A stretch of 64,000 nucleotides of DNA from Syntrophales bacterium (GCA_028712885.1 JAQTPK010000004.1:1-64000), one strand, 5' to 3'. Shown: positions 1-64,000, counted from the stretch's first letter. Translations and numbers: made by a program. The notes: generated by a model from the letters alone, not told the origin.

Positions 1-17
1 GTGCTGGGATCATAAAG

Positions 18-56
18 AGGGTCCAAGGGGTCCAAGGCGTCGAGGGCTCGAGGGGT
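18..56. repeat. Degenerate 8-9 bp tandem repeat
   Basis: Successive units resembling GTCCAAGG, then GTCGAGGG and CTCGAGGG, run in tandem just inside the window edge. No coding potential is seen here. It may belong with the gene-border repeats found elsewhere in the window, but its period is 8-9 bp rather than 7. Confidence 0.4.
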
Positions 57-91
57 TGATGTTTTCAAGTCCGCCCAGCAATATCGGCAAC

Positions 92-164
92 TTAAAATCA
101 GGGACACTCCCCCTATTTCTGCCGCAGCGCATTAAAATCAGGGACACTCCCCCTATTTCTGCCG
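92..164 (+). repeat. REP-like repeat, two direct copies
   Basis: A 33-base unit starting TTAAAATCAGGGACACTCC and ending TTTCTGCCG occurs at 92-124 and again, unchanged, at 132-164. Inverted copies lie at 338-404. Repeats of this general kind (AGGGACACTCC next to ATTTCTGCC) are, from memory, commonly found around REP-associated IS200-like transposases, but no transposase is present here. The rest of 1-453 contains no convincing gene. Confidence 0.7.
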
Positions 165-337
165 AAGTTCATTAACCATGAAATTTTCCCATTTAATTCA
201 GTTCTTAGCCGGAGAGTGGCAGGAGAAGTGGTCTTGGGGGGTCGATTCTTTTAAGTGAGCTGTTCAGAGTCGCTTTAATCTCGTGCGTCTGAAAAGGATT
301 CATAACAGGGCGCTTTCCCGTATGTCTGCCGAGGCGA

Positions 338-404
338 AGAAATATGGGAAGTGTCCCTGATTTTAATGCGCTGCGGCAGAAATATGGGGAGTGTCCCTAT
401 TTTT
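338..404 (-). repeat. REP-like repeat, inverted copies
   Basis: Two copies of the same unit on the opposite strand, at about 338-366 and 374-404, each containing GGGA(A/G)GTGTCCCT. With the direct copies at 92-164 they make a roughly 310-base palindromic arrangement around a unique centre of about 170 bases. A short open frame starting inside it at 344 is an artefact of the repeat. Confidence 0.7.
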
Positions 405-415
405 CAAGCCGTTTT

Positions 416-450
416 AAACCTGAAACCCGAAACCTGAGACTTGAGGCTAT
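416..450. repeat. Heptad border repeat (CTGAGAC class)
   Basis: Degenerate 7-bp periodic units (CTGAAAC, CCGAAAC, CTGAGAC, TTGAGGC) end just before the stop codon of the dehydrogenase. Class C of the border repeats described in the findings. Confidence 0.6.
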
Positions 451-453
451 TTA

Positions 454-1521
454 TTACATAACCAGCACGGGTTTTATAGCAGCGCCGCGTCGCGAATCGG
501 CCATGGCCCGGTTTATCCCCTTCAATTCATAAAACTTGATCAGCCTGTCATAAGGAAATATGCCCGATTTGTACAGCCGGATAAGATAGGGAATGAAGAC
601 CTGCGGAACGGCATCGCCCTGAATTATTCCGATGGTCCTGCGCCCTTCAGGCAGATCATCCGTTCCGCTCTCGCCTGCGAGAAGAGCGCCGGTCCCGTTG
701 GGATTCAGACACTGAACGGCAATCCCCTGTATCTCCGGGTCTCCCGTTGTATCCACAAAAAAATCGATACCCGATCCCGTAATCGAAGATATTCGCGAGG
801 CGATCCTCCCTCGGCGGGCGTCAATTGCATGCGTGGCGCCCAGTTCGCGGGCAAGATCAATCCGGGAACGGCGGATATCGACTCCTATCACCGGCCCGGC
901 GCCTACAATGCGGGACGCCATGATGGACGCCAGGCCGACCGCTCCCGTGCCGAACACGGCGATGCTTTTCCCCTCCGATACATCCAGGGAATTCATCACC
1001 GTCCCGGCCCCGGTCTGCATGCCGCAGCCGAGCGGCGCAAGCATCTCCAGAGGAAGGCCCTTCGGAACCTTCACCGCGTTCCGTTCCGTCGCCAAGGCGT
1101 GCGTGGCGAAAGAAGACTGACCGAAGAAGTGCCCCTTCACCTCGCTCGGGGAATACGCGCTGCTCCCGTCCAGGCGCTCCATCCCGAAATTCGCCTCGAA
1201 AAAACGGGAGCAGTCAAAAGGCCGTCCCTTCCTGCAGTAACGGCAGCTTCCGCACGACTGATAGGACAGGACGACGTGGTCGCCGCGCTTGAGGCTCTTC
1301 ACTTTTTTCCCCGCCTGCTCCACCACCCCCGCCCCCTCGTGCCCCAGAATGAGAGGATCGTCGGCCTCATCCCGGTAATCCACAAACCCGATATCAGTAT
1401 GGCAGATGCCGGACGCGGTAATACGCACCAGCACTTCCGCTTCCTGCGGCCCCTCCATCTCGAGCGGTTCTATCTTCAGCGGGCCTCCTCTTTTCCGCAA
1501 TACCGCCGCCCGAATTTTCAT
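454..1521 (-). CDS. Zinc-dependent alcohol dehydrogenase (MDR family)
   Basis: A 355-residue medium-chain dehydrogenase/reductase that oxidises an alcohol or reduces an aldehyde with NAD(P). Catalytic zinc ligands are C40 (GICHTD), H61-E62 (LGHEGAG) and a cysteine near 166 (LGCGMQTG). Four structural-zinc cysteines lie at 90, 93, 96 and 104 (CGSCRYCRKGRPFDC). The nucleotide-binding GTGAVGL follows near 190. Overall shape resembles aryl-alcohol (benzyl alcohol) dehydrogenases, but the substrate cannot be read from sequence. Start set at the ATG of MKIRAAVLR, where family similarity begins, 18 codons inside the open frame. Both flanks carry heptad border repeats. It is followed at the 5' side by a YkgJ-type gene on the same strand. 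Confidence 0.88.
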   Translation of the reverse strand: MKIRAAVLRKRGGPLKIEPLEMEGPQEAEVLVRITASGICHTDIGFVDYRDEADDPLILGHEGAGVVEQAGKKVKSLKRGDHVVLSYQSCGSCRYCRKGRPFDCSRFFEANFGMERLDGSSAYSPSEVKGHFFGQSSFATHALATERNAVKVPKGLPLEMLAPLGCGMQTGAGTVMNSLDVSEGKSIAVFGTGAVGLASIMASRIVGAGPVIGVDIRRSRIDLARELGATHAIDARRGRIASRISSITGSGIDFFVDTTGDPEIQGIAVQCLNPNGTGALLAGESGTDDLPEGRRTIGIIQGDAVPQVFIPYLIRLYKSGIFPYDRLIKFYELKGINRAMADSRRGAAIKPVLVM

Positions 1522-1581
1522 AATACCTTCTCCTGGGGCCTTCCCAAATTCCAGACGCAATCGGAATTCGGGCATTTTGTT

Positions 1582-1617
1582 TTTAACTCTGAACTCCGGA
1601 CCCTGAATTCTTAACCA
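1582..1617. repeat. Heptad border repeat (CTGAACT class)
   Basis: Degenerate 7-bp units (TTAACTC, TGAACTC, CGGACCC, TGAATTC) fill the space between two genes and stop at the next stop codon. Class F; similar tracts lie at 8566 and 20660. Confidence 0.6.
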
Positions 1618-1621
1618 TGAA

Positions 1622-2167
1622 TCATGCGCCGGTTAAACCATTCAGGAATAAGAGTTCTTTCAGGAATTCCGGGGAGACATTCGCCTTTGCCGCTTTCGAA
1701 AGCAGTCCCGGCCACTCGCCTTCCGGGATATATCTGATCCCCTTTCCTCCGAATTCCGGCTCGAAAACGTCGGCAAACTTTCGGTCCTCTTCGGGAAACT
1801 GCTCTGTAAATCTTTTCAATTCCCCGTATCCCCGGCAATCCACCTTCCCTGCCCCAAACCGGGTGCCGAGCGGGAACAGCAGACACGATTCCGGCTTTAT
1901 TTCGTGTATCAGGCACTTGCGGCTGTCCGGGTCGAGAAAGCAGCAGTCTTCCGGCGCCCCTGAATGATAGGCCCCGGCGGTTACGTCCAGTATCGCTTCA
2001 ACAGCTTCCTGGGTCTTCTTGAGCAGCTCCGCGATTGCCGGCAGATCATCCCGGTGAATTTGAGGAAAATAATTTCTGCAGCAATTTCCGCATTGGTAGC
2101 AAATGCATGGCGCCGGCACATCGTACTTCGGCTGCATGATAATCCGGAATAAGCGTCTCCTCTCCAT
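1622..2167 (-). CDS. YkgJ-family cysteine-cluster protein
   Basis: A 181-residue protein with the N-terminal metal-binding signature CYQCGNCCRNYF (CxxCxxCC) and later paired cysteines (DCCFLDPDSRKC, then PESCLLFPLGT). This is the pattern of the YkgJ/UPF0153 putative zinc- or iron-chelating family. Family members are soluble and of uncertain function. Two starts are possible: the ATG at 2167 with GAGG four bases ahead, or the internal MQPKYDVP ATG at 2137, which matches the conserved domain more closely but lacks a nearby ribosome site. A second, shorter member of the same family follows the aromatic operon at 31214. Confidence 0.75.
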   Translation of the reverse strand: MERRRLFRIIMQPKYDVPAPCICYQCGNCCRNYFPQIHRDDLPAIAELLKKTQEAVEAILDVTAGAYHSGAPEDCCFLDPDSRKCLIHEIKPESCLLFPLGTRFGAGKVDCRGYGELKRFTEQFPEEDRKFADVFEPEFGGKGIRYIPEGEWPGLLSKAAKANVSPEFLKELLFLNGLTGA

Positions 2168-2317
2168 ACAACCTCTTCTCGGAGGAAAGAAAAGGAACGT
2201 GGTCGCAAACCCGGTCCGGGCTGTTTATTCCAAGGATTACCGAATGCCCGTCCGGTATTGCCGCAGATAACGGGTAATAATCCATTCCGAGCAGTCACGA
2301 ATATATTCCGCTCTTTT

Positions 2318-2349
2318 CTTTAAACTTTCCACTTTTTACTTTTTACTGT
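2318..2349. repeat. Heptad border repeat (CACTTTT class)
   Basis: 7-bp periodic units AAACTTT, CCACTTT, TTACTTT, TTACTGT in the space between the YkgJ gene and thrC. Class B. Confidence 0.55.
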
Positions 2350-2425
2350 AGAAAGAATGCATGAATCCTGAGATGGCCGGGAAGATAGATGCTGTACTCG
2401 ACAGGGGAAAATATCACCGTGGTTA

Positions 2426-3805
2426 TTATCTGAGATCTTCAAGCAGATAGTCCTTGAATGACCCGTAATCGCACGGCAACTCCACGGGCGACCCGGTCCG
2501 CTGTTCGATTCCCTGCATGGAGGGGGGAAGCTCCGGGGTCAAGCCGAGAATTCGAACGATCTCTTCGGGGAACTTGGCGGGGTGCGCCGTTTCGAGCACG
2601 ACACAGAGGGGGAAATCCCCGCGGCGCTCAAGCCAGGTTTCCAGTCCCTTCCAGCCCACCGCTCCGTGCGGTTCGAACAGAATTTTATATTGCCTGTAGA
2701 CTTCCCGGATAGTTTCCCTCGTCTCGTCATCAGTAACCATGACGGAAAAAATACGTCTCCTCATCTCTTCCAGGTCGGGCATTTTATGAACCGTCCCCGT
2801 CCGGTCCACGGTGCCGCCGTAGAGATCGAAGAAACGGGCCAGGTTGCTGGGATGTCCCACGTTCATGGCGTTCGAAATACAGGCCACCGAGGGGGAGACT
2901 TTTTCATATCTGCCGGTCTCGAGAAATCTCGGAAATTCCATGTTTTCGTTTGTCGGCATGATGAGCTTCCGGACGGGTAAACCCATTCTCCGCGCGTACT
3001 CGCACCCGAGGGCGTCCCCGAAATTTCCGGAGGGAACGGAAAACACTATCTCCCCGCCGGGCCCTCCTGCAAGCTGGGCGTACGCGTAGACGTAATAGAC
3101 GATCTGGGGGAGAATGCGCCCGAAATTGATCGAGTTGGCGGAAGTAAGATTCAAGCAGCCGAGGTCCGGATCGGCAAACGCCATTTTGACCAGGTTCTGG
3201 CAGTCGTCGAACTTGCCGTCAATGGATATGGCCTGCACGTTTGCGCCTATCGTATCAAGCTGTTTCTTCTGAATGCCGCTGACCTCCCGGCGCGGGTAAA
3301 GGATGCGGACGCCGATGCCCTTTACTCCCTTGAACGCCTCGCCCACTGCGCTCCCCGTATCGCCGGAGGTGGCCACGAGCACGTTAAGCCGTTTTCCCCT
3401 GCCCCGCAAATGGCTCATGAGGCGCGCCATCATCCTTGCGGCAAAATCCTTGAAGGATGCGGTCGGCCCCCGGTCGAGCCTCATAATGTACTTGCCGCCG
3501 CCTGCAGACTCAAGCGGCACTTCGAAGTCATAAGCATCCGCGGTGATCGCCTCCAACGCCTCGCGGGAAATTTCTCTTTTCAGGAAAGCCCACGAAACCA
3601 GAAGCGCCGCTTCGGCGTAAGGCCGTCCGCGCAGCGATAAAATATCTTCCGGATTCAGGACAGGGATGCGGTCCGGCATAAAAAGGCCCTCGTCCGGCGC
3701 CTGTCCCTGGAGGAGAGCTCTCTTGAACGAAACAAAGCCCTTATAAGGCGAGATGCCCGGCACGCCTTTGAGATTACGGTTCGTGCTGTAGTAACGGATT
3801 TTCAT
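2426..3805 (-). CDS. thrC: Threonine synthase
   Basis: A 459-residue PLP enzyme that converts O-phosphohomoserine to threonine. The N-terminal YYSTNR..GVSFKRALLQG-like region and the PLP lysine K119 in PTASFKDFAAR are diagnostic, followed by VATSGDTGSAV (phosphate cradle), SANSINFGRILPQ and the glycine-rich VPSGNFGDAL loop. The length fits the longer enteric-like class of ThrC. Start chosen at MKIRYYSTN: AGAGGA lies 10 bases ahead, and the upstream in-frame ATG has a poorer site. It is divergent from selD, with a 125-base intergenic region. No homoserine pathway genes are in the window, so it is not in a visible threonine operon. Confidence 0.93.
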   Translation of the reverse strand: MKIRYYSTNRNLKGVPGISPYKGFVSFKRALLQGQAPDEGLFMPDRIPVLNPEDILSLRGRPYAEAALLVSWAFLKREISREALEAITADAYDFEVPLESAGGGKYIMRLDRGPTASFKDFAARMMARLMSHLRGRGKRLNVLVATSGDTGSAVGEAFKGVKGIGVRILYPRREVSGIQKKQLDTIGANVQAISIDGKFDDCQNLVKMAFADPDLGCLNLTSANSINFGRILPQIVYYVYAYAQLAGGPGGEIVFSVPSGNFGDALGCEYARRMGLPVRKLIMPTNENMEFPRFLETGRYEKVSPSVACISNAMNVGHPSNLARFFDLYGGTVDRTGTVHKMPDLEEMRRRIFSVMVTDDETRETIREVYRQYKILFEPHGAVGWKGLETWLERRGDFPLCVVLETAHPAKFPEEIVRILGLTPELPPSMQGIEQRTGSPVELPCDYGSFKDYLLEDLR

Positions 3806-3930
3806 TGCACTCAATTCCTCTCCCATCTGCGTCCCTGATTAAATCCAAATATACCCGATAAATCAAACAATTTTACATACGAACAGCAAGATGATATGTT
3901 TTTACACATCATAAAAGGAACGGGACCGAA

Positions 3931-4977
3931 ATGAAGGAAATGAAAGTGCGCCTGACCGAAACCGTCCGCGGCGCCGGTTGAGCGTGCAAGCTGGGTCCGG
4001 AGGACCTGGAGAAAGCTTTGAAGGGACTGCCTCTCGTAACCGACCCCAACCTCATTGCGGGGATCGAGAATTTCGAGGACGCGGGAGTATATCGTCTTAG
4101 CGACGACCTCGCCCTCATTCAGACGCTGGATTTTTTCACGCCTATAGTGGATGACCCGTATACATTCGGCCAGATCGCCGCCGCCAACGCCCTGTCCGAC
4201 GTTTATGCGATGGGCGGCAAGGCCCTGACCGCAATGAACATAATCTGTTTCCCGATCGAAAAACTGGACGTTTCCATTCTGCATGAAATACTGAGGGGCG
4301 GTCTCGATAAGATCCGGGAAGCCGATGTCCTGCTTATAGGGGGGCACAGCGTCGACGATCAGGAACTGAAATACGGCCTGGCCGTGGCCGGCACGGTTCA
4401 TCCGGAACGCGTCCTGCTCAACGGGGGGGCCAGACCGGGAGACCGCCTGGTCCTGACCAAGCCGCTCGGCACCGGGATCGTCAGCACCGCGCTTAAGGCG
4501 GGTGAAGCCGACGCCGCGCTTGCAGAGACGGCAACCCGCAGCATGAAGACCCTGAACAGAAGGGCCGCCGAACTGGCGGCCGGTTTGCCCGACGTGCATG
4601 CGTGCACCGATGTAACCGGTTTCGGTTTCATCGGCCATGCATGCGAGATGGCTGACGCGAGCGGCGTCGGCATGGTCGTCCGGGCCATTGATGTGCCCTG
4701 TTTCGAAGGCATCAGGCGCCCTGCGGAGGAGGGTTTTCTGCCCGGAGGCCTCTACCGCAATCGTTCATTCCGCGCCGCCCGGGTCGAAACCGGCGCTTCG
4801 GTGCCCGAATGGCTCTCGGACGTTCTATTCGATCCCCAGACTTCCGGCGGTCTCCTCTTTTCTTTGCCGGGAAAATCGGCCCTTAAACTGGTTAAGGCCT
4901 TGCGGGCGGAGGATCTGTGCGGGGCAGTCGTCGGAGAGGTGGTTTCGGGCCCGGCGGGGAAGATCAAAGTGATTTAG
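3931..4977 (+). CDS. selD: Selenophosphate synthetase, selenocysteine-containing
   Basis: A 348-residue enzyme that makes selenophosphate from selenide and ATP, the selenium donor for selenocysteine tRNA. Reading from ATG 3931, codon 17 is an in-frame TGA at 3979-3981 in the context RGAG-U-ACKLGPEDL. This matches the catalytic Cys/Sec plus lysine of SelD (GCGCK in E. coli). Past the TGA the frame is open, with LSDDLALIQTLDFFTPIVDD, NALSDVYAMGG and GGHSVDDQELKYG, all SelD signatures. A conventional gene caller would start at TTG 4018 and lose the catalytic residue. A bacterial SECIS-like hairpin follows the TGA. The 3' end leads into a 50-residue ORF and a ferritin-like gene. Reading the TGA as Sec implies that selA, selB and selC exist elsewhere. 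Confidence 0.93.
3991..4009 (+). promoter_or_regulatory. Bacterial SECIS hairpin of selD
   Basis: CTGGGTCC (3991-3998) pairs over 8 bp, including two G-U pairs, with GGACCTGG (4002-4009) around a GGA loop. The loop starts 17 bases after the TGA and has G in its first positions, matching the minimal bacterial SECIS rule. An outer AAGCT (3988-3992) and AGCTT (4013-4017 region) could extend the stem as an alternative. Confidence 0.8.
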
Positions 4978-5019
4978 CCCGCCGGCGGATAAAAGCCGGC
5001 TTCACATGGTCATGGACTC

Positions 5020-5172
5020 ATGGACCGCGAACTCTGGAAGGAAATAAACGACCTTCTGTTCGAATGGCTGGCGGACAACGGCCTGGACAGGAAGGTGGCT
5101 GGAACGGAACTCGATTACCTCACGGACCGCATCGCGGAAGCGGTTGAAACTCACATCAGGAGCAGAAAATGA
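5020..5172 (+). CDS. Small ORF, 50 residues, unknown function
   Basis: A 50-residue, highly charged, probably helical protein beginning MDRELWKEINDLLFEWL and ending HIRSRK. Its TGA overlaps the ATG of the ferritin-like gene in an ATGA (5169-5172), a coupling arrangement typical of real operon genes. No strong Shine-Dalgarno is visible upstream. A GCCGGC palindrome (4981-4986 with 4995-5000) lies between selD and this ORF and may form a hairpin. I do not recognise the family. The operon position suggests co-expression with the downstream iron protein. Confidence 0.55.
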   Translation: MDRELWKEINDLLFEWLADNGLDRKVAGTELDYLTDRIAEAVETHIRSRK

Positions 5173-6023
5173 AAAAGGAAGAGCTGATTCGGATCCTCAA
5201 CAGAGACCTTGCCGACGAGCACGCAGCCGTTCTTCGTTATCTTGTCCACAGCTACATCGAGGGAGAGGATACGCCGATCGGGGCCAACCTCCTGTCGAGA
5301 TCGCGGGAGGAGATGTGGCACATGCACTGGCTCGGCATGATCATAACTGACCTGGGCGGCGAGCCCGAAATGGAGCCGGCCGGATACCCCTTCGATCCCT
5401 CCAACCGGGTGACAATCATCCAGTCCTATATCGATTACGAGGAAAAGCTGATCCCCCATTATTACGGCGAAGCGGACCGTGTGGATGATCCTCATATAAA
5501 AAGGGTGCTGCAGCGGGAAGCATGGGAATCCGCCATGCACGCCAGGAAATTCCGCCGGCTCCTCGGAAAGCTTTCGCCGGAGCTGGCCAGGGGAGCCCCC
5601 GGAGGGGAACGGGAGGCCCCGGAAGATTACATCGAAAAAATCCAGCAGGAAGTATCGAGCAAGTACCTGGAGACGCTTCAGCATATCAGGGCTTCGTGGA
5701 AGCTTCAGAACAACGGCAACATGGGTTGGAGGCTGATGGATCAGGCTATGGAAAAAATGAAGCAGCTCGCTCATTTCGCCGAACCTGCGGCCGGGAATGG
5801 AATCGAACCGCGGTTTTCGCCCTATACAGTGGAGCCGACCGGCGACGCCGGGTCCTCGCTGCGGAAAGCCCTTTCCGACCTCTCCTCAGCCAGGCGACGA
5901 CACGCGGAGCTTCGCAATGATCCCGAGCTTCAGCGCCATGCCGGGGAGGTGATCAACCTGGACCTGACTATAGATCAGGAGGCGTATCAGGAAGCGGAGA
6001 TAAAAGACTGGCTGAAAAGATAG
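5169..6023 (+). CDS. Ferritin-like (bacterioferritin/rubrerythrin-type) protein with C-terminal extension
   Basis: A 284-residue protein whose first 150 or so residues form a four-helix ferritin-like domain. Candidate diiron ligands are E18-H19 (LADEHAAVLRYL), an E-x-x-H pair in REEMWHMHWLG, E in IDYEEKLIPHY, and E-x-x-x-x-H in REAWESAMHARKF. This suggests a diiron oxidase or iron-handling protein in the cytoplasm. Residues from about 190 on form an extra helical segment not part of a standard ferritin fold. The start is fixed by the ATGA overlap with the 50-residue ORF and by AGGAGCAGAAA just ahead. It is the third gene after selD. Function beyond the fold is not assignable. Confidence 0.75.
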   Translation: MKKEELIRILNRDLADEHAAVLRYLVHSYIEGEDTPIGANLLSRSREEMWHMHWLGMIITDLGGEPEMEPAGYPFDPSNRVTIIQSYIDYEEKLIPHYYGEADRVDDPHIKRVLQREAWESAMHARKFRRLLGKLSPELARGAPGGEREAPEDYIEKIQQEVSSKYLETLQHIRASWKLQNNGNMGWRLMDQAMEKMKQLAHFAEPAAGNGIEPRFSPYTVEPTGDAGSSLRKALSDLSSARRRHAELRNDPELQRHAGEVINLDLTIDQEAYQEAEIKDWLKR

Positions 6024-6091
6024 AAACTGAGACGCTGAGATAACCGGAAGATTTTCACCCTTCACCGGTTTGCGCGGATTCAAAATAGTTA

Positions 6092-6120
6092 TTGATTTGT
6101 ACACAAACGTTTTTTATAGT
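6092..6120 (+). promoter_or_regulatory. Sigma70-type promoter for mscS leader
   Basis: TTGATT (6092-6097), a 17-base spacer, and TATAGT (6115-6120). The predicted start near 6127 would give a leader of about 265 bases before mscS. The leader contains GC-rich complementary stretches (GGAGACCCGGG, ATCCGGGG) and a short ORF. The remaining 6024-6091 shows no feature. Confidence 0.6.
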
Positions 6121-6284
6121 TCTTCAAGTCGGGCGGAGACCCGGGTTTGCTGAAATCCGGGGTTGTAATTCAGCTATTCTATTTTCGACACCAAAAACCT
6201 GCACCGAAACTCAAACCAAAAATCGCGCAGTGAAATCCACTTGCATGGGGAATTTTAATTTCTCTGTGGCGCAAGGAGATATGC

Positions 6285-6401
6285 ATGGCAAGAGTCAAAC
6301 CGATACCTGGTAGCGGGACAACCGTTCGCGACACTGTGTTCCGGCATTCAATTTCGCCCGAACCGGGCGATTGGAAATGGAGTAAGAAGCGGGATGGATA
6401 G
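6285..6401 (+). CDS. Possible 38-residue upstream ORF of mscS
   Basis: A short frame starting MARVKPIPGSGTTVRD with a strong AAGGAGAT 4 bases ahead of its ATG. Its TAG lies at 6399-6401, inside the first codons of mscS (ATG 6394), so the two overlap by 8 bases in different frames. The arrangement could couple mscS translation to that of the small ORF. The peptide has no recognisable family. The ribosome site is stronger than that of mscS itself, which is the main reason for listing it. Confidence 0.4.
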   Translation: MARVKPIPGSGTTVRDTVFRHSISPEPGDWKWSKKRDG

Positions 6402-7497
6402 CTTGAATCTTTTCCTGGAAACATCATTCTGGAAAGACTTCGGACTTTCCGCCCTCACCTTGTCGGTGGCTCTTGCTTTTGGGCTTGTCCTTCACAGAAT
6501 CTTTTTCGGCGTTCTGGGGCGCCTCGTCCAGAGATCATCATGGGGAGTAAAGGCAATCGCTTACACGCGCAAACCCAGCCGCCTTCTGTTTCCCCTGCTG
6601 GCCGCCCATCTGGTCGTGCCTTCCCTGGATATGCCCGTCAAGCTGCTGGAGTTACTGAATCACATCATTACCATTCTCTTCATTATTCTCCTCTCCTGTC
6701 TTTTCATCAGCCTGATCCGCCTTCTTCGGGATTATTTGCTTGCACGCTACGATATTTCAACCGTCGACAATCTTCGGGCGCGCAAGATCTATACTCAAAT
6801 CCATGTCTTGGAAAAGGTGCTGTTATCCATCGTGGGCGTCACTTCAATCTCCTTTATCCTGATGACCTTTGACAGCATCCGCCAAATCGGCGTCAGCCTG
6901 CTGGCCTCCGCCGGCATAGCCGGGATCATCATCGGCATTGCGGCCCAAAAAAGCATCGGTACACTGCTGGCGGGAATTCAAGTCGCGCTGACTCAACCCG
7001 TCCGCCTGGATGACGTGGTGATCGTCGAGGGGGAATGGGGTCGGATTGAAGAGATTACGTTGACTTATGTGGTCGTGCGGATTTGGGACTTGCGGCGGCT
7101 GGTCCTTCCGATCACGTATTTCATCGAAAAACCCTTTCAAAACTGGACACGCATTTCTTCCGACATTCTCGGATCGGTGTTCATTCACACGGACTATACC
7201 GTTCCGGTTGATGCCCTGCGCCGGGAACTTGAACGCATCGTGCACCCGCACCCTCTATGGGACGGAAAGGTTTGTGTTACCCATGTCACCGACTGCACAC
7301 CCCGAACACTGGAAACACGCCTGCTTGTGAGCACCCGGTCCTCGGGAGACGGCTGGGAACTGCGCTGCCATGTTCGTGAAAAAATAGTGGAGTTTCTGCA
7401 AAAGAACTATCCCGACAGCCTGCCGAAATTGCGGACAGAACCGGGCAGCCCGGTTGGGGGCTATGGCGACAGGGTGAGTAAAAGTACTTCTGTATAA
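6394..7497 (+). CDS. MscS-family mechanosensitive ion channel
   Basis: A 367-residue inner-membrane channel of the small-conductance mechanosensitive family, releasing solutes on hypo-osmotic stress. Hydrophobic segments lie near residues 15-35, 60-80, 85-110 and 140-165. They are followed by the pore helix, rich in alanine and glycine (SLLASAGIAGIIIGIAAQKSI), and the conserved beta domain (DDVVIVEGEWGRIEEITLTYV and VVRIWDLRRLVLPI). The PF-QNW motif (EKPFQNWTR) marks the end of the beta domain. The protein resembles the longer YbdG/YnaI-like members rather than E. coli MscS. It has its own promoter and a strong terminator, so it is likely a single-gene unit. Confidence 0.9.
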   Translation: MDSLNLFLETSFWKDFGLSALTLSVALAFGLVLHRIFFGVLGRLVQRSSWGVKAIAYTRKPSRLLFPLLAAHLVVPSLDMPVKLLELLNHIITILFIILLSCLFISLIRLLRDYLLARYDISTVDNLRARKIYTQIHVLEKVLLSIVGVTSISFILMTFDSIRQIGVSLLASAGIAGIIIGIAAQKSIGTLLAGIQVALTQPVRLDDVVIVEGEWGRIEEITLTYVVVRIWDLRRLVLPITYFIEKPFQNWTRISSDILGSVFIHTDYTVPVDALRRELERIVHPHPLWDGKVCVTHVTDCTPRTLETRLLVSTRSSGDGWELRCHVREKIVEFLQKNYPDSLPKLRTEPGSPVGGYGDRVSKSTSV

Positions 7498-7500
7498 GAA

Positions 7501-7527
7501 AGGCGGCTGCGAGGCCGCCTTTTTTTG
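7501..7527 (+). terminator. Intrinsic terminator of mscS
   Basis: AGGCGGC and GCCGCCT form a 7-bp GC-rich stem with a short loop, followed by seven T. On the other strand the stem is followed by TTTCTTA, so weaker termination of the convergent fmdB-type gene is possible. Confidence 0.85.
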
Positions 7528-7540
7528 GGATGAGATTATT

Positions 7541-7828
7541 TCAGCTGGAGGGAGTGTCCGTCGAACTCGAATCGGTTCCGCCTGCAGCCGTTTCCGTTGA
7601 AGCCGCAGGCGCGGCTTCGGTCTTGCTCTCCTCGCAGGCAGGCGCCTTCTTTCCGCCGTAATCGGTTACGTACCAGCCGCTCCCCTTGAGATGGAAAGTC
7701 GTGCGGGACATCAGCTTCCGGATAGGCCCTTTGCAGAATTTGCATGTTTTCGCATCCGGAGCGGAAATAGACTGCAAAACCTCAAATTCCTTGCCGCATT
7801 TCTTGCATTTATATTCATAGATCGGCAT
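7541..7828 (-). CDS. FmdB-family zinc-ribbon protein
   Basis: A 95-residue protein with the N-terminal FmdB signature MPIYEYKCKKCGKEFEV, a second CxxC in AKTCKFCKG and SRTTFHLKGSGWYVTDY, all characteristic of the family. The last 35 or so residues are a low-complexity tail rich in A, T, S and E that is probably disordered. Family members are small putative regulatory zinc-ribbon proteins. The name comes from a formamidase locus and does not establish a role here. The ribosome site GGAGGTG lies 5-6 bases before the ATG. It is downstream of the HEXXH gene with a 16-base gap, likely the same transcript. Confidence 0.85.
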   Translation of the reverse strand: MPIYEYKCKKCGKEFEVLQSISAPDAKTCKFCKGPIRKLMSRTTFHLKGSGWYVTDYGGKKAPACEESKTEAAPAASTETAAGGTDSSSTDTPSS

Positions 7829-7844
7829 CGGAACACCTCCTGAT

Positions 7845-8366
7845 TCAGTTAAAATCTCCTATATGATAGCTGTGACTAAAGCAGTCGAGCACCAATTCCA
7901 GGTCGCCGCTCTTATTCGATCTCAGGACATTGCGGGTGATATTGTGAACCCGCCGCTCTTCCTCCTGTTTCTCTCCCGGATGAGCGTCGAAGTCGCTTTC
8001 TCCGCGCGTGAACCGGACAACGTGCACCAGTTCGTGCGTCGCGATATATAAAAGAAGCGGAAAGAGCTTTATAAAATTAACTCCCCGGTTTACGGCGTCC
8101 AGGATGCGGTCGTCCTGAAGGCAGATCCGGTACAGGTAATAACCCGGGGCATTTTCGCCTTCATCTCCCTTCCGGCAGTAATAGCGGCAGAGGTGGGCGA
8201 AAGCGTCCCTTTTCACTTCATGTTCCTTGAGCTCGGCGAGGGTTCTGAAGTCGTAGCGGCCCTCCTTCAGGTCCGCCTCGCTCAATCCGAAATATTTTCT
8301 GACCATTTCTTCGGCGTTTCCGAAGGACCTGTTTACGATCGAGATCTGCGGCGGGCTGAATAACAT
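7845..8366 (-). CDS. HEXXH-motif putative metalloprotease-like protein
   Basis: A 173-residue soluble protein of unknown function with a zincin-type motif in IATHELVHVVRF (HELVH), in a helix preceded by a hydrophobic strand (FIKLFPLLLY). Downstream acidic residues in EKQEEERRVHNI could give the third zinc ligand. The C-terminus is YHIGDFN. No signal peptide is seen. Such small HEXXH proteins are common in deltaproteobacterial genomes, but I do not recognise a named family. It probably shares a transcript with the FmdB-type gene downstream. Confidence 0.65.
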   Translation of the reverse strand: MLFSPPQISIVNRSFGNAEEMVRKYFGLSEADLKEGRYDFRTLAELKEHEVKRDAFAHLCRYYCRKGDEGENAPGYYLYRICLQDDRILDAVNRGVNFIKLFPLLLYIATHELVHVVRFTRGESDFDAHPGEKQEEERRVHNITRNVLRSNKSGDLELVLDCFSHSYHIGDFN

Positions 8367-8424
8367 GGCCGGGCCTCAAAATGATTTCGCGCTTAAATAT
8401 AGGGATTCCGCCCGATTTGTCAAT

Positions 8425-8465
8425 ACCGGAAATACAGGCGTCAGGCAAATGGCATCAGGCATTGG
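8425..8465. repeat. Heptad border repeat (CATCAGG class)
   Basis: Units ACAGGCG, TCAGGCA, AATGGCA, TCAGGCA in 7-bp register between the HEXXH gene and mlaD. Class E; related tracts lie at 10037 and 57902. Confidence 0.6.
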
Positions 8466-8565
8466 GATCCGGAAGCCGGTGTACGGCCGGGCAGGAATTG
8501 TATTTACCTGATATATTTAAAAATTTTTATTGTGCGGGCCCGAAAAAGAGAGATTCCGGGACAGA

Positions 8566-8603
8566 CTGCCTCGACCCGATTCCGGACTCTGAACCCTGGA
8601 CTG
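8566..8603. repeat. Heptad border repeat (CTGAACC class)
   Basis: Units GATTCCG, GACTCTG, AACCCTG, GACTGTT run directly up to the mlaD stop codon. Class F. Confidence 0.6.
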
Positions 8604-10025
8604 TTAACGCGGTATTGGCGACGTGGTCAGCAGGTACTTCAGGTCCTCATCCTCGAATTTTATCGAGAAGCCCACGAAAGGAGATGAGGTGCTCGTGTTG
8701 AAGGGATCATCCCATCCGGCCGACAGGTAAACGTGCTTAATGAGACGATACTCGCCGTAGCCCTTCACGTGGGTTTGCCTGTTCGAGCCGCGGCCGAAGT
8801 CGAAGGCTTCGAAGGTGAGCCTGAGCTTGTCGTTGAGCATGTAGTAGTCCATGCCGAGACCGCCGTAATTTTCGAACAGGCCGCCCCTGAGGACCAGGTC
8901 TTTGAAGCGCTTTCCGATCTGGGCGCTGAAAAGGAGCTTGTCCTGATTGTATTCGGTCGTGGTGGTTGTTACGCCGTTCGACGTCGTCTCGATCGTCTGC
9001 CTGCGGCCTTTCGGATCGCTCACCAGTCCGAGAAGATAGAATTTGTCCTGCTTGGGCTGGATGCGCAGTTCGAGATAGTTCTTGGCATCGCTGCGGTCGA
9101 ACAGATACTCGCCCCGGTAGCTCAGGAATGTGCGGAACTGCTCGGCTTTATTTATATATCGGCTGATTCCGGAAAGGCTCTCGTTCAGGTTGTCGACCGT
9201 TTCCTCGTCGTTGACGAGTCTCCCGATCGTGCCTCTGCCCTCATTGATCTTTTTGGAAATGTCATTCAGGGCGGCCAGGGTCTTATTCAGGTTGTCGGCG
9301 ACGGACTTATCCTTGAGAAGAGTGCCGACAGTCCCCTTCCCCTGGTTCACTTCATCCGTAATCTGGCTCAGCGCGGCGAAGGTTCTTTCCATTTCCTTCG
9401 AGGCCGATTTCAGGTTCGTGACCATTTCCGTGAAATTTTCGTCATTCCGGGCGACAACCCGGTTCAGGTTCTCGCTGAAATCCCTGACATTATAAAGTAT
9501 TTTGCGGATCGATTCCTCCCCTTCCGGAGTCCCCAGGGTATTGCTCAGCGATGACGTCACGTTCTTGATATCGTCGGCGATCAGGGTAACCTGGCTGAGG
9601 AGACGGTCTATATCCGCCTGTCTTTCCGTGTACTGGATCGTTTCTCCTTCCTTCAGGTAAGCACTCTTCTCTCCGGGTATCAGGCTGCCCGGCATGACTT
9701 CGAGGTATTTATCTCCAAGCACTCCGTGAGTTCGAATGGCGGCGCGCACGTTACGGTCGAGCCTGACATCCGGGCGTATCCGCAGCTTGACCACGGCTTT
9801 GCCGTCTTTCAGCTCGATGCTTTCCACCTGGCCGATTTCCACGCCCGCCATCTGGACCGCCGACCCCTTCTCCAGCCCGGAGACGTTGTCGAAAACGGCG
9901 GAAACGTCGTATCCCCTCTTTAATCCGAAGCCGGGCTGCCCCACCCGGAAAGACATATATGCGAGGACGACGAGTCCAATAAGGACGAATAATCCTACTT
10001 TCGCTTCCGTACTTATCGCGGGCAT
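8604..10025 (-). CDS. MlaD-like MCE lipid-transport protein with C-terminal beta-rich domain
   Basis: A 473-residue MCE protein, the periplasmic lipid-binding component of an Mla-type transporter. A single N-terminal membrane helix (VGLFVLIGLVVLAYMSF, about residues 10-28) anchors it. The MCE domain covers about 38-120 (SGLEKGSAVQMAGVEIGQVES, then RTHGVLGDKYLEVMPG). A long helical region (about 130-300) follows, containing two copies of a GxGT(V/I)G..L module near 230 and 265. The last 170 residues look like alternating amphipathic beta strands ending in VGFSIKFEDEDLKYLL, as in outer-membrane barrel proteins. E. coli MlaD is much shorter, so the extra part may reach the outer membrane (inference). 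It is the last gene of ddl-mlaE-mlaF-mlaD. Confidence 0.88.
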   Translation of the reverse strand: MPAISTEAKVGLFVLIGLVVLAYMSFRVGQPGFGLKRGYDVSAVFDNVSGLEKGSAVQMAGVEIGQVESIELKDGKAVVKLRIRPDVRLDRNVRAAIRTHGVLGDKYLEVMPGSLIPGEKSAYLKEGETIQYTERQADIDRLLSQVTLIADDIKNVTSSLSNTLGTPEGEESIRKILYNVRDFSENLNRVVARNDENFTEMVTNLKSASKEMERTFAALSQITDEVNQGKGTVGTLLKDKSVADNLNKTLAALNDISKKINEGRGTIGRLVNDEETVDNLNESLSGISRYINKAEQFRTFLSYRGEYLFDRSDAKNYLELRIQPKQDKFYLLGLVSDPKGRRQTIETTSNGVTTTTTEYNQDKLLFSAQIGKRFKDLVLRGGLFENYGGLGMDYYMLNDKLRLTFEAFDFGRGSNRQTHVKGYGEYRLIKHVYLSAGWDDPFNTSTSSPFVGFSIKFEDEDLKYLLTTSPIPR

Positions 10026-10036
10026 TGAGCCTCCAA

Positions 10037-10078
10037 AATCAGGTCTCCGGCATCAGGCATCGGGCTTCAGGTACCACA
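10037..10078. repeat. Heptad border repeat (CATCAGG class)
   Basis: Units TCAGGTC, TCCGGCA, TCAGGCA, TCGGGCT, TCAGGTA in 7-bp register lie inside the operon between mlaF and mlaD. Class E. This tract was evidently tolerated inside a transcription unit. Confidence 0.65.
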
Positions 10079-10149
10079 AGAGAAGAGCTAAATACAACGT
10101 TTTTTCCTTTTGTTCCCGAAGCCGGGCGCCTGCAGCCTGAAGCCGTAGT

Positions 10150-10905
10150 TTACATGATCTGAATAGGACCTTCCGTGCTTCCGGAAAGAAACTGAACCAG
10201 AACCGGATTTTTCGAAGCACGGATCTCCTCGGGCGTCCCGTATTCGATTATTTTTCCTCCGTAGAGGAGCGCGATCTTGTGGCCGACCCGGAAGATCGAT
10301 TCAATATCGTGGCTGATAACGATGCAGGTCAGGTTGAGATTTCTCTGTGTGTCGATAATGAGCTGGTTTATGGCCTCCGTGAGGACCGGGTCGAGCCCCG
10401 TCGTGGGCTCATCGAAAAGGACAATCTGCGGATGGAGCGCGATCGCCCGCGCCAGCGCCACCCGTTTTCTCATGCCGCCGCTGAGCTCCGAAGGCATCTT
10501 CCCTTCCACGCCGGTCAGGCCCACGGCTTTGAGGCGCTCCGCCACGACCTGCCTTATTTCCTCGTCCGTCATTTTCGTATGCTCGACCAGGGGGAAAGAG
10601 ACGTTTTCTCCAACCGTCATCGAATCGAAAAGGGCGCCCTCCTGGAAAAGCATTCCGAATTTCTTTCTCACCTCGTTCAGCTGTTTGTCGTTGAGCTTCG
10701 TGATGTCCTCGCCGTCCACAACGACCTGGCCGCTGTCGGGGCGGATCAGGCCGATAATATGCTTCAGCAGCACGCTCTTTCCCCCGCCGCTCCGCCCGAT
10801 GATGACGGTCGTCTGCCCGTCTTCGATGTTCAGATCAAGGCCGTCGAGGACTTTCTGCGCGCCGAATGATTTGTGTATGTCTTTAAGCTGAATCATATCC
10901 TGCAT
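10150..10905 (-). CDS. mlaF: Mla-type ABC transporter ATP-binding protein
   Basis: A 251-residue cytoplasmic ATPase that powers phospholipid movement between the membranes with the permease MlaE. Walker A is GRSGGGKSVLLKH, the Q-loop is FQEGALFDSMTV (typical of MlaF), the signature is ELSGGMRKRVALARA, Walker B is IVLFDEPTTGLDP, and the switch is VISHDI. The open frame extends much further upstream into mlaE, but the real start is MQDMIQLKDI (ATG 10905) or the second ATG at 10896, just after the mlaE stop. The next gene is the MCE protein. No mlaB or mlaC homologue is present in the window. Confidence 0.93.
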   Translation of the reverse strand: MQDMIQLKDIHKSFGAQKVLDGLDLNIEDGQTTVIIGRSGGGKSVLLKHIIGLIRPDSGQVVVDGEDITKLNDKQLNEVRKKFGMLFQEGALFDSMTVGENVSFPLVEHTKMTDEEIRQVVAERLKAVGLTGVEGKMPSELSGGMRKRVALARAIALHPQIVLFDEPTTGLDPVLTEAINQLIIDTQRNLNLTCIVISHDIESIFRVGHKIALLYGGKIIEYGTPEEIRASKNPVLVQFLSGSTEGPIQIM

Positions 10906-10915
10906 GTGTTCCAGG

Positions 10916-11695
10916 TTAGAACATGATCGCCGTGAGGAAATAGTCCGCCACCAGGATGGAAATGGATGCCAGGACGACGGCTTCGGTCGTAGCCCTTCCC
11001 ACACCTTCGGCGCCTCCGCGCGTATTGAACCCTTTGTAGCATCCCACGAGGGACAGGATGAGTCCGAAGCAGGCTGCCTTGACAAGTCCGTTGTATATGT
11101 CGTTCAGCGTGACCAGCTTGGTTATATTCTTTAAAAACAGACCTTCGTTGATCTGAAGGACATGCACCCCTACGAAATAACCGCCCGCAATGCCGACGAA
11201 ATCAGAAACGACGGTCAGGATAGGAACCATGGCGATGCCTGCGATAATCCTGGGGACGATCAGGTGCTGGATGGGATTGGCCGCCATGACATAAAGGGCG
11301 TCTATCTGCTCGGTCACGCGCATCGATCCCAACTCGGCGGCCATGGCGGAACCGGCCCGTGCCGTCACCATCAGGGACGTAAGAACCGGCCCCAGCTCCC
11401 TTGTCATTCCAAGGGCGACGGTTGAGCCGACGAGGCTCTCGGCGCTGAACATCCGGAACCCGTGGTAACCCTGAAGAGCCATGACCATGCCGGTAAAGGT
11501 CCCCGTCAGGACGACCACGAAGATCGACTTGACCCCGACGAATTCCATCTGTTTCATTATATTCTTGAATTTCAAGGGGGGGCGGACGGCCCAGGAGAGA
11601 ACGGAAAAAAAGAGGAGCAGGATTTTCCCCGCCTCCTCCACGTTGCGCAGAACGGCCTTGCCCAGATTGTCAATTAAAGAGAGAAAACCCTTCAT
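10916..11695 (-). CDS. mlaE: Mla-type ABC transporter permease
   Basis: A 259-residue inner-membrane permease of the MlaE family with five or so hydrophobic segments. The family core TGTFTGMVMALQGYHGFRM and MTARAGSAMAAELGSMRVTEQIDAL is present, followed by PRIIAGIAMVPILTVVSDF and a C-terminal GRATTEAVVLASISILVADYF. The ATG at 11695 overlaps the ddl stop in an ATGA, so translation is probably coupled to the ligase gene upstream. Only 10 bases separate it from mlaF. Confidence 0.93.
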   Translation of the reverse strand: MKGFLSLIDNLGKAVLRNVEEAGKILLLFFSVLSWAVRPPLKFKNIMKQMEFVGVKSIFVVVLTGTFTGMVMALQGYHGFRMFSAESLVGSTVALGMTRELGPVLTSLMVTARAGSAMAAELGSMRVTEQIDALYVMAANPIQHLIVPRIIAGIAMVPILTVVSDFVGIAGGYFVGVHVLQINEGLFLKNITKLVTLNDIYNGLVKAACFGLILSLVGCYKGFNTRGGAEGVGRATTEAVVLASISILVADYFLTAIMF

Positions 11696-12756
11696 AGGGG
11701 ACCTTTTTTGCGGGCATGCGCCTCCAGGGAAAATCTCAATACCTTGCCGATCAGATCCGCCTGGCTTATTCCTGAAGCTGCCGCCTGATGAAAAAGGACC
11801 GTGGAAGGAGTCATTCCGGGAAGCGAATTGGGCTCGAGGACGGCAACCCTCCCGTCTTCCCGGACGAACATGTCTATTCGAGAATAGACTTTCAGCCCGA
11901 GCGCGATGAACGCCTTGACCGCCACGTCCTGAATCTCTTTCAGCTTCTCCTCCGGGAGGCGCGCCGGGGTTTTGTTTTCCCCCTGGCCGTAGAGGAATTT
12001 ATCTTCCAGCGACAGGATTTCCGTTGTGGGGATGGTCTCCGAGGGGGTGAGCGCCTGCGGCCTTTCGTTCCCGAGAACGCCGCAGGTAACCTCCATTCCC
12101 GTCAGGAATTCTTCCACCAGCACCGTGTTGTCCCACTCGAACGCGCTGCCGAGCGCGTCCGGAATTCCTTCCAGGGACACGACTTTCTTAACCGCCGTGC
12201 TGCACCCTTCCCGCGTCGGTTTGACCACGCACGGGAAGCCTATCCTGTTTCTGATGCTTTCCAGGATCCCGTTTCTCTCCTCGGATGTCCATTCCTCTTT
12301 CGACACGGCCACCGTCGCCGGCACGTCTATGCCGCTCAGGGCCAGGACTTTTCGCGACGCGAGCTTGTCCATCCCGAGCGCGGAGCCGAGAACTCCCGAC
12401 CCGGTATAGGGAACGCCCAGCAATTCCAGCAGCCCCTGCAGGCACCCGTCTTCTCCGTATTTGCCGTGCAGGCCGATGCAGACCAGGTCGACCCGGTCCT
12501 TGATTTCCTCATACCGGATCCTTTTTGCCTCTTCGGCGAGATCCGTTTCAACGTCGACCGTGCTGTTCCTCATCAGCAGCTTTATCGGTATTTCCCAGAG
12601 GGAGCAGCGGCTGTCCATGAAGATCGGGATCGGCTCGTATTCATTCCGATTCATCTTGGAAAACAGATTTCGTCCGCTCTCCAGCGAAACCTCCCTTTCG
12701 GAGGAAACGCCGCCCATGATAATTCCGATCCTCAGCTTTTTACTTTCTTCGGTCAT
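11692..12756 (-). CDS. ddl: D-Ala-D-X ligase paralogue with S150C and Y216F triad changes
   Basis: A 354-residue ATP-grasp ligase that joins D-alanine to D-alanine (or another D-hydroxy or amino acid) for peptidoglycan. EREVSLESG (E15 equivalent), GMDKLASR (K97), the R of the RID motif and the metal residues of LEPNSLPGMTPST are intact. Aligned on E. coli DdlB, the E15-S150-Y216 triad is altered: REGCS has Cys where DdlB has S150, and EDKFLYG has Phe where DdlB has Y216. Phe at this position is known from Leuconostoc D-Ala-D-Lac ligase and from other F-type Ddl. Start set at MTEESKK (ATG 12756). It heads the mlaE-mlaF-mlaD operon through an ATGA overlap, which ties a wall ligase to lipid transport. 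A Tyr-type paralogue lies at 13817. Confidence 0.85.
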   Translation of the reverse strand: MTEESKKLRIGIIMGGVSSEREVSLESGRNLFSKMNRNEYEPIPIFMDSRCSLWEIPIKLLMRNSTVDVETDLAEEAKRIRYEEIKDRVDLVCIGLHGKYGEDGCLQGLLELLGVPYTGSGVLGSALGMDKLASRKVLALSGIDVPATVAVSKEEWTSEERNGILESIRNRIGFPCVVKPTREGCSTAVKKVVSLEGIPDALGSAFEWDNTVLVEEFLTGMEVTCGVLGNERPQALTPSETIPTTEILSLEDKFLYGQGENKTPARLPEEKLKEIQDVAVKAFIALGLKVYSRIDMFVREDGRVAVLEPNSLPGMTPSTVLFHQAAASGISQADLIGKVLRFSLEAHARKKGPL

Positions 12757-12795
12757 GCTCCCTGATCGGTCTCCCTCTTTTAAATATGCCTTCGC

Positions 12796-12870
12796 CAGTC
12801 GTAAAGTGTAAGGCGTGAGGCGTTGCAAAAAGTTTACACCTTACACCTTACGATTCACACTTTACGTTTA
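12796..12870. repeat. Paired heptad arms (GTAAGGC class)
   Basis: A left arm (GTAAAGT, GTAAGGC, GTGAGGC) and a right arm (TTACACC, TTACACC, TTACGAT, TCACACT, TTACGTT) of complementary sequence face each other across about 15 bases. Class A. The right arm runs to the stop codon of the barrel gene. Confidence 0.7.
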
Positions 12871-12872
12871 TC

Positions 12873-13652
12873 CTAAAAGCCTATACTCAGGCCGACATAT
12901 GGTCCCGACAACTCCACGTCCGCAAAAACGTCGCTCACGTTGTCCACTTTCAGCTTCATGTATCGGTAGCCGCCGTGAATATCCATGAAGGGGAACGGCG
13001 TGTAGGAGATCTCGGCCAGGGCATCGTAGAATCTGTTTCCCGAGTAGCCGATCCCGGTGAATTTGGCCCTGGCTTCGAGGATATTCGCCAGCAGTCCCGC
13101 ATGGACGCCGATTCCTACCATGGGAACAGGAATTCCGAACGTCTCTTTCTTCTCTCCCGCCGCGGAGGAGAAAAGTCTCGCCTCGCCGTCGAGGTATTTG
13201 ACTTTGCCGATCACTCCGATGGAAAATCCGGCCAGGACGTTTTCGAGATTAACTGCGTCGTACTGATATTCGAGATCGAGCATCTTCAACTTCAAATCGG
13301 ACTCGACGTTGGTGCCCATCGCGTAAGTCTGTCCGTTGAAGACGATATTCCTGGTGAGAACCTTTGAGCCCGAGAAATCGACCTGGCTGTAAGCGAGACC
13401 GGCATGGTGCCTCCCTCCCCCGATATAGGCTTCCACGGAAGGGATATTCTTATTGCCGATATCCAGATCGTCCTTGATGCTGAACTGCGTCCCTGTCACG
13501 CCGTCAGCGTCAACCTTCAGATCCCCCTTCAGGGAGGGAAACCAGTAGAAGACTCTTGCCCCCGCTTCGACTGCTGAGGCCGGCGCGGAATAGATGAATA
13601 AAAATGAAAAAACCGAAAACAGGACGGTCCACTGAAACAAACGGCGGCTCAC
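12873..13652 (-). CDS. Putative outer-membrane beta-barrel protein
   Basis: A 259-residue exported protein. It has a signal peptide (basic MSRRLFQ, a hydrophobic stretch, cleavage after APASA near residue 27), then alternating amphipathic strands with aromatic ends, and ends in GPYVGLSIGF with terminal Phe, the usual barrel-assembly signal. The size fits an 8-10 stranded barrel. No enzymatic motif is seen. The start is a GTG (13652) with AAAGGAG 7 bases ahead. It has its own promoter. Its place between two cell-wall ligase genes suggests an envelope role, which is inference only. Confidence 0.75.
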   Translation of the reverse strand: MSRRLFQWTVLFSVFSFLFIYSAPASAVEAGARVFYWFPSLKGDLKVDADGVTGTQFSIKDDLDIGNKNIPSVEAYIGGGRHHAGLAYSQVDFSGSKVLTRNIVFNGQTYAMGTNVESDLKLKMLDLEYQYDAVNLENVLAGFSIGVIGKVKYLDGEARLFSSAAGEKKETFGIPVPMVGIGVHAGLLANILEARAKFTGIGYSGNRFYDALAEISYTPFPFMDIHGGYRYMKLKVDNVSDVFADVELSGPYVGLSIGF

Positions 13653-13718
13653 TGCAGGACTCCTTTCCCGGGAGGCGAAAAACGCAAAAAACCCTACAAT
13701 TACAAAGGCTCGGACGGG

Positions 13719-13747
13719 AATATAATGTTCTTTTCTCTTTTTGTAAA
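13719..13747 (-). promoter_or_regulatory. Sigma70-type promoter of the barrel gene
   Basis: On the minus strand: TTTACA (13747-13742), a 17-base spacer, TATATT (13724-13719). The predicted start near 13711 leaves a 60-base leader to the GTG. Confidence 0.65.
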
Positions 13748-13816
13748 GCTATTTAAGTTAAGTTCACAGTTGAACTGCAAACAGGGGAACTGAGAACTCC
13801 TGCCCTTCCGTTTCTG

Positions 13817-14872
13817 TCAGAGCGGCCCGAGCTTTTCCCTGTGCACCCGCAAGGCGATTTCGATGAGGCGCGACAGCACCATGGACGGCAGCATCCCATT
13901 TTCCGCCGCCTGCTCAAAGAAGAAGGAGGACGGGGCCATTCCGGACGAGGAATTCGGATCGGTGATCAGAACCCGGCCGTCCTTCAGGACAAATCCGTCT
14001 ATCCGGCCGTAGCACCGGAAGCCGAGCGCCCGAAAAGCGCGCACGACATCCTTCTTGATCACATTGATAAGGTCTGCGGGAATATTCTTCGGCGGGGTGA
14101 ATTTCCGGCATCTTCCCGGCATATATTTATCATTGTACGTGAAAAAATCGCTCTGGGGATGGATCTCGGTAAGGCTGAGCGGAACCGGGCCGTTCTCTTC
14201 ATCAAGGACGATTGACGAAAATTCGATTCCGTCCAGGAATTCCTCGGCCAGAGCCGCATTATCCCAGCGGAGCGCCTCTTCGACGGCAGCGCCTGTCTCG
14301 CCGCGTTCCCTGATAATCGCCACTCCGATGCTGGAACCCTCCCGTGGAGGTTTGATGACGAAAGGATAACCGAACTTTTCTTCAAAATCCCGCTCGACTT
14401 CCTCCCTTCGCTCGGCCCACATTTCTTCAGTTACAAGCATGCTCCGGGGAACGCCGAGGCCTTCAGCCTGGAGAATTTTCTGCTGGATATGCTTGTCCAT
14501 GCCCAATGCCGAGGCAAGGACTCCGGGGCCGGTGAAGGGCAAGCCGAGCAATTCCAGCAATCCCTGTATGCACCCGTCGTCACCGTACTTTCCGTGGAGC
14601 GCGATGAAGGCGAAATCGATCAGATCCTTCAAATCCTCATAAGCCACGTGCTTCGCTTCTTTTTCGAGACGCTCCGAAATGTCCACCGTCGTGTTCTGGG
14701 ACACGAGCTGCCAGGGGATAAGCCACAGCCGGCCTGCGTTGTCCATGAAGAGGGGCACGGGGGCGTACGCCTCCCGGTCCAGATTGTCGTACACATTCCG
14801 TCCGCTGTTGAGCGACACCTCTCTTTCCGAAGACATCCCGCCGAATATTACTCCGACCCTTAATTTTTCCAT
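13817..14872 (-). CDS. ddl: D-Ala-D-Ala ligase paralogue with E270D substitution
   Basis: A 351-residue ATP-grasp ligase clearly paralogous to the product of 11692-12756; they share NTTVD, LHGKYGDDGC-type and SALGMDK blocks. Here the DdlB triad is intact: EREVSLNSG (E15), REGSS (S150), NDKYMPG (Y216). The metal-binding end is changed: LITDPNSSSGMAPSS has Asp in place of E270 and lacks the usual LPGMT. So each paralogue keeps what the other has lost. It may be a functional D-Ala-D-Ala ligase with altered metal binding, a ligase for a different substrate, or a degenerating copy. Start at MEKLRVGV (ATG 14872); the longer frame begins inside repeat sequence. Confidence 0.8.
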   Translation of the reverse strand: MEKLRVGVIFGGMSSEREVSLNSGRNVYDNLDREAYAPVPLFMDNAGRLWLIPWQLVSQNTTVDISERLEKEAKHVAYEDLKDLIDFAFIALHGKYGDDGCIQGLLELLGLPFTGPGVLASALGMDKHIQQKILQAEGLGVPRSMLVTEEMWAERREEVERDFEEKFGYPFVIKPPREGSSIGVAIIRERGETGAAVEEALRWDNAALAEEFLDGIEFSSIVLDEENGPVPLSLTEIHPQSDFFTYNDKYMPGRCRKFTPPKNIPADLINVIKKDVVRAFRALGFRCYGRIDGFVLKDGRVLITDPNSSSGMAPSSFFFEQAAENGMLPSMVLSRLIEIALRVHREKLGPL

Positions 14873-14910
14873 GCTGCTCAATCCATGATTTACTTTATTT
14901 CTTTTGAATC

Positions 14911-15056
14911 CCAAATTACAAATTCCAAATCACAAACAATACACAATTTAAAAAAATTCGAAATTTCAAAAAACTTTTCAATCTATTCTCTTCGGTGTTT
15001 TGACATTTGAATTTTGGATTTGTTTGGGATTTGGTGCTTGGGATTTGGCATTTGTT
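14911..15056. repeat. Paired heptad arms (CCAAAT / ATTTGG class)
   Basis: The left arm has units CCCAAAT, TACAAAT, TCCAAAT, CACAAAC; the right arm (15005-15056) has TTTGGAT, GGATTTG, GGATTTG, GCATTTG. The arms are complementary in kind and separated by an AT-rich stretch of about 60 bases. Class D. They fill the gap between alr and ddl. Confidence 0.7.
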
Positions 15057-15078
15057 CGCACCTTCCCAATTTCGTTTT

Positions 15079-17034
15079 TCACAAGTCCCAGATAAACGTT
15101 GTTCCCGAGTTCGGAAACACCCATTCGTCGTCTTTCATCTTCAGCACTATGGACCTGTTTTTATCCCGTACGACTTCCGGATTGGGGCATTTGCCGGAAA
15201 AGAAACTCACTTCCCGGACATTTTTCAATCCGGCATCGCCGTAATCGAAAGATATCTCCAGTCCCCTGGTGGGATAGACGATAAATACCGAGAAAATATT
15301 GCTGTTCCTGGGCTTGCGGGTCACGATCTCCAGTTCCACCTTCACGGGGCGGTCGACCTTGCCTTGGAGTACGCTGCCCCCGCACCAGACTTCGTACCCG
15401 CGCGCCGTCTGTTCCGCGCGGATGATCGGCACGGAATCGCCGTCCACCCGGACGGCCTCAATTTTGAAATCCCTTTCCCGGAAAGGATCTTCCGTCCGCC
15501 CGAGAAGCCACCTGTATTCGCAGAATTCCTCGCGGAAAAGGGCGGCCAGCTGCTCATTGTTCATGGCGCAGCCGATGAGAAAGAAGCTGCTGCGCAGAAC
15601 CTTCGTGTATTCCACGCGCGTCTTTATCCTGAAGGACCCCTCCACCGTGGGATCTTCTTTTATCTCCCCTTTTGAAAACTCCTGGACGCGGATGTCGTAC
15701 TTGAACCTGGTCCTCAGCTCGAGCCTTCGGTCTTCTTTCCCGAACAGCGTCTCGAACATTTCATAATAGATGGCGTTCCCGAGCTCCTCGTCGTTGGCCC
15801 TCGCCTGGAAACACCTGCGGATGATATTGTCGATCCGGGCGATCGATTTTTCCTCATCCGGAATGAAGACCCTGCGCAGGCGCGGCTCTACCGTGTCGGC
15901 GCGTCCCTTGTCCAGAAAAACCCTCGGCGCCCTTTTCCCGAGGGCGCACAGGACTTCGTAGCTGATCGTCCCCGCCCTTCCGGCAATCTCGTTCGCGGAA
16001 ATATATTCCGCGCCCTGTCTGCCGAGCAGAACCACTTCGTCCCCGACCCCGCATTCCGGTATATGCGTGACGTCGATCGTGCACATGTCCATGGAGACCC
16101 GTCCCACCACCGGCGCCCTCCGGCCGCGAATCAGGGCTTCTCCCCTGTTCGACAGGATAACGCCGAACCCGTCCCCGTAACCCACGGGGATGGTGGCGAT
16201 CCTTGTCGGACAGGAAGTGATAAAAGTTCTGTTGTAGCCGATGCCGTAATCCTTCGGGAATTCTTTCACGAGAACTACGCTCGTTTTGAAGCTCATCACC
16301 GGCAGAATGTCTATGCCCGGAGAAGGGCTCTTAGCGGGAAAAATTCCGTACGTCATGATCCCCGGCCTTACCAGGTCGAAATGGCAGTGCGGGTAATTCA
16401 TGACGCCGCCGCTGTTCGACATATGCTTGATCGGGATTTCTATTCCCGCCTCATGCAATTCATCCAGTGTGCGGTTGAACCTTTCCCACTGGATGCGGTT
16501 GTGATCGTCGTCCGCGACTTCGCTGGAGGAGAAATGGGTGAAAATTCCCCTGAGTATAAGGTGCGGGAGCTCCGCAATCCGGCGAATTGTCTGCAGCGCT
16601 TCGGAATAGATCAATCCCCCCCTGCCCATTCCCGTGTCCACCTCGATGTGGACGGGCATGCGGATTTCGGCCGCACGCAGCTCCTTGTCGTACTCGCGCG
16701 CGAAGGTAAGATCCGATATGGACGGGATGAGGTTATGTTTGATTATCTCGCGGATCTCCGAAACCGTAGCCGGGCTGAGGATCACGACGGGGGCATCTAT
16801 TCCTCCCGCGCGAAGCTGCACGCCCTCGTCGGCATTTGCCACTCCGAGGCAGGAGGCCCCGCACTGGAGGGCTATGCGCGAAATCTCGATCGCGCCGTGC
16901 CCGTACGCATCCGCCTTTACTGCGGGCATTATCGCGACGCGCGGTCCGATCAGCCGCCTGATCTCGCTCCAATTATGCCGGTAGTGATTCAGGTCGACTT
17001 CAACCCAACTGCGGTATTTGTGATCATCGGCCAT
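15079..17034 (-). CDS. alr: Alanine racemase with extra C-terminal domain
   Basis: A 651-residue protein. Residues 1-375 are a complete fold-type III alanine racemase making D-alanine for the wall: PLP lysine K40 in AVKADAYGHG, VDTGMGRGG, the catalytic tyrosine Y266 in GIGYNRTF, and RVSMDMCTIDV. Ordinary Alr ends near LGKRAPRVFL (about residue 373). About 275 further residues follow with no linker to another known enzyme. This part is a mix of helices and a long beta-rich section (IFSVFIVYPTRGLEISF, then WVFPNSGTTFIWDL at the very end), and I do not recognise it. Start at MADDHKYRSW with AGGTG 4 bases ahead. It lies next to two Ddl paralogues, so D-Ala production and ligation are clustered. 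Confidence 0.88.
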   Translation of the reverse strand: MADDHKYRSWVEVDLNHYRHNWSEIRRLIGPRVAIMPAVKADAYGHGAIEISRIALQCGASCLGVANADEGVQLRAGGIDAPVVILSPATVSEIREIIKHNLIPSISDLTFAREYDKELRAAEIRMPVHIEVDTGMGRGGLIYSEALQTIRRIAELPHLILRGIFTHFSSSEVADDDHNRIQWERFNRTLDELHEAGIEIPIKHMSNSGGVMNYPHCHFDLVRPGIMTYGIFPAKSPSPGIDILPVMSFKTSVVLVKEFPKDYGIGYNRTFITSCPTRIATIPVGYGDGFGVILSNRGEALIRGRRAPVVGRVSMDMCTIDVTHIPECGVGDEVVLLGRQGAEYISANEIAGRAGTISYEVLCALGKRAPRVFLDKGRADTVEPRLRRVFIPDEEKSIARIDNIIRRCFQARANDEELGNAIYYEMFETLFGKEDRRLELRTRFKYDIRVQEFSKGEIKEDPTVEGSFRIKTRVEYTKVLRSSFFLIGCAMNNEQLAALFREEFCEYRWLLGRTEDPFRERDFKIEAVRVDGDSVPIIRAEQTARGYEVWCGGSVLQGKVDRPVKVELEIVTRKPRNSNIFSVFIVYPTRGLEISFDYGDAGLKNVREVSFFSGKCPNPEVVRDKNRSIVLKMKDDEWVFPNSGTTFIWDL

Positions 17035-17078
17035 AAAACACCTATCGGGTAGCGTTTCCCGCATTTCTCGCTTCGCCT

Positions 17079-17116
17079 GCATTACCCATCACCCATTACC
17101 CATGACCCGGAACCTG
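17079..17116. repeat. Heptad border repeat (CATTACC class)
   Basis: Units CATTACC, CATCACC, CATTACC, CATGACC in exact 7-bp register between the cyclase stop and alr start. Class G. The complementary version (GGGTAAC, GGGTAAT) occurs at 30262. Confidence 0.65.
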
Positions 17117-17122
17117 TTGCCC

Positions 17123-19366
17123 CTATTTTTTGGTCATTGTATAAACCCCGTCCCATTCCCCTTCCGGCGGGCGGTTCCTCAGTTCCATGCAACGGCGGAT
17201 GTAAAGCTCGGAGACGGGGTCCCCGGGCTTCATTTCCAGGACCTTCTCGAACAGCGAAACCGCTTCATCCCAGTTCCTCTGTTTATACCTGGACAGGCCT
17301 TCTTCGAATGCCGCCAGGAACGTAAACCGCTCATCCGGCATTCTTCCCTCGGCGAGCAGTTCAAAGATCCTCACGGGCAGTTTTTTTCCTTTGACCCGGA
17401 CGGAATCAAGCTCCCGGCAGATGAAGCGGTCCGCCACCCGAGCGTGCGTTGACTCGCCGATCACAATGCCTGTCCCGTATTCCTTGTTGATCCCCTCCAG
17501 CCTTGACGCGAGGTTTACGTTATCCCCCATGACCGTGTAATCAAAGCGCATCTCCGATCCCATATTGCCGACGACCATTTCTCCGCTGTTGATGCCGATC
17601 CCGATGCGAAGCGCCGGTTTCCCCTCCTCCTTCCATTTCCTCTGGAATTCGCCGAGCCGCTCCATCATTCCCAGCGCCGCTTTGCAGGCCCTTACCGCGT
17701 GGTCCGGCTGGGAAAGCGGAGCCCCGAAAACAGCCATTATCGCATCGCCGATGTATTTGTCCAGCAGGCCGTCGTAGCGGAAAACGACTTCCGTCATGCC
17801 GGTCAGGTATTCGTTAAGCATCTGAACCAGCTCTTCCGGGGTCAAGCCCTCCGAGATCGTCGTGAATCCTCTTATGTCCGAAAACATCACGGTCAGCTCT
17901 TTCTTATCCCCCCCCAGCTTGAGCCTGGAAGGATCCTTGAGCATCTCGTTTATAACGGACGACGTCAGGTAATACTGGAAGGCGTGGCGGATCTTCTTCC
18001 TTTCCCTCTCTTCGGAAACGTACTTGTAAACGGTCACGCCGGTATACACCATTACCATCGTGAGGGAAGGATAGACCAGATTCAGCCATAGATTGCAGCG
18101 CGAAAATACGAAGACGTTTGCGCCGACGGACGCCAGCAGGAGGCCGGCGCTCCCCAGAAAACCCGGCACCGCCTTGACCCGCGGGAGCCAGATTCCCAAT
18201 GCCATGCCGAAAACGGCGATGGACAGCAGGTCGAGAAATCCCGTCCACCCTGGCCGCCGGATGAAATCCTGCTTGAGAATATTGTCGATCACGTTTGCAT
18301 GGACTTCCACCCCGGGGTAAACGGCGCTGTAAGGCGTCACCCGGAGGTCGTAAATTCCGGCTGCCGTGGCGCCGATAAGTACGATGCGGTCCTTCAACAG
18401 CTCAGGGTCCGTTCTGCCCGATATGATATCCGCGGCGGAATAGCGGGGGAACGTCCCGGCGGGCCCGCGGTAGTTTATCAGCAGTCTTCCCGATTCATCC
18501 GTAGGTATCTCCGTATCCCCGATGCGGACCTTGTCTACGCCCGCCTGGCCCAATTCGAGGGAGAGCGCAGGCCAGTCCAGATACGGCAGAAGGAGGGAAA
18601 GGGAAAGCGACGGATAAAAATCCTCCCCCATCCTCACGACGAGAGGCGCCCAGCGCAGGACGCCGTCGGCATCCGGAAAGGCGTTGAAATATCCGCTGTT
18701 CTGGGCGGCTTCACTCAGCGCCTGTATGTTCGGCACGACCCCGAATGCCTGGACCAGCATTGAGATATCCGGCGTGGTGCCGAACTGGACAATGGGGTAT
18801 TTGGAATTGGAAATCCTGTTCTCCGCCTCCCGGACCGCCTCTGCGCTCATGTGCGCCGCGTCTTTTTGCATCGTATGGAAAAAGTACCCGAGCGTTATGT
18901 TGGCGGCGTCCTTGATAGATCTTGCGAGCGCCTCGTCCGTCCCCGCCTTTTCTTTTCCTGCACGGATCAGGCCCTCCAGCCTTGAATCCCTGATGCCGAT
19001 GCGCTCCACCTGGAGCGCGATCTCCTCAAATTCTCTACCGCCGCTTCCGTCCGCCTCCGCGAAAACTACATCGAATCCGACCGCCTTGGCATTGGCCCGT
19101 TTGAGAGCATCCACCAGATGCGCGACCGTGGTCCTCGACCACGGCCACCGGCCAAGCTCGCCCAGGCTTTTTTCATCGATCGCCGCAATGACGACGTGCT
19201 CCCCCTGGGGACGCTCTCCTCTGGAGCGCATCCTCAGGTCCAGGGCCTTCAGCTCCAGGAACTGCAGAAAGGAAAAATTCAGAAAATAGAGGACTCCCGC
19301 ACAGAGGACGATCGCAATGCTTATTTTCAGGGGGGAGATGGAAAAGATCCTGTTACGATCGACCAT
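17123..19366 (-). CDS. CHASE2-domain adenylate/guanylate cyclase
   Basis: A 747-residue membrane receptor cyclase. A first membrane helix (ISIAIVLCAGVLYFLNF, about 13-30) is followed by an extracytoplasmic CHASE2 sensor domain (about 40-350; VVIAAIDEKSLGELGRWPW and the RIVLIGATAAGIYDLRVTP end block). Three further helices lie near 350-430. The class III cyclase domain follows (about 470-660), with metal aspartates in VMFSDIRGFTTISE and KYIGDAIMAVFGAP and the YTVMGDNVNLASRLE helix. The tail has a TPR-like unit (WDEAVSLFEKVLEMKPGD). It is predicted to make cAMP in response to an unknown outside signal. Start at MVDRNRIF with GGAGG 7 bases ahead. It appears to be a single-gene unit. Confidence 0.9.
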   Translation of the reverse strand: MVDRNRIFSISPLKISIAIVLCAGVLYFLNFSFLQFLELKALDLRMRSRGERPQGEHVVIAAIDEKSLGELGRWPWSRTTVAHLVDALKRANAKAVGFDVVFAEADGSGGREFEEIALQVERIGIRDSRLEGLIRAGKEKAGTDEALARSIKDAANITLGYFFHTMQKDAAHMSAEAVREAENRISNSKYPIVQFGTTPDISMLVQAFGVVPNIQALSEAAQNSGYFNAFPDADGVLRWAPLVVRMGEDFYPSLSLSLLLPYLDWPALSLELGQAGVDKVRIGDTEIPTDESGRLLINYRGPAGTFPRYSAADIISGRTDPELLKDRIVLIGATAAGIYDLRVTPYSAVYPGVEVHANVIDNILKQDFIRRPGWTGFLDLLSIAVFGMALGIWLPRVKAVPGFLGSAGLLLASVGANVFVFSRCNLWLNLVYPSLTMVMVYTGVTVYKYVSEERERKKIRHAFQYYLTSSVINEMLKDPSRLKLGGDKKELTVMFSDIRGFTTISEGLTPEELVQMLNEYLTGMTEVVFRYDGLLDKYIGDAIMAVFGAPLSQPDHAVRACKAALGMMERLGEFQRKWKEEGKPALRIGIGINSGEMVVGNMGSEMRFDYTVMGDNVNLASRLEGINKEYGTGIVIGESTHARVADRFICRELDSVRVKGKKLPVRIFELLAEGRMPDERFTFLAAFEEGLSRYKQRNWDEAVSLFEKVLEMKPGDPVSELYIRRCMELRNRPPEGEWDGVYTMTKK

Positions 19367-19440
19367 CAGGGTCCTCCTTCGGATTCGGCATACACTAAAC
19401 AACCCCCCTCCTAAAGTCAAGCGCAGGGCTGTCCAAGATG

Positions 19441-19535
19441 AGTGAAAGATAAAAGGTGAAAAGTAAAGGCAGAGAAGACCGAAATGAGGCCTGATGTCTT
19501 CACTTTTAAATTTTCACTTTTCACTTTTTACTATG
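19441..19535. repeat. Paired heptad arms (AAAAGTG / CACTTTT class)
   Basis: The left arm is built of GTGAAAG, ATAAAAG, GTGAAAA, GTAAAGG; the right arm of TCACTTT, TAAATTT, TCACTTT, TCACTTT, TTACTAT. They are complementary in kind, separated by about 30 bases, and lie upstream of the cyclase and the tRNA promoter. Class B. Confidence 0.7.
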
Positions 19536-19566
19536 TTGGACTTTTTATTGCAGCAGGGGTAACATC

Positions 19567-19595
19567 TTGACAAAGGGTTGTTTTATGTCTATAAA
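19567..19595 (+). promoter_or_regulatory. Sigma70 promoter of tRNA-Thr
   Basis: Perfect TTGACA (19567-19572), a 17-base spacer, TATAAA (19590-19595). The predicted start lies within 10 bases of the tRNA 5' end, and GGCGG follows the -10. Confidence 0.85.
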
Positions 19596-19611
19596 AGGCG
19601 GTCATTCCGGA

Positions 19612-19687
19612 GCCACCGTAGCTCAGCCGGTAGAGCAAGCGATTCGTAATCGCTAGGTCAGGAGTTCGAATCTCCTCGGTGGCTCCA
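19612..19687 (+). tRNA. tRNA-Thr (CGT anticodon)
   Basis: A 76-base cloverleaf. Acceptor GCCACCG pairs with CGGTGGC, the discriminator is T, and the CCA end is encoded. The D arm contains AGCTCAGCCGGTAGAGC. The anticodon stem AGCGA/TCGCT carries loop TTCGTAA, giving anticodon CGT, which reads the threonine codon ACG. The T arm is GGAG TTCGAAT CTCC. Confidence 0.97.
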
Positions 19688-19689
19688 AT

Positions 19690-19711
19690 CTTCAGTTCCA
19701 AGTCTCAAGTT
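19690..19711. repeat. Heptad border repeat (CAAGTCT class)
   Basis: A short run of CAAGTCT, CAAGTTT, CAGAGCT fills the gap between the tRNA and the convergent epmA stop. Class C. Confidence 0.5.
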
Positions 19712-20650
19712 TCAGAGCTCTTCCGGCGTGAAGGCAACCACATCGTCTATTCTTCCGGCGTCGCAGAAAATCATCACGAGCCGGTCCAGGCCGAGTGCGG
19801 CCCCCGCCGATTCCGGCATTTGCGGCAGGCATTCGAGAAACTTGACCGGATCAGGGTAAATAACCCCGCCGCGAAGCAGGCGGCATTTCTTCTCCAGCTC
19901 GAATCGGCGCTTTTGTTCGTCCGGATCCGTGAGTTCCGAAAAAGCGTTAACAAGTTCCACCCCTCCCAGATAGAGCTCGAATCTCTCGGCGACAGTGTGA
20001 TCGCTCCGGCCCGCCCTCGCCAGAGCGCCGAGGGAGACCGGATAATCGTACAGGAAAGTCGGTTTCTCTTTCGGCAGACGCGGCTCGATCTCAAACGCCA
20101 TGATCTCGTCGAAATTTCCCGAAACCAGCGCGTCTTCAAGGGGGACGGGGGAATAGCGGGTGAAGACATCCCGGATCGTCATTCTGGCCCATGGTTTTTC
20201 GAGCGAGATCCGCTCGCCGCGGAACAGCAGGCTTGCCCCTCCTGAAAGCACACGGGCCAGGTGGAGCAGGAGGTCCTCGCATTCTTCCATCAGACCATAG
20301 TAATCCGCATCCGCCCTGTACCATTCAAGAAGGGTGAATTCCGGAAGATGCCTTTCCCCTCTCTCCGCCCCCCGGTAGCACTTACAGATCTGAAAGATGC
20401 GGGGGTATCCTGAAGACAGGAGCCGCTTCATGCACAGCTCCGGCGAGGTATGAAGAAACCATTCCCCCGAAGGGAACGCGTCTATATGGGCTTCAGGTGC
20501 GGGCGCGGGAATGCGATTCGGAGTATCTATCTCCAGGTAGTCCCGGAAGGCAAAAAAATTCCTGATCGACTGAATGATCCGGGCGCGTAATCGCAGATTA
20601 TCTTTTTTGGCGGCTAATCTCCCCCCGTCCGGGCCACCCTTTATTTTCAT
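19712..20650 (-). CDS. epmA: EF-P--(R)-beta-lysine ligase
   Basis: A 312-residue class II lysyl-tRNA-synthetase-like protein lacking the anticodon-binding domain. In E. coli this enzyme (EpmA, also PoxA/GenX/YjeA) attaches beta-lysine to EF-P. Class II motif 2 is RIFQICKCYRGAERG..HLPEFTLLEW and motif 3 is AGAALGLDRLVMIF. GGVELVNAFSELTDP is typical of the lysine pocket. The length is close to the E. coli protein. It lies downstream of efp on the same strand, separated by a palindromic element, which supports the assignment. The partner aminomutase EpmB is not in the window. Confidence 0.92.
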   Translation of the reverse strand: MKIKGGPDGGRLAAKKDNLRLRARIIQSIRNFFAFRDYLEIDTPNRIPAPAPEAHIDAFPSGEWFLHTSPELCMKRLLSSGYPRIFQICKCYRGAERGERHLPEFTLLEWYRADADYYGLMEECEDLLLHLARVLSGGASLLFRGERISLEKPWARMTIRDVFTRYSPVPLEDALVSGNFDEIMAFEIEPRLPKEKPTFLYDYPVSLGALARAGRSDHTVAERFELYLGGVELVNAFSELTDPDEQKRRFELEKKCRLLRGGVIYPDPVKFLECLPQMPESAGAALGLDRLVMIFCDAGRIDDVVAFTPEEL

Positions 20651-20659
20651 GGCCTTATT

Positions 20660-20692
20660 TCAGTGTCAGTGTTCAGAGTTCAGCGTTTCAAT
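20660..20692. repeat. Heptad border repeat (CAGAGTT class)
   Basis: CAGTGTT, CAGAGTT and CAGCGTT in 7-bp register directly upstream of epmA. Class F in the complementary orientation (AACTCTG). Confidence 0.55.
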
Positions 20693-20716
20693 TTCCCGAT
20701 AACAGAAAAAAACAAA

Positions 20717-20857
20717 AAGGCTGTCCAGAATTGCCCGGATACGAGGCCCCTCCTTCGACTGCACTCAGGATAAACTCCGGCCCGAATTGTCATGGTGAGC
20801 CTGTCGAACCACGAGGGCCAAGGGAAACGAAGTAGATGGGTGATTCTGGGCAGCCTT
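20717..20857. repeat. Palindromic MITE-like element between efp and epmA
   Basis: AAGGCTGTCCAGAAT (20717-20731) is repeated inverted, with one mismatch, as ATTCTGGGCAGCCTT (20843-20857), enclosing about 110 bases. Inside are CCTTCGACTGCACTCAGG (from 20752) and GGTGAGCCTGTCGAACCA (from 20793), two arms of a motif that, from memory, recurs in many bacterial genomes. On the minus strand the inner terminal repeat is followed by TTTTTGTTTTTTT, so the whole element could also terminate efp transcription. Its right end overlaps the last codon of efp. Confidence 0.7.
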
Positions 20858-21416
20858 ATTTTACCCGCGTGAGATAGGCCCCGGTGCGCGTATCGACCCT
20901 GATTTTTTCGCCCTCTTCGACAAAGGGAGGAACCAGTATTCTGTATCCGGTTTCCAGGACCACAGGCTTGTAGTTTCCCGATACCGAATCGCCTTTCGCC
21001 CATGGTTCCGCCTTGACGACCGTGAGGTCTACGGAGTTGGGAAGCGTCACGCCGATGGGCCTATCCTCGAACAGCAGCACCTCCACTTCCAGATTGTCGA
21101 TCAGAAAGTTCCGGGCGTCCCCGACCTGCTCCTGCGTCAAATAGACCTGCTCGTATGTTTCATTATCCATGAAAACGTACTGGTCCTCTTCCCGGTAAAG
21201 ATACTGCATCGCCTTCTGCTGGAGGTCTGCAGGTTCGAACGTATCCACTTCCCGGAAAGTCCGCTCGAACTGGGCTCCCGTGATCATGTTGCGGAGCTTG
21301 CATCGATACAGTGATTGGCCTTTCCCCGGCTTCACGAAATTGAATTCCGTAATGACATATGGGTCGCCTTCGATTTTGATTCTCAGTCCTTTACGCAGAT
21401 CGCTCGCCGTGTACAT
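20856..21416 (-). CDS. efp: Translation elongation factor P
   Basis: A 186-residue EF-P, which relieves ribosome stalling at polyproline. Three beta-barrel domains are expected: the N-terminal KOW-like domain (MYTASDLRKGLRIKIEGDPY), domain II (DRPIGVTLPNSVDLTVVKAEP), and the C-terminal RIDTRTGAYL-like end (IRVDTRTGAYLTRVK). The modified loop reads FVKPGKGQSLYR, with lysine at the position that EpmA beta-lysylates in E. coli. It has its own promoter, divergent from the aro promoter. The last codon lies inside the palindromic element. Confidence 0.96.
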   Translation of the reverse strand: MYTASDLRKGLRIKIEGDPYVITEFNFVKPGKGQSLYRCKLRNMITGAQFERTFREVDTFEPADLQQKAMQYLYREEDQYVFMDNETYEQVYLTQEQVGDARNFLIDNLEVEVLLFEDRPIGVTLPNSVDLTVVKAEPWAKGDSVSGNYKPVVLETGYRILVPPFVEEGEKIRVDTRTGAYLTRVK

Positions 21417-21425
21417 GTGGCCCCC

Positions 21426-21464
21426 ATTCCAAGTTTCTAGTCTCGAGTTTCAATTTCAGGTCGG
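21426..21464. repeat. Heptad border repeat (CGAGTTT class)
   Basis: CAAGTTT, CTAGTCT, CGAGTTT, CAATTTC in 7-bp register just upstream of the efp start, between it and its promoter. Class C. Confidence 0.55.
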
Positions 21465-21518
21465 ATGACGGATGCAGAGAACAAGAATACAATAAAACAC
21501 CCGTTCCCGAGACCAGAT

Positions 21519-21547
21519 ACAATATTCATAAAACAAAAATAGTTCAA
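21519..21547 (-). promoter_or_regulatory. Promoter of efp
   Basis: On the minus strand: TTGAAC (21547-21542), a 17-base spacer, TATTGT (21524-21519). It is divergent from the aro leader promoter, with only 50 bases between the two -35 boxes. Confidence 0.6.
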
Positions 21548-21596
21548 GAGTAATTTGGATTTAGGAAGGGGGACAGTGTGGAAAACATCATTTAGC

Positions 21597-21625
21597 TTGA
21601 CAAATTTCCCCGATTTGTGTTTTAT
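21597..21625 (+). promoter_or_regulatory. Promoter of the aro leader RNA
   Basis: Perfect TTGACA (21597-21602), a 17-base spacer and TTTTAT (21620-21625). The predicted start is near 21632. Confidence 0.7.
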
Positions 21626-21631
21626 GGGTCT

Positions 21632-21804
21632 TTATTGGAGGCAGTTAGTGTAATGGGCAATAGCGTGTGCACCCGACTGAATGGCTGGTTTAGCTATTAT
21701 TATTTCGGCGCACAGGTCTGCCCATCGGTCGGAGGGATGTAGAACCACTTAAATACAAACTTTCAGAAGCCATGGGTAGATTGATTCTAACCATGGCTTT
21801 TTTG
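21632..21804 (+). ncRNA. Structured leader RNA or small RNA upstream of aroF
   Basis: Between the promoter and a strong terminator lie about 170 bases with no sizeable ORF. ATGGGCA (21653-21659) pairs with TGCCCAT (21719-21725). Just inside, GTGTGC (21665-21670) pairs with GCGCAC (21708-21713), giving a rod. CCGAC (21673-21677) in the loop could pair with GTCGG (21728-21732), making a pseudoknot. AATAGC (21659-21664) can alternatively pair with GCTATT (21693-21698), so two folds compete. It could be an aro attenuator, or an independent RNA such as 6S; I cannot decide. A 23-codon frame (MAGLAIII, from 21681) is not rich in Phe, Tyr or Trp. Confidence 0.6.
21767..21804 (+). terminator. Intrinsic terminator before aroF
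   Basis: AAGCCATGG (21767-21775) and CCATGGCTT (21791-21799) form a 9-bp stem, with inner TAGA/TCTA extending it, followed by a T run then GTTTT. It lies 50 bases ahead of the aroF start, so it either ends an upstream RNA or attenuates the aromatic operon. Confidence 0.85.
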
Positions 21805-21854
21805 TTTTCAGGCCATGGTTGGCAGCCCGGCGGAAAGGTCGTGCGGAGGCCGAT

Positions 21855-22880
21855 ATGATCATCATCATGAAAAGGAACGCTCTCGAATCCCAGGTTCGCG
21901 ATGTCATCGAATGGATTCAGTCGGTGGGCTACAAGGCCCACCCTTCTTACGGCGTCGAACAGACCATTATCGGGGTAATGGGAGACGACAGGGGCAAAGC
22001 CCTGCTCAAATCCGCGGAGCACCTTCCCGGCGTGGACAGGATCGTGCCGATCCTCAGGCCTTACAAGCTGGCAAGCCGGGAGGCAAGGAGCGGAAACACG
22101 GTCGTCCTGGCGGGGAAACTGCAGATAGGAGGGGGGCGCTTCACGATCATGGCCGGACCGTGCTCGGTTGAAAGCGAGGAGCAGATGATGGAAAGCGCCT
22201 ACGTGGTGAAGAAAGGCGGAGGCGATATTCTGCGCGGCGGCGCCTTCAAGCCGAGGACGTCGCCGTACAGCTTCCAGGGTCTGGAAGAGGAGGGCCTGAA
22301 AATCCTCCGCCAGGCCGGGGACAAACTGGATATGCCGGTAGTGACGGAGGTCCTCGACACCGGCAACGTTGATCTCGTGGAAGATTACACCGACATCATC
22401 CAGATCGGCGCAAGAAACATCCAGAATTTCGCCCTGCTCAAGAGAGTCGGGCAGGCCGGGAAGCCCGTCGTTCTGAAACGGGGCATGATGACGACGATTG
22501 AAGAGCTGTTGATGTCGGCGGAATACATTCTCTCGTCGGGAAATGAGAGCGTTATCCTCTGCGAAAGGGGGATTCGGACTTTCGAGAACGCCACCCGCAA
22601 TACGCTCGACATAAGCGCAGTTCCCGTGCTGAAGGAGTTGACGCACCTGCCCGTGATCGTGGACCCCAGCCACGCCGCCGGCCACTGGAAGCTTGTGCTT
22701 CCCCTCGCCCTGGCCGCCGTCGCCGCGGGAGCGGACGGGCTGATGATCGAAGTGCATCCCCGGCCGGAGCGCGCGTTCTCGGACGGGGTCCAGTCCCTGA
22801 AACCCGAGAAATTCTACCGGCTGATGGAGGAAGTGAGACTGCTGGACAACGTGATGAAAACGGAGATCAAACGGACATGA
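21855..22880 (+). CDS. aroF: DAHP synthase (type I-beta, with ferredoxin-like domain)
   Basis: A 341-residue first enzyme of the shikimate pathway, condensing phosphoenolpyruvate and erythrose-4-phosphate. Residues 1-75 form a ferredoxin-like regulatory domain (RDVIEWIQSVGYKAHPSYGV, then VDRIVPILRPYKLAS), as in the Thermotoga enzyme, where it gives Tyr/Phe feedback. The barrel carries MAGPCSVES, RGGAFKPRTSPYSFQG, KRGMMTTIEE and the metal region DPSHAAGHW, with EVHPRPERAFSDG. Start at MIIIMKRN with GGAGG 5 bases ahead; the 12 codons before it are not conserved. It heads a nine-gene aromatic operon and overlaps aroB in an ATGA. Confidence 0.95.
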   Translation: MIIIMKRNALESQVRDVIEWIQSVGYKAHPSYGVEQTIIGVMGDDRGKALLKSAEHLPGVDRIVPILRPYKLASREARSGNTVVLAGKLQIGGGRFTIMAGPCSVESEEQMMESAYVVKKGGGDILRGGAFKPRTSPYSFQGLEEEGLKILRQAGDKLDMPVVTEVLDTGNVDLVEDYTDIIQIGARNIQNFALLKRVGQAGKPVVLKRGMMTTIEELLMSAEYILSSGNESVILCERGIRTFENATRNTLDISAVPVLKELTHLPVIVDPSHAAGHWKLVLPLALAAVAAGADGLMIEVHPRPERAFSDGVQSLKPEKFYRLMEEVRLLDNVMKTEIKRT

Positions 22881-23971
22881 AAAAGATCAGAATCAATCTC
22901 GACAAGAAAAGGTCCGCTTCACACGACATCTGCATCGGGCGCGGCATACTGGACCGCGCGGGCCTCCTCATGGCAAAAGGCAACTGGGGCGACCGCTGCT
23001 TCGTCGTTTCCGACAGCATCGTGGCTCCCCTCCACGGGGAGAAGCTGCTGGCCGTTCTTGCCGGAACCGGCCTCAAGGCCGATCTGGTCGAGATTCCGGC
23101 GGGAGAAAGCTCTAAAAGCATAAGCGCCGTCGCAGACCTCGCCGGAAGGCTGATCAGCCTCGGGGCGGACCGCCGCAGCCTGCTGGTCGCGCTGGGCGGG
23201 GGAGTGGTCGGCGACATCTGCGGCTTCACCGCTTCCGTCTTCATGAGAGGTATTCCGTACGTTCAGCTGCCGACTTCTCTCATAGCCATGGTGGACAGCT
23301 CGATCGGCGGGAAAACGGGCGTCGACCTGCCCTCCGGGAAAAACCTGCTCGGCAGCTTTTACCAGCCGAAGGCCGTTTTCATGGAACTGGATTACCTGAA
23401 AACCCTCCCCCCCCGCGAGGTGGTCAACGGGATGGCGGAGATTATCAAGTACGGCATCATTGACGATCCGGAGCTCTTCGATCTCCTGGAAAGCGATCTC
23501 TCCCGCATTATCGACCGTAATCTCGATCATATCGAGCGGATCGTCGCGAAAGCCGTGCGGATAAAAAAAGGCATCGTGGAGATCGATGAGACGGAAATGG
23601 GACTGAGGCGCATTCTTAATTTCGGGCACACGATAGGGCACGCCGTTGAGGCCGAATCCGGGTTCACAGTTTCTCACGGACACGCAGTGGGACTCGGCAT
23701 CCTCGGGGCGTCGCTTCTTTCCGAAAAGATGAATTACCTGAATCCGGAAGAAAATTCCCGGATAGCCTCCCTGATCCGCGCCGCCGGTCTCCCTGTCAGG
23801 CTGCCGGCAGGGCTCCGCCCCGCGGGGGTATTGTCCCGCTTCCGTTTCGACAAGAAAAAGGAGGGCGGCGTAAACAAGTTCGTGCTGCTGAAAAAAATCG
23901 GCATGCCGTTCGTGCACGACGGGGTATCGCCGGATATGATCGGCAACGTCATCCAGGAGCTTGCCACATGA
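22877..23971 (+). CDS. aroB: 3-dehydroquinate synthase
   Basis: A 364-residue NAD- and zinc-dependent second shikimate enzyme. GGGVVGDICGFTASVFMRG and PTSLIAMVDSSIGGKTGVD are the classic NAD- and substrate-binding blocks. KNLLGSFYQPKAV follows. Zinc ligands are expected at the glutamate of GMAEIIKYG, and at the histidines of NFGHTIGHAVE and VSHGHAVGLG. The length is typical. ATGA overlaps at both ends (22877-22880 with aroF, 23968-23971 with pheA) indicate translational coupling. Confidence 0.96.
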   Translation: MKKIRINLDKKRSASHDICIGRGILDRAGLLMAKGNWGDRCFVVSDSIVAPLHGEKLLAVLAGTGLKADLVEIPAGESSKSISAVADLAGRLISLGADRRSLLVALGGGVVGDICGFTASVFMRGIPYVQLPTSLIAMVDSSIGGKTGVDLPSGKNLLGSFYQPKAVFMELDYLKTLPPREVVNGMAEIIKYGIIDDPELFDLLESDLSRIIDRNLDHIERIVAKAVRIKKGIVEIDETEMGLRRILNFGHTIGHAVEAESGFTVSHGHAVGLGILGASLLSEKMNYLNPEENSRIASLIRAAGLPVRLPAGLRPAGVLSRFRFDKKKEGGVNKFVLLKKIGMPFVHDGVSPDMIGNVIQELAT

Positions 23972-25050
23972 GCAGGGACAGCCTCGACGGGCTCCGCGCG
24001 GAGCTCAGGAAAAAGGACGAGTTGATCGTGCGCCTTCTCTGCGAGCGGGCGGAGATATCCGTACGGATCGGAAAAATCAAGGCATCCGGAGGGATCGACA
24101 TTTTCGATCCCGCGCGGGAATCGGGGGTGTACGGGTTTATAGAGAAGCTGAACACGGGAGCGCTCCCCTCAGGAGCGCTGAAAAGCATTTACAGGGAAAT
24201 CATCTCCGCCTCCCGCGCCCTGCAGGCGCCGGTGTCCGTCGCCTATCTCGGCCCGGCGGCTTCCTTCACCGAAGCGGCCGCGCGTCTTCATTTCGGAGAA
24301 AGCGCCCGGATGGAGTACGGCGCCTCCATCGCCGAGGTCTTCGCGGCGGTGGAGAAGGGAAAATGCGGCTGGGGAGTCGTTCCCATCGAAAACTCGGCCG
24401 AGGGCTCCGTCAAGGCGACGCTTGACCATCTTGTCGCCACTCCGCTGAAGATCCGCGGCGAGATCTATCTGCGGATCACCCAGTGCCTGCTCTCGGCCGC
24501 CGCCGATCCCGGGCGCATCCTCAGGATCTATTCGCATCCCCAGGCCCTGGCCCAGTGCCGGGGATGGATCCGGCGGCATTATCCCTCAGCCGCACTTGTC
24601 GAGACGGCCAGCACCGCCGATGCGGCCGGCAAGGCGCGGAACGACCCTGAAGGCGCGGCAATCGGAAGCTTGCGCGCTTCCGACGCCTACGGCCTGATCC
24701 TCGTTGCAGAGGGAATCGAGGATTTTCCGTCCAATACGACGCGGTTCATCGTTATCGGCGGCGGCGGCTCCAGGTCCACCGGACGCGACAAGACGTCCGT
24801 CCTGTTCGGCACCCGGGACACCCCCGGAGCCCTGCACGGCGCTCTGGAAGCGTTTGCCAGCGAAGGGATCAACATGACGAGAATAGAATCGCATCCCGCG
24901 CGGGACAGGGCCTGGGAATATCTCTTCTTCGTGGACTTTTCCGGGCACACGGAGGAAGAAGCGGCCGGGGGCTGCCTCGAGAAACTGGCGCGCAATACAA
25001 CTTTCCTGAAGGTTCTCGGTTCGTATCCGAAGGGGGATTCCTCGCCATGA
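23968..25050 (+). CDS. pheA: Bifunctional chorismate mutase / prephenate dehydratase (P-protein)
   Basis: A 360-residue enzyme for two steps to phenylalanine. Residues 1-85 are an AroQ-type chorismate mutase (LRKKDELIVRLLCERAEISV, GKIKASGG, then a C-terminal EIISASRAL). About 90-270 is prephenate dehydratase (YLGPAASFTEAAA, VPIENSAEGSVKATLD, SHPQALAQC, and the catalytic TRF in NTTRFIVIG). About 280-350 is an ACT domain (TPGALHGALEAFASEGINMTRIESHPA), where ESHP replaces the common ESRP. The ACT domain normally gives Phe feedback. ATGA overlaps link it to aroB and aroD. Confidence 0.95.
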   Translation: MSRDSLDGLRAELRKKDELIVRLLCERAEISVRIGKIKASGGIDIFDPARESGVYGFIEKLNTGALPSGALKSIYREIISASRALQAPVSVAYLGPAASFTEAAARLHFGESARMEYGASIAEVFAAVEKGKCGWGVVPIENSAEGSVKATLDHLVATPLKIRGEIYLRITQCLLSAAADPGRILRIYSHPQALAQCRGWIRRHYPSAALVETASTADAAGKARNDPEGAAIGSLRASDAYGLILVAEGIEDFPSNTTRFIVIGGGGSRSTGRDKTSVLFGTRDTPGALHGALEAFASEGINMTRIESHPARDRAWEYLFFVDFSGHTEEEAAGGCLEKLARNTTFLKVLGSYPKGDSSP

Positions 25051-25778
25051 TCTGCGTATCCGTTCACGCCGAGTCGGAAGAAGAACTGATCGCCCGCATC
25101 CGGGATGCGGGCGGCTTCGCTCCCGTCGTGGAAGCCAGGGTCGATTACGTCCCGGGGGCCGATATTGAAAAAATCGTAAGTTCCGCCAGGGGGATGATTA
25201 TCGTCACGAACCGGCGCAGGGATGAAGGAGGCCGCTTTGCGGGAAGAGAAACGGACAGGATAGATATCCTGGCGCGGGCCGCGGCCTGCGGCGCCCACTT
25301 TGTCGATCTCGAGCTCGGCGCCGGTCCGGAGGCCGCTCGCGACATCCTTTCCGCCGCCTCGTCGGGGAGAGGACGGCCGCGCCTGATAATCTCGCACCAC
25401 GATTTTTCCGGCACGCCGGGCGAAAAGACGCTCCGCAGAAAAGCGGACGCCTGCATCGCGCAAGGCGCCGATATAGTCAAGATCGCCGCCTTCGCACGGA
25501 GCAGGCGGGACAACCTGCGCGCGCTCGCCCTGATCCCTTACGTCCGGGCCGCCGGGCGCGATGTCGTGTCCTTCTGCATGGGCGATGAAGGAAGGATCAG
25601 CAGGATCGCCTCCCCGATGATGGGAGCGTTCCTGACGTACGCCTCGGTCGCCGACGGGAAGGAAACGGCGCCGGGTCAGATCTCGATCGGGGACATGATA
25701 ACGATATTCAGAATACTGGGAATGGCCGGGCCGGAATGCGGCCGGGGAATACCCGCTGGAGCGGAAAAAGGAAAATGA
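25047..25778 (+). CDS. aroD: 3-dehydroquinate dehydratase, type I
   Basis: A 243-residue class I (Schiff-base) dehydratase forming 3-dehydroshikimate. The barrel shows VEARVDYV, LIISHHDFSGTPGE (active-site histidine), GADIVKIAAFA (Schiff-base lysine) and SFCMGDEGRISRI. Most class I enzymes are 220-260 residues, so this is full length. It overlaps pheA and aroE by ATGA. The class I enzyme is a separate gene here and not fused to AroE, as it often is in plants. Confidence 0.94.
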   Translation: MICVSVHAESEEELIARIRDAGGFAPVVEARVDYVPGADIEKIVSSARGMIIVTNRRRDEGGRFAGRETDRIDILARAAACGAHFVDLELGAGPEAARDILSAASSGRGRPRLIISHHDFSGTPGEKTLRRKADACIAQGADIVKIAAFARSRRDNLRALALIPYVRAAGRDVVSFCMGDEGRISRIASPMMGAFLTYASVADGKETAPGQISIGDMITIFRILGMAGPECGRGIPAGAEKGK

Positions 25779-26605
25779 GCGGCGGCATCAAAATCTTTGC
25801 CCTTTTCGGGAATCCGGTCGGCCACAGCCTTTCCCCGTTGATGCACAACGCGGCATTCAAAAAACTGGGGATCGTCGCCATGTACGTCCCCCTGTCGGTC
25901 GACAGAATCGGGGAAGCGGTTTCGGCGGTCAGATCCCTGGGAATAAGCGGGGTCAGTGTGACGATTCCGTTCAAGACGGCCGTTATGGACCATCTGGACT
26001 GCATGGACGAAGCGGCCCGGGAAATCGGAGCCGTCAATACGATAATCAATGAAGGGGGAAAGCTGGCGGGCGCCAACACGGACTGGCTCGGCCTGAGCGG
26101 CGCCGTCTCCAGCCGGCTGGGAATGTCCGGGAAGACCTTCGCCGTCATCGGCGCCGGGGGCGCCGCCAGGGCCGCGGCGTACGCAATCATAAAGGGAGGA
26201 GGCAGCCCCGTCATCCTGAACAGGACTGCGAAAAAAGCCGAAGAACTGGCCAGGTCGTCCGGCGCCGACGCGTGGCCCCTGGAGCGGATAGGACGGCTCA
26301 AGGCGGAAGGACTGATTAACGCCACCCCGGTGGGCATGCACCCCGCTGAAGGCGGAATCCCCGTCCCCCCGATGTGCCTGAAAAATTTCGGGTGGGTAAT
26401 CGAAACAGTATACAATCCTTATGAAACGATGCTCCTGAAAGCGGCGCGGGCGTCCGGCTGCCGTACGATCAGGGGGCTGGAGATGTTCGTCCGTCAGGGC
26501 GCAGAGCAGATCCGGATCTGGACAGGCGCGGAGCCGCCGCGCGATTTCATGAAAAGAACCGTCGCCGCGGCGTTGAAAAAAACGGAGCGGGGGAAGACCG
26601 GATGA
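25775..26605 (+). CDS. aroE: Shikimate dehydrogenase
   Basis: A 276-residue NADPH-dependent reductase of 3-dehydroshikimate. The substrate domain begins FALFGNPVGHSLSPLMHNAAF, with the conserved VTIPFKTAVM (catalytic lysine) and EIGAVNTII, then ANTDWLGLSGA. The nucleotide site is VIGAGGAARAAAYAI with LNRTAKKAEELA. INATPVGMHP and the C-terminal GLEMFVRQGAEQIRIWTG follow. The annotated start is the ATG of MSGGIK, which forms ATGA with the aroD stop; the longer open frame is inside aroD. It ends in an ATGA with aroA. Confidence 0.95.
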   Translation: MSGGIKIFALFGNPVGHSLSPLMHNAAFKKLGIVAMYVPLSVDRIGEAVSAVRSLGISGVSVTIPFKTAVMDHLDCMDEAAREIGAVNTIINEGGKLAGANTDWLGLSGAVSSRLGMSGKTFAVIGAGGAARAAAYAIIKGGGSPVILNRTAKKAEELARSSGADAWPLERIGRLKAEGLINATPVGMHPAEGGIPVPPMCLKNFGWVIETVYNPYETMLLKAARASGCRTIRGLEMFVRQGAEQIRIWTGAEPPRDFMKRTVAAALKKTERGKTG

Positions 26606-27897
26606 GAAGCCCCGTCGAAATAACGCCGGTGCGGAAAATTAACGCCGAGATCCGCGTCCCGGGGTCCAAAAGCTATTCCCAGAGGGCGCTGGTCATATCC
26701 GCCCTGGCAAAGGGGGAATCCGTCCTGGAGAATATCCTCATCTCCGAAGACACCCTCATCCTCATGCGCGCGCTCGGCGCATTGGGGGTCCGCCTGACTT
26801 CCGCGGGAGAAACCGCGTTTGTCGCCGGAAACGGGGGGAGGATCTCGAATCCGGGAAAGCCCCTTCACCTCGGGAACAACGGGACGGCCATGCGTTTCCT
26901 GTGCGGGGTGGCGGCCCTCGGGAAAGGCCCCTTCATCCTCACCGGGGATCCCCGCCTGTGCGAAAGGCCCGTGGGCCAACTCCTGCAGGCGCTCCGCGAC
27001 GCGGGCGTCGAGGCGGAAAGCGAGCGCGGCGACGGCTGTCCGCCCGTGACCGTCAACGCCGCCGGGATCCCCGGGGGGAGGATCGTTCTGGAGAACCCCG
27101 TCAGCAGTCAGTTCATTTCCTCCCTGCTCATCTGCTCCCCTTTCGCCCGCGGCGGCATGGAAATAGAGTTGAAAGGCAGTCCGGCATCGCTTCCGTATAT
27201 CGGCATGACGCTGGAAGTGATGGAAGCCTACGGCGTGGAAATCGAAAAACCCGCGCCGGGCCTGTTTCGCTCAGCGAAGCCGTCCTGCTACGAGGGGCGG
27301 CATTACCGCATTGAAGGCGACGCCACCGGGGCCTCTTATTTCTTTGCCGCGGCCGCCGCGGCGGGCGGCAGGGTGCGGGTCCGCGGCGTCCGGCCCGATT
27401 CCCGGCAGGGCGACACGGGGTTCCTGAAAATCCTGGAGCGCATCGGCTGCCGCGTCTCCGGAACGGAGGACTGGACGGAGGTCGAAGGGTCCGGCATGAA
27501 AACCGGGGAATTCACTTTCGATATGGGCGGCATGCCGGATCTGGTCCCGACCCTTGCGGTCGTTTCCGCTTTCAGGAAAGGACGCACCGTTATAACGAAC
27601 GCGGCCCATCTCCGGCACAAGGAGAGCGACAGGATCAGGACGGTGGTCCTTGAATTGAGCCGGATCGGGGCGCGGGCGGAAGAAACCGGCGACGGGATGA
27701 TCATCGAAGGCGGCCGGCTCTGCGGCGCCGATATCGAAACTCACGACGACCACCGGATAGCGATGAGCATGGCGGTTGCCGGCCTGGCGGTCCCGGGCAT
27801 CCGGATAAAAGACCCGGATTGCGTGAAGAAATCCTACCCGGGATTCTGGGAGGAGTTCGGGAAGCTCTGCGGAGGGGAAAAGAGGATCGAATCGTGA
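26602..27897 (+). CDS. aroA: 3-phosphoshikimate 1-carboxyvinyltransferase (EPSP synthase)
   Basis: A 431-residue two-domain enzyme making EPSP from shikimate-3-phosphate and PEP. The N-terminal [17 protein letters not shown] carries the substrate lysine and SxSxR region. [17 protein letters not shown] is the PEP-binding loop (class I enzymes have LGNAGTAMR). [50 protein letters not shown] and RHKESDRI follow. Asn replaces Ala in the LGNAGT loop, a position where class II enzymes and glyphosate-tolerant forms differ. The gene is coupled to aroE by ATGA and to aroK by GTGA. Confidence 0.94.
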
Positions 27898-28427
27898 ACA
27901 TTGTCCTGATCGGCTACAGGTGCACGGGCAAAAGCTCCGTCGGGAAAATACTCGCCGGGAAACTGCAAGTCCCGTTCTACGATACCGACGAGATGATCGA
28001 AAAACGGAGCGGAAGCACCATCAGCGAAATAGTGCGCAAGGAAGGATGGGAATCGTTCCGCCGGATGGAAAGAGAGACCATCCGCGGACTGGAAAATGTC
28101 GACAGGAGCGTTATTGTCCCCGGCGGAGGAGCGGTCATGGACGAGGCATGCCGAAAATCGCTGGGCGGAAAGGGGCTGTTCTTCTGGCTGACGGCCGAGC
28201 CGTCCGCCGTATTGAAAAGGATGCAGGCGGACGGGAAGAGCCGTTTCCGGCGCCCCGCCCTCCCGGGGTGCGATACGGAAAACGAACTCACGCAAATGAA
28301 AAAGCGGATGCCGGTCTACCGGGCGTTATCGGATTTCCACATCGACACGACGCACCGGACGGTAAGGCAAGCGGCGGACCGGATCTGCGACATCATAGAA
28401 AACACCGGGATATTCGGCAAAGGATAA
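27894..28427 (+). CDS. aroK: Shikimate kinase
   Basis: A 177-residue P-loop kinase phosphorylating shikimate. Walker A is [12 protein letters not shown], the substrate aspartate lies in DTDEMIE, the RR motif is [10 protein letters not shown], and PGGGAVMDE binds shikimate. Start assigned to GTG 27894, which overlaps the aroA stop (GTGA) and has AGAGGA 8 bases ahead. The longer frame from 27819 lies inside aroA and its extra N-terminus is not kinase-like. It is separated from aroC by 5 bases. Confidence 0.93.
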
Positions 28428-28432
28428 CGGAA

Positions 28433-29485
28433 ATGTCAGGCAATACATTCGGCATCGTCTTTCGGGTTACGACATGGGGCGAGTCACACGGCAAGGCCCT
28501 CGGCGCGGTTATCGACGGCTGTCCGCCGGGGCTGGAATTGTCGGAAGGGGATATCCAGAGAGACCTCGACAGGAGAGCCCCCGGCCGTGGTCCCCGGTCT
28601 TCCGCCCGTAGGGAAATCGACAGGGTGGAGATCCTCTCGGGCATTTTTGAGGGGAGGACCACCGGCACTCCCATATCGCTGGTGATTTTAAACCGGGACC
28701 ATGACCCCTCGGCATACGATGAATTGCGGGACGTGTTCCGGCCGGGACACGGCGATTTCACTTATCACCGCAAGTACGGCATCCGCGACCATCGCGGCGG
28801 CGGACGGGCCTCGGGGCGCGAAACGGCGGCGCGAGTCGCCGCCGGGACGGTAGCGAAGAAAATACTTGCGGCGGAGGGAATAAAAGTTCTTGCCTATACC
28901 GCGGAGCTGGGGGGTGTCGCCATCGCAAAGTTCGATCCCGAAGCGGCGGAGAAAGGGGCGCTGCGGTGTCCCGACCCCGAGGCGGCCCGGATAATGGAAG
29001 CAAAGCTTGATGAGGCCTTTCGCAGAGGGGATACGCTGGGAGGCGTTGCGGGAGTAATCGTGCGGGGCTGCCCCGCCGGCCTCGGGGAGCCCGTATTCGA
29101 TAAAATGGACGCGGACATCGCCAAGGCGCTGATGAGCATCGGGACCGTAAAGGGCGTGGAGATAGGCGCAGGCTTTCGCGCCGCGGGAATGGCCGGATCG
29201 GAGTGCAACGACCCCATGGGACCGGACGGCTTCCTCTCCAACAACGCCGGGGGTATCCTGGCCGGCATCACTACCGGCGGGGATATCACAATCCGCGCCG
29301 CCTGCAAACCGATACCGTCCATAGCCGCGGCACAGGATACGATTGATACACGCGGGAATCCGGTGAAGCTTTCCGTCCGGGGGAGGCACGACGTCTCCGT
29401 CTTCCCCAGGATTATTCCGGTATGCGAAGCGATGGCGGCAATCGTTGTTGCTGATCATTTATTAAGACAAAAAGCCGTTGTTTAG
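28433..29485 (+). CDS. aroC: Chorismate synthase
   Basis: A 350-residue FMN-dependent final shikimate enzyme producing chorismate. It begins [20 protein letters not shown], the signature block. [17 protein letters not shown], the H[11 protein letters not shown] block (near 28790) and [17 protein letters not shown] are all conserved. The catalytic histidines are in WGESHGKA and RDHRGGGRA. Start at ATG 28433, since the frame extends far upstream through aroK in another reading. A 30-base heptad repeat separates it from tyrA. Confidence 0.95.
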
Positions 29486-29514
29486 AATTTAGGATTTCGG
29501 ATTTAGGATTTAAA
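29486..29514. repeat. Heptad border repeat (GGATTTA class) carrying the tyrA ribosome site
   Basis: GAATTTA, GGATTTC, GGATTTA, GGATTTA in exact 7-bp register fill the entire gap between aroC and tyrA. Class D. The last AGGA lies about 8 bases from the tyrA ATG and is the only visible Shine-Dalgarno. Confidence 0.65.
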
Positions 29515-29515
29515 T

Positions 29516-30268
29516 ATGGATATCGGAATCATCGGCGGAACGGGCGGCATCGGAAAGAGGTTTGCCGCATTGTTTCAGGAAAAGGGGCATCCCGTGCACG
29601 TCTGCGGCAGAAGAAGCGGGCCGGATTACCCCGAACTTGCCCGAATCTGCCCGATCGTTATTACGGCCGTTCCGATGGGCGTCTCCGGCGAGGTAATCGG
29701 AAAGATCGGGCCGCTGATGGACAGGGGATCCCTGCTCATGGACCTCGGATCTCTCCAGGCCCCGGCTGTCCGGCTCATGATGGAAGCGTCCTCATCGGAA
29801 GTAATCGGCATGCATCCGCTTTTCGGTCCGGACGTATCCTCCCTTTCCGGCCAGAATATCGTTCTTTGCCCGGGCCGGGGCGAGAAGTGGCTGGCGTGGC
29901 TGAAGGCGTTTCTGGAAGACGGGGAAGCGCGCGTTTCCGTGATCGATCCTGACAAACAGGACGAGATCATGGCCCTGGTTCAGGGATTGAATCATCTCAA
30001 CACTATCCTTATGGGTCTTGTCCTGCGGGGCTCGGGAGCCGATTTCTCCGCGCTGGACGGATTCTCGACTCCTCTGTTCAGAAGAAAAGCGGAGATTGTG
30101 GAAAAAGTCTTCCGGGGCAACGCCAGGCTTTATGCAGAGCTGATCGCTCTCAATCCGAATATGAAAAAAATCCTTGATCTCTACGCCGAAAACCTGGCTA
30201 AAATAATCTCCCTGATCGAGCAGAAGGATATTGCCTCGCTGATCAAGATTATCGAAGCCAAGGGGTAA
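29516..30268 (+). CDS. tyrA: Prephenate dehydrogenase
   Basis: A 250-residue NAD(P)-dependent enzyme making 4-hydroxyphenylpyruvate for tyrosine. The nucleotide fold begins IGIIGGTGGIGKRFAALF; VITAVPMGVSGEVI, LMDLGSLQAPAV and GMHPLFGPDV (catalytic histidine region) follow. QGLNHLNTILMGLVLR belongs to the helical dimer domain. The closest shape is TyrA without mutase or ACT domain. It is short but complete. It closes the aromatic operon. Its ribosome site is supplied by a heptad repeat. Confidence 0.88.
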   Translation: MDIGIIGGTGGIGKRFAALFQEKGHPVHVCGRRSGPDYPELARICPIVITAVPMGVSGEVIGKIGPLMDRGSLLMDLGSLQAPAVRLMMEASSSEVIGMHPLFGPDVSSLSGQNIVLCPGRGEKWLAWLKAFLEDGEARVSVIDPDKQDEIMALVQGLNHLNTILMGLVLRGSGADFSALDGFSTPLFRRKAEIVEKVFRGNARLYAELIALNPNMKKILDLYAENLAKIISLIEQKDIASLIKIIEAKG

Positions 30269-30283
30269 CGGGTAATGGGATGA
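30262..30283. repeat. Heptad border repeat (GGGTAAC class) at methyltransferase start
   Basis: GGGTAAC, GGGTAAT, GGGATGA in 7-bp register span the tyrA stop and the start codon of the next gene. This is the complement of class G at 17079, and the start ATG lies inside the repeat. Confidence 0.5.
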
Positions 30284-31203
30284 GTTTTTACCATTCCACC
30301 AGAGATTATCACCTCCGCGATTTAAAAACTCTCGGATGGGAGCTCACCGTCTGCAACTCGCTCCAGCCGCAGGACAGTCCCTGCCGGGCCGTTCTCAAGC
30401 GCGGCAATTCCTACGGCAACCTCCTCTACGATTTTCTCGACCGGCTCCTCCCGATGGAATCCGTCGGAAAAGTCCTCGAAATCGGCGGCGGATACGGCTA
30501 TCTTATGCGCGACTTTCTGAACAGGAACAGCCGCCTGCAGGCATGCATGCTGGACATTTCCCCCGCTCTCCTGAATCGCCAGCGGGAAAACCTGAAGCCT
30601 TTTCCCGTCCGGTACAGGCAGGAAGATTTTCTGGAAACGGACACTGCTTCGCTCGGGGAGTTCGACCTGGCCATACTGAACGAGAATCTCGGCGACTTCC
30701 CCGTCCTGGCGAATATCGAAAACAAGTCGCCGGGATGCTCTCCCGACGCACCCGCGCGGGAAGTAAAGCGCATATTCGACGCGTACGGCCTGGAGGAACC
30801 TTCATCCGGTCCGTTCAATTTCAACCTCGGCGCCGCCCAGGCCGTGGAGAAGCTGTGCTCGTCGGGCATCCGTTGTCTGTTTCTGAGCGAACACAGCTGC
30901 GAGGCCGCCGCTCCCGGGATATGCGCGCGCCTGCGCGTCAGATCGACCGGGATGCCGGAAAGGATATCACTTTACGGGCACGCCGAATATACGGTTAATT
31001 TTTCCCATCTGCAGAAAATCGCCGCCCGTTTCGGATACGCATCGATGAGGGGACCCCTTGCGGATTTCATCGAGCCGGATTTCACTCCGGGACTCATCTT
31101 TATTATTACCTCGGGTGCGACGGTCCGGGATGAACATGAAATAATCAGGCAATTCGTTGAGGACCTCTATCAGTACGAGTACCTGGTCCTGCAGGCGGGT
31201 TGA
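30280..31203 (+). CDS. SAM-dependent methyltransferase-like protein
   Basis: A 307-residue class I methyltransferase fold. Motif I is KVLEIGGGYGYLMRDFL (about 67-83), then DISPALLNRQRENL and the motif IV region FDLAILNENLGDFP. A central insert (about 145-195) carries the segment EVKRIFDAYGLEEP, and the C-terminal part includes GHAEYTVNFSHLQKIA. No substrate motif is visible. It directly follows tyrA and may be part of the aromatic transcript, but no aromatic substrate can be inferred from sequence. Start at ATG 30280; the neighbouring repeat provides GGGTAA as a weak ribosome site. Confidence 0.7.
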   Translation: MSFYHSTRDYHLRDLKTLGWELTVCNSLQPQDSPCRAVLKRGNSYGNLLYDFLDRLLPMESVGKVLEIGGGYGYLMRDFLNRNSRLQACMLDISPALLNRQRENLKPFPVRYRQEDFLETDTASLGEFDLAILNENLGDFPVLANIENKSPGCSPDAPAREVKRIFDAYGLEEPSSGPFNFNLGAAQAVEKLCSSGIRCLFLSEHSCEAAAPGICARLRVRSTGMPERISLYGHAEYTVNFSHLQKIAARFGYASMRGPLADFIEPDFTPGLIFIITSGATVRDEHEIIRQFVEDLYQYEYLVLQAG

Positions 31204-31213
31204 TGCGATAGTC

Positions 31214-31549
31214 ATGAAAAAAGGCGGGGCGCGGAATAAACACGGAACCGAATGCAAGCGCTGCGGCAAGTGCTGTCTTGCCCATGTCGCGGCATATATC
31301 GAGGAGGAAGACATACTTCGCTGGAAAAATGAGGGCAGAACCGATATCCTGGAACTCATCGACCGCACAGGCGGCGTCTGGGCCGGAGATCGCCTGATCT
31401 CATCCGCAGGGGGAAGGATCCTGGGATGCATCTTTTTTATCCGTGACGGGGTGCACGGTTCCTGCTCGATCTATGAAACACGGCCAAGGGTATGCCGCAA
31501 TTACGTCCCCGGATCATCGGAACTCTGCCCTCAATTCGAAAGAACCTGA
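31214..31549 (+). CDS. YkgJ-family cysteine-cluster protein (short)
   Basis: A 111-residue protein with CKRCGKCCLAHVAAYIEEEDILRW near the start (CxxCxxCC), then GCIFFIRDGVHGSCSIYETRPRVCRNYVP, where further cysteines complete the metal site. It is the same family as the gene at 1622. Start at MKKGGARNK (ATG 31214), 10 bases after the methyltransferase stop; the longer frame overlaps that gene. Function is unknown, probably metal binding. The C-terminus CPQFERT matches family ends. Confidence 0.7.
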   Translation: MKKGGARNKHGTECKRCGKCCLAHVAAYIEEEDILRWKNEGRTDILELIDRTGGVWAGDRLISSAGGRILGCIFFIRDGVHGSCSIYETRPRVCRNYVPGSSELCPQFERT

Positions 31550-31555
31550 ATCATC

Positions 31556-31620
31556 GTAAAGCGTGAGGCGTGAATCGTGAGCAGTTACTGTTCACGCTTT
31601 ACTCTTTACACTTCACGAAT
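31556..31620. repeat. Paired heptad arms (GTGAGGC / TTCACGC class)
   Basis: Left arm: GTAAAGC, GTGAGGC, GTGAATC, GTGAGCA. Right arm: TTCACGC, TTTACTC, TTTACAC, TTCACGA. The arms are complementary in kind and adjacent, with only a few bases between. They would fold as an imperfect hairpin between two convergent genes. Class A. Confidence 0.75.
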
Positions 31621-31625
31621 CTGAA

Positions 31626-31808
31626 TCATTTAACTTCGGGTTTTATGATCCTCACGCTCTGTTTAAGCTCGGCGATGATGGAATCGAGACTGGCCCCGCG
31701 GCGAAATGCCGCCGTCAGAAGACTGTTCAAGGCCGTCCTGCTGCCGGCGACACGCTCGTAATCATTACAGAGCGCCCATAATTTATCGTAAACAGCGTCT
31801 ATTTCCAT
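31626..31808 (-). CDS. Small conserved-looking protein, unknown function
   Basis: A 60-residue, probably all-helical protein beginning MEIDAVYDKLWALCNDYE and ending RIIKPEVK. A very strong GGAGGAG lies 3 bases before ATG 31808, which chooses this start over the longer frame. Residues SRTALNSLLTAAFRRGASL look like an amphipathic helix. I do not recognise a family. It is convergent with the YkgJ gene and divergent from the flavodiiron gene. Confidence 0.6.
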   Translation of the reverse strand: MEIDAVYDKLWALCNDYERVAGSRTALNSLLTAAFRRGASLDSIIAELKQSVRIIKPEVK

Positions 31809-32021
31809 GTCTCCTCCATTGACATTCCTGTAGAGCAAACTGCATACCAGAACGATGCCTATCCTAAGTTGCTGAATTTCATGAATTTATTTTATCCGGG
31901 CCGCGGCGGGAGCAGATTCCATGTAGGGACTATCAACCAGAAAACAGGTAGAAGCGCGCAAAATATCGGTATTTTCCGTTTTTTGCAGTGAAGGGGAATT
32001 CCTCCATAAATTCCTTCCGCA

Positions 32022-32050
32022 TTGACAAAGACCGATTTGATCACTAATTT
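32022..32050 (+). promoter_or_regulatory. Sigma70 promoter of the flavodiiron gene
   Basis: Perfect TTGACA (32022-32027), a 17-base spacer, TAATTT (32045-32050). The predicted start near 32057 lies only about 20 bases ahead of the ATG at 32076, which supports that ATG over the longer frame beginning at 32022. Confidence 0.75.
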
Positions 32051-32075
32051 TGTGGAAAAAAGGAAGCGGACGCTC

Positions 32076-33260
32076 ATGGAAATCGCAAAAGGAGTTTACT
32101 GGGTCGGAGTGGTTGATTGGGGCCTGAGGCATTTCCACGGCCATGAACTTTCAACCCACCGCGGATCGACTTACAATGCTTACCTGATCATAGATGAAAA
32201 GATCGTCCTCGTGGACACGGTCTGGAACCCTTTTCAGGACCAGCTCCTCCGGAACATCTCCGCCGTCATAGATCCTTCGAAAATCGATCTGGTCGTAGCG
32301 AATCATTCCGAGTCCGATCATTCCGGGTCGCTCCCGGCGGTTATGCGCCGCATACCGAACGCGACCGTTGTTGTTTCGAAGAGGGGCGAGGAAAGCGTAG
32401 AGGGGCATTACCACCAGGCGTGGAACTTCAAGTCCGTGAAAACGGGAGACCGGATTTCAATCGGAGAGAACGAGCTGGTTTTCATCGAGGCCCCCATGCT
32501 CCATTGGCCGGACAGCATGTTCACATATCTTGCCGGGCGCAACATTCTCATGCCGAACGACGCATTCGGTCAGCATTACGCAACCTCTTTCCGCTTCAAT
32601 GATCAGGTCCACCGGGAGGAGCTGTACGAAGAGGCGATAAAGTATTATGCAAACATCCTGACTCCCTTCAGCGCGCTCGTCCTCAAGAAGATCGACGAGG
32701 TCCTCGCGCTCGGCCTGCCTGTCGACATGATCGCCCCGAGCCATGGGGTGATCTGGCGCCGCGATCCGCTCCAGATCGTGACGAAATACCGGGAGTGGGC
32801 TTCACAGGTCCCGGAAAAGAGCGCTGTTGTGGCATACGATACCATGTGGGAGGGGACGCGCCGGATGGCGGAAGCGGTGGGAAACGGCATGGCGGCGGAG
32901 GGCATCCCCTGCAAAATCTTCCACATGGCGGTTTCGGACCGCAATGACGTCATCACGGAAATCTTCAAGTCCCGGGCGGTGGTGATAGGCTCGCCGACGC
33001 TGAACCAGGGCCTTCTCCCCACGATTGCCCCGATTCTGGAAGACATTCGCGGTCTCCGCTTTCAAAACAAGATCGGCGCCGCGTTCGGCACCTACGGATG
33101 GAGCGGCGAATCAGTGAAGCTGATCGAGGAGCACCTGACCCGCTGCAAAATCCCGGTCGTATGCCCCGGGGTCCGGGCGAAGTGGCAGCCGAAACCGGCC
33201 GATCTGGAAAATTGCGAGAAAATGGGCAGGGAAATTGCGGCGGCCGTAAAATCGACGTAA
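32076..33260 (+). CDS. Flavodiiron protein (rubredoxin:oxygen/NO oxidoreductase type)
   Basis: A 394-residue soluble protein reducing O2 or NO, protecting an anaerobe. The beta-lactamase-like domain (1-250) has the diiron ligands HxExDH in NHSESDHSGS, a further H in EAPMLHWPDSM, an aspartate in LMPNDAFGQHY, and a histidine in MIAPSHGVIW. The flavodoxin domain (about 250-390) binds FMN through AYDTMWEGTRRMAEAV and GSPTLNQGLLPTIAPI. No rubredoxin extension is present. It is a single-gene unit with its own promoter. Downstream lie heptad repeats and a structured intergenic region. Confidence 0.93.
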   Translation: MEIAKGVYWVGVVDWGLRHFHGHELSTHRGSTYNAYLIIDEKIVLVDTVWNPFQDQLLRNISAVIDPSKIDLVVANHSESDHSGSLPAVMRRIPNATVVVSKRGEESVEGHYHQAWNFKSVKTGDRISIGENELVFIEAPMLHWPDSMFTYLAGRNILMPNDAFGQHYATSFRFNDQVHREELYEEAIKYYANILTPFSALVLKKIDEVLALGLPVDMIAPSHGVIWRRDPLQIVTKYREWASQVPEKSAVVAYDTMWEGTRRMAEAVGNGMAAEGIPCKIFHMAVSDRNDVITEIFKSRAVVIGSPTLNQGLLPTIAPILEDIRGLRFQNKIGAAFGTYGWSGESVKLIEEHLTRCKIPVVCPGVRAKWQPKPADLENCEKMGREIAAAVKST

Positions 33261-33437
33261 GGCGTAAGGAGTGAGGCGTGAGGTGTGAAACGTAAAGCCA
33301 GATCTTTGCCGGGCTCATCACAAAAGACCGGAAAATTTAACAGAATAAGAGAAGAAGATATAGGAGAGAATGTAAAAAAGTGAAGCATAGGAAGTGCGTT
33401 TTCTTTAACACCTTACGATTCACTCCTTACGCCTCAC
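33257..33437. repeat. Paired heptad arms (GTAAGGC / GCCTTAC class), long spacer
   Basis: Left arm at 33257-33297: GTAAGGC, GTAAGGA, GTGAGGC, GTGAGGT, GTGAAAC, GTAAAGC, an uninterrupted 7-bp register. Right arm at about 33406-33437: CTTACGA, TTCACTC, CTTACGC, CTCACGA. About 105 bases of unique sequence separate the arms. Class A. Confidence 0.75.
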
Positions 33438-33479
33438 GAGAACCGATATTATTCACGGACTGACGTGACCCGCTTTCCT

Positions 33480-33634
33480 CAGTTGATATCCGCGGCTGCG
33501 GACGGAAGCGGCATATTGCAGCGGTACCGACCGCGGCAAAAAAACCGACTTTAATGCTTAGACGGACCGTGCAGGCGGTCCATGTCCGAAAACTTTCTTA
33601 AGGGGCAGATATCATGTATCTGCTCCTTTTTTTT
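33480..33634 (+). ncRNA. Candidate small RNA with four hairpins and a terminator
   Basis: No ORF is seen here. Hairpins: TCCGC/GCGGA (33489-33502), GCGGT/ACCGC (33521-33534) and GGACCG/CGGTCC (33564-33581). They are followed by a strong intrinsic terminator, GGGGCAGATA (33602-33611) with TATCTGCTCC (33617-33626) and eight T. The flavodiiron gene ends over 300 bases upstream, so this is either its distant terminator preceded by palindromes, or an independent RNA. I found no clear promoter in 33438-33480. Confidence 0.5.
33602..33634 (+). terminator. Intrinsic terminator
   Basis: A 10-bp stem (one G-U pair), loop TCATG, then a run of eight T at 33627-33634. It isolates the amidoligase locus from everything upstream. 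Confidence 0.9.
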
Positions 33635-33782
33635 CCGGCCTTTTCCCCCCGCATCTATCCTGATTGATGAATGCCTTCCGCCGACCGCGGGTGCATTCGA
33701 TTTTCAGCTTTGGACTTCCGGACAGCTGCGTCCGGGGAACGATCGGACCGGAATCGCCCGGATCGCCTTCGGGGTCATCCAG

Positions 33783-33808
33783 AAAGGAGGTATATGCAAG
33801 TCGCGTGA
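33783..33808 (+). other. Very strong ribosome site with four-codon frame
   Basis: AAAGGAGGT (33783-33791 region) is followed at 33794 by ATG CAA GTC GCG TGA. The frame is in register with the ORF at 33854-34084, so readthrough of this TGA would add 20 residues to it. It may be a minimal regulatory uORF, the remains of an original start, or a Sec codon. No convincing SECIS hairpin follows the TGA, so Sec is unlikely. Confidence 0.4.
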
Positions 33809-33853
33809 AGCGCAGGAATTTTGAACCCTAATTGGAAGAGAAAGGGAAAGAAC

Positions 33854-34084
33854 ATGAAAGAGCTGACACTTTTTGAAAAGCGGAAATTCGCAGCGGATAC
33901 GGACGGGAACGGAAGCCGCGAGGTATCCAGAATATCCTCCATCCGGGTCGCCGTGGAAATGGGAAATCCTTTCGCGAACAACTCGGGGAAGGAGGAGGGC
34001 AGGAACAGGCGCGGGGAAAGCGTTTTCAGGTTCGTGCTGAACAGACAGCGCGAGCTGCGGATTCGGACCGAGCGCCGTCAATAA
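33854..34084 (+). CDS. Small basic ORF upstream of the amidoligase, unknown
   Basis: A 76-residue protein starting MKELTLFEKRKFAADTDG and ending RELRIRTERRQ. It is rich in Arg, Glu, Ser and Asn, with no Cys, no signal peptide and no recognised family. AAAGGGAAAG lies about 4 bases ahead of the ATG. The sequence between the terminator at 33634 and this start holds two further GC-rich hairpins (CCGGAC/GTCCGG near 33718). Its place directly ahead of an amidoligase makes it a candidate peptide substrate or partner, which is speculation from context. Confidence 0.5.
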   Translation: MKELTLFEKRKFAADTDGNGSREVSRISSIRVAVEMGNPFANNSGKEEGRNRRGESVFRFVLNRQRELRIRTERRQ

Positions 34085-34122
34085 ACCGGAAGAAGACGAC
34101 CGGCTCCATCGGAGGTGAAGTA

Positions 34123-34146
34123 ACCGCCTGATCTTTTTCAGGCGGT
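34123..34146 (+). promoter_or_regulatory. Perfect hairpin in the amidoligase leader
   Basis: ACCGCCTGA (34123-34131) and TCAGGCGGT (34138-34146) form a perfect 9-bp stem with loop TCTTTT. No T run follows, so it is not an intrinsic terminator by itself. It lies 40 bases after the small ORF. Confidence 0.6.
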
Positions 34147-34175
34147 CTCCGCTTCAGAGTCGGGATACCGCATTC

Positions 34176-34250
34176 AACCGGCTTCGGCCGGGTTACCCAG
34201 AAATGGGCATGAACCCGGCCGGGGAAGCTTTCCCTCTTGCCGGGTTTTTT
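34176..34250 (+). promoter_or_regulatory. Transcription attenuator (four-segment) before the amidoligase
   Basis: Segment 1 AACCGGC (34176-34182) pairs with segment 2 GCCGGGTT (34187-34194) through a TTCG loop. Segment 3 AACCCGGC (34212-34219) pairs with segment 4 GCCGGGTT (34239-34246), which is followed by TTTT, making a terminator. Segments 2 and 4 are identical 8-mers, so segment 3 can pair with segment 2 (9 bp with the next base) instead and prevent termination. This is the standard 1-2/3-4 versus 2-3 attenuator layout. The amidoligase ATG is 22 bases downstream. Confidence 0.7.
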
Positions 34251-34271
34251 GCCCGGAAGAGGAGAAAGGAA

Positions 34272-35987
34272 ATGAAGAAAAAATTTTCGCGAAGATATGC
34301 CGACGGCCCCCGGGACCCGGAAATAACCCGCGTGGAAGCGGCCAGGGTCCATGACAATCTGCTTACAGAATGGATTATTACCAGCAACAACATAGACGGC
34401 GCCCTCAACTGCGGCTGCGCCGATTTTGAAACTCAGAGCGATTCCCGGGAATGTCTCCCCTTCGGGAACTGCCGGCATATCCGTTCGGCAGATTTCTCCG
34501 TTCTGAAAAAAGCGGCGTATTCTTTCAAAAAATGGTCCGAAAGAAACGCAGGTACAGCCGGCCCGTCGCCGCGCCTTGCGTCCCTCCTGCGACCGCTGGA
34601 CACAAGGATTCATGAAAGGCTCAGCGCAACCCAGGCCCGCCTCATCCTCGCCGATGCGCTGGCCCGGCAGGGAATCTCCCCTGGAGAGTACGGAAAGATC
34701 CTGGACCGCTGCGGAACAGTTTCGCTGGTCCCCCGTACGGTTTTCGGAGTTGAACTCGAATGCTTCATCAATAACCTGAACGGCGGCCGGGAAGGCCTGG
34801 TCGAAGAAGCAGCATCGCTCGGCCTGGAAATAGCCGGGCGGCCGGAGGAAATCCCGGCGCGAAGGGTCTGGGTGATCAAGAGGGATTCCAGCGTGCACGG
34901 ACACGCCAATCCGTATTATTCGCCGATCGAGATCGCCAGTCCGCCCCTTTACGGGGCCTGCGGGTTTCGCCGGATCGAGACCGTCATTGCCGCGTTCAGG
35001 AAAATCGGCGGCGGCGTGAACGGCTCGTGCGGATATCACGTCCATGTAAACGCCGAAGGCATTCCCGCGGACTCCCTCGTCCGCCTGATGCTGGCATGGC
35101 GGATCGTGGAACGGCGCTTTCTCTGGGGCATTGTCCCGCCGGGAAGGCGCGAACTCGAGTACAGAAACAAAGAGGGTCGCATGCGGACGGGCGGGTACTT
35201 CTGCAAGGAAGTAACGCGGGAAATGATCCGCAAATGCATGCAGGAAGGCCCCTGGTCTTTCGAGGACTATGAAAGGCATTACAGCCTGAACTATGCGGCT
35301 CTGCGCAGACATGGGACGGTGGAAGTAAGGCTCGCAGCGGGGACCCTCAATACCGACAGGATCCGCAACTGGGCCCTGCTCGTCCTGAAGCTTACTGATA
35401 CGGTCTGGAGGATGCGGCTCGGCCCGGAAGAATTCGCCCGCTGCCGCTCAATTGAGGATTTCCTCGCCTGCATCGGGACGGCCGGACCGGAGTGCCCCTC
35501 CGTACTGGCGAAAGCAGGCGATTGGGCGATGGAAAGGTTCCGGAAAATCTGGCAATGGGAAAGGCATCCGGAATATCTGGAAGCGATGAAGGCGGACGGC
35601 TGCAAGGCGGCGTCCGCGGGAGGGGGAGGACGCGCGCAGGCGGTCCGCGATTACCTGGACAGCTTCACCCGCCCCCTCACGATATACGATCCCTGCCTCG
35701 ATGCCAACAGCATTCACAATCTCTGCGCCCGGTCCGGACGCTTCAGGCCGGACCCGGAAGATATCCTGGGGGGAATCGTATCGCGCCAGTGGCGTTTCGG
35801 GCCAAGAACGGGCGCCTTCATCCAGGCCCTGGACCAGTCGGGAGAGATCCTGACCTGCAGCTGCAGCGCCTTCCGCAGAAGCAGAGGCAGATACTGCGCT
35901 CACGTCAGACCGATCGCGAGAATGCTGCTCCTTCTCAGGCGCTGGGAACAGGCGTATCCTGATCGGCAGATTGCCGAAGCAGGCTGA
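34272..35987 (+). CDS. Amidoligase-domain protein flanked by two SWIM zinc fingers
   Basis: A 571-residue protein with three parts. Residues 46-70 form a SWIM-type zinc finger (C47, C49, C67, H69; NCGCAD to GNCRHI). About 155-400 match the amidoligase family (glutamine synthetase/glutamate-cysteine ligase fold, PF12224-like): FGVELECFI (158-166), SPIEIASPPL (217-226), GYHVHVNAEG (254-263) and TVEVRLAAGTLNTDRI (349-364). Residues 528-545 form a second SWIM finger (C529, C531, C542, H544; TCSCSA to YCAHVR). Amidoligases form ATP-dependent peptide or isopeptide amides; SWIM fingers bind DNA or protein. I know of no described protein with this order. Start at ATG 34272 with GGAGAAAGG ahead. It is cytoplasmic, with a terminator directly after the stop. 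Confidence 0.8.
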   Translation: MKKKFSRRYADGPRDPEITRVEAARVHDNLLTEWIITSNNIDGALNCGCADFETQSDSRECLPFGNCRHIRSADFSVLKKAAYSFKKWSERNAGTAGPSPRLASLLRPLDTRIHERLSATQARLILADALARQGISPGEYGKILDRCGTVSLVPRTVFGVELECFINNLNGGREGLVEEAASLGLEIAGRPEEIPARRVWVIKRDSSVHGHANPYYSPIEIASPPLYGACGFRRIETVIAAFRKIGGGVNGSCGYHVHVNAEGIPADSLVRLMLAWRIVERRFLWGIVPPGRRELEYRNKEGRMRTGGYFCKEVTREMIRKCMQEGPWSFEDYERHYSLNYAALRRHGTVEVRLAAGTLNTDRIRNWALLVLKLTDTVWRMRLGPEEFARCRSIEDFLACIGTAGPECPSVLAKAGDWAMERFRKIWQWERHPEYLEAMKADGCKAASAGGGGRAQAVRDYLDSFTRPLTIYDPCLDANSIHNLCARSGRFRPDPEDILGGIVSRQWRFGPRTGAFIQALDQSGEILTCSCSAFRRSRGRYCAHVRPIARMLLLLRRWEQAYPDRQIAEAG

Positions 35988-35994
35988 ACTGAAA

Positions 35995-36031
35995 GGCATC
36001 GGGAAAGAAAGGCATCCCGGTGCCTTTTTTT
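35995..36031 (+). terminator. Intrinsic terminator of the amidoligase gene
   Basis: GGCATCGGG and CCCGGTGCC (one G-U pair) enclose a purine-rich loop, followed by seven T. It closes the amidoligase unit. Confidence 0.88.
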
Positions 36032-36076
36032 ATGCAGAAAAAATTTGACTGGAAACCGAAAAAATGAGAGTACCTG

Positions 36077-36166
36077 GACAAGTAAAAAGTGAAAGGTGAA
36101 AAGTAAAAAGGCTTAATGAAGCAATAAGCCGTTTGTGATCTTTTCACTTTTAACCTCTCACTTTTT
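36077..36166. repeat. Paired heptad arms (AAAAGTG / CACTTTT class)
   Basis: Left arm: AGTAAAA, AGTGAAA, GGTGAAA, AGTAAAA. Right arm from about 36138: TTTTCAC, TTTTAAC, CTCTCAC, TTTTTAT. The two are complementary in kind, with about 30 bases between. Class B. Confidence 0.7.
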
Positions 36167-36182
36167 ATCGGATTGATTAAAA

Positions 36183-36650
36183 ATGCTGCATCGATCTTCG
36201 AGCTTACTCTTCAGGATTCTCCTTGGTTTTCTGCTGGCCTGTTTCCTGTGTTCATGCTCTCTCCTGCCCGTAAAGAAAACTCCCCGAAAAGAGGTCCGGA
36301 AAATGCTGGTCACGGCTTACGACGCCGGGCAGAAATCTACCGGTTGGAAGTATAAATACGGGTGCTGCTTATTTCCGCCGGTTTATGCGTACGGACCTAA
36401 CGAGGGAAAACCGAAAAAGGTGGGCATAACGTCCGACGGCACCAAGGCGAAAAAGGGCACGATCGCCGCCGATATCTCCCGCTATCCGTATGGGACCCGC
36501 ATGTATGTGCCGGGATACGGGTGGGGCGTTGTTCACGACACAGGCAGCGCCATAAAAGGCGACCACATCGACGTCTTTTTCCCGAGCCACAGGGACGCCA
36601 TGGCGTGGGGGAGAAAATACCTGGACGTCATTGTCGAGAGAAAAAGATAG
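36183..36650 (+). CDS. 3D-domain lipoprotein
   Basis: A 155-residue exported protein. A lipobox near LACFLCSC (residues 19-26) follows a hydrophobic signal, predicting a lipoprotein. The C-terminal half is a 3D (DDD) domain, named for three conserved aspartates: GTIAADISRYPYGTRMYVPG, then GVVHDTGSAIKGDHIDVFFP and AWGRKYLDVI. Such domains occur in cell-wall-active proteins (MltA-like and YocH-like). It probably acts on peptidoglycan or its remodelling in the periplasm (inference). Starts at ATG 36183, after a paired-arm repeat; the ribosome site is weak. Confidence 0.8.
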   Translation: MLHRSSSLLFRILLGFLLACFLCSCSLLPVKKTPRKEVRKMLVTAYDAGQKSTGWKYKYGCCLFPPVYAYGPNEGKPKKVGITSDGTKAKKGTIAADISRYPYGTRMYVPGYGWGVVHDTGSAIKGDHIDVFFPSHRDAMAWGRKYLDVIVERKR

Positions 36651-36663
36651 AAGCCGAGCGGCT

Positions 36664-37227
36664 TTAATCCCCTATCTCATCAAGAAAGCCGTCGAGTTTC
36701 ATAATGCGGACCATCGGCTCCAACGGCATCTTTCTTACCGCCGCAAGAAACCCCTCATGGATCTCACGCCTGTGGGCGGCGCAGCAGTCCTCGACGATGA
36801 CCGCCCGGAAATCGTAAGAGAACCCGTCCATGGCGGTCATGTAAACGCATCCGGGCGTAGCAATCCCCGCCACGACGATGGTATCGATTTTCCAGAGCCG
36901 GAGCGTAATGTCGAGATCCGTCTTGAAGAAAGCGCTCAATCTCCTCTTCTCCAGGACCGTATCGCCGGGCTCCGGGCCGAGCTCGGGAACAACTTCGACT
37001 CCCGAGGTGCCTCTTATCGCGTGGGGCTTCATCCTGCCTGAGAAGAGCAAGTCCCCTTCCATGAAGCTGTCGTTGGCGAATACGACGGGTATTTTTTTCT
37101 TCCGGCATTCTTCCAGAAGTCTTTTCAGGTTGGGGATGATCCCGGCGAATTCCGATGACTTTCCTCCCGCCAGATGCATCCCGACATTATCTTTGATCAT
37201 ATCTACGACGATCAATGCAGGTCTCAT
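36664..37227 (-). CDS. Isochorismatase-family cysteine hydrolase
   Basis: A 187-residue alpha/beta hydrolase of the nicotinamidase/isochorismatase superfamily. The catalytic triad is visible: Asp in LIVVDMIKDN, Lys in VLEKRRLSAFF, Cys in GIATPGCVYMTA (preceded by the cis-peptide loop). FANDSFMEGD lies near the metal-binding position of nicotinamidases. The substrate cannot be decided; nicotinamidase, isochorismatase and ureido-acid hydrolases share the fold. Start at MRPALIVVDM (ATG 37227) with GAGGAG 6 bases ahead. It is convergent with the 3D lipoprotein gene. Confidence 0.85.
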   Translation of the reverse strand: MRPALIVVDMIKDNVGMHLAGGKSSEFAGIIPNLKRLLEECRKKKIPVVFANDSFMEGDLLFSGRMKPHAIRGTSGVEVVPELGPEPGDTVLEKRRLSAFFKTDLDITLRLWKIDTIVVAGIATPGCVYMTAMDGFSYDFRAVIVEDCCAAHRREIHEGFLAAVRKMPLEPMVRIMKLDGFLDEIGD

Positions 37228-37278
37228 GATTTTCTCCTCATAACAATTCCGGGGCGGCCTGATATTTATCATAGATAT

Positions 37279-37441
37279 TGGTGAGGCGTAAGGGGTGAAG
37301 CGTAAGGTGTTCTTCAAATACGATAAGTTCTGTCAGCCACACAACATTTTGTGCTCATGCTTCACATTTATTCACTCTCATGCCGGATCCAAGCCTCACG
37401 CGACACACCTCACACCTTACACTTTACGCTTTACGTTTACG
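37279..37441. repeat. Paired heptad arms (GTGAGGC / CTTACAC class)
   Basis: Left arm at 37279-37312: GTGAGGC, GTAAGGG, GTGAAGC, GTAAGGT. Right arm at about 37393-37441: CTCACGC, CTCACAC, CTTACAC, TTTACGC, TTTACGT. About 80 bases of unique sequence separate them. Class A. Confidence 0.72.
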
Positions 37442-37508
37442 CTTTTACCCTGCCCTGCAAAAGGGAACTCTATTATGGTATAATCATCCTCCGGCGGGAG
37501 AGGAAAGC

Positions 37509-39149
37509 ATGAAGATAATCTACTTGGCCGACATTCATGGAGCGTTTGAGCGGGTAAAGGACCTCCTCGCCGCGACCGACGCCCAGGTTTACATCATCGC
37601 CGGCGATCTCATCGACCGTCCTTTTTATACCCGAGAGATGTCCGCCCGCTACCGGGCGCTCCAGTCCGGCCTCTCGCGCCTGCAATGCCGGCTTGGAGAC
37701 GAGGAGGCGGACCTGGACGATTTTGCCGAAGATCTCCTGAAGCGGACGGATCTTCCCGGAGGCGTCCTTGAGCAGGCGGCGGAATACCGGGATGCAACCG
37801 TCCGGGCCCGGCGCGTCCTCCAGCAGAAGTACAAAATTCTGGAAAGCATTCTCTTCCTTAAGGGCACCTCCCAGATCTTCTGCCTGCCGGGCAACTACGA
37901 CATGGACCTGCAGTACACTTCCCTCCACGGGAGAGATCTCCACCGCCATTGGCACTATGCGGCGGACCTGAGGATAGCCGGTTACGGAGGGGCGGATGTC
38001 GCCACGCCCGGAATTCCCCAGCGCTATTCCGTGCGGTACCTGGCGGACAGCGGCATGAGCGAGATGACCCGTTTTTTCACGGAAACCCGCCCGGATATTA
38101 TCGTCACGCACAAGCCTGCCCACGGAATTCACGATCATGTTCCCCCCATGGGAGAGATCGGTTCGCCGGAGCTGAGGAGGTTCTGCGAAGAAAACCGCAT
38201 CCCCTTGTGCCTTACCGGCCATATTCACGACCAGTGGGGATTCGCCGAGATTGAGGGGACAATTTACCTGAACCCTTCCAATTTCGGCGAGGTCCTCCAA
38301 CCCGGCGGACGGGTGTCCGAAGGAGGATTTTTCTACACTATTGAAACAAGCGGGAGGCAGATCGCCGGAATCACTCTGAGCAAGCTGGTCCGGGACACGG
38401 TCCGGGAAATAGCGTCCTGCAGGCCTGAAAACGGGCTCTGGGTAAAGGACGTCCTGGACCCGGAACGGTTCGGGGCGCTGCTGCGGGGGAAGAACTGCGA
38501 TCTTTCGGAGGCGACGGGGGAACAGGCATTCCGGGACGAGCTGAAGAAAAAGATGCGCTGGTTTTTCCCCGGGGGGATGGCGGACCACGCCGTCCGGGCA
38601 GCCGCCGAACAGATTCAGAGCGCGGCTTCATCCCTGGAGAAACGATACGGCGTCACTGTTTCCGCGGACCTGCTGGCCGGCCGGGAATCGCCCTCTCGTG
38701 ATGCCGCCGTTTTGGATGTGATACTCTATGTAAGAGGCGGCTTGAAGCCGGACATCATCGATTTTGCGGTTTCCGCCTGCCCTCTGGTCCGCATCGCCGA
38801 CTGGATCGATCTGGACCAGGTAAGCCGCAGCCTCAACGAAAAAAATTACGAATGCGACGTCACCCTCCGCTTTGCGGCCTACCGGGCCGCAGGCAGCGCC
38901 CTGCGGGACGGCGGCGCGGCCGAACTGGAAGACAGCATGGGCGCCGACCCGGCATTCCGCGGCGAGATCGAGGGGACCGGCTTCGCTTACATGGAGATCT
39001 TTCAGAATCTCGCGGCGCGGGTGGAGAACATGAAGGTGTTCGACGCCCGCCTGCGGGAACTGGGCATCACCGCGCCCGAGGCTTTCAAGAAAAGGGTGAG
39101 GGAGTGTCTGCATGGCGGTCACAAAAGCGAAAATCAGGAAACTGATTAA
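37509..39149 (+). CDS. Metallophosphoesterase with C-terminal extension
   Basis: A 546-residue protein. Residues 1-300 form a calcineurin-like phosphoesterase with the usual metal motifs in order: DIHG (8-11), IAGDLIDRP, PGNYDMD, THKPAHG and GHIHDQWG. The C-terminal half (about 300-546) is mixed alpha/beta with no recognised domain, ending in PEAFKKRVRECLHGG. Possible substrates include phosphodiesters such as cyclic nucleotides. It overlaps the following GGDEF gene by 38 bases, so the two are probably co-expressed. Start at MKIIYLADIH (ATG 37509) with GAGGAAAG ahead; the longer frame runs into repeat sequence. Confidence 0.82.
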   Translation: MKIIYLADIHGAFERVKDLLAATDAQVYIIAGDLIDRPFYTREMSARYRALQSGLSRLQCRLGDEEADLDDFAEDLLKRTDLPGGVLEQAAEYRDATVRARRVLQQKYKILESILFLKGTSQIFCLPGNYDMDLQYTSLHGRDLHRHWHYAADLRIAGYGGADVATPGIPQRYSVRYLADSGMSEMTRFFTETRPDIIVTHKPAHGIHDHVPPMGEIGSPELRRFCEENRIPLCLTGHIHDQWGFAEIEGTIYLNPSNFGEVLQPGGRVSEGGFFYTIETSGRQIAGITLSKLVRDTVREIASCRPENGLWVKDVLDPERFGALLRGKNCDLSEATGEQAFRDELKKKMRWFFPGGMADHAVRAAAEQIQSAASSLEKRYGVTVSADLLAGRESPSRDAAVLDVILYVRGGLKPDIIDFAVSACPLVRIADWIDLDQVSRSLNEKNYECDVTLRFAAYRAAGSALRDGGAAELEDSMGADPAFRGEIEGTGFAYMEIFQNLAARVENMKVFDARLRELGITAPEAFKKRVRECLHGGHKSENQETD

Positions 39150-40116
39150 GATGGGGGATCTCCTGTGTTCGTCTTTCACGCTGGAGGAGGCATACGGCGT
39201 GATCGGCAGGGAGATGATAAATTTTTTCCCCTCCGGGGCCTTTTACCGTTTCAACGCCCCCAAGAATCTTCTCGAAGCGGCTGCCGGCTGGGGCGACGCT
39301 CCGAAAGAAACGGTATTCCCTCCCGACGATTGCCTCGCGGTCCGAAGAAACCGCCCTCACCTCGTCGCCGGAACGGCAAAGGGACTCCCCTGTCCCCATA
39401 TCGATAAAGGACGGGACGACAGAGGATCCATGTGCATACCGATGAGGGTATACGGCGAGTTCATCGGCCTCCTCCACGTCCTTTTCCCTCTGCCGGCCGG
39501 CGCAGACTCCCGGGCGTCATCGCGGCAACTGGGGGCGAGCGGACAGCTGGCCCAGCTGGCCGCCCGGCAGATCAGCCTCACCCTGAAAAATCTCCAGTTC
39601 CGGGAAGAGCTGAGCAGCATGTATAAAAAGGACCCCCTGACGGGGCTGATCAACCGCCGCTTCCTGGAGGACGCCCTTACCCGGGAACTCAAGAAGGCCC
39701 AGCGGGAGGAAAAGCCTGTGGCGGTCGTTTTCATGGATATAGACCACCTCGGGCACATCAATCAGTCTTTCGGCCTTGAAGCGGGCGAGCGCATCATCAA
39801 GGATCTCGGGGTATTTCTGGGGGAGACATTCCAGGGGAAAGACATGGCGGCCCGCTGGGGGGCGGATGAATTCGTTTTGGTCCTCCCCGGCTTGTCCGTC
39901 GAAGCCGCCCGGAGACGGGCGGAGAACCTGAGGGAAACATTGAGCGATCATGCCGCTCGCGACGGGCACAGGCATATGCGCCGCGTCACGCTTTCCATCG
40001 GAGTGGCGGCTTCACCGGTCCACGGGGAAGACGCGAGCGACCTCCTCCAGTCCGCCAGGGCGGCCGTCAGGAAAGCGAAGACGGAAGGCCGCGACCGCGT
40101 CTGCGTCGCGGAATGA
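39112..40116 (+). CDS. GAF-like/GGDEF (GADEF variant) diguanylate cyclase-like protein
   Basis: A 334-residue cytoplasmic signalling protein. Residues 15-160 resemble a GAF-type sensor domain. About 170-330 form a GGDEF domain: DPLTGLINRRFLEDAL, AVVFMDIDHLGHIN, then the signature at residues 248-254 reading RWGADEF in place of RWGGDEF. Ala replaces the second Gly, so cyclase activity is uncertain. The inhibitory-site RxxD five residues upstream is QGKD, so product inhibition is unlikely. SIGVAASPVHG and AKTEGRDRVC close the fold. It starts inside the end of the phosphoesterase gene, which suggests a paired nucleotide-signalling module. Confidence 0.82.
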   Translation: MAVTKAKIRKLIKMGDLLCSSFTLEEAYGVIGREMINFFPSGAFYRFNAPKNLLEAAAGWGDAPKETVFPPDDCLAVRRNRPHLVAGTAKGLPCPHIDKGRDDRGSMCIPMRVYGEFIGLLHVLFPLPAGADSRASSRQLGASGQLAQLAARQISLTLKNLQFREELSSMYKKDPLTGLINRRFLEDALTRELKKAQREEKPVAVVFMDIDHLGHINQSFGLEAGERIIKDLGVFLGETFQGKDMAARWGADEFVLVLPGLSVEAARRRAENLRETLSDHAARDGHRHMRRVTLSIGVAASPVHGEDASDLLQSARAAVRKAKTEGRDRVCVAE

Positions 40117-40122
40117 ATAGAA

Positions 40123-40146
40123 CGTAAGGCGTAAGGGTCAAGGGAT
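40123..40146. repeat. Heptad border repeat (GTAAGGC class)
   Basis: GTAAGGC, GTAAGGG, TCAAGGG in 7-bp register just after the GGDEF stop. Class A. The following 40150-40245 is AT-rich and marks the border of the restriction-modification segment. Confidence 0.5.
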
Positions 40147-40245
40147 TGAGACGAGATCTGAAGACAATCAGGAGTTTACCTTGATAAATAAATAAACGTA
40201 TGCTTTAGTTCATATCGTAAAAATCTATTTACTTATGTTTATAGA

Positions 40246-41273
40246 ATGGAAACTCCCATTAAGCCTAAATCCAAAATTTATTTTCCAAGCGACTCAATAG
40301 AAAAGAAAAGCAAACCATTTTCGCAGTTCAATAATCGCCGATTAATTGGTCGCGCCAGCGATCGGCGCAGCAAAATGATTGCTTTCGGTTATTATGGCGG
40401 CAAGTTTTCTCATTTGGATTTTCTTTTGCCGCTGTTACCGACCACATTCACTCATTTTTGCGAACCTTTTGGCGGATCGGCGGCTATTCTTATAAATAGA
40501 CCTCCGGCACTCATTGAAACTTACAATGATCTGGACTCCGAAGTAACTAATTTTTTCCTCTGCCTGCGAAATAATGGGGATGAATTAATAAAGGCGATCA
40601 GTCTGACTCCTTTTTCACGTCAGGAATTGGTCAAGGCTTGTCGTCCTGAACAGATTTATCAGGTATCGAGAGAGCACGAAGATTTTTCGTCCGGGCGCGA
40701 CAGACAAGAACAGGTTTGGCGCAGACAAGTTCCGAAGGACGATGGGCTCATTGCGTATTGACATCGCGCGCCGGTATGGCTGGAGCCGTTTCACGCTGGC
40801 TCGGAAGCGTAGAGGGTTTACCTCAAATTGTCCAGAGGCTCCAGAGAGTTCAAATTGAGAACGCACCAGCCACAGAGGTTATTCGCCGTTTTGATTCGCC
40901 AGAAACACTTTTTTATTGTGACCCTCCCTACCCTCATGAAGCCAGAGGTGACAGTAAGGCTTATGGATACGAAATGACAAATGATGAGCATGAAAAACTT
41001 GCAGAAGTCCTTCATTCCGTGCAGGGCGCTGTGGCAATATCCGGATACAGATGCGATCTAATGGATCGTCTTTACAGTGGATGGATACGGGTAGACGCCA
41101 ATTCACGCTTATGCAATTCCTCCAAGGGTAAACGCACGGAATCAGTCTGGACGAATTATGATCCGGAATCCTATTCACGTGCAGCCGGTTACAATCTATC
41201 TGATAATACATTCTATCTCTTTGAACATCCCGCTTCTTTCACCGGAAAAAAACATGGCAAGAAAAAAAAGTGA
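40246..41273 (+). pseudogene. N6-adenine DNA methyltransferase, frameshifted
   Basis: A Dam/D12-class methyltransferase split into two frames. The first part (40246 to about 40665) has MIAFGYYGGKFSHLDF and the SAM motif FCEPFGGSAAIL with NDLDSEVTNF. The second part (to 41273) has ARRFFVRARQ, TSRAGMAGA, the catalytic FYCDPPYPH (DPPY) and AISGYRCDLMD. Between about 40655 and 40670 the frame shifts by one base: the upper frame loses similarity after QIYQVS, while the other frame reads GAG AGA GCA CGA (ERAR) from 40668. A one-base deletion fits. The segment is visibly AT-richer than its surroundings, which suggests transfer. Assembly error is not excluded. Confidence 0.85.
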
Positions 41274-42170
41274 GATAAATTCTCTTGATTTGAATCGTGC
41301 CGCTGAATTGCTCGAGAAAAATTGGCAACTGGTAACAGGCGAAGCCAGCGCCAAACCCGAAATTCAATTCATTTCAGATGAAGATTTACGCCATGCTATT
41401 GAATCATCAATCGGTCACAAGCAGGTAGCCTTCCGTTTTTGTCTCCCGGTCCAGATATTGGGTAAATTGACTAATCCAAAACTGGATAGTTTGCGCCTTC
41501 AGAAAAGGAAGGGGGATTTGAGCGATATTACCGGCTGGGATGCACGGAGCCTGGCGAGTAAGGTAGTAGCGCCTTTCAACCGGCGCCAAGAGAATATCAT
41601 AGGAACTTGCCTCCGCGCATCAGTGTGGAAGAAGCACTTTCGCTTGCCGACAAATTCCTGTCAGAAAAGTCGGGAGGTGACAGAAGCTTGGCGCTTTGCG
41701 GTGCTCTCTTTGATGCCATAGGAATTCACTTTGGTCTTTATAAAAGAGTCGAACGGGCGAGAATAAATGCCAGCGATCAATCAACGGGACAGGCAGCTGA
41801 TCTGGAATGCATCGACATGGAAGACAAAATCATTCTGGCTATTGAAGTAAAGGATCGAATTCTGACACTGGGTGATGTTGAAGATACGCTCCGGAAAAGC
41901 CGACGAAGAAAAATCAAGGATATATTCTTTTCAACTCCGGGTGTAAAAAGCAAAGATGAATCTGCTCTCCGCGAGATCATATTACGTGCATTTTCGAGCG
42001 GACAGAACATTTATGTTTTTGACTTTTTCACTTTTGCTAGAAGTATATTGGCACTTGGTGGAGAGCCTATTCGCATCTCTTTTTTACAAAAAATAGGTGA
42101 ACATCTCGACACCTGGAATACTCAACCGGTTCATCGGCAAGCCTGGAAAAAAATTCTGGAATCCATTTGA
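41254..42170 (+). pseudogene. Type II restriction endonuclease (SacI-like family), frameshifted
   Basis: The partner endonuclease, also split. The first part (41254 to about 41605) begins MARKKSEINSLDLNRAAELL. The second (to 42170) includes SVEEALSLADKFL, ASDQSTGQAADLEC and AIEVKDRILTLGDVEDTL, where E-x-K in AIEVKD resembles the PD-(D/E)xK nuclease centre. The arrangement and this motif recall SacI-family restriction enzymes, an identification from memory. The frame moves by one base near 41600-41610. It overlaps the methyltransferase end by 20 bases, a normal R-M operon layout. If both shifts are real, the pair is inactive; the linked decay is notable. Confidence 0.7.
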
Positions 42171-42202
42171 TTCTAGTCTGCACTTCCGTAACCGATCATT
42201 AA

Positions 42203-43231
42203 TCATTTGCAGGCAGCGCCGCCGGCGCGTTTCCAGTCCTCCCTGATCACCTCCAGCAGTTCCCTCGACCAATCCGAAACAAGCACGATGGATTCGAACG
42301 AGGGGGGGCAGAAGAGCTTCTGCATGAGCATGCCGTCCCCGTCGAACCAGCGCGGCAGGACGCCGCCGAAGAAAAATCCCCGCCTCCGCAGCTCTTCGAC
42401 GGCCTCGCCGGCCCAGGGAGCAGTGATATCAATCCAGACCTGGATGACCTCGACATTTTTCAGCAGCGCATCCTTCTCCAGACAGGAGATCCGCTTGCTG
42501 AAATCCGCGCCGATCTCGTGGACCGCTATCCGCGCCACCCCGGCGAACTCGAAAACCGTCATCTCCGCGCGCGTTTTTTTGTCCGCCGGAATCTTCTCCC
42601 CGGAAACCAGGATCTCCCGCTCGTATCCCAGGCGCGAATAGATGGCGCGGCAATTCCGCTCATAAGCCCCCGGAAGGTAGACGCGATGCATTCTCGGCCG
42701 GTAACAGCGAAAGACGATTGTGGTCGCAACCCTTCCGGATGCGGATTTTTCCTTGTCGTAGGCGGCTGCGGGCATGAGGCATATTTCTATTCCCGTTTCC
42801 ACGACACTCATAGACGCCACGAGCTGCTGCATATAGGGATGATTGCAGACCGGCTCTCCAAAAACCTCCTCGATGCCGGGCATCTGCGGCACGAATTCTT
42901 CAAACTGGTAGCTCATGATTTCTTTTATTATCCCCGCGTTCCTGTGCTCCTTCAGGACAAGACCGGCGCATGATTCATACAGGGACTTCCACGGGGCCGA
43001 GCAGCACAGATGGCACACGCCCACGATCTTCCCTCCGGCCCGGGCCACGCCGGTATAATATGCCCCCTCCCGGTTGGCCTTTACGATGTCGTCCGGATTG
43101 TAAAAAAGACGGATCGGATAACCCTCGCCGTAGACTTCCCGGAAAAGGCTGACGACCCCTTCCGCGTCTTCCGGCCGGAAATTGCCGATTTCATAATTCG
43201 CGCCCGCACATTTTTCCGTTTTATTTTTCAT
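42203..43231 (-). CDS. GNAT-family acetyltransferase
   Basis: A 342-residue protein whose first 150 residues match a GNAT domain: FRPEDAEGVVSLFREVYGEGYP, GKIVGVCHLCCSA, and the acetyl-CoA loop region LKEHRNAGIIKEIMSY. The rest looks like a second, degenerate GNAT-like unit (RISCLEKDALLKNVEVIQV, RGFFFGGVLPRWF). Substrate is unknown. It is the last gene of a minus-strand run of four (HATPase/GNAT, aminotransferase, MFS, GNAT), and the short gaps suggest one transcript. It may modify a product exported by the MFS protein (inference). Confidence 0.7.
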   Translation of the reverse strand: MKNKTEKCAGANYEIGNFRPEDAEGVVSLFREVYGEGYPIRLFYNPDDIVKANREGAYYTGVARAGGKIVGVCHLCCSAPWKSLYESCAGLVLKEHRNAGIIKEIMSYQFEEFVPQMPGIEEVFGEPVCNHPYMQQLVASMSVVETGIEICLMPAAAYDKEKSASGRVATTIVFRCYRPRMHRVYLPGAYERNCRAIYSRLGYEREILVSGEKIPADKKTRAEMTVFEFAGVARIAVHEIGADFSKRISCLEKDALLKNVEVIQVWIDITAPWAGEAVEELRRRGFFFGGVLPRWFDGDGMLMQKLFCPPSFESIVLVSDWSRELLEVIREDWKRAGGAACK

Positions 43232-43257
43232 CTCGGCTCCTGTTTTTTGGCATGTTG

Positions 43258-44478
43258 TCAGGTTTCGTTTTCAAGTCTATTCACACGGCTGCCTTCATAT
43301 TTCCGCTGCCGGAAAATCAGCAATACCGCCAGAGCGACGAAAGCGGCGCCGGCCTGGAAAAGGCTGCCGAATCCGGCGCCGGCCGCGATGAGAAATCCTC
43401 CGGCGTACGGGACCAGGAAATAGGCCGCGTCCATGGCAAAGAGCGACATGTTCGTATTGAATCCGCGCATGGCCGGCGCCGATGCCGAAAACAGCAGCGC
43501 ATTCAAAAGGGGAAAGACGGCCCCCATGCCCAATCCGTAAAGGGATGCGACCGTATAAAAAAATACTCCGGAACGGGACAGGGGGAGAAGAACGAGGCAC
43601 AGCATCAGGAGCGACAGGGAAACCTGCAGGATGAGCCCCTTGTCGAACCGGTCGAAAAGCGCGCCGCCCGCCGCGCGTACCGCGATCATCATGAGCATGC
43701 TTACGGTGAAAAACGAGCCCACTTCCCCGCCCGCGGATTCGAGCGAGAGGTCCTTGATGAAATAGAAAACGGTTGCGTGCGCGAAATAGACCAGGAGCGC
43801 CGTCAAGAGGAGAACAGCCACCGGCAGACGGCGGAAATTCTCGCGCATTTCTGACAGCCGGGGGCGGCGCATAAGGACCTGGTCCCGGCCCTTCAGGGCG
43901 GCGGTTGTCCGCCGGTAAACCAGCGCGCTCAGCAGGAGACTGGCGGCGCCGAATACTGCTACGCCGGCGTAGATTTCGGATTCATTGCGCACGAAGGGAA
44001 GGGCCGACTCCACGAGCATCGGCATCACGGCATAAGGGATCATGGTCGCAATGCTGATCGTGCTGAATCCCTGGCCGCTTCTCTTCACCGGGATGAAAAC
44101 CACCATGAGCGCGATCACCGTCGAGGTCAGGAGAACAAAAACGGCGCCGTGAAAAACGCGCAGGACCGCCAGGGAGGCGATGTCCCCCGCCCACAGGTAG
44201 GAGCAGGAAACCGCGATCAGAAGAAAGAGTGAAACGATCATGACTGCGAAAGCATTCCGCGCATGCAGCCAGGGGATCACGGCCAGGCGGAACGCGAACG
44301 CCGCCATCGGCTCGAGGCCGACGAGAAAGCCCGCCCACGCCGGCGGAATTCCGATGGCGCCGAGATAATGGAAGAAGCTGTAAAATACGGAGACATTGCA
44401 GAACGCCGCCATGAAGATCAGGCAGAGCGACAGGAATTCGACGGAAAACAGGCCCGCGGGTTCAGACTTGCCGGACAA
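43258..44478 (-). CDS. MFS transporter
   Basis: A 406-residue inner-membrane protein with about 12 hydrophobic segments in two halves. The central cytoplasmic loop is near residues 190-215 (RRTTAALKGRDQVLMRRPRL). Conserved features include the region VIPWLHARNAFAVM at loop 2-3 and RAAGGALFDRFDKG at the matching loop of the second half. No substrate can be named; drug or metabolite efflux is typical of this subgroup. It is 11 bases after the aminotransferase stop and 26 before the GNAT start, so co-transcription is likely. Confidence 0.85.
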   Translation of the reverse strand: MSGKSEPAGLFSVEFLSLCLIFMAAFCNVSVFYSFFHYLGAIGIPPAWAGFLVGLEPMAAFAFRLAVIPWLHARNAFAVMIVSLFLLIAVSCSYLWAGDIASLAVLRVFHGAVFVLLTSTVIALMVVFIPVKRSGQGFSTISIATMIPYAVMPMLVESALPFVRNESEIYAGVAVFGAASLLLSALVYRRTTAALKGRDQVLMRRPRLSEMRENFRRLPVAVLLLTALLVYFAHATVFYFIKDLSLESAGGEVGSFFTVSMLMMIAVRAAGGALFDRFDKGLILQVSLSLLMLCLVLLPLSRSGVFFYTVASLYGLGMGAVFPLLNALLFSASAPAMRGFNTNMSLFAMDAAYFLVPYAGGFLIAAGAGFGSLFQAGAAFVALAVLLIFRQRKYEGSRVNRLENET

Positions 44479-44489
44479 AACAGGTTCCT

Positions 44490-45599
44490 TCAGTTAAGGA
44501 TTTTTTTCAGGGCGCCGACGAAGCTTTCCATTGCTTCCATTCCGGCCAGCGTAACCCGGATGTGGTTGGGGTAGCGGAAGCCCGTCATCGGCCTGATCAT
44601 GACGCCTTCCCGCATAAGTTTCCTGTATGCGAGGGTGTCGCTCCCCGGCAGCTTCACTATCAGGTAGTTGCCTTCATTGGCGATGACCGGGAGCTTCAGT
44701 TTCGCCAGGGCCTCGCACAGGAACGCCCTGCTTTCACGGACAAGCCGGCGCGTTTCCATGATATGTTCCGCTCCGTGCGCCAGGGCGGCCAGGGCCGCCT
44801 CCTGGGCGATGCTGTTAACCGAGTACACGACACAGGTGCGGCGGATCATGTCCACGACGCCCTGGTCTCCGACAAGATACCCGATGCGCAGGGCGGCCAG
44901 CCCGTACATCTTGGAAAAGGTCCGGAAAACAACGAGATTGGGATAATCCCCTATCATCGACATCCCGTCGGGATAGTCTTCCTTTTCCACAAATTCGAAA
45001 TAGGCTTCGTCCACGACGACAATCCGGTCGCTTCCCGCTCCATCCAGAAAATTGATCAGGCGCTCCCTGGACCAGTAGGTCCCCGTCGGGTTGTTCGGGT
45101 TGCAGATGAAGGCTATTTTCGTGTTCGCATCCATGGCCTCCAGCATCTTCCGGTCGTCGAACTCATAATTTTTCAGTGGAATGACCCTCGCCTCTATTCC
45201 CGAAAAAGTCGCTACCCATTCGTACACGGCAAACGTCTTGTCCGCCGTGATGATATTGTTTCCCGGCTCGCAGAAGGCCTTGATCACGAACGTGATCACC
45301 TCGTTTGCGCCGTTGCCCACCAGAATCTGTTCGGGGTCTATCCCGTAACGGGCGGCGATCTCCCGGCGCAGGTAATAGGAATCCCCGCTCGGGTACACCG
45401 CTCCTTGAGGCGGCGGGAAACGGCGGATCACTTCCTGGGCGGCGGGCGGGGGGCCCAGGGGATTTTCATTATTGTTCAGGCGGAACAGACGAGGGCAGCC
45501 GTAAAGATTTTTAAGCTCCGGGTCCGGCTTGCTCGGGATATAAGGCTCGAATTCCCTTACGTAAGCAGGGACGAGGATGTCAAGATTCGGTCGCGTCAT
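44490..45599 (-). CDS. HisC-like PLP-dependent aminotransferase
   Basis: A 369-residue class I/II aminotransferase of the histidinol-phosphate aminotransferase/CobD branch. LNNNENPLGPPP, YPSGDSYYLRREIAARYG and NGANEVITFVI mark the N-terminal part. NPNNPTGTYWS and VVVDEAYFEF bind PLP, and the Schiff-base lysine is in TFSKMYGLAALRIGY. There is no other his gene in the window, so a histidine role is not implied; the gene lies between an ATPase-like/acetyltransferase fusion and an exporter. Start at MTRPNLDILV (ATG 45599), which overlaps the previous gene by 20 bases. Confidence 0.82.
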   Translation of the reverse strand: MTRPNLDILVPAYVREFEPYIPSKPDPELKNLYGCPRLFRLNNNENPLGPPPAAQEVIRRFPPPQGAVYPSGDSYYLRREIAARYGIDPEQILVGNGANEVITFVIKAFCEPGNNIITADKTFAVYEWVATFSGIEARVIPLKNYEFDDRKMLEAMDANTKIAFICNPNNPTGTYWSRERLINFLDGAGSDRIVVVDEAYFEFVEKEDYPDGMSMIGDYPNLVVFRTFSKMYGLAALRIGYLVGDQGVVDMIRRTCVVYSVNSIAQEAALAALAHGAEHIMETRRLVRESRAFLCEALAKLKLPVIANEGNYLIVKLPGSDTLAYRKLMREGVMIRPMTGFRYPNHIRVTLAGMEAMESFVGALKKILN

Positions 45600-46896
45600 G
45601 GTATTGGAAAATGACGATATCGGAAACGCCTGCAAAGGGCAGAACGATTCCCGGCTTGAAACCGCCGCGCGAAAGCGCGGGTATCAGTCCGGCGTGCCAG
45701 GGAATGCCGAGATCCAGTTCAAAAAAGATGTTCAAAAGACCGTCTCCGCCGAGCAGCCGGACGTGTTTTTCGATGTTCTCGATATAGTCGCCGCCGGGCC
45801 ATAAGGGCCGCAGGACCGCCTGCGCCCGCTCCCGGTGAATCTCAGCGGCAAACAGCGACGCGCCTTCATCGCGGGCTTCCCCCCGGTCCCGGACCGTCCT
45901 GATGCTGCGCGCCAGGAAAAGCCTGCCGTATTCCTCCCGCAGATAGCCGGCCATGCTCTCGTGCGTCCACACTTCGCATCCGGGGTCCTCATGGAGGTGC
46001 CGATAGAACGATTTCTTCGGAACAGGCGGTTTTCCTTCGGAAAAATAAACGAGAGAACCAAGCGGCTCGAATCCGCCGGCGAGGAATTCCGGAAGTTCCG
46101 AGAAGCTGAGCAGTCCCAAAGCCTTCGATCTGGCGACCCTCCCGATGCAGGCCTCGATCAGTGCTTCTCCTGTTTCCCGGGCCTTACCATCATGGAAAAT
46201 GAACGGGCCGAGCAACTGCACCGTTTTCTCGGACCTGTAGCCGTATAAAACCCCTCCCACGATCTCCCTTCTCCCGTTCACGGCGATAATGGGGAAGCAC
46301 TCCCCGGAAGCCGCCATGTCCACAACTTTGCCGGGGTATTTGAACAGGTTCGGCGCGGCCGGGTCCGAACCGGCGGCAAGAAGGGAAAACACTTTAAGCT
46401 TTTCCGCGTCGGGCGTTTCCGTTTCCAGTCCCTCCGCGTCTTCCGGAACAGAGACGCGTTCGACGGATTCGGGATAAGCCTTTTCCTTTTTCAGGATCAG
46501 GGAGATCCTCTGGTTTCCCTCGCTCCGGATCTGAAGATGATCGACGGATTGGGAGGCGAGCATCAGCCCCATTTCCTCCAGATCCGATTCGCTGTCGTAG
46601 GAGAAAGAAGATGTTATATTGAACCCGCCCAGATTCAGTTTCGATACGGGAAGCCGGAAGCAGACCTGCGTATAGTAAACGCCGTTTGCGCATTCAATCT
46701 GGATGCCCTCCCCCGCGCACATCGAGCGGCTGATATAAGAGAAGATCTCCTCGACCGCGAGCCGCAGGTGCAGGGCTTCGGTATTTCCCAGTCCGAATGC
46801 CCGGGCGGAATTCTCGGCGAAATTCACGGCCACAGGGAGATAGCGGTCCTCGGAGGTCAGCGCCAGGGTCAATGTCTTGCCGCGGGGTGAGTTCAT
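45580..46896 (-). CDS. HATPase-like / GNAT-like two-domain protein
   Basis: A 438-residue protein with an unusual composition. Residues 1-140 resemble an anti-sigma-factor-type HATPase (RAFGLGNTEALHLRLAVEE, then SDLEEMGLMLASQSVDHLQI). The N-box asparagine expected after AVEE is replaced (IFSYIS), so ATP binding is doubtful. The remainder contains GNAT-like blocks (VNGRREIVGGVLYGY, ALIEACIGRVARSKALGLLSF) and a final beta region. It is the first of four linked genes; hisC-like starts inside its last codons. I would class it as a possible regulatory or modifying protein of unknown target. Confidence 0.55.
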   Translation of the reverse strand: MNSPRGKTLTLALTSEDRYLPVAVNFAENSARAFGLGNTEALHLRLAVEEIFSYISRSMCAGEGIQIECANGVYYTQVCFRLPVSKLNLGGFNITSSFSYDSESDLEEMGLMLASQSVDHLQIRSEGNQRISLILKKEKAYPESVERVSVPEDAEGLETETPDAEKLKVFSLLAAGSDPAAPNLFKYPGKVVDMAASGECFPIIAVNGRREIVGGVLYGYRSEKTVQLLGPFIFHDGKARETGEALIEACIGRVARSKALGLLSFSELPEFLAGGFEPLGSLVYFSEGKPPVPKKSFYRHLHEDPGCEVWTHESMAGYLREEYGRLFLARSIRTVRDRGEARDEGASLFAAEIHRERAQAVLRPLWPGGDYIENIEKHVRLLGGDGLLNIFFELDLGIPWHAGLIPALSRGGFKPGIVLPFAGVSDIVIFQYHDATES

Positions 46897-46930
46897 TGGT
46901 GCCTCTTATATTCCCAAAGGGCGAAAAAAG

Positions 46931-47563
46931 TCAAATACGGGATGCAGCGGCCAGCTGCTCCCTCGCCTTCTCCAGATCGTCCTGTGTGTCGATATCGAAC
47001 AGAATCCACGGATCGCCGCATTCAACAAAAACCGAATTCCCCTCATGCCGGGCCAGGATGGAGCGCATGCCGTCCGGCGCTTCGCCCCCGAGAATTTCCG
47101 GGATGAGGGCGGAAGAAATAAGGGGAGGGTGGCCGCGTCTGCCTTCGCTTACGGGCCGGCAGACGACTGCGCCGCTTCCCGCCGCCGCGAACGCCTTGAT
47201 CAATCCGGTCAGGGTATCCGGACGGACCAGGGGAATATCCACGGGAAGGAGGAAGAACGCGCGGCAGATCCCATCCAGCCGCACGGCGCCCTCCTGCACG
47301 GAAGTAAACATGCCTTCTCCATACCGGTTGTTAACCGTCCACCTTGCGCCGATGCGGTCCGCAACGGCGGCAACCCGGGCCGCGTCATGCCCCAGAACGG
47401 CAAGGATATCTTCTACGCCTGCGGCGCGGCAGATTCCGACGGCCCGCTCGATCAGGGTCTCGGAACCGAGCTTCAGGAGAGGTTTGGTCCCGCCCATCCG
47501 GCGTGAGCGTCCGGCGCACAGCACAAGCGCAGAAATTCCGGGATGATAAGGAGATCCTTGCAT
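46931..47563 (-). CDS. MocA-like molybdenum-cofactor nucleotidyltransferase
   Basis: A 210-residue nucleotidyltransferase of the MobA/MocA group. ALVLCAGRSRRMGGTKPLLKLG is the nucleotide-binding loop, FLLPVDIPLVRPDTLTGLI holds the metal aspartate, and RRGHPPLISSAL and FDIDTQDDLEKA follow. MocA converts Mo-molybdopterin to the cytosine dinucleotide form required by many molybdenum hydroxylases. It follows xdhC with a one-base overlap (TGATG), and the hydroxylase genes lie just across a divergent region, which supports the assignment. Confidence 0.83.
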   Translation of the reverse strand: MQGSPYHPGISALVLCAGRSRRMGGTKPLLKLGSETLIERAVGICRAAGVEDILAVLGHDAARVAAVADRIGARWTVNNRYGEGMFTSVQEGAVRLDGICRAFFLLPVDIPLVRPDTLTGLIKAFAAAGSGAVVCRPVSEGRRGHPPLISSALIPEILGGEAPDGMRSILARHEGNSVFVECGDPWILFDIDTQDDLEKAREQLAAASRI

Positions 47564-48684
47564 CAGCCTTTTCTCCTCTCCGACCGGATCCGGATCAGCT
47601 CCGCGGCGATGCTTACGGCGATTTCGGACGGAGTCTCGGCGCCTATTTCCAAGCCGATGGGGCTGTGAACCCGTTTCAGATCTTCATCGCCGTATCCTTC
47701 GGCGCGCAGGGAACTGAAAATTATCTCGCGCTTGCGCCGGCTCGCGATCATGCCGATGTAGGCGGCGCGGGTTTTCAACGCGCGAGCGAGGACTTCGCGG
47801 TCGTGATTATGTCCCCGGGTAACGATCACCACGTACCCGGAATCGCCGATCCCGCGCCCGGCGAAGAATTCCTCGTACGAAGGAACGACCCGGATCTCCT
47901 CCGCATCCGGAAAACGCTCCCTGTTTGCGAATTCCCTGCGGTCGTCGACAATGATCGTGCGGAAGCCCGCGATGCCGCAGACGGAAGCAAGGTCCCGTCC
48001 GACATGGCCCGCGCCGAATATAAAGACCTTTCCCGCTGCCTCCAGCGGCTGGAGAAAAAGCCGGAAGTCCCCGGACGTGGAGGACCGGCTGCGGACCGGA
48101 ATGACGGACGGCGCCTTCCCGCGCATCCCGCTCCGGACGTCCTCGATTCCCGCCCCGGACAGATCCAGTGTGCCGGGGGAGAATTCCCCTTCATCGCTTC
48201 CCCTGAACAGCCCGATCCCCGTCCGGCAGTTCTCCCACTCGCCGTTTTCCGGACGTATTGACCTGATCAGCCATACCCGGCGGCCCGCCTCCATGCTTCT
48301 CACTGCTTCAGCGAAGACGGAAACGCAGTCCGGGGATCCGTCAAGAAACTCGACAAGCACCTCCACTGTCCCGCCGCAGACCATTCCCCCTTCCGCAGCG
48401 GCCTGGTCCGTCAGGGAAAACGGCATAACCGAGGAATTGCGATTCATGACGACCGAGCCCGCCTTCCGGACGATCTCGGCCTCAAGCGGCCCGCCTCCCA
48501 CCGAGCCCAGAGTTCCGCCGCCGGCAAAGACCGCCATGACGGCTCCCGGCCCGCGCGGGCCCGAACCGGCGAGCGACATTACCGTGGCCAGGACGACGGG
48601 TTCTCTCCGCCGGAGCCTTTCCAGGACATGAGAAAAAACATCCTCCGCCCGGAATACGCTCTTATTTCTTCCCGTGACATCCAT
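47563..48684 (-). CDS. XdhC-family molybdenum hydroxylase maturation factor
   Basis: A 373-residue protein of the XdhC/CoxI family, thought to bind molybdenum cofactor and pass it (often after sulfuration) to xanthine-dehydrogenase-like enzymes. The N-terminal XdhC/CoxI block (VVLATVMSLAGSGPRGPGAVM, LGSVGGGPLEAEIV) is followed by EGGMVCGGTVEVLVEF. A Rossmann-like domain in the C-terminal half has VFIFGAGHVGRDLASV and VIVTRGHNHDREVL, then AYIGMIASRRKREII. It is divergent from the hydroxylase operon and one base ahead of mocA. Confidence 0.88.
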   Translation of the reverse strand: MDVTGRNKSVFRAEDVFSHVLERLRRREPVVLATVMSLAGSGPRGPGAVMAVFAGGGTLGSVGGGPLEAEIVRKAGSVVMNRNSSVMPFSLTDQAAAEGGMVCGGTVEVLVEFLDGSPDCVSVFAEAVRSMEAGRRVWLIRSIRPENGEWENCRTGIGLFRGSDEGEFSPGTLDLSGAGIEDVRSGMRGKAPSVIPVRSRSSTSGDFRLFLQPLEAAGKVFIFGAGHVGRDLASVCGIAGFRTIIVDDRREFANRERFPDAEEIRVVPSYEEFFAGRGIGDSGYVVIVTRGHNHDREVLARALKTRAAYIGMIASRRKREIIFSSLRAEGYGDEDLKRVHSPIGLEIGAETPSEIAVSIAAELIRIRSERRKG

Positions 48685-48813
48685 GATTTCAGTCCCTCTT
48701 CCCGGGATCTATCGCCAGCCGCTTTGGGCTTCTTTTTTCCCTGACCCTGTGTTATAGCTTCCAGGCCAAATATCATAATTCGAAGGGAAATTGAAGATTC
48801 TCCGGAACTCGCA

Positions 48814-51141
48814 ATGGTAGAAAGGCGAAAAACATACATACCGGAGATCGGCCGCACAGTCATTCGCGCCGACGCCGAGGCGAAAGCGGCCGGGGTTGAG
48901 AAGTATGCAGCCGATTATTACGGAGAGGGCCTGCTCTGGGCCGGAGTAAGACGGTCCGGAATTCCGCACGGCCGCATTATCCTGATCGACAAGTCCGAAG
49001 CGGAAAATATCCCCGGGGTTAAGGCCGTTCTGACGGGTGCGGACGTCCCCGGCGCCAACCGCCAGGGCATCGTCCACAAGGATCAGCCCGTTCTCTGCGA
49101 CACTAAAGTCCGCTACTGCGGGGACGCGGTAGCCCTGGTTATTGCGGAAAGCAGGGAGATTCTGAAGCAGGCGATCGCCGCCGTGCGCGTGGATATCGAT
49201 CCCCTTCCCGGCGTTTTCGACACCGACGAGGCGCTCCGCCCGGGCGCTCCCCTTGTTCATGAGGAACACAAGACCGGCAATATTCTGCTGCAGGCGGAGA
49301 TCCGGCGCGGCGACGCGGCCGGCGCCTTCGCCGGCTGCGATGCCGTGATCGAGGAGAGTTTTGAAGTACCGTTCGTCGCGCATGCCTTTCTGGAGACCGA
49401 AAACGGGATCGCCTGGCAGGAGCCCGACGGGAAGATAACCCTGGTCGTGTCGACCCAGGCTCCGTTCCGGGACAAATGGGAAATCAGCGGCGCCCTCGGC
49501 ATCCGGATGGACCTTCTGCGCGTAATCGGGCCTTATCTCGGCGGGGCTTTCGGCGGCAAGGATGGGGCGACGGTGCAGTGTCTCCTGGCTCTGGCGGCTC
49601 AGCATGCCGGCGGCAGGAAAGTCAAAATGCTCTGGGACCGGGAGGAGAATTTCATCGCCGGGTACAAGCGGCACGCCGTGAAAATGGAATACCGCGCCGG
49701 GGCGATGCGAGACGGAACGCTCCAGGCTCTCCATTGCCGGCTGTACTACAATTCGGGCGCCTACGCCCATCTTGGCGGCGAGGTGATGGCCCTCGGCATG
49801 GAGCACGCCGGCGGGCCCTACCGGATTCCGCATGCCCTGATCGAAGGATGGTGCGTTTACACCAACAACCCTGTAGCCGGCGCCATGCGGGGTTTCGGCG
49901 TAGCGCAGGTGAGCTTCGCGTTCGAGAGGATTATGGACCTGCTCGCGGCAAAGCTGGACATGAACCCCCTCGCGCTGCGGAGGAAGAACGCCCTGCGCCG
50001 GGGAGACAGCAACAGCTCCGGAGTGACGCTGACCGGATCGACGGGCATTGCGTCCTGCATCGATGCGGTGGAGCGGCACCCCATGTGGCGCAGCAGAAGC
50101 GCCTGGAAAGCGGAGGCGGGCGCCTTCAAAAAAAGGGGCGTCGGCGTCGCGGCGGTCTTCAACGCCATGGGCTACGGCAGAGGCCTGCCCGATTCGGCCA
50201 TCGCCAAGGTAGAGCTGACGCCCGCCGGGAAGATCCGGGTCTACTGCGGCGTCTCGGATATGGGACAGGGAAACGCCACGGCATATTTTCAGATAGCCGG
50301 ACAGATCCTGTGCCAGGAAAACTCCTCCATCGAACTCGTCCAGCCGGACACGGAGCGGACGATGCCCTCGGGCTCTGCGTCCGCCAGCCGGACCACGTAC
50401 ACGTACGGAAACGCGCTGATCCGCGCCTGCGAAGAACTCCGGAAACGGATCATCGGCAGGACGGCACTCGTCCTTCTGGCGGACACGGTGGAACGGATGG
50501 AACTCCTGCCGGGAAAAGTGCGGCACCTCGGAACCGGCCGGGAGGTCCCGCTCAGCGGCATCGCCGCCATGATGTCCGAACAGGACCGCACCTGCATCCA
50601 GCAGTTCATCATGCCGGTGGCCGGGGATTCCCTGGATACCGGAAAGGCTTTCTTCATCGGTTTTCCCCACCTCCTTTTCTCGTATGCGGTCCACCTGGCC
50701 CGCATCGAGATAGACGAGTTGACGGGGCGGATAGAGGTGAAGGATTATCTCGCCGCAACCGACGCGGGCCGGGTCATGAACCCGCAGGCATACGAACAGC
50801 AGGTTCAGGGGGCCGTCGCCCAGGGAATCGGGTACGCCCTCCACGAGGAAGTCCTGATGATGGAAGGACGCGTCCTTAATCCGGGGTTTGCGGCCTATCT
50901 CATTCCGGGCGCGCCCGATGTTCCCGAGATCGTCTCGCTTGCCGTCGAGACATACGAGGAATCCGGGCCGTATGGAATGAAGGGGGTGGGCGAAGTCGGG
51001 ATCAACGGGCCGCTGCCATCGATCGCCAACGCCGCCGCCGACGCCGGCGGTCTCCACATCACGCGGGCGCCCCTGACGGCGGAAAGGATATTGGAAGCGT
51101 TGGCGCAGGCGGGAAAGAAGAACGGCGGAAAAAGGAAATGA
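48814..51141 (+). CDS. Xanthine dehydrogenase-type molybdenum-binding subunit
   Basis: A 775-residue large subunit of a molybdenum hydroxylase (xanthine dehydrogenase family). The N-terminal half has ADAEAKAAGVEKYAADY and PVLCDTKVRYCGDAVALVIAE. The molybdopterin half has IGPYLGGAFGGKDGA, GAMRGFGVAQ (the usual substrate-pocket loop), SDMGQGNATAYFQIAGQIL and the catalytic glutamate in GMKGVGEVGINGP. The substrate is not defined: purines, aromatic aldehydes, CO and nicotinate are all possible in this family. It overlaps the 2Fe-2S subunit by ATGA. The cofactor genes xdhC and mocA are divergent. Confidence 0.9.
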   Translation: MVERRKTYIPEIGRTVIRADAEAKAAGVEKYAADYYGEGLLWAGVRRSGIPHGRIILIDKSEAENIPGVKAVLTGADVPGANRQGIVHKDQPVLCDTKVRYCGDAVALVIAESREILKQAIAAVRVDIDPLPGVFDTDEALRPGAPLVHEEHKTGNILLQAEIRRGDAAGAFAGCDAVIEESFEVPFVAHAFLETENGIAWQEPDGKITLVVSTQAPFRDKWEISGALGIRMDLLRVIGPYLGGAFGGKDGATVQCLLALAAQHAGGRKVKMLWDREENFIAGYKRHAVKMEYRAGAMRDGTLQALHCRLYYNSGAYAHLGGEVMALGMEHAGGPYRIPHALIEGWCVYTNNPVAGAMRGFGVAQVSFAFERIMDLLAAKLDMNPLALRRKNALRRGDSNSSGVTLTGSTGIASCIDAVERHPMWRSRSAWKAEAGAFKKRGVGVAAVFNAMGYGRGLPDSAIAKVELTPAGKIRVYCGVSDMGQGNATAYFQIAGQILCQENSSIELVQPDTERTMPSGSASASRTTYTYGNALIRACEELRKRIIGRTALVLLADTVERMELLPGKVRHLGTGREVPLSGIAAMMSEQDRTCIQQFIMPVAGDSLDTGKAFFIGFPHLLFSYAVHLARIEIDELTGRIEVKDYLAATDAGRVMNPQAYEQQVQGAVAQGIGYALHEEVLMMEGRVLNPGFAAYLIPGAPDVPEIVSLAVETYEESGPYGMKGVGEVGINGPLPSIANAAADAGGLHITRAPLTAERILEALAQAGKKNGGKRK

Positions 51142-51608
51142 AGATCGATTTCCTCCTTAACGGAAAGAAAATAGAACTCGATGCGGCCCCGGACAGGAGG
51201 GCGGTGGATCTCCTGCGCGAGGATCTTGGCTGGACGGGAACGAAGGAAGGATGCGGCAGCGGGGAATGCGGCGCGTGCACGATCCTCGTGGACGGCGAGA
51301 GCAGGCTCTCCTGCCTGATGCTGGCGGCGCAGCTTTCCGGGAAAAAGGTCGTCACCATAGAAGGGGCCGCGGGCGACCCGGAAATCCGGCCGATTCAGGA
51401 ATCGTTTGTTGAACTCGGGGCCGTGCAGTGCGGCTTCTGTTCGCCCGGAATGATCCTCTCGGCCTCCGCACTCCTGAAAAGCCGGCAATATCCGTCACGG
51501 GAGGAAATCAAAGAGGGCCTGTGCGGCAACCTCTGCCGGTGCACGGGATATCACAAGATCGTGGACGCCGTGGGAGAAGCGGCCCGGCGGCTGAAGGACG
51601 GAGAATGA
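51138..51608 (+). CDS. 2Fe-2S subunit of the molybdenum hydroxylase
   Basis: A 156-residue electron-transfer subunit with two 2Fe-2S clusters. The plant-type cluster is in GCGSGECGACTILVDG with a following cysteine in RLSCLMLA. The second cluster is in the helical half, in VQCGFCSPGMIL and LCGNLCRCTGYHKIVDAV. The order (large, iron-sulfur, flavin) differs from the more common flavin-first arrangement. It overlaps both neighbours by ATGA. Confidence 0.93.
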   Translation: MKIDFLLNGKKIELDAAPDRRAVDLLREDLGWTGTKEGCGSGECGACTILVDGESRLSCLMLAAQLSGKKVVTIEGAAGDPEIRPIQESFVELGAVQCGFCSPGMILSASALLKSRQYPSREEIKEGLCGNLCRCTGYHKIVDAVGEAARRLKDGE

Positions 51609-52438
51609 GGAAGGTCTTTTTCCCCCGCACCCTGGACGAACTCTGGCCTCTGCTCGAAAGCGAGCCGGGAGCGGCGATCTTCTCCGGGGGAACGGACCTG
51701 TTCGTGAAGATGCGGGCGGGGTCCGCCGACCCAGGCGTCCTGATCGGCCTGGAGCGGATAGGCGAATTGCGGGGCATCCGCCGGGAGGGCGACGGCGTCA
51801 GAATCGGCGCCTGCACGTCTCTAAAGTCGGTTCTCGAGGACCCGCTGGTCCGGAGCGGGCTTAAAGTGCTGGAGACCGCCCTGAAAGCGCTCGGCTCCCC
51901 CCAGATCCGCAACATGGGAACGATCGGCGGGAATGTCTGCACGGCGTCTCCCGCGGGCGACACGCTGCCTCCCCTGTATGTTCTCAGGGCCGAAGTGGAG
52001 ATTCGGTCCGCCGGCTCAACAAGGCGCGCGCCGATCGGGGAATTCATCACCGGTCCCGGAAAAACGCTTCTCGGCAGGGGGGAAATCATCGCCGGCATAC
52101 GGGTTCCCGCGCCGCAAGGGCTGAACCTGCATCATTTCGAGAAGGTGGGGCAGAGAAAGGCCCTGGCCATTGCCGTGGCGAGCCTGGCCGCCCTGATGAG
52201 GATCTCCCCCGAGGGCGTAATCGAAGAGGCGCGCCTGGCATGGGGAAGCGTCGCGCCGACCGTTGCCGTATCCGTGGGGGCGGAAGAATTCCTGAAAGGA
52301 AAAGCTCTCACGCGGCCGGTTCTGGAAGAGGCCGCCCGCATCGCGGAGGCTTCCTTTTTTCCGATAGACGATATCCGCGCCACGGCCGGCTACCGCAAGG
52401 CCGTGGCCGGCAATCTTCTCCTCCGGTTATGTAAGTAG
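51605..52438 (+). CDS. FAD-binding subunit of the molybdenum hydroxylase
   Basis: A 277-residue flavin subunit (CoxM/XdhB-like). The FAD loop IFSGGTDLFVKMRAG and the second motif IRNMGTIGGNVCTASPAGDTLPPLYVL are present; EFITGPGKTLLGRGEIIAGI follows. It passes electrons from the iron-sulfur subunit to NAD or another acceptor. Start at ATG 51605 (ATGA with the iron-sulfur gene). A heptad repeat follows the stop, and no clear terminator is seen. Confidence 0.9.
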   Translation: MRKVFFPRTLDELWPLLESEPGAAIFSGGTDLFVKMRAGSADPGVLIGLERIGELRGIRREGDGVRIGACTSLKSVLEDPLVRSGLKVLETALKALGSPQIRNMGTIGGNVCTASPAGDTLPPLYVLRAEVEIRSAGSTRRAPIGEFITGPGKTLLGRGEIIAGIRVPAPQGLNLHHFEKVGQRKALAIAVASLAALMRISPEGVIEEARLAWGSVAPTVAVSVGAEEFLKGKALTRPVLEEAARIAEASFFPIDDIRATAGYRKAVAGNLLLRLCK

Positions 52439-52439
52439 A

Positions 52440-52475
52440 CCAAGTCTCAAGTCTCAGGTTTCGAGTCTCAAAGTT
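52440..52475. repeat. Heptad border repeat (AGTCTCA class)
   Basis: AGTCTCA, AGTCTCA, GGTTTCG, AGTCTCA in 7-bp register directly after the hydroxylase operon. Class C. Confidence 0.65.
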
Positions 52476-52524
52476 AAGCAGAAGAGCTTTTTATAATTTG
52501 TCCTGCCCTGTACTTGACCGGACG

Positions 52525-52553
52525 GACACTGTCAAATCAGGTCTAACCCCGTA
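52525..52553. repeat. REP-like fragment
   Basis: TGTCAAATCAGGTCTAACCCCG resembles the GGGGTCAGACCTGATTTGAC motif that, from memory, accompanies REP-associated transposases in related genomes. The flanking sequence to 52714 is AT-richer than the surroundings and may be transposase remnant; no intact ORF is visible. A 64-codon minus frame at 52491-52685 is not considered real. Confidence 0.4.
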
Positions 52554-52714
52554 ATTGCTTTCACCGTAAAAGCCCTCGCAAAGACGCGTCTGCGATTTAA
52601 TCGATAATTTATTGAAAGTGATTTCGCAATTGAGGCAGAGATCCGTGCCTTTCATACCGAAATGCTGAACATCTAAGCCTTTCAAGCCCGTGGATGCACT
52701 TGGGGTTTAGTAGA

Positions 52715-53032
52715 TTACAGATAATCCTTTCTTGGTGGACTGAAAAAGTCTAGCACCTCACCTGGTTCTATGATTTCGAAGCTATGTTCAATGTTACGAG
52801 GGATAGAGTATGAATCACCTGGACCGATTTCGTGCTCAACATTTTCAATGATGATTCTATATTTCCCGGAAATCACATATCCACTCTGCTCGTTCGGATG
52901 TCTGTGTAGAGGAGGATGGTCCCCTCTTTTATAAAGCATCTTAGTTACCATTGATTCCGGACCATGCGATAGCAATACAAAATCAACACCCAGGAAACTT
53001 CTTTTCTGAGCTTCATCTGATTTAACTATCAT
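52715..53032 (-). CDS. Cupin-domain protein
   Basis: A 105-residue single-domain cupin. LHRHPNEQSGYVISGKYRIII carries the first metal motif (H, H, E), and IPRNIEHSFEIIEPGEVLDFF the second. The fold binds a metal or small ligand; no enzymatic identity can be given. Start at MIVKSDEAQ (ATG 53032) with AAGGAG 7 bases ahead; an upstream TTG would add two residues. Composition is AT-richer than most of the window. The sequence between here and 53418 (about 390 bases) holds no convincing gene; an 83-codon frame at 53066 lacks a ribosome site and looks accidental. Confidence 0.75.
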   Translation of the reverse strand: MIVKSDEAQKRSFLGVDFVLLSHGPESMVTKMLYKRGDHPPLHRHPNEQSGYVISGKYRIIIENVEHEIGPGDSYSIPRNIEHSFEIIEPGEVLDFFSPPRKDYL

Positions 53033-53418
53033 ACACAATCTCCTTCTATTGTTTCCTTGCCCTGAATGGCGGATGAAAAATACGTGAATTTAAGATGCCT
53101 GTCCATGCTTAATTTCAGAAAAGAAAGATGCGATATTTGCCCGGCTCAACCATGTCTGATTTTCTTTCAATCGATAATCAACGGGTCTTTGAGATCGGCC
53201 GCATTTCTTTGTATTTGTCATCGAGCATTTCAGAAGACGCCGCATTCCTTGACTTCGGAAAGTAAGCTGGTTCAGAAAGTGGTCTCTGGATCTAGCCCGC
53301 TTCTGGGCCCGTCTTAATTGCAGTCGAGATTTTCGACAAGCGGCAAATTAAAGCTGATGTGCTTCCGCAAGCCTCGACGGCATGTTACGAATGGGTAACG
53401 GTTCGGAGTAGGATTGAA

Positions 53419-53467
53419 ACAAAAAAGTACGGGCGGCGGTGATGAGAATCTTTGTCCGCCGCCCGTA
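53419..53467 (-). terminator. Intrinsic terminator of the lectin gene
   Basis: TACGGGCGGCGG (53428-53439) and CCGCCGCCCGTA (53456-53467) form a perfect 12-bp stem. On the minus strand it is followed by TTTTTTG, which ends transcription of the lectin gene. Confidence 0.88.
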
Positions 53468-53475
53468 GTATGGAT

Positions 53476-53862
53476 TTAGTCCTGCTCGTTACATCCGCAA
53501 ACTGACATCTGACCTGGCGTCGTAGTCAACCAGTTCCCGTTCCAGCCGCCGTACCACTTGCATACTCCCGGGCACTTTTTGTTCGCATCAATCTGATTCC
53601 AGATCGGGCCGGCATTTTTATCGTTTTGGCCGTTGCCCTGAGGGGGGTTATTGCAGTCGCACCAGGCCATCTGACCTTCAGTCTTAACCGACCATTTGCC
53701 GTTCCAGCCGCCGTACCATTTACATGTATCCGGGCATTTAGTCCTGGCATCCTGATCATTCGAGATCGGCCCGGAGCGAATATTGAAGGCCTGGGCTGAG
53801 CCGCAAAGGAGAAATCCGGCGAAGAAGGTCATGGAAATGAGAAGAACCAACACTTTTTTCAT
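53476..53862 (-). CDS. Secreted MVL-like mannan-binding lectin, two tandem repeats
   Basis: A 128-residue exported protein. The signal peptide (1-25) ends in GSAQA. The mature part has two homologous repeats of about 40 residues, at about 31-70 and 85-124. Each has GPI..NQxDA..KCP..CKWYGGWNG.W, then a T..GQM stretch and a closing C-x-C. The pattern resembles the MVL (Microcystis viridis lectin) repeat AGPLWSNDEAQ..GP and GQWxTxxEGVMSV, with added cysteines (four per repeat) suggesting disulfides. MVL-type lectins bind mannose-rich glycans. Expected location is periplasm or secreted. Ribosome site AAGGAGT 6 bases ahead; own terminator. Confidence 0.78.
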   Translation of the reverse strand: MKKVLVLLISMTFFAGFLLCGSAQAFNIRSGPISNDQDARTKCPDTCKWYGGWNGKWSVKTEGQMAWCDCNNPPQGNGQNDKNAGPIWNQIDANKKCPGVCKWYGGWNGNWLTTTPGQMSVCGCNEQD

Positions 53863-54317
53863 TAACGTACTCCTTTCTTTGAATTAGCTACACCATACCT
53901 GTAATCCGTTTGCCCTGGGACAATATACAGCCTTTGTGGACATTGCAAGCACATTGCATTCTTCCGCTGGTATTAGAATCCCATGATGAGTTCTCAAAGC
54001 AAAGTATGTGCCGAAAAGAGTCGTCTTTTATTTCAGCGAGTTTCGAATCTCTTCTCCTTACGATCTTCCGGACTATGCCAAATTGTGGGCACATGTTGAG
54101 GCGGGTTGGCAGGGATGCCATAGGCCATTTCAACCCGAAATCGATTAGCTCCGGGAGCGGTCGGTTTTAAGGAATTGTATTTGAACGGTGAATTTCAGAG
54201 GCAGCGGGATTTAAAAGACTTAGGAAAGTAAGTATTGACTTGCGATCGTCTTTACATTTGACGTCAAGAAGACTTCGTCCAGTGTTTCAGTCCCGCGGCT
54301 TGAATATTATCCTATTC
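53863..54317. other. Gene-free interval upstream of the lectin
   Basis: About 450 AT-richer bases between the lectin start and the lspA repeat. Two short frames (minus 53888-54133 and plus 53910-54170) overlap each other head to head and lack ribosome sites and family features. Nothing else is recognisable. Confidence 0.4.
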
Positions 54318-54347
54318 AGTAACTTGAGACCCGAGACTTGAGACTAT
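54318..54347. repeat. Heptad border repeat (ACTTGAG class)
   Basis: ACTTGAG, ACCCGAG, ACTTGAG, ACTATTT in 7-bp register ending two bases before the lspA stop. Class C in complementary orientation. Confidence 0.65.
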
Positions 54348-54349
54348 TT

Positions 54350-54835
54350 TTACCGCGACGATTTTCTTTTCCGGAGCATGTCCCAGATCAGCAGCACCGC
54401 GCCGATCGAAATAGCGGAGTCCGCCACATTGAAAGCCGGCCAGTGATGGCCGGCGACATGAACGTCGACAAAATCGATCACCTCGCCGAAACGCACCCTG
54501 TCGATCAGATTTCCGGCGGCGCCCGCCAGAATAAGCGAGAGGGAAGAAGCAAGCAGCATGTCCTTGACACGGTATTTTTTCAGGTAATAGACAATCAGCA
54601 CGATCGCCGCCGCTGAAACCAGGAAAAAGAAGGCAACACGCAGAGAGGAGTGAATTCCGCTTAAAAACCCGAAAGCGGCCCCCGGGTTCCTGACATAAGT
54701 GATATTAATGAAACCCTTCACCACGGGGAAGCTCTGGTGCAGGTACATGCCGCTGTCCACCAGGTGCTTCGTCCACTGGTCCAGGATCAGCACCAGTCCG
54801 ACAGTTACCGCCAGAATCGCATATGTCTTCTTCAA
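54350..54835 (-). CDS. lspA: Lipoprotein signal peptidase (signal peptidase II)
   Basis: A 161-residue inner-membrane aspartyl protease removing lipoprotein signal peptides. Four membrane segments are visible. Signatures: LDQWTKHLV, YVRNPGAAFGFL, and the catalytic aspartates in AGAAGNLIDRVRFGEVIDFVDV and FNVADSAISIG. Start assigned to TTG 54835 (LKKTYAILAVT), with GGGAG 6 bases ahead and 23 bases after the ileS stop; the longer frame lies inside ileS. The ileS-lspA order is common in bacteria. Confidence 0.92.
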   Translation of the reverse strand: MKKTYAILAVTVGLVLILDQWTKHLVDSGMYLHQSFPVVKGFINITYVRNPGAAFGFLSGIHSSLRVAFFFLVSAAAIVLIVYYLKKYRVKDMLLASSLSLILAGAAGNLIDRVRFGEVIDFVDVHVAGHHWPAFNVADSAISIGAVLLIWDMLRKRKSSR

Positions 54836-54858
54836 AAGCTTTCTCCCGCAGTTGCCGA

Positions 54859-57639
54859 TCAGGAAAGGTTGCCGATGCAGCGGTCGCAAATGGCGGGATG
54901 CGCTGCGCTTTTGCCGACCGTGCCGCTGTACATCCAGCAGCGCTCGCATTTGACACCGCCCGCCCTGCTTACACCGATTGACATCCCCTCGAATTCCGAG
55001 CTGCAGGAGATCTCGCCGGACGGTTTGTCCGTCATCTCCACTTCGGAAACGATGTTGATGGTACGGATCGTATCCAGGTTCGCCCGGATCAGCTCCGCCA
55101 GCCTGCCGGAAGCCGCTATCTCGACTCTTGCGTCCAGGGAATGGCCGACGATCTTGTTCCTGCGGGCCGCTTCGACCGCTTTGGCGATCTCGCCCTTAAG
55201 GCCGATCATCGTCTTCCATTTCTCCATCAGGTCCGGATCAAGAAATTCCTGCTTCACCTCGGGGAAGCTCGTCATGTGAACGCTTTTCTCTTTGCCTTCG
55301 ACCGGCATCCTCTCCCAGATTTCTTCCGCGGTGAAGACCAGGACCGGCGCCAGCAGGCGGACAAGGGAGTCCAGAATCGTCCACATCGCCGTCTGGGCCG
55401 ACCGGCGCGCCTTTGAAGCCGTTTTGGACGTGTACAGCCGGTCCTTGCTCACGTCCAGGTAGAGAGCGCTAAGGTCGACCGTGCAGTAATTATAGACAGT
55501 GTAATAAACGACGTGGAACTCGAAATCCTCGTACGCCTTGCGCACGCGCTGGATCACTTCCTGGAGCCGGTGGAGCGCCCACCGGTCCATTTCTTCCATC
55601 TGCGCGCAGGGGACCGCGTCCTTCCCGGGGTTGAAATCGTAGAGATTTCCGAGAATGAAACGGCTCGTGTTCCGGATGCGGCGGTACGCCTCGATCAGCC
55701 GCTCCATGATCTCGCTGGAGATGCGTATATCGGCCGTATAGTCTTCCGCGGCGACCCAGAGCCGCAGGATCTCCGCCCCGTATTTTGCAATTATATCCTG
55801 GGGATCGACGACGTTCCCGACCGACTTCGACATCTTTTTCCCCTCGCCGTCCACCACGAAGCCGTGGGTCAGGACCTCTTTATAGGGCGCCCTTCCCCTC
55901 GTCCCCACCGATTCAAGAAGCGATGAATGGAACCACCCCCGGTGCTGGTCGCTGCCCTCGAGATACATATCGCAGGGCCACCGCAGGTCCGCCCTTGTCT
56001 CCAGGACGGCGGCGTGGCTCACGCCCGAATCGAACCAGACGTCCAGGATGTTGGTCTCCTTACGGAAGGCGTCCCCCTTACAGGAGGCGCATTTCGTCCC
56101 CTTCGGGAGCAGGTCTTTCGCCTCCCTCTCGAACCAGACGTCCGCGCTGTACTGCCGGACCAGGCCGGCCACGTGCGCAAGGACCTCCCTGGTAGCCAGG
56201 ACCTCGCCGCATCCTTCGCAGTAGAAAACTACGATCGGCACGCCCCAGAGTCTCTGGCGCGATATGCACCAGTCGGGACGGTTTTCGACCATCCCGTAGA
56301 TCCTGTCCCTGCCCCAGGAGGGTATCCATCTTACTTCCCCTATCGATTTAAGGGCCTTCTCCCGAAGTCCCTTCTTTTCCATGGATATGAACCACTGCTC
56401 CGTAGAGCGGAAAATGATCGGGTTCTTGCAGCGCCAGCAATGCGGATAGGAATGGCCGATGTCCATGCTGCCGAGCAGCACGCCCACTTCCTTCATCTTC
56501 TTCATGACGGACTCGTTCGCATCGAAAACGAACTCCCCGGCGAAGAATTCCACGTCGGGGGTGAACCGCCCGTTCTCATCCACCGGGGCGTAATTGTCGA
56601 GACCGTACTCCAGCCCTATCTCGTAGTCTTCCTGACCATGGCCGGGGGCGATGTGGACGAGACCGGTCCCCGCTTCCAGGGTGACGAAAGGCGCGAGGAT
56701 AAGAACGCTCTCCCGGTCGATAAACGGGTGGCGGCACTTCTGCCCTTCCAGGACCTCTCCCGGAAACTCGTCGATTATTTCATACTCTTTGTAGCCGAAG
56801 GCATCCATGCAGTAGCCGACAAGCTCCTTTGCGACGATGAGCACTTCTCCCTGAGTCTTTACCGCCGCATAGATGAATTCCTTATGGACCGCTATCGCCA
56901 GGTTCGCCGGAAGGGTCCAGGGGGTCGTCGTCCAGATAACGCAATAGACTTTTTCGCCTTTCAGCTTCGAACGAACGGCCGCGAAATCGGAGATCATGGG
57001 GAATTTCACGTAAACGGAGGGCGTCTGGTGGTCCATGTATTCGACCTCCGCCTCCGCCAGGGCCGTTTTGCAAGTGGCGCACCAGTAAACCGGCTTCTTT
57101 CCCTTGTAAATGTCGCCGTTCAGCATGAGCTTGGCGAATTCCTCGATGGTGATCGCCTCATATTCGTAGCTCATCGTCAGGTAGGGATTGTCCCATTCCC
57201 CGAAGACGCCAAGCCTCTTGAATTCGCTGCGCTGGATGTCCACGAACTGCTCCGCATATTTGCGGCAGTATCTCCTTTTTTCTACCTGGGACAGGTCATA
57301 CTTTTTATCTCCCAGCTCCTTGTCCACCTGGTGCTCGATCGGCAGACCATGGCAGTCCCATCCGGGAACGTAGATGCTGTCGAATCCGCCCATATTCTTT
57401 GACTTTATGACAAGGTCCTTGATGATCTTATTGAGGGCGGTGCCGAGATGGATATGACCGTTCGCATAAGGCGGCCCGTCATGGAGGATATAGGTCTTCC
57501 GGCCCTTGGAAACATTTCTGATCGCCCGGTATATGTTCATCTCCTCCCATTTTTTCAGGAACTCCGGCTCCCGTTTGGAGAGGTTGGCCTTCATGGGAAA
57601 ATCGGTCTTCGGCAGATTCAAGGTGTCCTTGTAATCCAT
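54859..57639 (-). CDS. ileS: Isoleucyl-tRNA synthetase
   Basis: A 926-residue class I synthetase charging tRNA-Ile. HIGH is in PPYANGHIHLGTALNK and KMSKS in GEGKKMSKSVGNVVDP. The CP1 editing domain (about 190-400) has VIWTTTPWTLPANLAI and HIAPGHGQEDYEIG. The anticodon-binding region follows, and the protein ends in a zinc finger (CERCWMYSGTV and CDRC). The length is normal. Start is the ATG at 57639 with AGGAG 6 bases ahead. It is upstream of lspA. Confidence 0.97.
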   Translation of the reverse strand: MDYKDTLNLPKTDFPMKANLSKREPEFLKKWEEMNIYRAIRNVSKGRKTYILHDGPPYANGHIHLGTALNKIIKDLVIKSKNMGGFDSIYVPGWDCHGLPIEHQVDKELGDKKYDLSQVEKRRYCRKYAEQFVDIQRSEFKRLGVFGEWDNPYLTMSYEYEAITIEEFAKLMLNGDIYKGKKPVYWCATCKTALAEAEVEYMDHQTPSVYVKFPMISDFAAVRSKLKGEKVYCVIWTTTPWTLPANLAIAVHKEFIYAAVKTQGEVLIVAKELVGYCMDAFGYKEYEIIDEFPGEVLEGQKCRHPFIDRESVLILAPFVTLEAGTGLVHIAPGHGQEDYEIGLEYGLDNYAPVDENGRFTPDVEFFAGEFVFDANESVMKKMKEVGVLLGSMDIGHSYPHCWRCKNPIIFRSTEQWFISMEKKGLREKALKSIGEVRWIPSWGRDRIYGMVENRPDWCISRQRLWGVPIVVFYCEGCGEVLATREVLAHVAGLVRQYSADVWFEREAKDLLPKGTKCASCKGDAFRKETNILDVWFDSGVSHAAVLETRADLRWPCDMYLEGSDQHRGWFHSSLLESVGTRGRAPYKEVLTHGFVVDGEGKKMSKSVGNVVDPQDIIAKYGAEILRLWVAAEDYTADIRISSEIMERLIEAYRRIRNTSRFILGNLYDFNPGKDAVPCAQMEEMDRWALHRLQEVIQRVRKAYEDFEFHVVYYTVYNYCTVDLSALYLDVSKDRLYTSKTASKARRSAQTAMWTILDSLVRLLAPVLVFTAEEIWERMPVEGKEKSVHMTSFPEVKQEFLDPDLMEKWKTMIGLKGEIAKAVEAARRNKIVGHSLDARVEIAASGRLAELIRANLDTIRTINIVSEVEMTDKPSGEISCSSEFEGMSIGVSRAGGVKCERCWMYSGTVGKSAAHPAICDRCIGNLS

Positions 57640-57901
57640 TTGGATCTCCTAAAAGTTGGAAATATAATCGAAAAACAACCTGGTATAGTTATCACATATG
57701 CCTGCAGCTTTCAAGGGCCGGGGAAAATAGAGCGGGAAAGGCGCGAAACGCGGGAAAGGGCTGAGATTGCAGGCAGGCGAGTCAGAGGGATTCCCGGTGA
57801 GCAGTACCAAGAACGAAGCTGCGAAGTTGCAAAGGTGGGAAGATACGAAGAAAGCATCTGATGACCTCTGGCATCCAGGAGAACCTCTATTAAACAGCCC
57901 G
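57640..57901. other. Gene-free interval between groEL and ileS
   Basis: About 260 bases between the divergent-side start of ileS and the groEL terminator region contain no convincing gene. Possible ileS promoter sequences (TATATT near 57665) are weak. Two short plus-strand frames (57767 and the run from 57448) are shadows or accidental. Confidence 0.35.
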
Positions 57902-57934
57902 CCTGATGCCGGAAACCCGATGCCTGATGCCCAA
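57902..57934. repeat. Heptad border repeat (CCTGATG class)
   Basis: CCTGATG, CCGGAAA, CCCGATG, CCTGATG in 7-bp register between ileS and the groEL terminator. Class E in complementary orientation. Confidence 0.6.
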
Positions 57935-57975
57935 ACAAAAAGGACCCCTTGCGGTCCGCAAGGGGTCCCTTTTTG
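57935..57975 (-). terminator. Intrinsic terminator of groEL
   Basis: GGACCCCTTGC (57942-57952) and GCAAGGGGTCC (57958-57968) form an 11-bp stem with a GGTCC loop. On the minus strand it is followed by TTTTTGTTTG. Confidence 0.9.
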
Positions 57976-57987
57976 TTTGTAAGTTTA

Positions 57988-59646
<1,659 letters not shown>

Positions 59647-59937
59647 TTACTTCTCAATTATTCCGAGGATGTCTTCCTCTCTCATGATCAGGTAATCGAC
59701 GCCGTCGATCTTCACCTCTGTCCCCGCATACTTGCTGAACAGCACCTTGTCTCCGGCTGCCACGTCCAGCTTGACCACCTTTCCGTCTTCCGTCATGCGG
59801 CCTTTTCCAACCGAGATGACCTGGCCTTCCATCGGTTTTTCCTTGGCGGTGTCGGGGATAATTATTCCGCCTTTCGTTTTTTGCTCCTCTTCCAAGCGTT
59901 TGACAAGAATCCTGTCGTGAAGCGGTCTGATCTTCAT
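59647..59937 (-). CDS. groES: Co-chaperonin GroES (10 kDa)
   Basis: A 96-residue Gro[36 protein letters not shown] (mobile loop) and [18 protein letters not shown] are diagnostic. It caps the GroEL ring. The AAGGAGG ribosome site is strong. It is the first gene of groES-groEL, downstream of a sigma70 promoter and an 8-bp inverted repeat that is not the CIRCE element. Confidence 0.97.
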
Positions 59938-59973
59938 CCTGAGATGATCCTCCTTTCCACTATAATTTTTTGC

Positions 59974-59997
59974 CTTAGAAATTTAAGGCTTTCTAAG
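59974..59997. promoter_or_regulatory. Inverted repeat at the groESL promoter (non-CIRCE)
   Basis: CTTAGAAA (59974-59981) and TTTCTAAG (59990-59997) are perfect inverted 8-mers separated by 8 bases. It lies just downstream of the predicted transcription start, where an operator such as CIRCE would be expected, but the CIRCE sequence (TTAGCACTC..GAGTGCTAA) is absent. It is a candidate operator of an unidentified repressor. Confidence 0.55.
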
Positions 59998-60016
59998 CCG
60001 GCGGGAAATTTCGGGC

Positions 60017-60046
60017 ATAACATAAACATAAAATCAGTTATGTCAA
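60017..60046 (-). promoter_or_regulatory. Sigma70 promoter of groESL
   Basis: On the minus strand: perfect TTGACA (60046-60041), an 18-base spacer, TGTTAT (60022-60017). The predicted start is near 60010, which puts the inverted repeat at 59974-59997 within the first transcribed bases. Confidence 0.65.
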
Positions 60047-60176
60047 GAGAAAATCCAGAGATAAAGCTAAGATTATAATTAAAAAACGCATTCTTCCGGA
60101 AGTTTTGCTCATTTGCATTCCCATTTCAATTATGCTACATAGTCGCCGCCCGAAGGCCTGAAGGGGAGATAATCGC

Positions 60177-60797
60177 ATGCGCATAATTCCAAAAGACGAG
60201 AAATTTTACGACCTTTTCGAGGAACTCGCGGACAAGATTGAAGAGGGCGGCAAGCTCTTTCACGACATTCTCGAGAAGTACGAATATTCCGAACCGAAGC
60301 TTTCCAAACTGAAAGAAATCGAGCACGAAGCGGATACGATCACCCACCGCACCTATGAAAAGATGCACAAGACCTTTCTCACTCCGCTCGACAGGGAGGA
60401 TATCTACGCCCTTGTCAACAAGATGGACAGCATCCTGGACATGATCGAAGCGGCAGGCATCAGGATGCACCTGTATAAAATCAAAAAACCCAGCCGGGAA
60501 ATTATTGAACTGACTAGAGTTTTGAACGAGGCGATCTGCGGCGTCAAGAAGATCGTGTACGCCCTCCGCCATAAGAAGAACACCAAGCAGATCCTCGACA
60601 CCTGCGTCGAGATAAATACGCTTGAAAACGAGGGAGATTATATTCTGCGTACGACGGTCGCGCGTCTTTTCGAAGAGGAAAAGGACGCCATCGAGCTGAT
60701 TAAATGGAAGGAGATCTGCGAGAGGATCGAGGAAGCCCTGGATGTCTGCGAGGACGTTTCAAACATTGTCGAGGGAATCGTCCTGAAGCATGGATAA
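60177..60797 (+). CDS. DUF47/PhoU-like phosphate transport accessory protein
   Basis: A 206-residue all-helical protein of the DUF47 family (TIGR00153-like), which is commonly linked to Pit transporters. IPKDEKFYDLFEELADKIEEGG starts the domain; EIEHEADTITHRTYEKMHKTFLTPLDREDIYAL and ENEGDYILRTTVARLF carry the acidic metal-binding repeats of PhoU-like proteins. It is thought to modulate phosphate uptake. It overlaps pit by 8 bases. The start is ATG 60177 with GGGGAG 8 bases ahead. Confidence 0.9.
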   Translation: MRIIPKDEKFYDLFEELADKIEEGGKLFHDILEKYEYSEPKLSKLKEIEHEADTITHRTYEKMHKTFLTPLDREDIYALVNKMDSILDMIEAAGIRMHLYKIKKPSREIIELTRVLNEAICGVKKIVYALRHKKNTKQILDTCVEINTLENEGDYILRTTVARLFEEEKDAIELIKWKEICERIEEALDVCEDVSNIVEGIVLKHG

Positions 60798-61788
60798 CTC
60801 GCTTGCGCTGATTCTTTTCATTATATTAATATCCCTGATATTCGATTTCATTAACGGCTTCCATGATGCCGCAAATTCCATCTCCTGTGTAGTTTCCACC
60901 CGGGTGCTTTCCCCGCGCAATGCCGTTTACTGGGCCGCTTTCTTCAACTTTGTCGCGGCATTCACGGTCGGCGCCCCCGTGGCGGTGACGATCGGGACGG
61001 GAATAGTAACGCCGAATATTATCGACAACAGCCTGATTCTCTCCGCTTTATTCGGGGCGATCGCCTGGAACCTCATCACCTGGTATGTAGGTCTGCCGAG
61101 CAGTTCCTCCCATGCACTTATCGGAGGTCTGATCGGAGCGGGGATCGTCAAAGGAGGGTTCCACGTCCTCGTCTGGAAAGGCATTATCAAGACGGCCGCT
61201 TTCATTATTCTGTCACCCACCATCGGCTTTGTCTTGGGCCTGATTCTGATGATTCTGAACCTGAACCTTACCCGGAACTTTCATCCCGCCAAAGCAGACC
61301 GTGTATTCAGGAAACTGCAGCTCGTCTCGGCGGCTATACACAGCCTCGGTCACGGCATGAACGACGCCCAGAAAACGATGGGAATCATCGCTATCGTCCT
61401 GTTCAGCAGCGGATATCTTGGACCCCGCTTTTACATCCCGTTCTGGATAGTCCTGATATGTACTTTCACCATCGCCCTCGGCACGATGGCGGGAGGATGG
61501 CGGATCGTCAAAACCATGGGAACGAGGATAACGAAGCTGCGGCCCATGGGTGGTTTCTCCGCCGAAACTGCGGCCGCGACATCCCTCATCGGTGCGACAC
61601 TGGGCGGCATCCCGGTCAGCACGACACACACGATTACGGGCGCCATCATGGGGGTGGGCACCACGCACCGGCTGACGGCCGTCCGGTGGGGCGTGGCGGG
61701 ATCAATCGTGTGGGCATGGATTCTTACCATTCCCGTATCGGCGGCCATATCCGGCGCCTCTTATATACTGCTCCGCTCAATGTTCTGA
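60790..61788 (+). CDS. pit: PiT-family inorganic phosphate transporter
   Basis: A 332-residue inner-membrane transporter of the PiT family. The family repeat GFHDAANSISCVVSTRVLSPR occurs near the N-terminus and again in the second half (HGMNDAQKTMGIIAI). GLPSSSSHALIGGLIGAGI and its counterpart GIPVSTTHTITGAIMGVG show the internal two-fold duplication. About ten membrane segments are predicted. It takes up phosphate with cations. The DUF47 partner is directly upstream, overlapping. Confidence 0.95.
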   Translation: MDNSLALILFIILISLIFDFINGFHDAANSISCVVSTRVLSPRNAVYWAAFFNFVAAFTVGAPVAVTIGTGIVTPNIIDNSLILSALFGAIAWNLITWYVGLPSSSSHALIGGLIGAGIVKGGFHVLVWKGIIKTAAFIILSPTIGFVLGLILMILNLNLTRNFHPAKADRVFRKLQLVSAAIHSLGHGMNDAQKTMGIIAIVLFSSGYLGPRFYIPFWIVLICTFTIALGTMAGGWRIVKTMGTRITKLRPMGGFSAETAAATSLIGATLGGIPVSTTHTITGAIMGVGTTHRLTAVRWGVAGSIVWAWILTIPVSAAISGASYILLRSMF

Positions 61789-61796
61789 AGTTTAAA

Positions 61797-63536
61797 CTAT
61801 TCTTTATAGACCGGAAAGTATAAAGAAACCGTCGTTCCCTGCCCGAGCTGGCTCTCTATCTCCATCTTTCCCTGGTGAGCCTGCATGAGGTGCTTGACGA
61901 TGGACAGGCCCAGTCCGGTTCCTCCCAGCTCGCGGGAGCGGGTCTTATCGACGCGGTAAAACCTTTCTCCGAGTCGTGAAATTTCGCTTTTCGGCACGCC
62001 CACACCCGTATCGGCGACGCGGAGGACCACCCATTGGCCTCCCTCCCGCAACGCCGACACGGAAATCCTGCCCGGCGCGGGCGTGAATTTCACCGCGTTG
62101 TCGAGGACGTTCAGCAAAATCTGCACCAGCCGGTCCCTGTCCGCGCGGACGGGAGGGGTGGTCTCCGGTACGTCCCTGGAGACGGCCAGCCCTTTTTCGC
62201 CGGCCCTGGACTCGATCATGGGAAGCACGCTTTCGGCGATGCCGCTGAGAGAGACGCTTTCAAAATAGAATTTTATTTCACCCAGCTCGATATTGGAGAT
62301 CGTCAGCAGGTCTTCCAGCAGGCGGTTCATGCGTTCTGCATGCCGGGAGATAATGCCGAGAAACCTGAGGGCCGTCTCCCTGTCCTCTATCGCTCCTCCC
62401 TCGAGCGTTTCTATGAACCCGAGAATGGCCGTCAGAGGCGTTTTGATTTCGTGCGTGACGTTGGCGACAAAATCGACGCGCATGCGCTCGAGTTTCTTCA
62501 CCCGGGTAACGTCGTGGAAGACGATAAGCGTCTTTTCCTCGCCGCCGGGCAGTCCCGCTACCGATGATATGCTGATATTGAAGGTCATGGGACTGATCTC
62601 GCCAAGGACGATCTCTTCCCTTACCGGCTGCCTCGCGGCCCGGAACGATTCAAAGGCCTTCTGCAGCTCGATATTCCGGAATGCTTCCATCAGCGTTTTT
62701 CCCGCAGCCTCTCCGTATTCCGCCGCGATCATCTTGCGGAATGCCCGGTTGTAAATCTCGATTTTATTATCGCCGTTCAGAAGGAGCACGCCTTCGCTCA
62801 TGCTGGCAAATGCGGCGATGAGCTTCCCTTTTTCCTCGCTGACCGACCGGATCTGGCTCTGCAGTTCCTCAACAAGGAAATTGATGTTCTTCGCTAGTTG
62901 GCCGAGTTCGTCGTTCTTGCGGATCAGCAGAGATCCCGGTTCTTTGCCCTCGCGCAGCTTTTCCGTAAAATCCTCCATCTCCTTTATCGGTGAATAATAC
63001 CTGTAGGAGAAAATCAGTGCAAAGATCAGGGACGGGAAAACCATTATGAGGATAGACACGAACAGGCTGCGGTACAGCGAATCCATGATGCTGCGGATTT
63101 CGTGCAGCGGCTTGGCCAGGCGGATAAATCCGCCGTCTCCCCGGGAGAGCGCCACGTAAAGCATATCCGTTCCGACCGTCCGGCTGTATCTTATCGCCTT
63201 TCCCGACCCGCGCACTCTCGCTTCCTGGATCTCGGGACGGGTAAGGTGCTTTTCCATGGTTGAAACCTCGTGCTCCGAATCCGCGATGATTTCGCCGCCG
63301 GGGGCGATCAGCGTAATCCTCGACTTTGAAATTTCCGCCAGCCGGCCGATTCTTTCCCCGGCCTCCAGCCGGGACTCCGAGTTGATTACCTGTGCGAAGG
63401 TCAGAAGCTCTTTCTCGATCCTTTCGACAGTGCCCGCTCTTATCTGCTGTCCGACAAGGTAGTAGATCACGGAACTCGCCAGAATAATCAGGATCAGATA
63501 GGTACCCAGGACCTTTATGAAGAGTCGGCTTTTCAT
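61797..63536 (-). CDS. phoR: Phosphate-type sensor histidine kinase (PhoR-like)
   Basis: A 579-residue membrane sensor kinase. Two membrane segments (about 8-28 and 160-185) flank an extracytoplasmic sensor region. Then follow HAMP (about 185-235), PAS (about 245-350), HisKA with the phospho-histidine in FVANVTHEIKTPLTAILGF, and a HATPase with N-box NVLDNAVKFTP, G1 DTGVGVPKSE and G2 GGTGLGLSIVKH. Overlap with phoU (ATGA) and closeness to pit support a phosphate-starvation role. It is convergent with pit. The response regulator phoB is expected beyond the window edge or elsewhere. Confidence 0.85.
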   Translation of the reverse strand: MKSRLFIKVLGTYLILIILASSVIYYLVGQQIRAGTVERIEKELLTFAQVINSESRLEAGERIGRLAEISKSRITLIAPGGEIIADSEHEVSTMEKHLTRPEIQEARVRGSGKAIRYSRTVGTDMLYVALSRGDGGFIRLAKPLHEIRSIMDSLYRSLFVSILIMVFPSLIFALIFSYRYYSPIKEMEDFTEKLREGKEPGSLLIRKNDELGQLAKNINFLVEELQSQIRSVSEEKGKLIAAFASMSEGVLLLNGDNKIEIYNRAFRKMIAAEYGEAAGKTLMEAFRNIELQKAFESFRAARQPVREEIVLGEISPMTFNISISSVAGLPGGEEKTLIVFHDVTRVKKLERMRVDFVANVTHEIKTPLTAILGFIETLEGGAIEDRETALRFLGIISRHAERMNRLLEDLLTISNIELGEIKFYFESVSLSGIAESVLPMIESRAGEKGLAVSRDVPETTPPVRADRDRLVQILLNVLDNAVKFTPAPGRISVSALREGGQWVVLRVADTGVGVPKSEISRLGERFYRVDKTRSRELGGTGLGLSIVKHLMQAHQGKMEIESQLGQGTTVSLYFPVYKE

Positions 63537-64000
63537 CCGTCCTTCCGGAATAATTCATCCGTTTGCTGGTGCCGGACGGTTTTTCCCGTCACCATGTAAA
63601 TGACCATATCCGCGACTCCCTTGGCATGGTCGGCGATTCTCTCCAGGTTTTTGGAAATCTGCATGATCAGCAGCGCGCGATGTATAGTGCGCGGGTCCTC
63701 CATCATGAACGTCAGGAGCTCCCGGAAGATCTGGTCATTAAGACCGTCGACCACGTTTTCCTCACGCCGCACATTTTCCGCGATATCTATGCTTCCGCGC
63801 ACGAGTGCGTCCAGACTCTCTTTGATCATCGCTCTCGTGATGTCCGACATGCGGGGGAGGTCGATGTAGGGCTTGAGCTGCGGCTCCTTATTGAGCTGGA
63901 TCGCTTTCTGGGCGATATTGACCGCCATATCTCCGATCCTCTCCAGGTGGCCGTTTATTTTTATCGCGGTGGCGATGAAACGGAGGTCGCGGGCGGTCGG
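63533..64000 (-). CDS. phoU: PhoU phosphate regulator, partial (cut by window end)
   Basis: The C-terminal 155 or so residues of a PhoU-type helical protein, running off the window. The first half-domain repeat ends in LRFIATAIKINGHLERIGDMAVNIA and the second contains ALLIMQISKNLERIADHAKGVADMVIY, the duplicated E-R-x-x-D(H)A motif of PhoU. It overlaps phoR by ATGA. PhoU normally represses PhoR signalling and the Pst transporter when phosphate is ample. The N-terminus lies outside the window, so length cannot be checked. Confidence 0.93.
   Translation of the reverse strand, partial: PTARDLRFIATAIKINGHLERIGDMAVNIAQKAIQLNKEPQLKPYIDLPRMSDITRAMIKESLDALVRGSIDIAENVRREENVVDGLNDQIFRELLTFMMEDPRTIHRALLIMQISKNLERIADHAKGVADMVIYMVTGKTVRHQQTDELFRKDG

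Follow-up and report, generated by a model that had tools for sequence, protein, structure and literature searches.

The window analysed here is a 64,000-nucleotide stretch of contig C63 from the genome of a Syntrophales bacterium (2.93 Mb, 97 contigs). We focused on the locus at positions 33,480 to 36,031. Its features are as follows.

33600..33636, plus strand: terminator-like hairpin with U tract (-17.8 kcal/mol), ending an upstream candidate RNA stretch
33854..34084, plus strand: 76-residue basic ORF, pI 11.3, called from codon use; its membership in the ligase system is unsupported
34178..34250, plus strand: attenuator-like leader with inverted repeats and two exclusive hairpins, from folding
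34272..35987 (stop included), plus strand: SWIM-amidoligase-SWIM protein of 571 aa, from ORF, Pfam, alignment, codon use and model
34410..34478, plus strand: N-terminal SWIM-type finger, C47xC49..C67xH69 (residues 47-69), ligands invariant in homologues
34737..35393, plus strand: Amidoligase_2 domain (residues 156-374) with glutamine-synthetase (GS)/YbdK-like fold, from Pfam, invariant residues and model
35856..35903, plus strand: C-terminal SWIM-type finger, C529xC531..C542xH544 (residues 529-544), from a sub-cut-off Pfam match and homologues
35995..36031, plus strand: terminator-like hairpin (35995-36024; arms GGCATCGGG and CCCGGTGCC, then T7) after the ligase stop codon, read from the sequence

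Upstream of the locus is a flavodiiron-type gene (32022-33260). Downstream of the ligase is a small lipoprotein-like 3D-type gene (36183-36650). Both names come from reading the sequence. The candidate RNA stretch (33480-33640) has a fold z-score of -3.8. For the leader (34085-34258), the predicted fold is more stable than those of shuffled sequences (z-score -4.9). Here, a hairpin at 34185-34221 (-25.6 kcal/mol) excludes a terminator-like hairpin at 34212-34250 (-21.5 kcal/mol), with which it shares bases. The repeats are built on the near-palindromic CCGGCCGG, which by itself makes alternative pairings likely. Our hypothesis is that the exclusive hairpins may act as a transcription attenuator. 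The hairpin that follows the ligase was missed by the terminator scan because its loop of 12 nt is longer than the scanner limit of 8. A first-pass annotation had called the mutually exclusive pair, a strong terminator for the candidate RNA and terminators on both sides of the locus; each is present as a sequence feature. The 832 bases upstream of the ligase had no relative in 60 related genomes, only chance matches of 23-28 bases. Rfam returned no family at gathering score upstream of the ligase (only tRNA reaches threshold) and sub-threshold matches at 33261-34271 were chance-like.

Several other elements were seen in the window. A very strong Shine-Dalgarno-like sequence, AAAGGAGGT (33784-33831), lies just upstream of the 76-residue ORF. 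Only mini-ORFs follow it, MQVA from 33794 and VKRRNFEP from 33805, which suggests a possible leader peptide. Antisense ORFs of 125 and 428 residues were ruled out as genes, their codon use being non-coding. Imperfect inverted repeats flank the locus on both sides (33256-33438 and 36077-36167), with arms that are 86-89% complementary, for example CGTAAGGCGTAAGGAGTGAGG and TAAAAAGTGAAAGGTGAAAAG. Similar stretches seem to recur near 37.3 kb, and the repeats look like a dispersed intergenic family. As read from the sequence, a 667-aa frame (15079-17082) starts with an alanine-racemase-type segment (VEVDLNHYRHNW) and adjoins two genes resembling D-Ala-D-Ala ligases (11692-12828 and 13817-14914).

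The first-pass annotation had proposed a 571-residue protein with an amidoligase domain. The ORF and Pfam agree on this point. PF12224 matches with 70.5 bits (cut-off 22, E 2.7e-19) over model positions 3-244 of 245, and the protein is the sole PF12224 match in the host genome. Thirteen residues are invariant across 19 amidoligases of different groups. In the alignment, the window ligase has 13 of 13: G159, E161, E163, W200, D205, E220, C253, G254, H256, H258, N340, E351 and R353. The catalytic motifs GxExE, E, HxH, N and ExR are all retained. Because every invariant residue is in place, the enzyme looks intact.

The predicted structure was consistent with this assignment. The AlphaFold model has a mean pLDDT of 70, with the core mostly at 75-95 and the N-terminal finger at about 44. 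Its best PDB match is the carboxylate-amine ligase YbdK (E 2.6e-5); type III glutamine synthetase (9.6e-4), the Pup ligase PafA and the depupylase Dop are also among the matches. TM-scores were modest (0.2-0.4), as expected when the matched domain sits inside a longer, partly low-confidence model. Profile, alignment and structure prediction together bear out the amidoligase fold and its catalytic motifs; the N-terminal finger region of the model has low confidence. A PDB sequence search gave no significant match, TIGR02050 matched weakly and a defence-system library had no match for the locus. The window protein should be an ATP-dependent ligase of the carboxylate-amine type, predicted from sequence and model to join an acid and an amine.

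The window ligase thus shares with Amidoligase_2 (PF12224) the full-length domain, the invariant residues and the GS/YbdK-like fold. It differs in having flanks of about 150-200 residues on either side of the domain, each with a SWIM-type finger. A complete SWIM finger at each end had been claimed on first pass. The CxC..CxH motifs and their conserved ligands stand, but a PF04434 match above cut-off in the window protein was not obtained. The C-terminal finger scored 13 bits, short of the 19.6 required, and the N-terminal finger was not recovered by PF04434. Other evidence speaks for the fingers. A CxC..CxH motif on both domain flanks arose in none of 20,000 shuffles of the protein. When the window ligase is aligned with four full-length relatives (~32-34% identity to it), none of the eight metal ligands varies, and those of the C-terminal finger are invariant in six proteins. 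Among relatives, the C-terminal finger of the Nitrospirae ligase (L032) exceeds the cut-off at 21.3 bits. A stand-alone protein equivalent to the N-terminal part (L027) reaches 19.3 bits, just short of it. Hence, the window motifs have the CxC..CxH spacing of the SWIM family while falling below the profile cut-off themselves. The profile alone would be insufficient; we accept two SWIM-type fingers because of the shuffles, the ligand invariance and the scores in relatives.

Inspection of some 30 further amidoligases from bacteria, phages and viruses revealed no SWIM-type motif, and scans of phages and viral contigs returned only amidoligases lacking fingers. Among amidoligases examined, finger-bearing flanks are confined to the window ligase and a small group of relatives. 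Hence, the role of the fingers is without precedent in the family. Amidoligase_2 is said to belong to the class of GS-like amidoligases treated by Iyer et al. 2009. That survey lay outside our literature search, which found no report joining an amidoligase with a SWIM finger, so priority is unverified. Three published co-occurrences of the two terms were judged incidental from titles and counts. The SWIM-amidoligase would appear, on sequence grounds, to be a rare form of a known kind of enzyme with no earlier report found.

Full-length relatives are rare. One was found in a complete genome of the order (3,179,300 bp), which we presume to be Syntrophus aciditrophicus and call Syntrophus-like; the others are in Syntrophaceae bacterium UBA6078 (two copies) and Nitrospirae bacterium GWB2_47_37. 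A profile search of 155 genomes of the order found no further finger-bearing ligase, and one of three genomes examined from the host's family has such a protein. Scores for PF12224 in relatives were 146.7, 113.4 and 53.1 bits. The relatives carry an extra N-terminal zinc ribbon, which the window ligase lacks. Among 395 genomes of the phylum, the genome G395 encodes a 477-residue ligase with the C-terminal finger only. Just upstream of this gene (L027), the N-terminal zinc-ribbon and SWIM part is a separate gene of 93 aa. This indicates that the N-terminal finger is a fused module. For the three Syntrophales element copies, dN/dS is 0.02-0.04 in the ligase domain and 0.07-0.19 in the finger regions. 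We conclude that both parts are under purifying selection in the element copies.

The genes around the relatives are of conjugation type. In the Syntrophus-like genome, UBA6078, the Nitrospirae genome and the split version in G395, the ligase adjoins coupling and conjugation genes. The set shared upstream of the ligase (L022/L028, Syntrophus-like; L032; L027) comprises an SLT transglycosylase, not seen in L027, a 250-residue protein, a TraG/TraD-type coupling ATPase, an HD-domain protein, small membrane proteins and 234-residue membrane proteins. The coupling ATPases are 47-65% identical between elements. Upstream of the Syntrophus-like copy (L028) are TraH and TraG_N genes of an F-type conjugation apparatus. 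In every relative, a class II glutamine amidotransferase is encoded immediately downstream of the ligase (L022, L023, L024, L032 and L027), and its Cys2, HxR..T and HNG motifs are present in L022, L032 and L027. A GNAT acetyltransferase follows the amidotransferase in the Syntrophales and Nitrospirae copies (L022, L023 and L032). Hence, the relatives have a conserved gene set that resembles an amide-forming modification module.

Further genes were noted near these elements. The split module (L027:7081-12848, on contig C3 of G395) has the order 93-aa Zn-ribbon/SWIM gene, one-finger amidoligase (C-terminal SWIM), class II amidotransferase; a PD-(D/E)XK nuclease, a coupling ATPase and an HD gene are nearby. 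In each of the three Syntrophales element copies, the ligase is immediately preceded by a DUF6908 protein and an unassigned protein of 116-122 aa (L003:121-525, L022:9076-9426), which are possible further module members. As read from the sequence, two gene pairs resembling AbiE-type (AbiEi/AbiEii) genes lie near the Syntrophus-like element (L028:17048-18791 and L029:13508-15279). A P4-type integrase, also read from the sequence, sits beside an smpB-like gene (L029:15573-17938) and may mark one element end.

The window copy has different surroundings. No class II amidotransferase or GNAT lies beside the ligase, and no conjugation genes are linked to it in the stretch of C63 examined. A host-genome search with the Syntrophus-like amidotransferase, sensitive to near relatives only, found just a PurF-like frame on contig C42. 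Since none of the relatives' partner genes adjoin it, the window ligase is an orphan. Conjugation-type genes are present on other contigs of the host. C43 has a coupling ATPase, a shortened HD gene and membrane proteins amid housekeeping genes, and C53 has TraH/TraG_N-type genes. In the host genome (G000), the C43 interval at 18.6-24.8 kb includes SSB and SLT genes together with the coupling ATPase and shortened HD gene, and the C53 interval at 9.1-15.0 kb has TraG_N, TraH and TraF-like genes, again among housekeeping genes. The genes on the two contigs look as if they belong to a dispersed element. It is plausible that the window ligase derives from a conjugative element. An empty-site comparison among family members yielded no definable empty site, because the downstream 3D-type gene has a different context in those genomes.

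The interpretation that we favour, and consider rather probable, is that the window protein is an Amidoligase_2 carboxylate-amine ligase tethered by SWIM-type fingers, and that its relatives form an accessory module of F-type conjugative elements. The chemistry that we infer is as follows. The core would use ATP to activate a carboxylate and then join this to an amine, either ammonia or another. Anchoring of the enzyme to a macromolecule or partner would fall to the two SWIM-type fingers, accompanied in relatives by the N-terminal zinc ribbon. In relatives, the amine would be ammonia from glutamine, released by the dedicated amidotransferase, and the GNAT enzyme may contribute an additional acylation step. 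The set of ligase, amidotransferase and GNAT would travel with the conjugative elements. The window copy would be a chromosomal orphan, apparently still functional to judge by its sequence, with a transcript of its own or one shared with the small ORF upstream. Presumably, it must rely for its amine on free ammonia or on an amidotransferase encoded at an unlinked locus. What it partners with and acts on may not be the same as in the element versions, because it is only ~32% identical to them and has no zinc ribbon.

Enzymes with a GS-type fold that modify proteins have a precedent in PafA and Dop, which ranked 5-8 in the PDB structure comparison with weak scores, so that membership is not claimed. 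The locus has no Pup-like substrate or proteasome genes nearby.

A serious rival is that the ligase acts on a peptide carboxylate of the cell surface, in the envelope or in a peptidoglycan peptide, amidating or otherwise altering it, and so excludes competing elements or phages. Two phage studies read cassettes of amidoligase and glutamine amidotransferase in this way, proposing that they modify the host envelope against superinfection (PMC5498523; PMC10580990). What makes the rival serious is Arthrobacter phage Ottawa, where ligase and amidotransferase (genes 65-66) have the same order as in the element-borne relatives; LUZ24-like phages have such cassettes too. A lytic transglycosylase is also found in the same elements. 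However, those studies offer envelope modification as a hypothesis. The phage ligases inspected have no fingers, whereas the relatives sit in conjugative elements with a GNAT; the window copy, unlike the phage cassettes, has no amidotransferase. Nor does an ATP-grasp or gamma-glutamyl cyclotransferase adjoin it, as in those cassettes. In addition, the protein looks cytosolic and its fingers are of a nucleic-acid or protein type. We therefore rate envelope modification as unlikely.

Synthesis of a small molecule or peptide by a free-standing ligase of YbdK/GCS-like type, with fingers that are merely structural, is more doubtful still. YbdK is the closest solved fold, TIGR02050 gives its weak match and the window has no partner gene. 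However, the finger ligands are conserved and the fingers are under selection across distant copies, and in L027 one finger has a gene of its own. Both observations argue for a specific targeting role.

We also considered the 76-residue ORF as a peptide substrate or partner of the ligase. It lies on the same strand, 187 bases upstream, with no gene between. Its codon-use score of 0.099 narrowly exceeds the highest value, 0.094, among 61 non-coding control ORFs. Hence, it may well be a gene. However, a terminator-like hairpin separates it from the ligase. Searches of 155 genomes of the order, of phages and of viral contigs turned up no relative of the ORF, and it resembles neither the 116-residue protein preceding the ligase in the Syntrophus-like element nor other small proteins upstream of homologous ligases. 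The first-pass annotation was right that a basic ORF of unknown family exists here, and it looks coding; conservation beside amidoligases was not found. Its further suggestion, that small ORF and amidoligase together form a conjugation or peptide-modification system, fails with this neighbourhood, which is conserved nowhere in the genomes, phages and viral contigs searched. In relatives, the conserved partner is instead the class II amidotransferase. We consider a role for the ORF as substrate or partner very improbable.

Least probable of all is that the ligase is a decaying remnant of a conjugative element without present function: partner genes are missing, other conjugation genes are scattered, the HD gene on C43 is shortened and the ligase is rare in the family, but the full-length frame, every catalytic and metal-ligand residue and coding-like codons are retained. 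Conservation of fingers and active site makes both small-molecule synthesis and decay less likely than a tethered ligase.

The tethered ligase of conjugative elements can be taken one step further, tentatively, as a finger-guided amidation or conjugation system. Zinc ribbon and SWIM fingers might bring the GS-fold ligase to a protein or nucleoprotein target, such as the transfer apparatus or a host factor; the amidotransferase would supply ammonia and the GNAT a second mark. The window ligase might then have been kept alone in the chromosome under its own attenuator.

Pairs of amidoligase and amidotransferase recur in phages, and the literature searched names no established substrate for them. 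Our data indicate that such modules ride conjugative elements too, not phages alone. Since the fingers are built in, the gene set is compact and both fused and split versions exist in nature, pull-down offers a direct route to the target. Should the fingers select the substrate, experiments could reach the target of this class of amidoligase.
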